DNA from: Deltaproteobacteria bacterium
Lineage (GTDB): Bacteria; Myxococcota_A; Polyangia; Haliangiales; Haliangiaceae
Assembly: GCA_005887925.1 (NCBI GenBank)
Contig: VBLP01000203.1
Coordinates: 1 to 33,122 of the forward strand
Direction of reading: 5' to 3'
Length of the DNA stretch: 33,122 nt
Of the stretch, positions 1 through 33,122 are shown one piece after another. Position 1 is the stretch's first letter. Each line of letters opens with the position of its first letter. Both the position numbers and the translations under genes were made by a program. The notes beneath the pieces are model-generated. The model was not told the DNA's origin and searched no databases. It saw nothing but the letters and a program-made list of their open reading frames with translations.

Positions 1-317
1 GGATCCACCGAGCCGACGAGATCCACCGGGCGGACGGGATCGACCAAGCCGACGAGATCCACCCGGCGGACGGGATCGACCAAGCCGACGAGATCCACCG
101 GGCCGATGGGATCCACCGAGCCGACGAGATCCACTGGGCCGACGAGATCCACCGGGCCGATGGGATCCACCGAGCCGACGAGATCCACCGGGCCGATGGG
201 ATCCACCGAGCCGATGGGATCCACCGGGCCGATGGGATCCACCGGGCCGATGGGATCCACCGGGCCGATGGGATCCACTGGGCCGATGGGATCCACCGAG
301 CCGACGGGATCGATCCG
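1..317 (+). repeat. 18-bp in-frame tandem repeat (hexapeptide MGSTGP / TRSTGP / MGSTEP variants), left part organised as a 36-bp higher-order unit; continues past left edge
   Basis: Repeated gggccgatgggatccacc / gagccgacgagatccacc units; frame +1 is open from base 1 ([29 protein letters not shown]...[12 protein letters not shown]). Confidence 0.9.
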
Positions 318-858
318 GTCGACCGGACTGAACGGGGCGGCCGCGATCGGCGGGGTGCCGCGGTTGATCACGCCGGGGCCGCCGGCGGAGTGGCGGCTGG
401 GGGAGCTGACGGTGGTGGTGGGAGCGGAGCGGGCGGAGCTGCGCTATGCGCGCGAGCCGGTGGGTTCGGTGCGCGCGACGCCGGAGGCGATCGTGGGGGC
501 AGTGCAGCGGGCGCGCGAGCGGCTGGCGGCGCGGTCGCGCGGGCCGGACGAGCTGTTGCCGGCGCTGGTGGCGGGGTATGGCGCGGTGCTGGCACGGCGC
601 GGCGGGCGCGTGGGGGACCGGGTGCCGCTGGTGGAGCTGCGCGCGGAGCTCGCGGGTACGCGGGCGCAGTTTGCATGGGACGTGGCGCGGCTGCGCCGCG
701 AGCGGCGGCTGGTGGTGGGCGGCCGCCGCATCGATCTGGGGGTGGCGGCCGGGCATGCGGCGGAGCGGCGGTCGCGCGTGGTGTGGATCGAGAATGATGG
801 TGGTGGCGGGAGCTATTTCGAGTGGTTTCGTCTGATCGGACAGGAGGCACGCTCGTGA
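1..858 (+). CDS. Repeat-containing protein with C-terminal possible winged-helix-like domain, 5'-partial, upstream partner of BrxD-like ATPase
   Basis: Frame open from position 1 through ORF 106..858; low-complexity hexapeptide repeats then a globular Arg/Leu-rich domain ending ...[29 protein letters not shown]; stop overlaps next GTG start. Confidence 0.6.
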
Positions 859-2222
859 CGAGAAGTACACCGCCAAGGCCGCCGCCGAGGCCGGCGTCCG
901 TCGAGGAGCTGGATCGGATCCAGGCGCGGCGCATCCTGGCCCAGATGGGCGAGAATGGAAAGCCGCCGGAGCTGGGGATTGCGCATGTGAATGCAGGGAA
1001 CGAGTCGTATTTGAGAGTGATCGATACGGCGTATATTCAAGATCTGATATGCACGGCAGAGGGATCGAGCTTCAAGCTGGTGCAGGGGACGTATGGAGCG
1101 GGGAAGACGCACTTCCTGTACTGCGTGCGAGACCTGGCGTGGCGGCGCCGGCTGTTGACGGCGCTGGTGACGATCTCGCCGAAGGAGTGTCCGTTCAACC
1201 GGCCGGGGGCGGTGTACCGGGCGGTGGCGCAGCGGATCGAGCGGCCGCGGGGGCCGGACGGCGACGAGCTGCGCGGGCTGGACGACTTGATCCGGCAGTG
1301 CGTGGAGGACCGGGTGGCGGAGGAGGGCCGCGACGAGACGCGGAGCTGGATCGACAAGGGGCTGGCGCGGGCGCAGCTGACGCGGCACTCGTTCCGCGAC
1401 GCGGTGGCGGGGTTCGCGCGCGCGGTGGTCGACGGCGACGAGCCGGCGGCGCGGCGGCTGGGAGCGTGGCTGCGCGGCGAGGACGTGTCGCTGGCGGAGG
1501 CGAAGGCGGCGGGGGTGTACGAGGTGCCGTCGAACGAGAACGGCTTCGGGATGCTGCGCTCGCTGGTGCAGCTGGTGCCGCGGCTGGGCTGGCAGGGCTG
1601 CGTGCTGCTGCTCGACGAGGCGGAGCGACGGCTGTCGGCGGACGACAAGCCGACCAAGGCGCTGGGCGAGACGGTGGATCACCTGCGCGAGCTGATCGAT
1701 CTGTGCGGGCGGTCGGAGCTGCCGCGGACGCTGGTGCTGTATGCGGTGACGCCGCTGTTCACCGAGCACGTGCTGCCGATGTATCCGGCGCTGCAGCAGC
1801 GGCTGGGCGCGCCGATCCAGTTCCTCTGCGCGAGCAATCCGAAGGCGCCGGTGATCGATCTGGAGGCGCTGGACCTCGAGCCGCGCAAGCTGCTGCTCGA
1901 GATGGGCGAGCGGCTGGCGGTGGTGGCGCGGCTGGCGTACGACTGGTCGCCGGCGGACAAGCTGGTGCAGGACAACCTGGAGCGGCTGGCGGTGGTGGTG
2001 ACGCAGGAGCAGCTCGAGGTCGGCCACCGCCGGTTCTTCGTGCGGCTGTGGGTGCGGCTGCTGGATCAGCTGCGGCTGGCAAAGCCGAAGGTGCTGACCG
2101 ACGACGAGCTGCGCAGCCTGGTGCGCGATGAACAGGCGCTGGTGACCGAGGAAGTGGACGAGTCGCAGGTGAATACGTTCTTCGGGATCCCGTATCTGGC
2201 AAAGCCGTTCAAGAAGAAGTGA
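855..2222 (+). CDS. BREX-type P-loop ATPase (BrxD/DUF2791-like)
   Basis: [20 protein letters not shown] Walker [31 protein letters not shown] Walker [21 protein letters not shown]-terminus. GTG at 855 overlaps upstream TGA (GTGA) with AGGAG upstream, so preferred over ATG 822. Confidence 0.7.
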
Positions 2223-2315
2223 TGCGCGCGGCGGCGGCGGCGTGATGCGCGCCGCGGCGGCGTAGGACGAAACGTCCTCTCGCGGTCGGGAGGCGGGCGT
2301 GGACATGCTGGGGGG

Positions 2316-3083
2316 ATGCTGCAGACGGACGTACAGCCGAAACCGGACCCCTACACGAAACCGAACGATCAGGCGCTGGCGCGCCTGCTCACGCCGCCGG
2401 CGGACCCGGCGCCGTCGGCGATCGAGGTGCAGGGCTGGCTGATGGCGGAGATCAACCTGCCGCGGCTGACCGGCAACATGGGGACGACGCGCGAGATCGG
2501 GACGAAGCTGTACGCGCTGTGGCTCAAGCTGGACGAGAACCAGATCACGGCGACGGCGGCGCTGGAGGGGTTCCAGAGCTGGACCGGAGAGCACCCGGAC
2601 GTCCTCGAGGCGTACGAAGGGGCGCGCCGCGGAATGCTCGACAAGCTCGGGGCGAAGAAGGACACGCGCGGGCGGAAGATCCTGCGAGCGCGCTCGGTCG
2701 CGACGGCGAACGCCTTCGGCGAGACGAAGCGACACCCGCATGGCCCCGATTCGCAGACGGGCAAGACGATCGCCTGCTTCGTGCTGGTGGACGACCCGAC
2801 CAGCTACTGGATCGGGCACTCGGGCTTCGGTCATCACGCGCAGCAGGACAGCCCGGCGCGCATGACGGCGCTGCTGCAGGGCGTCGGCAAGGTCGAGGAG
2901 TGGGAGGTGGATGTGTGCGCCGAGGTCGACTGCATGAAGCAGGCGCTGACCGCCGGCGCGGCCGAGGATGACCTGGTCTGGTACTGCTTCACCTGGAACG
3001 GCAAGACGAACCGCTGGACGGGTCGCTCGGCCTGCTACAATTGCCGGCAGTGGCTGTCCAAGCTGGTGCTGCGCACCGAGTGA
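2316..3083 (+). CDS. Uncharacterised protein with C-terminal cytidine-deaminase-like (CAE...CxxC) domain
   Basis: KTIACFVLVDDPTSYWIGHSG (beta hairpin), then WEVDVCAEVDCMKQAL and SACYNCRQWL: C-A-E plus CxxC Zn signature in the order and approximate spacing of toxin-type deaminases. Confidence 0.55.
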   Translation: MLQTDVQPKPDPYTKPNDQALARLLTPPADPAPSAIEVQGWLMAEINLPRLTGNMGTTREIGTKLYALWLKLDENQITATAALEGFQSWTGEHPDVLEAYEGARRGMLDKLGAKKDTRGRKILRARSVATANAFGETKRHPHGPDSQTGKTIACFVLVDDPTSYWIGHSGFGHHAQQDSPARMTALLQGVGKVEEWEVDVCAEVDCMKQALTAGAAEDDLVWYCFTWNGKTNRWTGRSACYNCRQWLSKLVLRTE

Positions 3084-3123
3084 CGGTGGCGGCGGCTTCA
3101 GCGGCCATTCCGTATGAGGTTCG

Positions 3124-4143
3124 TTACTGCGCGGCGACGGCGGCGAGGAAGCAGCCGAGGACGGGCGCCCACCTGGCGGCATCGGCGCCGGGGGCGAGGT
3201 GGCCGTAGGGGCTGTCGAGCTCGTGGTAGGAGGCGGCGACGCCGGCGCGCGCCAGGGCGGCCATGACGGCGGGGGCGAGGCTGGGCGGGAACAGCGCGTC
3301 GCTGGTCGACAGCACGAACAGCACGCGGGCGCGCAGCCGGGCGAAGTCGGCGGTGGCGTCGAGCTCGTTGGCGGCGGCGCCGAGCACGAGGAGCGAGTGG
3401 GGGTCGAAGGCCTCGGCCCAGGTCCGCGCGAGCAGGCGCAGGGCGCGGGCGCGGTCGTCGGCGGCGGGGTAGCGCTCGGCGAGGATGGCGTCCATGCCGT
3501 AGCGGCGCAGGGTGTCCTCGCGGAGCGCGGTCATGGTGTCGACCATCGCGCCGGGGGCGTAGCGGCCGCCGTTCCAGGCCGGGTCGGCGGCGAGCCGGGC
3601 GCGCATGGCGTCGACGGGGATGGCGCCGACGGTCCGGGGCGCGGTGGTGACGGGGACGATCGCGCGGACGAGGTCGGGGAACTCGACGCCCCACGCGAAG
3701 GCTTGAAAGCCGCCGTACGACGGCCCGACGACGGCGAGCAGCTGGGGCACACCGAGCTGATCGAGCAGGCGGCGCTGCGCGGTGACGATGTCGCCCAGGG
3801 TGATGCGGGGAAAGTCGGGGCCGTAGGGCCGGCCGGTGGCGGGGTCGATGCTGCGCGGCGCGGTGGAGCCGTAGCTCGAGCCGAGCATGTTGGAGCTGAC
3901 GACGAAGTAGCGGTCGGTGTCGATCGCGCGGCCGGGGCCGACGAGCGGCGCCCACGAGCCCTCGGCGGCTGCCGTGCCCTCGGCGAAGCGGTGGCTGCTG
4001 GTGAAGCCGTGGGTGAGCAGGATGGCATTGCCGCGGTCGGCGGCGAGCGCGCCGTAGGTGACGTAGGCGAGCTGGGCGTCGCGCAGGAGCCCGCCGTGGC
4101 GGAGCGCTAGATCGCCGATCGCGGCGCTGGCAAAGTCGGTCAT
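3124..4143 (-). CDS. Alpha/beta hydrolase, homoserine O-acetyltransferase (MetX)-like
   Basis: ILLTHGFTSSHRF, DTDRYFVVSSNMLGSSYGSTAPRSIDPATGRPYGPDFPRITLGDIV, GPSYGGFQAFAWGVEFPD (nucleophile elbow), C-terminal YGHLAPG. Confidence 0.8.
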   Translation of the reverse strand: MTDFASAAIGDLALRHGGLLRDAQLAYVTYGALAADRGNAILLTHGFTSSHRFAEGTAAAEGSWAPLVGPGRAIDTDRYFVVSSNMLGSSYGSTAPRSIDPATGRPYGPDFPRITLGDIVTAQRRLLDQLGVPQLLAVVGPSYGGFQAFAWGVEFPDLVRAIVPVTTAPRTVGAIPVDAMRARLAADPAWNGGRYAPGAMVDTMTALREDTLRRYGMDAILAERYPAADDRARALRLLARTWAEAFDPHSLLVLGAAANELDATADFARLRARVLFVLSTSDALFPPSLAPAVMAALARAGVAASYHELDSPYGHLAPGADAARWAPVLGCFLAAVAAQ

Positions 4144-4193
4144 CGTGCGCAGTGTACGCGACCGGCCGGGCGGCCGAGTGCTACGGTGCGATG

Positions 4194-4820
4194 ATGAGCC
4201 AGCGCGACTGGATCGAGGTGACATCGGAGGCGGAGCTGCGCGAGATGCTCGGCGAGCCGAATGCGAGGGTCCGGCAGAAGGACCGGGCGCGGCTGCACGA
4301 GCGCGATCGGGACTGGCTGGCGGCGTCGCCGTTCTGCCTGGTGGCGACGGCGGGCGCCGACGGGAGCTGCGACGTGTCGCCGAAGGGTGATCCGCCGGGC
4401 TTCACGCGGGTGCTCGATGACACGACGATCGCGATCCCGGAGCGCGGGGGGAACCGGCGGTCGGACGGCTTCCGCAACGTGCTGAGCAATCCGCACGTGG
4501 GGCTGCTCTACCTGGTGCCGGGACGCGGCGACACGCTGCGGATCAACGGACGCGCCCGCGTGGTCCGCGACGCGGCGTTCTTCGACCAGATGATCGTCAA
4601 GGGGCACCGGCCGCGGCTGGCGCTGGCGGTGGAGATCGAGCAGATCTTCTTTCACTGCCCAAAGGCGTTCCTGCGGTCGTCGCTGTGGCAGCCGGAGACC
4701 TGGCGGCCGGACGCGCTGCCGTCGCACGCGACGCTGGTCAAGGCGGTGCAGCCCTGCGGGGAGACCCTCGAGGAGCTGGAGCGCTACTACGGGCCGAGCT
4801 ACGTCGCCCTGCTGTATTGA
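4194..4820 (+). CDS. Pyridoxamine 5'-phosphate oxidase family protein (MSMEG_1061-like)
   Basis: FCLVATAGADGSCDVSPKGDPPGFTRVLDDTTIAIPERGGNRRSDGFRNVLSNPHVGLLYLVPGRGDTLRINGRARVV. Confidence 0.85.
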   Translation: MSQRDWIEVTSEAELREMLGEPNARVRQKDRARLHERDRDWLAASPFCLVATAGADGSCDVSPKGDPPGFTRVLDDTTIAIPERGGNRRSDGFRNVLSNPHVGLLYLVPGRGDTLRINGRARVVRDAAFFDQMIVKGHRPRLALAVEIEQIFFHCPKAFLRSSLWQPETWRPDALPSHATLVKAVQPCGETLEELERYYGPSYVALLY

Positions 4821-4972
4821 CCTGCACATGGATCGGTCCGCAGCGCTTGCGCTTGCCGGCGCCGCGCGCGCGGGCGCTGCGCGCTGAACGAACGATCAGA
4901 TCGCCTGCGGGCCGGCACGATCGGCCGGCGGAAACGATGCGACTGTCAGTCCCCTGGGCGATCGTGCGATGC

Positions 4973-5200
4973 ATGGATGATGGCCAGGCCAGGGACGGGC
5001 GAGTGCGGCTCGCTCGCGGAACGGCGCCGAACGCGGTGCGCGGCGCGGCTGCGCCCGACGCAGTGGTTGCGGCGCAGGCCACGCCGATCTGCGCGACGAC
5101 CGAGGAGCCGGCCGGGACGATTCACGAGGCGATCGAGCGCTGGATCAGCGCCCGGGAAGCCGACGAGGCGGTCGAGGAGTGGTCGCAGGCACGAGCGTGA
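4973..5200 (+). CDS. Possible small uncharacterised protein
   Basis: Frame open; plausible helical C-terminus AGTIHEAIERWISAREADEAVEEWSQARA; no recognised domain and isolated in a 650-bp otherwise noncoding gap. Confidence 0.25.
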   Translation: MDDGQARDGRVRLARGTAPNAVRGAAAPDAVVAAQATPICATTEEPAGTIHEAIERWISAREADEAVEEWSQARA

Positions 5201-5425
5201 CAGGGGTGCGATCGCGGATCGGTCGCGCCGGCACAGCGTCACGAGGTACGAGCCATGCATGCTCCGCGTGGATGGACCGCAGCGCCGAGGACGCCTGCGA
5301 GGTCCGTGCGCTCCTTCGGCTCCCGGCGGCGATCGAATTCGCGCAGCGGATGCAGTGAAGCCTGCCGCGATCGCATGAGCTGCGGATTATCGATATTGAA
5401 CCGCAGCGAAAGGTGGGTAGTGGTG

Positions 5426-5441
5426 TGGAATGGAGATTGCT
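5426..5441 (+). promoter_or_regulatory. Candidate sigma54 promoter upstream of hsp20
   Basis: TGGAATGGAGATTGCT: GG/GC 12 nt apart with TTGCT -12 element; AAGGAGG Shine-Dalgarno follows before ATG 5475. Confidence 0.35.
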
Positions 5442-5474
5442 GATCATGGGTAGTCCTGAAAAAGGAGGGCTGCC

Positions 5475-5960
5475 ATGTCACTCATCCGTCGTGTAACGCC
5501 AGAGCATCCGGTACCGTCGGTGAAGCCGGAGGCGGATCCGTTCCGCTGGTTCCTGCGCTGGGATCCGTTCCGCGAGATGACGCCGTCGTGGTTCGGCGCG
5601 CCGCCGGTGGATACGACGTTCATGCCGCCGTTCGAGGTCAAGGAGACCAAGGACACGTTCCTGTTCAGGGCGGACCTGCCCGGGATGAACGAGCAGGACA
5701 TCGAGGTCAAGCTGGCGGGTGACCGGCTGACGATCAGCGGCAAGCGCGAGGCCGAGCGCGAGGAGAAGGACGACACGTACTACGCGTTCGAGCGCTGCTT
5801 CGGCAGCTTCCTGCGCACGTTCACGCTGCCCGACGGGTTCGACAACGAGCACGTGTTCGCCGAGCTCAAGGACGGCGTGCTGACGGTGGTGGTGTACAAG
5901 AAACCGATCGCGCAGGCCAAGACGATCGCGATCAAGGGCGGCGACTTCAAGAAGTCCTAG
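5475..5960 (+). CDS. Hsp20/alpha-crystallin small heat shock protein
   Basis: FEVKETKDTFLFRADLPGMNEQDIEVKLAGDRLTISGKREAEREE...LPDGFDNEHVFAELKDGVLTVVVYKK. Confidence 0.95.
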   Translation: MSLIRRVTPEHPVPSVKPEADPFRWFLRWDPFREMTPSWFGAPPVDTTFMPPFEVKETKDTFLFRADLPGMNEQDIEVKLAGDRLTISGKREAEREEKDDTYYAFERCFGSFLRTFTLPDGFDNEHVFAELKDGVLTVVVYKKPIAQAKTIAIKGGDFKKS

Positions 5961-6116
5961 CGGCCCGCGGAGTCGCGGCCAAGCGAGGCCAGCCATGGTC
6001 ACACGACCAGCGTGGGTCGCCGGGGTGCGGGCGTGTGCGGATCGCGCAGCGGTTGCGCGGCGGGAGCAGACATGCGCAATCGGATCGCGAGGCGCCGGCG
6101 CGCGCCGCCGCTCGAT

Positions 6117-6132
6117 TGGAACGTGGCTTGCT
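6117..6132 (+). promoter_or_regulatory. Candidate sigma54 promoter
   Basis: TGGAACGTGGCTTGCT (9/10 to TGGCAC-N5-TTGC); -12 C is 14 nt before GTG 6145. Confidence 0.45.
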
Positions 6133-6144
6133 CGGCATGCAGGT

Positions 6145-6918
6145 GTGAAGCTCTCGGCGCTCGCGCTCGCGTTGACGGCAGGCGCACTGACCATGGGTGC
6201 GGCGCCGATGGCTGCGCCGCATCCGCACGATGGCGCGGGATTGGACGCGCGGGCGGCTGCGAGGAACGCCGGCACTGCGACGGATGCTGAGCTGGCCGCT
6301 GCGGCAAATACCGAGTCGGCGATCGAGCAAGAAATGCGCACATTACCGTGGTTGCGCAACTTCGCTGCATCAGCGGAAGCCGCCGAAGCGAAGTCGGGTG
6401 TGGTGACGCGCATGGCGAAGTGGCGGGATCCGGATCCGAGCTGCAGCGCCTCGGCGTACGGCGGCCTGGAGATCACGGCGGATGTCGCCGGCGCGCCGAG
6501 CGACGAGAAGGTGCTGGCGTCGTTCACGCAGGGCGTGCTGGTGCTCGACGCGCAGGGCGAGCTGCTCGCGTCGGCGACGGCACCGGCGTGCCAGGGCTCG
6601 GCCGACGAGCTCGAGGCGATCGCCGCGGGCGATGCGCACATCGATCGCCCGGTGATCGCGCTGGCGGTGACGGTGGGCGGGCATCGCGAGGCCTCGACCT
6701 GGCTGGTGCTGTACCGCGTGGTGGGCGGCGTGGTGGCGCCGGCGTTCGCCGGGGTGGTCGAGGAGCGCGTGGGCGACCAGCGCCGGATCGGCGAGGTGAC
6801 GCTGCTGCCGGGCGCGCTGCTGTACCGAGCACCGTCGGGGACGCAGCGGCTCTGGGTGTACAGCGCCGAGCGGCAGCGCTACGTCGAGCTGGCGCTGGTG
6901 GTTCCGCCGGACGCGTGA
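6145..6918 (+). CDS. Secreted/periplasmic uncharacterised protein with signal peptide
   Basis: GTG start gives VKLSALALALTAGALTMGAAPMAA signal-like N-terminus; ORF continues to 6918; no known domain recognised. Confidence 0.6.
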   Translation: MKLSALALALTAGALTMGAAPMAAPHPHDGAGLDARAAARNAGTATDAELAAAANTESAIEQEMRTLPWLRNFAASAEAAEAKSGVVTRMAKWRDPDPSCSASAYGGLEITADVAGAPSDEKVLASFTQGVLVLDAQGELLASATAPACQGSADELEAIAAGDAHIDRPVIALAVTVGGHREASTWLVLYRVVGGVVAPAFAGVVEERVGDQRRIGEVTLLPGALLYRAPSGTQRLWVYSAERQRYVELALVVPPDA

Positions 6919-6938
6919 GCGGCCGCGGCGAGAGCTCG

Positions 6939-7367
6939 CTAGAGCAGCGTGCGGACGACCAGGACGTTGCGATCGGCGTGGTTGACGACCTTGGCGGCGG
7001 TGGTGCCGATGACGCGATCGATCGCGCCGTAACCGTGCGAGCCGATCACGATGAGATCGACATCGAGCTCGCGCGCAGCGTGGCAGATGCCGTCCCATGC
7101 GGTGGCGAACGGCGTCATGATGCGCTCGACGCGGCCACGCGGCAGGCCGGCGGCGTGGCGCTCGAGCTCGGCGTGGGCGTTGCCGATCAGGACGTCCTCG
7201 AGGCGGCGGTCCATCACGCTGAGCACCTCCTGCGGCATGTCGACGGGGATGCTGATCGCGCGGAACAGCACGAGCTTGCCGTTGCTGAGCTCGGCGAGCC
7301 GGGCGGCCGCGGCGATCACGGTGGGCGCGCGCGGCGAGCCGTCGAGAGCGACCAGGATGCGCTTCAC
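6939..7367 (-). CDS. Universal stress protein (UspA family)
   Basis: VKRILVALDGSPRAPTVIAAAARLAELSNGKLVLFRAI...DVDLIVIGSHGYGAIDRVIGTTAAKVVNHADRNVLVVR. Confidence 0.92.
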   Translation of the reverse strand: MKRILVALDGSPRAPTVIAAAARLAELSNGKLVLFRAISIPVDMPQEVLSVMDRRLEDVLIGNAHAELERHAAGLPRGRVERIMTPFATAWDGICHAARELDVDLIVIGSHGYGAIDRVIGTTAAKVVNHADRNVLVVRTLL

Positions 7368-7801
7368 GACTTCGGCTCCTGGCGGACCGCGAGCACCGGA
7401 CACGGCGCGCGGCGCACCACGTCCTCGGCGACGCTGCCGAGCAGCATGCGCGAGATGCCGCGCCGGCCGTGCGTGCCGATGATGATCAGGTCGGCGCGGA
7501 CCGACCTGGCGGCCTTGACGATGGCGTCGCGCGCATCGTCGTCGATGACCATGACCTCACCGAACGTCGCGAGCGAGCGGCGGTCGGCGACCAGCTTGTC
7601 GAGCAGGGCGGCGTTGTTGACCCGCCATGTCGAGATCATCTGGTCGGTCAGCGCGATGGACAGCTCGGGCAGCGTGGTCGCGATCGCATTGACGAGGTGG
7701 ATCCGCGCACCGAGCTTGCCGGCGAGGGCGCAGGCGTAGTCGAGGGCGTGCTCGGCGCAGGGGCTGAAGTCGATGGGAACGAGGATGTTCGTCGGGATCA
7801 T
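7364..7801 (-). CDS. Universal stress protein (UspA family), GTGA-coupled to downstream USP
   Basis: MIPTNILVPIDFSPCAEHALDYACALAGKLGARIHLVNAI...DLIIIGTHGRRGISRMLLGSVAEDVVRRAPCPVLAVR. Confidence 0.93.
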   Translation of the reverse strand: MIPTNILVPIDFSPCAEHALDYACALAGKLGARIHLVNAIATTLPELSIALTDQMISTWRVNNAALLDKLVADRRSLATFGEVMVIDDDARDAIVKAARSVRADLIIIGTHGRRGISRMLLGSVAEDVVRRAPCPVLAVRQEPKS

Positions 7802-7813
7802 GCCGATCGGTGC

Positions 7814-7829
7814 TGCATACGCGGCGCCA
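7814..7829 (-). promoter_or_regulatory. Candidate sigma54-like promoter for usp pair
   Basis: Reverse strand TGGCGCCGCGTATGCA (8/10); -12 C 14 nt upstream of ATG 7801. Confidence 0.3.
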
Positions 7830-7862
7830 GCGGATCCGCTGCGCGAACGCGCACGGTCTGCG

Positions 7863-7878
7863 CGGCACGGGCGATGCA
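7863..7878 (+). promoter_or_regulatory. Candidate sigma54-like promoter for APH-like kinase
   Basis: CGGCACGGGCGATGCA (8/10); -12 C 14 nt upstream of ATG 7891. Confidence 0.3.
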
Positions 7879-7890
7879 ACACCGAGCAGC

Positions 7891-9006
7891 ATGGCGAGCA
7901 ATGCACGTTCTTCGTCGGGCGCGTCGCACGCCGGGCCGCCCGGGCTGCGCGATCACCTGGCGCGGCTGTTTCCGGGCGCAGTGATCGAGTCGATCGAGCC
8001 GCTCGGACCGGACACCGGCGCGACGGCGGGGACGACCAAGGCGGCGGGCTACGGCTTGCCGGTGCGGATCACGTTGCTCGACGGTGGTGAGCGCCGCGAG
8101 CTGGTGTGGCGGACGGCGTCGGCCAACGCGTTCGGCCACGATCGCCGCGCCGACCGCGCCGCGGCGATGATCCAGGCGTTCGACGACTTCACCGGGATGC
8201 CGCAGCACGTTCGTGCGATCGATCTCGGCGTGATCCGCCAGACCGGCGAGCTGGTGTCGACGCGCGACGCCGGCGAGCACTACCTGATCACGACGTACGC
8301 GCCGGGGACGATCTATGCGCACGACCTGCGCAGGATCGCGGGCGAGCGGGTCGCGACCCCGCGCGACGTCGATCGCGTCGACGCGCTGGCGCGCTACCTC
8401 GCGGCGCTGCACACGCCGATCGCGACGCCGGGGGCGCGTTACCGCCGCGCGATCCGCGACCTCCTGGGCAGCGGCGAGGGCATCTTCGGGATCATCGATG
8501 GCTATCCGGCCGGCGTGCCGGGCGCGCCGCCGGAGCGGCTGCAGGCGATCGAGGCGCGCTGCGCGGCGTGGCGATGGTGGCTGCGCGGCCGCGATGCGCG
8601 GCTGTGCCGAACCCACGGCGATTTCCACCCGTTCAACATCGTGTTCGACGGCGACGTGCCGATGCTGCTCGACGCCAGCCGCGGCGGCTGCGGCGACCCG
8701 GCGGACGACGTGACGGCGCTGGCGATCAACTTCGTGGTGTTCGCGCTCGAGGCGCCGGGCGCGTGGGGCCACGGGCTGGGCGTGCTGTGGCGCCACCTCT
8801 GGCACCGCTACCTGGCCGAGCGGCCCGACGACGATCTGCTCGCGGTGGCGCCGCCGTTCCTGGCCTGGCGCGCCCTGGTGATCGCGAACCCGGCGTTCTA
8901 TCCCCGGATGACCGAGGCGGCGCGCGACAAGCTGCTCGGGTTCGCGACCGACGTGCTCGACGATCACGCGCTCGATCCGGCGTGGGCGGAGGACCTGTTT
9001 CGATGA
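7891..9006 (+). CDS. Aminoglycoside phosphotransferase-like (APH/choline kinase fold) kinase
   Basis: CRTHGDFHPFNIVFDGDVPMLLDASRGGCGDPADDVTALAIN catalytic loop and metal-binding motif. Confidence 0.8.
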   Translation: MASNARSSSGASHAGPPGLRDHLARLFPGAVIESIEPLGPDTGATAGTTKAAGYGLPVRITLLDGGERRELVWRTASANAFGHDRRADRAAAMIQAFDDFTGMPQHVRAIDLGVIRQTGELVSTRDAGEHYLITTYAPGTIYAHDLRRIAGERVATPRDVDRVDALARYLAALHTPIATPGARYRRAIRDLLGSGEGIFGIIDGYPAGVPGAPPERLQAIEARCAAWRWWLRGRDARLCRTHGDFHPFNIVFDGDVPMLLDASRGGCGDPADDVTALAINFVVFALEAPGAWGHGLGVLWRHLWHRYLAERPDDDLLAVAPPFLAWRALVIANPAFYPRMTEAARDKLLGFATDVLDDHALDPAWAEDLFR

Positions 9007-9530
9007 CCCGCGAGGCCGGCGCCGTCGCCTGGTTCACCGGCCTGCCGTCGTCGGGAAAGTCGACGCTGGCGCGCCGGGTGCGGGCGCGGCTCGCGGACGC
9101 CGGCCGTGCGTCGGTGCTGCTCGACAGCGACGAGCTGCGCGATGTGCTCGGCGCGCACTCGTACGCCCCCGACGACCGCGATCGGTTCTACTGCTCTCTG
9201 GCGGCCTTGGCAGCGCTCCTGGCGAGCCAGGAGGTGGTGGTGCTGGTCGCGGCGACCGCACCGCGGCGCCAGGACCGCGATCGCGCGCGCGAGGCGGTCG
9301 CCGGGGCGGTCCCGTTCGTCGAGGTCTGGGTGCAGACGCCGCTCGCGGACTGCGAGGCCCGCGATCCCAAGGGCCTGTATGCGGCCGCGCGGCGCGGCGA
9401 GACCCGCGAGCTGCCCGGGGTCGGCGTGCCGTACGAGCCGCCGCGGTCGCCCGAGGTGACGGCCGACGGCGGCTTCGACGAGGCAGCGATCACGGCGATC
9501 GAGCATCGGCTGGCGGCGCCGCGGCGATGA
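9003..9530 (+). CDS. Adenylyl-sulfate kinase (CysC)-like P-loop kinase
   Basis: WFTGLPSSGKSTLA Walker A; LLDSDELRDVLGAHSYAPDDRDRF; RDPKGLYAAARRGETRELPGVGVPYEPPRSPEV; ATGA overlap with preceding gene. Confidence 0.85.
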   Translation: MTREAGAVAWFTGLPSSGKSTLARRVRARLADAGRASVLLDSDELRDVLGAHSYAPDDRDRFYCSLAALAALLASQEVVVLVAATAPRRQDRDRAREAVAGAVPFVEVWVQTPLADCEARDPKGLYAAARRGETRELPGVGVPYEPPRSPEVTADGGFDEAAITAIEHRLAAPRR

Positions 9531-9616
9531 CCGCACCGGCCTGCAGCTGCGATATCAGCCGCGGCAGGGCCACCGTGATGGTCGGACCAGCAAAACGCGC
9601 AGGCTTTGCGCGCGTC

Positions 9617-9654
9617 TTGCGTCGGACGCGCAATTTGCACGAAGCCCGACGCAA
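9617..9654. repeat. 9-bp perfect inverted repeat TTGCGTCGG / CCGACGCAA (20-nt loop)
   Basis: Direct inspection of intergenic region upstream of the NtrC-type gene. Confidence 0.6.
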
Positions 9655-9669
9655 CTAGGCGGATTGTGC

Positions 9670-9685
9670 TGGCACGATCGTCGCT
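9670..9685 (+). promoter_or_regulatory. Candidate sigma54 promoter for NtrC-type gene
   Basis: TGGCACGATCGTCGCT (9/10); -12 C 15 nt upstream of ATG 9699. Overlaps an alternative sigma70-like TACGAT. Confidence 0.4.
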
Positions 9686-9698
9686 ACGATGGCCGGCT

Positions 9699-11043
<1,345 letters not shown>

Positions 11044-11047
<4 letters not shown>

Positions 11048-12249
11048 CGTTCCTCGAGGAGCTGCTCGCGTTCGTCGGATTCGACGACGCTGATCGCGCG
11101 CGGCTCCGCGAGCTCCACCCGCGGCTCGCGCCGCGGTTCCCCGACATCGCCAACCGGTTCTACGAGGCGGTGTTTGCCAACCCGGGCGCCGCGGCGGTGC
11201 TGTCGGGTCCGGCCCAGGTCGAACGGCTGCGCGCGTCGCTGATCGACTGGATGTCGAGCGGTCTGCTCGGGCCGTACGACGAGCGGTTCTACGAGAAGCG
11301 GAGCCGGATCGGCCGGCGCCACGTCACGGTCGGCCTGGCCTCGCAGTACATGTTCACGGCGATGACGGTGCTGCGCCTGGCCTACCAGAGCGGCATCGCC
11401 GAGCTCTACCCGGCGGGCGAGGCGCTGACCATAATGCGCTCGATCCACAAGCTGCTCGACATCGAGCTCGCGATCATGGTCCAGCACTACGAGCTCGATA
11501 CCGAGGACAAGCTGGTCAGGCGCGAGCGCCGCGCCCAGGCCGACCGCATCCTCGCGATGCAGACGATGTCCGCGGGGCTGGCCCACGAGGTCCGCAACCC
11601 GCTCAACGCCGCCAAGCTCCAGCTCGAGCTGCTCGAGCGGCGGCTCAACCGCACCATGGCCGATCCGCGGCTGACCGAGCCGACCGAGCTGGCCCAGAAG
11701 GAGATCGATCGGCTGACCACGCTGCTCAACGAGTTCCTCGTGTTCGCCCGCCCGCCCGAGCTGCATCCCCAGGAGCACGACGTGGTGGCGATCCTGCGGC
11801 AGGTGGTCGATCTCGAGCAGATCGCGGCCGAGGCGCGCGGCATCACCTTGACGGTCGACGCCGCGCCGCCGCAGGTGATCGCCGAGGTCGATGTCGCCAA
11901 GCTGCACCAGCTGGTGCAGAACCTGGTGCGCAACGCGACCGAGGCAGTCGGCCCCGGCGGCCGGGTCACCGTGTCGGCCCGCGTCGACGACGACCGCTGC
12001 ACGATCCGGGTCACCGACAACGGCCCCGGCATCCCCGACCAAGTCCAGCCGCGGATCTACGAGCCGTTCTTCTCGACCAAGGAGGGCGGCACCGGCCTGG
12101 GCATGTCGATCGTCCACAGCCTCGTGTCGCTGCACGGCGGTGCGATCGACCTCGCGACCGGGCCGGGGGGCACCACGTTCGAGGTCACGATCCCCCGGTG
12201 GCGGAGATGCGGCCCGGCGCGGCGAACCGTCGCGCTTGTGCGCCGGTGA
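11044..12249 (+). CDS. Globin-coupled (protoglobin-domain) sensor histidine kinase
   Basis: N-terminal [42 protein letters not shown]...[17 protein letters not shown]; then [60 protein letters not shown] overlap with the regulator. Confidence 0.85.
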
Positions 12250-12274
12250 ACGCGTCTTACTATATCGGGACCTG

Positions 12275-13390
12275 ATGGTGGAACGGCGGCATCACGTCGT
12301 GCTGGTGATCGACGACAACGCGTCGAACCGCGCGCTCGCCCAGGCCACGCTCGAGGACGAGGGCTACCAGGTGGTGCTCGCGGCGACCGGCGAGGACGGC
12401 GTGGCGGTGTTCCTGTCCACCGCGCCCGACTGCGTGCTGCTCGATGTCCAGATGCCGGGGATGGACGGCGTCGCGGTCTGCAAGCGCATCCGCGAGGTAC
12501 CCGGCGGCGGCGACGTGCCGATCGTGTTCCTGACCGCGCAGCGCGACGTCGAGACCTTCGACCGCGCGCGCCAGGCCGGCGGCGACGACTTCCTGACCAA
12601 GCCGTTCCGCCCCGACGAGCTGGTGCTACGGATCGAGGCAGCGATGAAGCTGCGGCGGGTCTCGCTCGAGCGCAGCGAGGCCTTCGAGCTGATCCGGCGC
12701 CAGCGCGACGACGTCATGCGGCTGCAGCTGCAGCGCGAGCAGCTGATGGCATTCCTGGTCCACGACCTCAAGAATCCGGTCCACGCGATCAAGCTCAACA
12801 GCGAGCTGATCGCGCGCGACCGCGCCGCCTCGCCGCGCAGCCTGACCGCCGCGGCCGGCATCCGGTCGGACTGCGAGGCCCTGCAGCGCATGATCATGAA
12901 CCTGCTCGATCTGAGCAAGGCCGACGAGGGCCGTCTGGTGCTGACGCGCCAGCCGGTCGATCTCGCGGCGCTCGCCAGCGAGATCGCCACCAGCATGGCG
13001 GAGCGGGCGCGGACCGCCGAGGTCGAGCTCGTCGTCGAGGTGGCGCCGCGGACGATCCAGGGCGACCACGAGCTGCTGCGCCGCGTGCTCGAGAACCTGG
13101 TCGACAACGCGATCCGCCACGCGCCGGCCGAGTCGCATGTCCTCATCGCCGGCATCGATCGCGGTGCCGACATCGAGCTGCGCGTCGCCGACACCGGTCC
13201 GGGCGTGCCCCCCGAGCTGCGCGAGCGCGTATTCGAGCGCTTCGTCCAGGGCGAGTCGCGATCGCGCGGCGGCCGCGGCCTCGGCCTCGCCTTCTGCAAG
13301 CTCGCCGTCGAGGCCCACGGCGGCGCGATCTGGATCGAGGATGCCAATCCCGGCGCGGTGTTCTGCGTCCGCTTCTCGGCCGCGGCGTAG
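12275..13390 (+). CDS. Receiver-histidine kinase hybrid
   Basis: [26 protein letters not shown]...[11 protein letters not shown]...[65 protein letters not shown]. Confidence 0.9.
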
Positions 13391-13508
13391 CGTAAGATCG
13401 TGACAGACGTCGCCGGGTGTCGGGTCATCGTCCACGATCCGCGCCTCGAGATGCCCGCGACACAGGTCGTACAGCGCGCATTTCTCCTCGTGTACTCCAT
13501 GCGGCCGA

Positions 13509-13686
13509 GGTACCGCACTACTGGATCCTCGATCCGGACGAGAGGATCCTGCTCGTTCACCGCTGGTCGCGCGATGGCTACACGGTCGTGCAGCGCGCTG
13601 CCGCAGGCGAAACGGTCCGCGCCGAGCCGTTCGATGCAATCGAGCTGCGTGTCGGCATGCTGTTCGGCGATGAGGAGGACGAGTAG
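13509..13686 (+). pseudogene. C-terminal remnant of Uma2/DUF820-family putative restriction endonuclease
   Basis: VPHYWILDPDERILLVHRWSRDGYTVVQRAAAGETVRAEPFDAIELRVGMLF; N-terminal catalytic half absent. Confidence 0.55.
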
Positions 13687-13847
13687 CGAGGTCAGCTGCA
13701 GTCAGCACCGGGCCAGAGCTGGCGCGACGCGATCGACGATCTGGTTCGTGCCCAGGGCCTCCATGGAACCGACGACACGCGGATTTTCAGTCGGGGCGGA
13801 CGCCGCGGTCGCCGGACTGATCACGGTAGATCAGCCATGGTCGCGGC

Positions 13848-16523
13848 TCAGTCGAGGGCGAGGCGGAGGCGGCCGTCGACGGCGATGCAGCCTTCGCCGG
13901 GGGTGTGGACGATGATGGGGTTGAGGTCGAGCTCGATCATCTCGGGGACGATCTCGATCAGGGCGGAGATGCGCTGGATGACGGAGATGAGGGCGTCGCG
14001 GTCGGCGGGCGGGGCGCCGCGGAAGCCGTCGAACAGGGCGCGGCCGCGCAGGCCGTCGATCATGTCGGCGGCGTCGCGATCGCTGACCGGGGTGACGCGG
14101 AAACTGACGTCCTTGTAGAGCTCGACGGCGACGCCGCCGATGCCGGCGACGAGGAGGGGGCCGAGCGAGGCGTCCTTGGTCATGCCGACCATGGCCTCGA
14201 CGCCGGGGCGGACCTGGCGCTGGACGAGGTAGCCCTCGAGGTTGGCGAACCTGGCGCGCATCGCGACGGCCGCGGCGACGACGGCGGCGGGGTCGCCGAG
14301 GCGGAGCGCGACACCGCCGACGTCGGTCTTGTGGACGAGCCTGGGGACGGAGGCCTTGAGTGCGACGGGGAAGCCGAGCTCGCGCGCGGCGGCGACTGCG
14401 GCCTCGGGGTCGCGCGCGGCGCGGTGCTCGACGACGGGGACGCCGGCGATCGCGAGGAGCTGGGCGAGCTCGGAGAAGGTCAGCCAGCGCGTGGTCGGGC
14501 TGGCCTCGCGCCAGGCGCGGATGCAGGCGCGCACGGCCTGCTCGCGCTCGGGCTCGAGGCGGAGCGGGGTGCCGCGCGGCCGGCTGCGCCAGGCGGCGTA
14601 GCGCGCGGCGGCGCCGAGCGCGAGCGCGGCGTTCTCGGGGAAGCTGTAGGACGGGATCGCGCCGCGCGGACCGGATGACAGGACCTCGGGGGTGCCCTTG
14701 GACGACAGGAACACGGTGGCGATCGGCTTGTCGCCGGGGAGCGTGCCGGCGGCGCGCGCGATCGCAGCGGCGACGGGCTCGGGCTGGGTGACGAGCGGCG
14801 GGACGTAGATCGCGACGATGGCGTCGATGCCGGGGTCGTTGCCGACGAGCTGGATCGCGCGCTCGTAGTGCTCGGGCGGCGCGGAGGCGATCATGTCGAC
14901 GGGGTTTCCGATGCTGGCCTCGCGCGGCAGGAATGCGCGCAGCGCCTCGGCGGTGGCGGGCGCGAGCGCGGGCAGCGTCAGGTCGTGGGCCTCGCAGGCG
15001 TCGGCGAGCAGGATGCCCGGGCCACCGGCGTTGGTGACCACGCCGATGCGCCGGCCGGCCGGGACCGGCTGGCTCGACAGCAGCGCGGCGACGTCGAACA
15101 TCTCCTCGAGCGTGGTCGTGCGGATCACGCCGGTCTGCGCGAACAGGGCGTCGATGCCGACGTCGAGGCTGGCGAGCGCGGCGGAGTGGCTCGAGGCGGC
15201 GCGCGTGCCGGCGGCGGATCGGCCGGACTTGACGGCGACGATCGGCCGGTCGCGGGCGACCTCGGGGGCCAGGCGCGCGAACATGCGCGGGTTGCCGAAG
15301 CTCTCGAGGTAGAGCGCGATCACCTTGGTCCTCGGGGCTTCGTGCCAGTAGGCGAGCAGGTCGTTGACCGAGACGTCGGCCTTGTTGCCGATCGAGACGA
15401 AGTCGGCGATGCCGAGGTGGAGCTCCTTGGCGTAGTCGAGCATGGCCAGGCCGAGCGCGCCGCTCTGGCTGACCAGCGAGACGTTGCCGGCGGGCGGGAA
15501 GATCGGGCTGAACGTGGCGTCGAGCCGGACCGCCGGATCGGTCGACATCACGCCCATGCAGTTGGGGCCGACCATGCGCATGCCGGCGCTGCGGACCTGC
15601 TCGCGCAGCCGCTGCTCGGCGGTGCCGTCACCGACCTCGGCGAACCCGGCCGAGATCACGACCACGCCGCGCACGCCGGCCGCGGCGCAGTCGGCGACGA
15701 CAGCCTCGACCGCGGGGGCGGGGACCGAGATCACGGCGAGATCGATCGGGCCGGAGGCCGTGGCGGCGGCGGTCACCGACGGGAAGCACGGCCGGCCGGA
15801 GATCTCGCTCGCGGTGGGATGGATCGGATGGATCGCGCCGCGGAAGCCGTCGCGGATCAGGTTGTCGAGGATCGCGCGGCCGATCGAGTGGGCCGCGTTG
15901 CGCGACGCGCCGATCACGGCGACCGCGCGCGGGGCGAGCAGCGCCCGCAGGCTGCGCGCGGCGGCCTCGCGCTCGCGGGCGGCGGCGGCGGTGACGAACC
16001 GCTCGGTGTCCTTGGTCGGGAACTCGACGTGGTAGGCGTGGTCCTCGACGGTCCGCCGCACCGAGAACCCGCTGGCGACGAACACCTCGAGCATCGCGGC
16101 GTTATCGGCCTCGACCTCGGCGACGAACGTGGCGACGCCGCGCGTGCGGGCGATCGCGGCGAGGTGCTCGAGCAAGAGCGTGCCGATGCCGCGGCCCTGA
16201 TCGGCGTCGCCGACCTCGAACGCGACCTCGGCGCTGCGCGGATCGTCGAGCACGATGTAGCGGCCGATGCCGAGCGCGCGCTCGCCGGCGGCATCGCGCA
16301 CCATCGCGCCGAGCGCGACGTCGGAGCCGTCGGCGAGCCGGTCGAGGAACGCGAGGTCGGACGGCGACAGCTCGCGCTTGGAGGTGAAGAACCGGTGGCG
16401 CACCGACGCCGGGCTCATCTTGTGGAACACCGCGACCACGTGGTGGCGATCGGCGGAAGTGAGCGAGCGGATCGTGATCGAGGCGCCGTCCCGGAGGATC
16501 GCCTCGCGGCTATAACTTTGCAT
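13848..16523 (-). CDS. Pat-like protein: N-terminal GNAT acetyltransferase + ADP-forming acyl-CoA synthetase / ATP-grasp
   Basis: TIRSLTSADRHHVVAVFHKMSP...DQGRGIGTLLLEHLAAIA (GNAT); APRAVAVIGASRNAAHSIGRAILDNL (CoA-binding); MVGPNCMGV; LVSQSGALG; GFPVALKASVPRLVHKTDVGGVALRL. Confidence 0.92.
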   Translation of the reverse strand: MQSYSREAILRDGASITIRSLTSADRHHVVAVFHKMSPASVRHRFFTSKRELSPSDLAFLDRLADGSDVALGAMVRDAAGERALGIGRYIVLDDPRSAEVAFEVGDADQGRGIGTLLLEHLAAIARTRGVATFVAEVEADNAAMLEVFVASGFSVRRTVEDHAYHVEFPTKDTERFVTAAAAREREAAARSLRALLAPRAVAVIGASRNAAHSIGRAILDNLIRDGFRGAIHPIHPTASEISGRPCFPSVTAAATASGPIDLAVISVPAPAVEAVVADCAAAGVRGVVVISAGFAEVGDGTAEQRLREQVRSAGMRMVGPNCMGVMSTDPAVRLDATFSPIFPPAGNVSLVSQSGALGLAMLDYAKELHLGIADFVSIGNKADVSVNDLLAYWHEAPRTKVIALYLESFGNPRMFARLAPEVARDRPIVAVKSGRSAAGTRAASSHSAALASLDVGIDALFAQTGVIRTTTLEEMFDVAALLSSQPVPAGRRIGVVTNAGGPGILLADACEAHDLTLPALAPATAEALRAFLPREASIGNPVDMIASAPPEHYERAIQLVGNDPGIDAIVAIYVPPLVTQPEPVAAAIARAAGTLPGDKPIATVFLSSKGTPEVLSSGPRGAIPSYSFPENAALALGAAARYAAWRSRPRGTPLRLEPEREQAVRACIRAWREASPTTRWLTFSELAQLLAIAGVPVVEHRAARDPEAAVAAARELGFPVALKASVPRLVHKTDVGGVALRLGDPAAVVAAAVAMRARFANLEGYLVQRQVRPGVEAMVGMTKDASLGPLLVAGIGGVAVELYKDVSFRVTPVSDRDAADMIDGLRGRALFDGFRGAPPADRDALISVIQRISALIEIVPEMIELDLNPIIVHTPGEGCIAVDGRLRLALD

Positions 16524-16537
16524 GTGGGGCACGCTGG

Positions 16538-17179
16538 CTAGTGGTGCTGGGACCGCAGCTGGGCCGCGGCCTCGAGGTCGTGCGCTGCGCGGCGCTGAAG
16601 CTCGGCGACGAGCGCGGGATCGCGGATCACGATCGAGACGGTAACACCGCCCTCCTCGCCGCGCGCGTCGAGCGCGATGCCGGGCAGATCGAGCGGGCAG
16701 TCCTCCATCCCCGACGGCGCCATCATCATCGCGGCGCGGTGACACTTCATCCGGGCCATCAGCTGATCGGCCGGGCCGGCCTCGGGCGCGAGGTACATGA
16801 TGACGCCCGTGGTGGTGTTCCAGCCGCCGATCCCGTAGGCCTCGAGCGGCGAGATCTGGGCCTCGCTCGCCGAGATGTCGCGGCACGCCTCGTCGTACTG
16901 GGCGTGGATCTCGGCGGCCCTGGCGCGGTGGGCGTCGGCGATCCGGTCGTGCTCGCCGGCGGTGTCCCACGAGCGATACCACGGGATCGCGACTGGCCGG
17001 AGATCGCCGGGCGCCGCCGGGCGCGTGTCCGGCCAGGTCTCGCGCTCGCGCGCCATCGCATCGTGCTGGTGCGCGACGTCGAGGTGCTCGTTCGCGCGCA
17101 GCCCGCGCGGTCCGCCCTTGGGCTCGGTCATGGGGGTGGTCGCGCAGCCGACCAGAAGCGTGGCGATGGCGAGACGCAT
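16538..17179 (-). CDS. Putative lipoprotein
   Basis: MRLAIATLLVGCATTP lipobox; lies 14 bp upstream of the Pat-like gene on the same strand. Confidence 0.65.
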   Translation of the reverse strand: MRLAIATLLVGCATTPMTEPKGGPRGLRANEHLDVAHQHDAMARERETWPDTRPAAPGDLRPVAIPWYRSWDTAGEHDRIADAHRARAAEIHAQYDEACRDISASEAQISPLEAYGIGGWNTTTGVIMYLAPEAGPADQLMARMKCHRAAMMMAPSGMEDCPLDLPGIALDARGEEGGVTVSIVIRDPALVAELQRRAAHDLEAAAQLRSQHH

Positions 17180-17191
17180 GACCGGTCGGGG

Positions 17192-17207
17192 AGCACGCAG
17201 CGTGCCC
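17192..17207 (-). promoter_or_regulatory. Candidate sigma54-like promoter for lipoprotein-pat operon
   Basis: Reverse strand GGGCACGCTGCGTGCT (8/10); -12 C 14 nt upstream of ATG 17179; overlaps palindrome GCACGC-A-GCGTGC. Confidence 0.3.
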
Positions 17208-17396
17208 GCGCGATCTACGGGTCTTCGCGGTGGCGCAGTCCGCCAACGCGCAAGGACTGCCGTGCAGTGGCCTCCCCCCGCAGATCTTGCGCGGGCGGGA
17301 AACCTGCCGAGCCGCCGCGGTGGCTGACGAAAGCGAGGATCCGCGGAATCTGACGTGCGGCAGGGGGACGTTGCTGCCAAGTCCCGGGTGGGCACC

Positions 17397-17411
17397 TGGC
17401 ACAGACGTTGC
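17397..17411 (+). promoter_or_regulatory. Strong sigma54 promoter match
   Basis: TGGCAC-AGACG-TTGC, 10/10 core; -12 C 14 nt upstream of ATG 17425. Confidence 0.65.
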
Positions 17412-17424
17412 GACAGCCGACGAC

Positions 17425-18009
17425 ATGAGCAGCACAAACTCCCAGGTCGTCGTCGGCTACGACTTCAGCCACAGCGGAACGGCAGCGCTGCATCGCGCGA
17501 TCGCTCTCGCGATCCGGGCACCGTTTCATGTCCTGCACTTCGCCTGCATCGTCGAGCGGCACGCCCCGCTGCCGGGCCACCGCCACCGCGGGCCGGTCGA
17601 CTACGCGTACACCGAGCAGCTGCAGCTGGAGCTGACCGACATGGTCACCCAGGAGCTGCGCGGCGCGGGCATCGACCCGGCGGGCCGGATCCACTTCTTC
17701 GTGCACGTCCGGATCGGCAAGCCGGCCGAGGAGCTGCTCGTGCTGGCGCGCGAGGTCGGCGCCGATCTGATCATCGTCGGCAGCAAGGGCCTCACCGGGG
17801 TCGAGCGGCTGGTCCTGGGCTCGGTGTCCGAGCGCGTCGTGCGCGAGGCGGGTTGCACCGTCGAGGTCGCGCGGCCCAAGTCCTATCCGTACGTCGAGCT
17901 CGCCGACATCGTCGAGGTCGAGCCGCACCTGACCTACGTGCCGCCGCATCGCTACTCCTACGAGGACCACCGCGTCGAGATGCGGCCGGCCGAGTGGCCG
18001 CTGTACTGA
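17425..18009 (+). CDS. Universal stress protein (UspA family), with C-terminal extension
   Basis: QVVVGYDFSHSGTAALHRAIALAI...GADLIIVGSKGLTGVERLVLGSVSERVVREAGCTVEVARPK. Confidence 0.9.
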   Translation: MSSTNSQVVVGYDFSHSGTAALHRAIALAIRAPFHVLHFACIVERHAPLPGHRHRGPVDYAYTEQLQLELTDMVTQELRGAGIDPAGRIHFFVHVRIGKPAEELLVLAREVGADLIIVGSKGLTGVERLVLGSVSERVVREAGCTVEVARPKSYPYVELADIVEVEPHLTYVPPHRYSYEDHRVEMRPAEWPLY

Positions 18010-18210
18010 CTCCAGAGGTTCCGCGGCGGTGCGCGTCAGTTGACCATCCCGCAGCTCCAGATGTGGAACGTGCGGCGGGGGACCGGCGGGGCGAGGCCGC
18101 GATCTGCGCGCGTTTCGCGCAAGGCTTGCGGCCGGCGCAACCGCGGCGCAGCGGCTGCGGCCGCTGATGCGATCGAGACGCGACGCGCGGTCGCCAGTCG
18201 TGAATGATCC

Positions 18211-18257
18211 GACCGGCTTTGCCGGTCCAGAGGGGCGGGAAAGGCGGCAAAGCCCCC
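18211..18257. terminator. Candidate bidirectional terminator region between convergent genes
   Basis: GACCGGC-TTT-GCCGGTC perfect stem (18211-18227) and GGGGC...GCCCC stem (18232-18256) between usp (+) and hemerythrin (-). Confidence 0.5.
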
Positions 18258-18267
18258 TATTGATCAA

Positions 18268-18702
18268 TCACCGCAGGTCGCGGGTCCGGGTGCGGATCAC
18301 GTCGTCGCGCAGGGTCAGCGGGCTGAGGAACGTGCGTTCCTCGGCTGCCATGTGCGCATCGAGCTCGTCGGCGAGCTCGGTGATGCGCTCGGCGACCTCG
18401 GCCTGGCTGCCGCACAGAAGCGCCCAGAACGCGGCGTGCTCGGCGACGTGCTCCTCGAGCATGCGATCGACCATCAGCGAGCCCCACGCGGCCGGACCGT
18501 GCAGGAGCTCGGCGACGATCGCGGTCTCGTCGCGGTTGTGCACGGCGACCTCGTCGCGGAGCTCGGCGAGCGCGGCGTCGAGCTCGGGAGTGACGGCTTC
18601 GCCGGCGTGGAGTGCGTGTGAGAGCCGGATGCAGATGTCGAGCTGCTCGCGGATCCGATCGTGCTGGGCAAGCAGGAGCGCACGCGCCTGTTGTGCATTC
18701 AT
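18268..18702 (-). CDS. Hemerythrin HHE-domain protein
   Basis: LLAQHDRIREQLD, EVAVHNRDE, LEEHVAEHAAF, ELDAHMAAEERTFL; ATGA overlap with 27-heme cytochrome. Confidence 0.85.
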   Translation of the reverse strand: MNAQQARALLLAQHDRIREQLDICIRLSHALHAGEAVTPELDAALAELRDEVAVHNRDETAIVAELLHGPAAWGSLMVDRMLEEHVAEHAAFWALLCGSQAEVAERITELADELDAHMAAEERTFLSPLTLRDDVIRTRTRDLR

Positions 18703-20525
18703 ATCCCGAGGTCTTCGCAATCCGCGGGCCGGCGAACCGCGCTGTTGGCCGGCGATTTCGCGCACTCGCTGCGTTCCGCGGAGCTGTGGCGCACACGCTG
18801 CGGAAAACTAGGACGCCTGGAGCCGCCGAACGGATGGCACGCGCCGCAGCGAACGGCGCTGGGCTCGTGGTTGACCTGGGCCTGGTGGCAGCGCAGGCAG
18901 GTCGCGCGATCGTCGCCGGGGGCCGGCTCGTGCGCGCCGTGGCAGCTGTTGCAGGTGGCGTGACCGGCGACGCGGTGCAGGCCGGGGCGCTGCTCGGCGG
19001 GATGGCAGGTCGCGCAGGCCGGCGGTGCGGCCTGGCCCTGCGGGCCGTGCGGACGGTGGCAGCTGACGCAGTCGAGGCGCTTGCCGTGGCCCTGGCTGGC
19101 CTTGTCGGTGTGGCAGGTCGCGCAGGTCTTCTCGGGGCGGCGTGCGCCGCTGTGCGGCTCGTGGCAGGTCGCGCATTGCGTGTGGCCGCTCGGCGCCGAC
19201 GCCGCCTCGGCGGCATGACAGGTCGCGCAGGCGGCCTGGGCCCGGGGCTGATGCGGACCGGCGGTGTGGCAGTCGGCGCAGGCGGTGTGGCCCTTGCGGA
19301 CGACCTGCGCTTTCTGGGCGTGGCACGTCGCGCAGCTCGGCGGCGGCCTGGCCGGCTCGTGGGCGGCGCTCGCGTGGCACTGCGTGCAGGTCGCATGGCC
19401 GGTGGACGCGGTGGTCGCCGACTCGCGGCCGTGGCACCTGGCGCACAGCGCGGGCTCGAGCTTGGGCTTGCCGGCGTGCGGCGCGTGACAGTCGAGGCAC
19501 TTGGCCGTCGCGTGGTGCGGCTTGTCGTGACAGGTGACGCACGCGACCGCGAGCTGGCCGGTCGGCTGGGCGTGCGGCGGATGGCAGCCGGCGCAGGCCG
19601 CGGTGCCGTTGCCGTGCGCGGTCCGGGCCTCGTCGCGGATCGGCGCGGCGCCGACTGTAGTCACCGCGGACCTGATCGGCGGCGGGTGGCTGACACGCTG
19701 CACGTGGCAGCCGGTGCACGGTTTGGCGGCGGCGCCCTCGTGCTGGGCGTGACAGCTGATGCAGCGGGTGTGCTTGGCCGGCGCGATCACGTGCTGCTTG
19801 GTGTGGCAGCTCGTGCACGCCATGGTCTGGGCGGCGTCGAAGGCGTGCGGCTTGTGGCAGCCGGTGCACGCGTTGTGGCCGACGGTGATCGCGCGCGCGT
19901 CGACGCGGATCTTGCCGCGCTGCTGGGCGTGGCAGGTCGCGCAGCCGGTGTCGGCGGCGGCGTTGACCTCGTGCATCTGGTGGCAGTCGAGGCAGCTGCG
20001 CGCGCCGGCGTGGTGGTTCTGCTCGTCGGCGTGGCAGCTCGCGCACGGCCTGGGATCGAGCGACGGCGTCGCGTGAGCGCGGTGGCAGTCGCCGCACGTC
20101 TGATCGCTGTGCGCGCCGACCGCAGCGTGATTGCCCTGCGGCTCGGTGTGGCAGCGCATGCAGTTGCTCGGAGCGACCGCGGGATCCTTGCCGAAGCCGT
20201 GGCAGTCCTGGCAGGCGGGCGAGCGCTGGCCGCCGAGCGGATCGACGGGGTGGAGCGCCGCCCGGACCGCCGGGTGGCACTTCTGGCACAGCTCGAGCGG
20301 CGGCGTCGAGAAGCCGGCGTCGCCGTGGCACTCGCGGCAGGCCACGCCGCGCTTGAGGACGTGGGCGGTGTGACCGGCGCTGTCGCGCACGTCGCGCCAC
20401 ACCACCGGGACCTGCGCGGGCGAGGCATGGCGCTCGCCGGCGCCGGAGCAGCCCGTGGACCAGGCGACCGCCGCGATCGCGCATGCGACCGCCGCGCCGA
20501 GCGCGCCGACGATGACGCGCCTCAT
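18699..20525 (-). CDS. Multiheme c-type cytochrome, 27 CxxCH motifs in about 608 aa
   Basis: MRRVIVGALGAAVACAIAAVAWSTGCSG signal/lipoprotein-like N-terminus and 27 CxxCH motifs counted in the translation. Confidence 0.92.
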   Translation of the reverse strand: MRRVIVGALGAAVACAIAAVAWSTGCSGAGERHASPAQVPVVWRDVRDSAGHTAHVLKRGVACRECHGDAGFSTPPLELCQKCHPAVRAALHPVDPLGGQRSPACQDCHGFGKDPAVAPSNCMRCHTEPQGNHAAVGAHSDQTCGDCHRAHATPSLDPRPCASCHADEQNHHAGARSCLDCHQMHEVNAAADTGCATCHAQQRGKIRVDARAITVGHNACTGCHKPHAFDAAQTMACTSCHTKQHVIAPAKHTRCISCHAQHEGAAAKPCTGCHVQRVSHPPPIRSAVTTVGAAPIRDEARTAHGNGTAACAGCHPPHAQPTGQLAVACVTCHDKPHHATAKCLDCHAPHAGKPKLEPALCARCHGRESATTASTGHATCTQCHASAAHEPARPPPSCATCHAQKAQVVRKGHTACADCHTAGPHQPRAQAACATCHAAEAASAPSGHTQCATCHEPHSGARRPEKTCATCHTDKASQGHGKRLDCVSCHRPHGPQGQAAPPACATCHPAEQRPGLHRVAGHATCNSCHGAHEPAPGDDRATCLRCHQAQVNHEPSAVRCGACHPFGGSRRPSFPQRVRHSSAERSECAKSPANSAVRRPADCEDLGI

Positions 20526-21559
20526 CGCGTCCCCACGGGGTGGCACATCCGGCACGGCATCGCGGTCAGCGGCTGCCGGCTCGACCAGCCGGGTGGATGC
20601 GGATTGCCGCCGACGCCGCCGACGGCGTGGCACTGCACGCACAGGCTCTCGCCGGCGCCGCCGTGACAGCCGGCGCACGCGGCGGGATCGCGGCGGGCCT
20701 CGCGGCCGTGCAGGTTGTCGCTCGCGGTCAGCCCGACCCAGCCGGCCGGGTGCGGATTGCCGCGCGATGCGCCGGCGACGCCGCGCGCGGTGTGGCAGGC
20801 GACGCAGCGATCGGGCGCGTGGCAGGTGGTGCAGGCGCCGGGCTCGGCGCGCGCCTCGAGGCTGTGGCGCGACAGGAACCCCGCGCGGTGCACGCTCGCG
20901 GCGAACGGATCGTTGAACCGGCGGGTCGCGGGCAGCGCCGGCGCGGTCACGCCGTGGCAGCCGGCGCAGTACGACGGCTTGTGGCAGCTCTCGCAGACCT
21001 CGCCCGACGAGGGCGCGCGCGCGCCGTGCTCGCGCAGCCAGTCGCCGTCGTGCGCGAGGTGGGTCGCGGGCAGCGTCGCCTGCTCGGCGAGGCCCTTGTG
21101 GCAGGCCTCGCACTTGCGCGCGTCGCGCGCGGCGTCGTCGGCGTGGCACTTGAAGCAGGTCGCCATCGCCGGCCGCATGTGGTCATCGCCGTCGGCGACG
21201 CCGGTGTGGCAGCGCATGCAGTTGCCCTTGGTGCCGTCCTGGTGCCTGGCGTGGCTGAAGACCAGGTGATCGCGCGCCTCGGACAGCTGGGCGATCGCGC
21301 CCGGCGCGACGTGGCAGCTCTGGCACGACCGGCTGTCGTGCGGCTTGGTGTGGCAGGTCGTGCAGCTGTCGTCGGTCGGCAGGTGCAGCGCCGGCGAGCC
21401 GTCCTGGATCGTCGGGTGGCAGCGCATGCACGACACGCCGGCGACGGCGTGGGCGCGGTGCGGGAACGAGCGCGGGCCGGAGCGCGTCAAGCCGAGCACG
21501 CCGGCGCACGCGACCAGGCCGCACAGCGCGATGCTCGTGGTGATGCGGCGCAGCGTCAT
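20522..21559 (-). CDS. Multiheme c-type cytochrome, 13 CxxCH motifs
   Basis: MTLRRITTSIALCGLVACAGVLGL signal-like N-terminus; CMRCH, CTTCH, CQSCH, CMRCH, CFKCH, CEACH, CESCH, CAGCH, CTTCH, CVACH, CAGCH, CVQCH, CRMCH. Confidence 0.92.
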   Translation of the reverse strand: MTLRRITTSIALCGLVACAGVLGLTRSGPRSFPHRAHAVAGVSCMRCHPTIQDGSPALHLPTDDSCTTCHTKPHDSRSCQSCHVAPGAIAQLSEARDHLVFSHARHQDGTKGNCMRCHTGVADGDDHMRPAMATCFKCHADDAARDARKCEACHKGLAEQATLPATHLAHDGDWLREHGARAPSSGEVCESCHKPSYCAGCHGVTAPALPATRRFNDPFAASVHRAGFLSRHSLEARAEPGACTTCHAPDRCVACHTARGVAGASRGNPHPAGWVGLTASDNLHGREARRDPAACAGCHGGAGESLCVQCHAVGGVGGNPHPPGWSSRQPLTAMPCRMCHPVGTR

Positions 21560-22743
21560 GGTGTCCCCCAGCGCCGGCTGAGCTGGAACAGCACATCGAC
21601 GCGGCTGCGGTACTCGGGAGATGCGCTGGCCTCGACGGCGATCGCCGACTGCCAGTCGCCGCGGTCCCAGCTGAGCGCGCCGAGCGCCCACGGCCACAGC
21701 GTGCCTCGGCCGCGCGGCTCGTCGGGCCGCACCAGCTCGAGCTCGGTCGACGCCACCAGCCGGTGCGACAGCGCGATCCGCGCCGCGGCCCGCGCGCCGG
21801 TCCACGCCTCGCCGGCGACGCCGCTGCGCCGCAGCTCGGCCGAGATCGCGCTGGCGCCGCGGTCGTCGAGCTTGAGCCGCGCGCGGCCGACCAGCTCGGG
21901 GGAGATGTCGGCGTCGACCCGGCGGGCCCCGGCGTCGGCGATGACGTCGAGGCGCGGCGCCGCCGCCCAGGTGATCACGGCCCCGGCACGCTGCGCCGGC
22001 ACGTCGCCGATCACCGAGAACAGCGTGGTCGCCGGCAAGAGGTGAGACGCGGCGCGGTGGCTGGCGTAGAGCTCAGCGCGCACGTGCTCGCTGCGGTGGC
22101 TCGCGGTCAGCGCGACCTCGGCGAGCCCGGGGTTGGCGACGTCGTAGGCGATGCGCGCCCCGAGGTCGTCGCGGCGGCCGAGCGCCATGCCGGCGTCGGC
22201 GGCGAGCTCCTCGGTGACGAGCTGGCCGTCGTCGCGGCGCTGCTCGTAGGCGATGCCGGCGGAGCCCCAGTCGCCGAACCGGCGCGACACGCGGCTCGCG
22301 GCCACCCAGCCCAGCGCGCGATCCATGGTCAGCCCCGGCATCACCGGCACGCCGGCGGCGGCCTCGACGACGAAGCGCTGCGGCAGCTGGAGCCGGGCCG
22401 AGCCGCCATCGAGGTGCTCGGGGCGCAGCGCGCCGAGCGCGACGACGAACCGGCCGAGCCGCGCCGCGGCCATCCCGCCCGGTGTGTGGGCGTCGATCGC
22501 GATCACCAGCACGTCGCCGTGCGAGCTGTCGCCCGGCGTGCCCGGCAGCGCGGCCCCGCCGGCGAGCCACACGACGGCCTCGGCGGACAGCCCGGGCTGC
22601 GCGGCGCCGCTGGCGTCGAGCACGAGCAGGCCGGCGGGCGACGCGGTGGTCGCGAGCGCGTCGGCGCGCAGGCGCAGCGGATCGGCCGCCGCCGCATGCG
22701 CGACCAGCGCGAGCGCGAGCGCGAGCAGCGGCAGCGACTTCAT
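21556..22743 (-). CDS. Predicted outer-membrane beta-barrel / porin-like protein
   Basis: Signal peptide MKSLPLLALALALVAHAAAAD; C-terminal half of alternating amphipathic strands (GSAGIAYEQRRDD, DLGARIAYDVANPGLAEVALTASHRSEHVRAELYASHR, RSRVDVLFQLSRRW); between cytochrome genes. Confidence 0.6.
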   Translation of the reverse strand: MKSLPLLALALALVAHAAAADPLRLRADALATTASPAGLLVLDASGAAQPGLSAEAVVWLAGGAALPGTPGDSSHGDVLVIAIDAHTPGGMAAARLGRFVVALGALRPEHLDGGSARLQLPQRFVVEAAAGVPVMPGLTMDRALGWVAASRVSRRFGDWGSAGIAYEQRRDDGQLVTEELAADAGMALGRRDDLGARIAYDVANPGLAEVALTASHRSEHVRAELYASHRAASHLLPATTLFSVIGDVPAQRAGAVITWAAAPRLDVIADAGARRVDADISPELVGRARLKLDDRGASAISAELRRSGVAGEAWTGARAAARIALSHRLVASTELELVRPDEPRGRGTLWPWALGALSWDRGDWQSAIAVEASASPEYRSRVDVLFQLSRRWGTP

Positions 22744-23096
22744 GGCGAGATCTCCCGCGGTGCGTCGTCGCGCGGTGTCCGGGTACCGGACGGGCCGTTC
22801 TGCGGAGCGAGGCCGAGCAAGGAGTCCCCGGCGGCGAGCTCGGTGCTCGTCATCTTCTTGCCCCTGGCGCGCTGCTTCCTGACCTGGTCGATCAGGACCG
22901 AGATGCAGAACAGCGCGAACGCCAGGATGCCGAGGCCCTCGCCGAGCGACATCGCGAGGATGACCGGCATCGGCGTCGGCTGCAGCATCGACCACACCAT
23001 GAGCGCGAGCGCGATCAGCGTGAGCACGGCGGACAGCTTGAGCAGCGTGGGCACCCGCGGTGGGCGCGTCACGAGCGTCTTGAGGCGGCGGATCAT
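22740..23096 (-). CDS. Small membrane protein (two predicted TM helices)
   Basis: LKLSAVLTLIALALMVWSML and VILAMSLGEGLGILAFALFCISVLIDQ; ATGA overlaps on both sides. Confidence 0.7.
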   Translation of the reverse strand: MIRRLKTLVTRPPRVPTLLKLSAVLTLIALALMVWSMLQPTPMPVILAMSLGEGLGILAFALFCISVLIDQVRKQRARGKKMTSTELAAGDSLLGLAPQNGPSGTRTPRDDAPREISP

Positions 23097-23764
23097 GGCG
23101 AGGCTCCTTCCGCCCCGGCCGCGGCTTGCTCGGCCTTGAGGTGCGCGATCGCGGCGAACGGGTGGGCCGGTCCGTGGCAGCCCTGGCTGGCGCAGCTCAC
23201 CGAACCATCGCGCACCTGGTCGATCAGGCTCTTGTGGTCGCCGACCCGGCGCCACCCCGGCGCCTCGGTCGAGTGGCAGCGCATGCAGGTCGCGTTGGGG
23301 AACGGCTGGCGGATGTGGATCCTGGGCAGCGCCTCCTCGAGGCTGAGCTGGTGGAAGTGCAGCGCGTACTCGTAGACGTGCCGCATCCCGCCGATCTTGG
23401 TCGTGACCGTGCCGAACATCCCGTAGTCGGCGTGGCACGTGTAGCAGTTCTCCTCGCCGAACGCCTGGTTGCGGCCGTGGCGCGCGGCGAGCGACGTGCT
23501 GCCCGGGTTGGACGAGTCGGCGCCGAACGGCGTCATCACGTGGCACGAGCTGCAGAACGTCCGGGTCTTGGTCGCCTCGTAGCCGGCGATGCTGCCGTTG
23601 GCCGCGGTGCCGAGCGGCAGGATGCCGATCGCGACCAGCAGCACGAGCTTGGTGCCGCGGGTCAGCGCCGGCCGCGCGATCAGGAACCAGATCAGCAGGA
23701 CGGTGGCCAGCCCGGCGCAGATCAGCGCGAACAGGACGAACGGATTCGGGTGCTCAGTGGACAT
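23093..23764 (-). CDS. NapC/NirT/NrfH-family membrane-anchored multiheme cytochrome
   Basis: Two N-terminal hydrophobic segments then TFCSSCHVMTPFG, ENCYTCHADYGMFG, NATCMRCHSTEAPG, and SCASQGCHGPAHPF (CX4CH). Confidence 0.85.
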   Translation of the reverse strand: MSTEHPNPFVLFALICAGLATVLLIWFLIARPALTRGTKLVLLVAIGILPLGTAANGSIAGYEATKTRTFCSSCHVMTPFGADSSNPGSTSLAARHGRNQAFGEENCYTCHADYGMFGTVTTKIGGMRHVYEYALHFHQLSLEEALPRIHIRQPFPNATCMRCHSTEAPGWRRVGDHKSLIDQVRDGSVSCASQGCHGPAHPFAAIAHLKAEQAAAGAEGASP

Positions 23765-24971
23765 CGACCACTCCGTTGATGTGCGTGCTGCTGAGGACGC
23801 CGTCGGGACCCGGCGTGAGGATGATCATCCCGGTCGCGTCGATCGTCCGGGGGTGACACCCGGTGCAGCTGGCCAGCGTCATGGCCGGGCTGTGGCTCGG
23901 TGTCGTCGGCGGGACGCCGTGGCAGCTGCCGCACACCAGGCCGCCGGTCTGGGTCCACACCGGGCGGCCTGCGAGGTGGCACAGCGCGGTCGCGCAGGTC
24001 GCGGTGCTGCGGTCCCAGCGCAGCTCGGTGTTGACCTCGGCGGGCGGCGGCGAGTCGATGTGGCCCGCGTCGCCGATCTGGGTCGGCACCTGGTGGCAGG
24101 CGCTGCACGGTACCGGACCGCGCAGCCGCGACGGTGCCTCGATGTGCGCACGGTGAGCGCCGACGCCGATCGCGGTGATGAGCGTGTTGCCCGACAGATC
24201 GCCGGGCGGCGCGGGCGACGTGGCGTCGCCGTGGCAGCCAGAGCAGCCCGGGACGCGGCCGACCTGGACGGTGCCGTCGATGTGCGGCGCGCCCGGCGGA
24301 TGGCAGGTCTCGCAGTGATCCTGCGCGTGGCTCGGCGGTGGGGCGCCGTGGCAGCGATCGCAGGCGCCGGCGGGCGCCGGGTCGTCCCACCGCGGCTCGG
24401 TCGCGGTGCCGCCGGCGGCGTGCAGCACGTCGCCATGGCAGTACACGTTGCTGCACCGGCCGTCGTGGAACAGGGGGGGGCCGGGGCGATCACCCGGGTC
24501 GAGCGTGAATCCCGCGCGCGTGCCGAACGTGACCCGGGGCGGGGTCTGGATCGCGACGCCGCCGCTCAGGATGTGGCCCTCTGCGTTCCAGGTCGCGGGA
24601 ACGACATGGCATTCGCCGCACGCGAGCCCGGCGACCTCGCGGTGGACGACGTGCGCGTTGCTCGTCGGGCCAGCCCCGTGACAGGTGATGCACGCGGTCG
24701 GACCTGCGCTGTGGCAGGTCAGGCATGACACCTTCGCGGTGCCACCGGTGAAGTCGTCGCCATGGCAGCCGGCGCAGACCGAGAAGTTCCAGTTACGGCG
24801 CACCAGCTCGCGGACGTGGAAATCTTCACTCTTGGAGTCGAGGATCCCGGCAGGGTGGACCGACACGGTGGTCGTGCCGCCATCGGGCTGCGGCCGCACA
24901 TCCGAGCACGCGCCCAGCGCGAGCGCGGCCCACAGGCCGGCGGCGGCACATGGGGCGATGACCCACCTCAC
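23754..24971 (-). CDS. Multiheme lipoprotein cytochrome with mixed CxxCH (10) and CX4CH (2) motifs, Geobacter CxxxxCH-type
   Basis: LALGACSD lipobox; CAGCH, CLTCH, CITCH, CGECH, CSNVYCH, CDRCH, CETCH, CSGCH, CSACH, CATALCH, CGSCH, CTGCH. Confidence 0.88.
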   Translation of the reverse strand: MRWVIAPCAAAGLWAALALGACSDVRPQPDGGTTTVSVHPAGILDSKSEDFHVRELVRRNWNFSVCAGCHGDDFTGGTAKVSCLTCHSAGPTACITCHGAGPTSNAHVVHREVAGLACGECHVVPATWNAEGHILSGGVAIQTPPRVTFGTRAGFTLDPGDRPGPPLFHDGRCSNVYCHGDVLHAAGGTATEPRWDDPAPAGACDRCHGAPPPSHAQDHCETCHPPGAPHIDGTVQVGRVPGCSGCHGDATSPAPPGDLSGNTLITAIGVGAHRAHIEAPSRLRGPVPCSACHQVPTQIGDAGHIDSPPPAEVNTELRWDRSTATCATALCHLAGRPVWTQTGGLVCGSCHGVPPTTPSHSPAMTLASCTGCHPRTIDATGMIILTPGPDGVLSSTHINGVVDVH

Positions 24972-25022
24972 AGCATTCCGTGGGTGAAGGCCATTGGCGA
25001 AGGCTGCATGACGTCCCTCTAC

Positions 25023-25250
25023 TCACGAGCTGTGCCAGCCCACAGGCGGTGCTGCGGTGGGCTCCAGCGCAGCATCTGCGGGGGACCCCCGGGCGTCTGC
25101 AAGGATTGCGCGATCGTCGTCGAACAGGATCCGGCGCGGCGGGGTGTCGACGTCATCGAGCTGGCCGGACCGGACGGTCCACGCAAAGGCTGCGACCGCG
25201 ACGCCGGCGAACACCAGGGCGAGCGGGAGGATGAGATAGAGGATGGTCAT
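25023..25250 (-). CDS. ccoS: cbb3-type cytochrome oxidase assembly protein CcoS
   Basis: [46 protein letters not shown]; typical CcoS sequence, directly downstream of ccoI. Confidence 0.9.
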
Positions 25251-27667
25251 CGGGGGTCCTCGGCGCGGAACGCCCGGGAGCGCAGCGAGCTGGCGAGCAC
25301 CGTCAGCGAGCTGAGGGGCATGACCGCCGCGGCGATCAGCGGGTGGATCCAGCCGAGCACCGCGAGGCTGCCGGCGAGCAGGTTGTAGGCGAGCGAGAAC
25401 TTGAGGTTGCGCCGGATCGTCGCCAGCGTCGCCTGCGCGCCGGCGCAGGTCGCGGCGATCGCGGTGATGGACGGCGAGCGCAGGTAGACGTCGGCGGCCT
25501 CGATCGCGATCTCGGCGGCACCCGACACCGCGATGCCGGCGCTGGCGGCGGCCATCGCCGCGGCATCGTTGACACCGTCGCCGACCATCGCGACCGGGCC
25601 GTGCTCCCGCGCCGCCGTGACCGCGGCGACCTTGTCCTCGGGCGAGACCCGGCCGTGGCAGTGCGCCCACGGGATGCCGAGCGTGCCGCCGACCCGGCGG
25701 ACGACGCGCTCGTCGTCTCCGGACAGGAGCTGCACGTCCCAGCCCAGCCGGACCAGCGCGTCGAGCGCCTCGCGCGCGTCGTCGCGGATCGGATCGGCGA
25801 GCCCGGCGACCGCGACCATCGTGCCGTCGCACGCGATCACGATCGGGGTCTCGCCGCGATCGGCGAGCTCCGCGATCCAGCCGTCGATGATGGGGCGCGA
25901 CGGGCAGCGCTGGCGCACCCAGGCCGGCGCGCCGACCACGACGCGGTGATGGCCGACGGTCGCGGAGACGCCGCGGCCGAGCTCCTCGGTGATGTCGGTC
26001 GCCACCCCGGCGGGCCGGGCGTGGGCGCAGAGCGCGCGGGCGATCGGGTGGTTGCTGCCGGATTCGGCCGCCGCGGCCAGCGCGGTCGCGTCGACATCGC
26101 CGTACCAGCTGACCACCGCGAGCTTGCCCGCGGTCAACGTCCCGGTCTTGTCGACGAACAGCGTGCCCGGCGTCGCGAGCCGCTCGAGCGCATCGGCGCC
26201 CTTGATCAGCACGCCGCGCCGCGCCGCGCGGCCGAGCGCGACGGTGACCGCGAGCGGCGTCGCCAGCGCGAGCGCGCACGGACAGGTCACGATCAGGAGC
26301 GCCATCGCATGCTCGGCGCCGGCGGCCACCGAGTGGCCCCAGATCACCGACCAGCCGATCAGCGTCAGCGCGGCGACCGCCGACACCACGGCGACGAACC
26401 GGCCCGCGATCCGGTCGACCAGCCGCTCGATCGGCGACTTGACCGACAGCTGTGCGATGCTCGCGACCAGCCTGCCGACGCGGGTGACCTCGCCGACCGC
26501 CGTCGCGCAGACCGCGATCGGGGCGGCGACATTGACCGTGCCGGCGTGGACGTGCGCACCGGGCGCGACATCGATCGGCCGCGACTCGCCGGTCAGGACG
26601 CCGAGATCGATCGCCGAGCGCCCGGCCACGACGTCGCCGTCGACCGGGATGATCTCGCCGACCAGGACGCGCACGACGTCGCCCGGCACGATCGCCTCGA
26701 TCGGCACGTCGGTGGCCGCGCCGTCGGGCCGCTCCGGGCCGAGACGGTGGGCACGGCTCGGCGTCAGCGACAGCAAGAGCTCGGCCGCGGTCGAGGCCCG
26801 GCGCTGGTGACGCAGCACGATCCAGCGCGCGGTCAGGAGCAGGAACACCAGCATCGCGAGCGAGTCGAAGTAGATCTCGCCGACGCCGCGGATCACGTTG
26901 GCGCTGCCCCAGAGCAGCCCGGCCAGGATGCCGATCGACAGCGGCAGATCGAGGTGGAGCCGGCGCGCGCGCAGCGCACCCAGCGCGGTGCGGAAGAACG
27001 GCGTCGCGGCGAAGCCGAGGGCGGGCACCGCGACGCACAGCGACGCCCAGCGGAAGAAGCCGGTGTCGGCGCGCGACATGCCGCCGAACAGCCCGGCGTA
27101 CAGCGCGATCGCCAGCAGCATGAGGTTGCCGGCCGCGGCGCCCGCGACGCCGAGCTTGACGAGCAGCGCGCGATCCTCGCGGCGGCGCAGCGCGTCGCGC
27201 TCGAGGCCGCGGTAGGGGTGCGGCGGGTGGCCGATGCGGTCGAGGTAGCGCGCGATCTGGGCGAGCGAGGTGACGGCGGGATCCCACGCCACGTCGGCGC
27301 GGCTGCGCCCGAGATCGACGCGCACGTCGCTGACCCCGGCGAGGCAGCGCGGCGCGCTCTCGACCAGCCACACGCACGCGGTGCAGCGCAGGTCCTCGAG
27401 GTAGAGGGCCGCGCGCGCCGTGCCGCCGGGGCCGGCCTGCACGTGCAGGCGCTGAAACGCCGGATCATCGAGCTCGGTGTAGCCGTGATCGGTCGTCCGC
27501 GCCGGCTCGGCGGTCTCGCGCAGCGCGTAGAACCGCTCGAGGCCGTTGGCGGCGATCGCGCCGTACACGACCTCGCATCCGGAACAGCAGAAGGCCGATG
27601 CCCGGCCGGCCGGCACCGGCAGGCTGCAGTGGCGGCACGGCGCGGGGGCAACCGCGGCGGCGGTCAT
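25247..27667 (-). CDS. ccoI: Cation (copper)-translocating P-type ATPase CcoI
   Basis: [26 protein letters not shown]-terminal metal domain, [42 protein letters not shown]. Confidence 0.93.
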
Positions 27668-28350
27668 GGCGCGCTCCGGTGGCAGTGCGGCGCCGTCGCG
27701 CCCGTCGCGCCGGCATCGGCCCAGCGCCCGGCCAGCGTCGCGAGCCCGAGGACGATCAGGATGCCCGCCGAGATCACCGGCATGCGGCGCCGCATCGCAT
27801 CGAGCACGGCGCCGCCGAGCGCGAGCACGCCGGTCATCGCCGGCACGGTGCCGAGCCAGAACACCGCCATCACCAGCGCGCCGGCCACCGGGCTCGCTGT
27901 GCCGGCCGCCGAGACCACGAACGCCCACAGCCAGCCGCACGGCAAGAGGCCGGTCAGCACGCCGACGAGCCACGCCCGCCCGGCGGGGCGCCGGCCGCGG
28001 ATCTGGACCAGCCCGCGCTGGAACAGCGCGCCGCCGCTCGACTGGACCGTGATCCAGCCTGCCGCGACGGCGATCGCGCGCACGCCCCAGCCGACGATCG
28101 CACCGCCCGCGACGATCGCCGCGACATGCTGCACCGCCGCGAGGTGGCCCGCGACGTCGACCGCGCTGCCGACGAGGCCGGCGAGCGCGCCGAGCGCGCC
28201 GTACGTCGTCAGCCGCCCCAGCGCGTGGATCAGCGCGAGCCGCAGCGAGCGCGCGCCGCCGTGCAGCCCGACCAGCGGCCCGCACATCGCGACGCAGTGC
28301 AGGCTCCCCGCGAGGCTCGATCCGAGGATCGCGGCCCAGAGTGCGATCAT
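27664..28350 (-). CDS. Sulfite exporter TauE/SafE-like (DsbD_2-type) membrane protein of cbb3 locus
   Basis: GSLHCVAMCGPLVGLHGG, LGRLTTYGALGALAGLVG, GLLPCGWLWAFV. Confidence 0.85.
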   Translation of the reverse strand: MIALWAAILGSSLAGSLHCVAMCGPLVGLHGGARSLRLALIHALGRLTTYGALGALAGLVGSAVDVAGHLAAVQHVAAIVAGGAIVGWGVRAIAVAAGWITVQSSGGALFQRGLVQIRGRRPAGRAWLVGVLTGLLPCGWLWAFVVSAAGTASPVAGALVMAVFWLGTVPAMTGVLALGGAVLDAMRRRMPVISAGILIVLGLATLAGRWADAGATGATAPHCHRSAP

Positions 28351-28498
28351 CGAGCCCCCACAACGCCAGACGACGCCCGGAGGGAGTCGACGGATCTCGT
28401 CTCGGTGCGACCGGGGAGCCACGAATGGTTCTGATGAGGAGCTTCCGGTGAGCGCGAAGCCCCTCTCGATCGACCCGTCGCCCACGGCACCGGTGTCA

Positions 28499-28948
28499 TC
28501 ATCTGGCCTCGACCGCGACGTGCTGGACGTAGTGCGCGCCGCCGCGATCGGCGGCGATGGTGAGGTCGTGCCAGCCGCGGCGCTCGCGGAGGTCGCCGCG
28601 ATAGTGGCCGCCGCCGGTGGTCGCGAGCTCGAGGTCGAGCAGCTCGCCGGCGTGCGCGCGCTGGTAGCCGGTGATGTGGACCCGCGCGCCCTCGATCGCC
28701 CGGCCGGCCGCGTCGGACACGGTCACGTCGACCGCGCCGGCCGCGATCGCGACCTCGGCGTGCCAGCCCAGCGCGCGGCTGGCCGACGCGCGGTCGAGCT
28801 CGTCGTCGTAGTGCGCGGCCCGGTCGTAGTACTGCGGGATCACCTGGGTGCCGCCGTCGTTGGCGACCACCGCGAGGATCACCATCGCGATGACGTTGCC
28901 GGCGAGCAGGCCGACGATCGCGATGATCCAGGTCACGCGCGGCGTCAT
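28499..28948 (-). CDS. ccoH: FixH/CcoH family protein
   Basis: N-terminal TM, YYDRAAHYDDELDRASASRALGWHAEV, GGHYRGDLRERRGWHDLTI; between ccoG and TauE-like/ccoI. Confidence 0.8.
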   Translation of the reverse strand: MTPRVTWIIAIVGLLAGNVIAMVILAVVANDGGTQVIPQYYDRAAHYDDELDRASASRALGWHAEVAIAAGAVDVTVSDAAGRAIEGARVHITGYQRAHAGELLDLELATTGGGHYRGDLRERRGWHDLTIAADRGGAHYVQHVAVEAR

Positions 28949-30360
28949 CGCTCACCTCGCTCGCGGCCGCGGTCGTCGGCTTCGCCGCCGTCGGGGCCGA
29001 GCAGCGTCACGGTGACGATCCGCTCGAACTGCTGATCGTCGAAGATCCGCAGGTGGACGCGGCGCTCGCCGTGGTGGAACGTCGACGCCGCGGCCTCGAC
29101 GTAGAGCGGGATCGGCTGGGCGTGATGCGGCCGGATCTCCCACACCGCGAGCGGCGACTTGAGCACCGCGTCGGGCGAGCCGGCCAGCGAGATGACGTAG
29201 TGGCGAGGCTCGTCGCTCTCGTTCTCGATCTTGAGCTGGACCGCCGACGCGATCCGGCCGTCGGGCAGGGTCACGAAGCTCGGCCCGTCGTTGCGCAGCG
29301 CGGTCACCTCGGAGGTCGCGCGCGACGCCACCGCCCACACGAACAGCGAGCCGACGATCGCCAGCAGCGCCGGATACACCACCAGGCGCGGACGCAACAG
29401 CTTGCGCGGCACGCCGGCGAGCTGGTCCTGCGACGTGTAGCCGATCAGGTGGCGCGGCCGGTGCAGCTTGTCCATCACCGCGTCGCACGCGTCGATGCAC
29501 TGGGCGCAGCCGACGCACTCCATCTGCAGGCCGTCGCGGATGTCGATGCCGGTCGGGCACACCGCGACGCAGGCGCTGCAGTCGACGCAGTCACCGCGCG
29601 CGCCGGTCGCGACCGCGAGCTTCTTCGCCTTGGTCCGCGGCTCACCGCGCCGCGCGTCGTAGCCGACGATCAGCGACTGGCGATCGAGCAGCACCGACTG
29701 CAGCCGGCCGTACGGGCACGCCACGATGCAGGTCTGCTCGCGGAACCAGCCGAAGTTGGCGAGCATCAGCACGGTGACCAGCGCCACCACGCCGAACCCG
29801 CCGGTGTGCACCGCCGGCGACTCGAGCACCCAGACGCGCAGCCGGTCGACCCCGACGAAGTACGCGAGGAACACGTTGGCGATCGCGAACGCCAGCGCGG
29901 CGTAGATCGCCCACTTGATCAGCCGGCGCGGCGCGAACCTCGACAGCCGGGCCTGCTGCGCCGGCGTGCCCTCGAGCCAGCGCTCGATCGGCCGGAACAC
30001 GTGCTCGAGGTACACCGTGTGCGGACAGCCCCAGCCGCACCACACGCGGCCCAGCAGCGCCGTCAGCACGAACACCGCCAGCACGATGGTCAGGCCGAGC
30101 AGCAGCAGCAGGAAGCCGTTGCTCGGCCGGAACACCGCGCCGAACGCCGACAGCTCGCGCGTCACCAGGTCGATCAGCAGCGCGGGCCGGCCGCCGATGC
30201 GGACGAGCGGCAGCGCGACGAACAGCGCGATCAGCGCCCACGCCACGATCCGGCGGCGACGCAGGAACCGGCCGCGCGCCAGCTTGGGACGGATCCAGTT
30301 GCGCGTGCCGTCCTCGTTGAGGGTCGACAGGATGCGGTGGTGCGGCAGCGGCGGGGACAC
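28945..30360 (-). CDS. ccoG: Cytochrome c oxidase accessory protein CcoG (ferredoxin-type, 2x[4Fe-4S])
   Basis: GRVWCGWGCPHTVYLEHVFRPIERWLEG, CIVACPYGRLQSVLLDRQSLIVGYD, CVDCSACVAVCPTGIDIRDGLQMECVGCAQCIDACD. Confidence 0.94.
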   Translation of the reverse strand: MSPPLPHHRILSTLNEDGTRNWIRPKLARGRFLRRRRIVAWALIALFVALPLVRIGGRPALLIDLVTRELSAFGAVFRPSNGFLLLLLGLTIVLAVFVLTALLGRVWCGWGCPHTVYLEHVFRPIERWLEGTPAQQARLSRFAPRRLIKWAIYAALAFAIANVFLAYFVGVDRLRVWVLESPAVHTGGFGVVALVTVLMLANFGWFREQTCIVACPYGRLQSVLLDRQSLIVGYDARRGEPRTKAKKLAVATGARGDCVDCSACVAVCPTGIDIRDGLQMECVGCAQCIDACDAVMDKLHRPRHLIGYTSQDQLAGVPRKLLRPRLVVYPALLAIVGSLFVWAVASRATSEVTALRNDGPSFVTLPDGRIASAVQLKIENESDEPRHYVISLAGSPDAVLKSPLAVWEIRPHHAQPIPLYVEAAASTFHHGERRVHLRIFDDQQFERIVTVTLLGPDGGEADDRGRERGER

Positions 30361-30386
30361 GATGGCTCCTTCGATGGATGCGGCGA

Positions 30387-31043
30387 TCAGGGCGCGAGCG
30401 CGGGCACCGACTTGCCCTGCGGCTCCTTGCCGGGGAGGTTCTTGCCGCGCAGCGACGACACGTAGGTCGCGACGGCGATGATCTCGGCCGGCTTCATCAC
30501 CTCGCCCCAGGCGATCATCGCGGTGCCCGGAGCGCCGCCGAGGATCGTCCCGTAGAGGTCCAGCCGCGTCGTGCCGTGGATCTGGTAGAGGTCGGTGAGG
30601 TTCGGCCCGATCTGGCCGCGGCCGTCGGCGGCGTGGCAGCCGATGCAGCGGCTGGTGAACACCTCGGCGCCGCGCGCGACGACATCGGGGTTCTGCACGC
30701 CCGCGGCGAGCATCTCCTCGGTGACGCTCGGCCCGCCGCCGCCCGGCCCACCCCTGTAGCCGGCCTGCCAGCCGGCGAGCGCGATCTGGTACTTCTCGGC
30801 CGGCGTCTTGCCCCAGCCCGCGATGTTGTAATAGGCGAAGTACAGGAACGCGACCACGAAGGTCGCGGCGAAGATCAGGTTCCACCAGCCGGGGAGCGGG
30901 TTGTCGTACTCGCGGATCCCGTCGTAGGCGTGATCCATCAGGCGCGCCTGATCCAGCGTGTCGTCGGCCCTGTCGTGGGCCGGGCTCGCATCGCGCGAAC
31001 CGACGACCGGGATGTCATCTGCAGTGGTGGCGTGCATCGTCAT
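30387..31043 (-). CDS. ccoP: cbb3 oxidase subunit III CcoP, monoheme form
   Basis: YDGIREYDNPLPGWWNLIFAATFVVAFLYFAYY; single CIGCH heme motif; PAEKYQ. Confidence 0.9.
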   Translation of the reverse strand: MTMHATTADDIPVVGSRDASPAHDRADDTLDQARLMDHAYDGIREYDNPLPGWWNLIFAATFVVAFLYFAYYNIAGWGKTPAEKYQIALAGWQAGYRGGPGGGGPSVTEEMLAAGVQNPDVVARGAEVFTSRCIGCHAADGRGQIGPNLTDLYQIHGTTRLDLYGTILGGAPGTAMIAWGEVMKPAEIIAVATYVSSLRGKNLPGKEPQGKSVPALAP

Positions 31044-31227
31044 CGGGGTGCTCCCTGGGCATCGGCGTCATCGGCGAGTGGCAGCTGGGCGCAGGCGGCG
31101 TGCTCGGCGGCGCGGCGCCGTCCGCCATGCCGGATCAGCACGCCGGCGAACACCATCAGGAACAGGACCAGCGACAGCTCGGCGTACTGCACCGGCGTCA
31201 ACGCGGACACGAGCTCGGACAGGCGGA

Positions 31228-31231
<4 letters not shown>
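31040..31231 (-). CDS. ccoQ: CcoQ-like small subunit
   Basis: VQYAELSLVLFLMVFAGVLIRHGGRRR, single TM, between ccoNO and ccoP; GTG start overlapping ccoNO TGA. Confidence 0.75.

Positions 31232-33122
<1,891 letters not shown>

What the first reader, a model, noticed from the sequence alone, without database searches (positions are those of the whole stretch)
2316..3083. Deaminase-like protein beside a BREX-type ATPase
C-terminal ACFVLVDD-SYWIGHSG hairpin, VCAEVDCMKQAL and ACYNC reproduce the beta1-beta2 / C-A-E / CxxC layout of bacterial toxin-type nucleic-acid/nucleotide deaminases (YwqJ/BURPS668_1122-like, recalled). No immunity-like gene follows, so it could be a defence effector or stand-alone editor rather than a polymorphic toxin. 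N-terminal 130 residues are unrecognised.
Basis: partly seen in the sequence, partly recalled or inferred. Interest (0 to 1): 0.62.

Follow-up and report, generated by a model that had tools for sequence, protein, structure and literature searches.

The report
Solitary YwqJ-like deaminase, no immunity gene
The gene encodes an enzyme of the cytidine-deaminase fold whose relatives are bacterial toxins, but here and in about 16 actinomycete genomes it stands alone, without an immunity or delivery gene, and its place beside a BREX-type ATPase looks like coincidence.

Summary
ORF 2316-3083 (255 aa) ends in a deaminase domain with C201-A-E203 and C240-x-x-C243. A profile of it and four Polyangium relatives finds cytidine deaminases in the PDB (E 0.003), aligned on these motifs. 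A second structure model (pLDDT about 80) has CDA-fold order; its best PDB matches are blasticidin-S and cytidine deaminases. Relatives reach Pfam YwqJ-deaminase above its cut-off, so the family guess was right, though the window protein itself matches no library.

New here: the whole protein (helical ~140-aa N-domain plus YwqJ-like domain) belongs to a two-domain family in 15 of 347 Streptosporangiales genomes and one other actinomycete. In Myxococcota only the window's copy was found. Each copy inspected is solitary, without signal peptide, immunity gene or shared neighbour. The zinc and catalytic residues are invariant; the protein evolves fast.

The BREX part fails: the BrxD orthologue in a sister genome (72% identity) lacks the deaminase, as do three others, and no deaminase relative lies by BrxD.

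Best guess (not shown): a cytosolic, self-contained conflict effector, deaminating nucleotides or nucleic acid once the N-domain releases it. Rivals: injected toxin with unlinked immunity; small-molecule deaminase.

The parts
2316..3083 (+). two-domain solitary deaminase gene, 255 aa
   Evidence: ORF; full-length family HMM built without the window scores it 111.7 bits
2418..2729 (+). helical N-terminal domain (residues about 35-138: helices 35-46, 48-52, 55-73, 79-92, 94-138), no Pfam match
   Evidence: AlphaFold2 model m4cde35e2e756; family alignment A5
2751..3080 (+). YwqJ-like deaminase domain (residues 146-255), strand-strand-helix-helix-strand-strand-helix order
2916..2924 (+). C201-A202-E203: zinc ligand and catalytic glutamate motif
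   Evidence: profile alignment to cytidine deaminases; C and E invariant in 16
3033..3044 (+). C240-Y-N-C243: zinc-ligand pair
2223..2315 (+). 93-nt spacer after the BrxD stop, in the same reading frame, 78% GC; its RNA fold is no better than shuffles (z -0.5)
822..2222 (+). neighbour, probably not part of the unit: BrxC/BrxD-family AAA+ ATPase
   Evidence: orthologues without deaminase

Best explanation
A cytosolic, single-gene conflict effector. The C-terminal YwqJ-like zinc deaminase (shown by profile and by relatives' Pfam matches; activity inferred) hydrolytically deaminates a cytosine- or adenine-type base, as a free nucleotide or in nucleic acid (inferred). The helical, fast-evolving N-terminal domain keeps it silent or senses a trigger such as phage infection (inferred), which would explain why no immunity gene is needed. 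It is not part of the BREX-like module beside it.
For: Deaminase fold and intact catalytic residues. Membership through relatives in PF14431 YwqJ-deaminase (29.7 and 26.1 bits, cut-off 25.9; 13 of 16 members match at E <= 0.1). Solitary in every neighbourhood inspected, no neighbour shared beyond close relatives; 9 of 15 are followed by a gene called on the opposite strand, three of these being doubtful small ORFs. No signal peptide or membrane segment (19-residue hydropathy at most 1.36). No T6SS sheath in any of the 16 actinomycete genomes tested and a phage-type sheath in only 2 of 16, so no common contractile injector. Patchy (17 of 347 genomes of the order including remnants), dispensable (G397 copy decayed between the same flanking genes), fast-evolving: whole-protein dN/dS about 0.36-0.56 against 0.014 for the adjacent icd gene, with the N-domain faster than the deaminase domain in two of four pairs. 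B. subtilis YwqJ stops growth without visible effect on chromosome or rRNA, and its authors suggest small-molecule targets (PMC8321402).
Against: No defence-island context; no PADLOC match for the family beyond two weak single-member hits. No activity or phage data. Related domains in the same bacterial class lie in T6SS effector loci. An N-domain switch is pure inference.
Confidence: 0.42

Rival explanations
1. Injected interbacterial toxin: the N-domain is a cargo signal (T6SS in the myxobacterium, T7SS or other in actinomycetes) and immunity is unlinked, or the targets are eukaryotes.
For: Polyangium relatives of the deaminase domain lie in VgrG-PAAR-DUF2169 loci, and one relative is a PAAR-YwqJ fusion. 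B. subtilis YwqJ is an LXG toxin active between cells in biofilms (PMC8321402). The window genome has one T6SS sheath gene.
Against: No recognisable adjacent immunity gene in the 15 inspected loci; no common contractile injector in the carriers; no PAAR, RHS, LXG or WXG Pfam match in family members.
Confidence: 0.28
2. Small-molecule deaminase: detoxifies a nucleoside antibiotic or salvages modified nucleosides, like blasticidin-S deaminase.
For: Top structural matches are blasticidin-S deaminase and Cdd; solitary, patchy, dispensable gene; no immunity needed.
Against: Foldseek E-values of 0.16 and up do not discriminate between CDA families; the extra ~140-aa domain and fast evolution are unusual for such enzymes; sequence relatives are toxins.
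Confidence: 0.2
3. Effector of a BREX/Shango-like module with the upstream BrxD-like ATPase.
For: Same strand, 93-nt gap, same frame.
Against: The 72%-identical BrxD of sister genome G053 has no deaminase; three further orthologues sit with other ATPase and helicase genes instead; none of the 15 other deaminase loci has BrxD.
Confidence: 0.06

Closest known systems
YwqJ-like deaminase (Pfam PF14431; B. subtilis YwqJ toxin C-terminus)
   Same: deaminase fold, C-[AG]-E and CxxC; relatives score above the Pfam cut-off
   Different: no LXG domain, no ywqK-like immunity partner, stand-alone gene of 240-271 aa; window copy itself below detection
Polyangium T6SS VgrG/PAAR-linked deaminase effectors (L003, L004, L006, L013, L032) and the PAAR fusion L033
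   Same: homologous deaminase domain (26-36% identity in pairwise matches to four of them; alignment)
   Different: unrelated N-terminal parts, next to VgrG/PAAR/DUF2169
Blasticidin-S deaminase and tetrameric cytidine deaminase Cdd
   Same: three-cysteine zinc site layout and fold
   Different: no N-terminal helical domain; about 18-20% identity in the fold match
AvcID deoxycytidylate-deaminase toxin/antitoxin (PMC10511110, abstract)
   Same: a deaminase toxin used against phage
   Different: has an RNA antitoxin; no such RNA was searched for systematically here, and no sequence relation to AvcD was tested

Membership tests
CDA-fold zinc deaminase superfamily | C/H-x-E and C-x-x-C zinc/catalytic motifs at helix starts | tested here: met
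CDA-fold zinc deaminase superfamily | fold matching solved deaminases | tested here: met
   model pLDDT 79.7; Foldseek probability 0.99 to 2z3g, TM 0.60 by target length, but E only 0.16
YwqJ-like deaminase (PF14431) | score above Pfam cut-off | tested here: inconclusive
   window: no match; homologues L016 and L033 above cut-off; 13 of 16 family members match at E <= 0.1
Polymorphic toxin system | adjacent immunity gene | tested here: not met
Polymorphic toxin system | recognised delivery domain (RHS, LXG, PAAR) or signal peptide | tested here: not met
BREX-associated effector | conserved linkage to BREX genes | tested here: not met
BREX BrxD (neighbour gene) | NF033438 equivalog cut-off | tested here: not met
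   111.6 bits against 350
All of the above | deaminase activity and substrate | not testable with these tools
   needs an assay

The most novel reading that the evidence does not exclude
A self-contained, single-gene immune deaminase of actinomycetes (and one myxobacterium): a fast-evolving sensor domain fused to a toxin-derived deaminase that acts inside its own cell on phage or host nucleotides or nucleic acid, an APOBEC-like use of a toxin domain.
Probability: 0.25. Interest if true: 0.7.

Novelty: new variant of a known kind. Interest (0 to 1): 0.42.

Why it matters
Toxin deaminases have been the source of base editors and of ideas on how immune deaminases arose. A conserved family that lacks delivery and immunity parts but keeps every catalytic residue would be a candidate intermediate between weapon and resident enzyme, and offers compact uncharacterised deaminases to test.

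Tried and rejected
BREX linkage: rejected by orthologue neighbourhoods. eCIS or T6SS delivery of the whole family: no common sheath. RNA structure in the spacer as an antitoxin or attenuator: z -0.5. First structure model on a mixed alignment: pLDDT 47.6, usable only for strand order. Viral contigs: no relative; plasmids: none for the window protein, one RHS-protein tail for the actinomycete query. A tree of the deaminase domain puts the window copy outside the supported actinomycete clades, but basal supports are weak and two rows are very long, so no direction of transfer is claimed. Viral fold library: nothing convincing. The full-length profile found no significant solved relative.

Full report
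Observation. The ORF, its coordinates and the quoted motifs are correct. As a single sequence it matches nothing convincing in Pfam, NCBIfam or PADLOC and no solved structure by sequence. The window is most of contig C758 of a 12.2-Mb draft genome.

Deaminase identity. Searching 318 genomes of its class gave weak but motif-aligned matches in Polyangium-type genomes. A profile of five sequences (A2) matched cytidine deaminases in the PDB at E 0.003-0.006 with the C-x-E and CxxC motifs aligned, and led to Microbispora and Sphaerisporangium proteins of 248 aa. One of these (L016) and a PAAR fusion (L033) exceed the Pfam YwqJ-deaminase cut-off. The second AlphaFold2 model (16 sequences, pLDDT 79.7) has the CDA order, with C201 before the helix 202-212 and C240 before the helix 241-247. 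Its best fold matches are blasticidin-S deaminase (probability 0.99, TM 0.60 by target length) and Cdd; the E-values (0.16 and above) are weak by themselves. Atomic zinc geometry could not be measured.

A two-domain family. The profile A3 found 17 of 347 Streptosporangiales genomes, of which G397 is decayed and G398 only a fragment; one more actinomycete was found in a class sample (G1081). No other Myxococcota carried it (0 of 236 others). Sixteen full-length proteins, the window's included, align with 18 invariant residues, among them W41 and A129 in the N-terminal half, the S-G of the first hairpin, C201, E203, C240 and C243. An HMM without the window finds it at 111.7 bits, but the N-domain alone is weak (8.9 bits; of 2000 shuffles 1765 were reported, best 7.6). 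The G1081 protein shares the segment ETKRH..GPDS with the window protein just before the deaminase domain.

Context. Gene clusters around the copies share nothing, except that close relatives (Microbispora, G397) share a chromosomal slot. In 9 of 15 loci the next called gene downstream is on the opposite strand, three of these being doubtful small ORFs (the gene calls are automatic and crude). Four same-strand downstream neighbours were scanned: a phosphatase, a weak resolvase match and two without match. For the window, a sister genome holds BrxD with its small upstream partner and no deaminase. In G004, G213 and G037 the BrxD orthologue is followed by a second ATPase and, in two of them, a helicase; in G037 these were confirmed as BrxD-like and BrxHI/SngC-like by family search.

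Selection. dN/dS (NG86) between close pairs is 0.36-0.56 overall, against 0.014 for icd beside the Microbispora copies. In two of four pairs the N-domain is much faster (1.14 against 0.08; 0.58 against 0.17), in the other two the halves are equal. These are small pairwise samples.

Mechanism. Shown: deaminase fold by profile, family, conserved catalytic residues, solitary state, absence of a signal peptide by hydropathy. Inferred: activity, substrate, cytosolic action, N-domain control, role in conflict. Literature: induction of B. subtilis YwqJ stops growth with no effect seen on chromosome or rRNA (PMC8321402). Zhang et al. 2012 list Imm6 as the YwqJ immunity family (PMC3482391); none was recognised beside the copies, but not every neighbour was scanned and no genome-wide search for Imm6 was run.

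Verdict. A real, enzymatically intact-looking, stand-alone variant of the YwqJ-like deaminases; the BREX association is most likely chance.

Noticed in passing
window 1-858: Tandem array of 17.3 copies of an 18-bp unit (1-311) encoding collagen-like STGPMG repeats at the truncated start of the ORF upstream of BrxD; its C-terminal part recurs beside BrxD in G053 (L039:256-807).
   Followed up: partly
L045:5143-13432, L046:4309-11813, L047:1-9175: BrxD orthologues in three Myxococcota genomes lie in a multi-gene island: SNF2/DrmD-like helicase, small partner, BrxD, second BrxD-like ATPase and (two of three) BrxHI/SngC-like helicase: a possible Shango/BREX-like defence system.
   Followed up: partly
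L019:5571-12518, L022:5610-12618, L032:5215-11731: Polyangium VgrG loci where VgrG (90-96% identity) and DUF2169 (72-83%) are conserved but the deaminase effector between them differs (48% or no detectable similarity), as if exchanged.
   Followed up: partly
L033:9193-10461: PAAR protein with prePAAR motif fused to a C-terminal YwqJ-type deaminase in an 11.3-Mb genome.
   Followed up: no
L071, L072, L073, L075, L084, L085, L017 upstream regions: A shared GGCAATCGG-TC-CATCGC-like element upstream of the start codon in one clade, perhaps a common promoter (seen by eye).
   Followed up: no
window 23757-33120: Minus-strand genes for multihaem cytochromes, a FixG-like ferredoxin protein and a fused FixN-FixO cbb3 oxidase ORF.
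   Followed up: no
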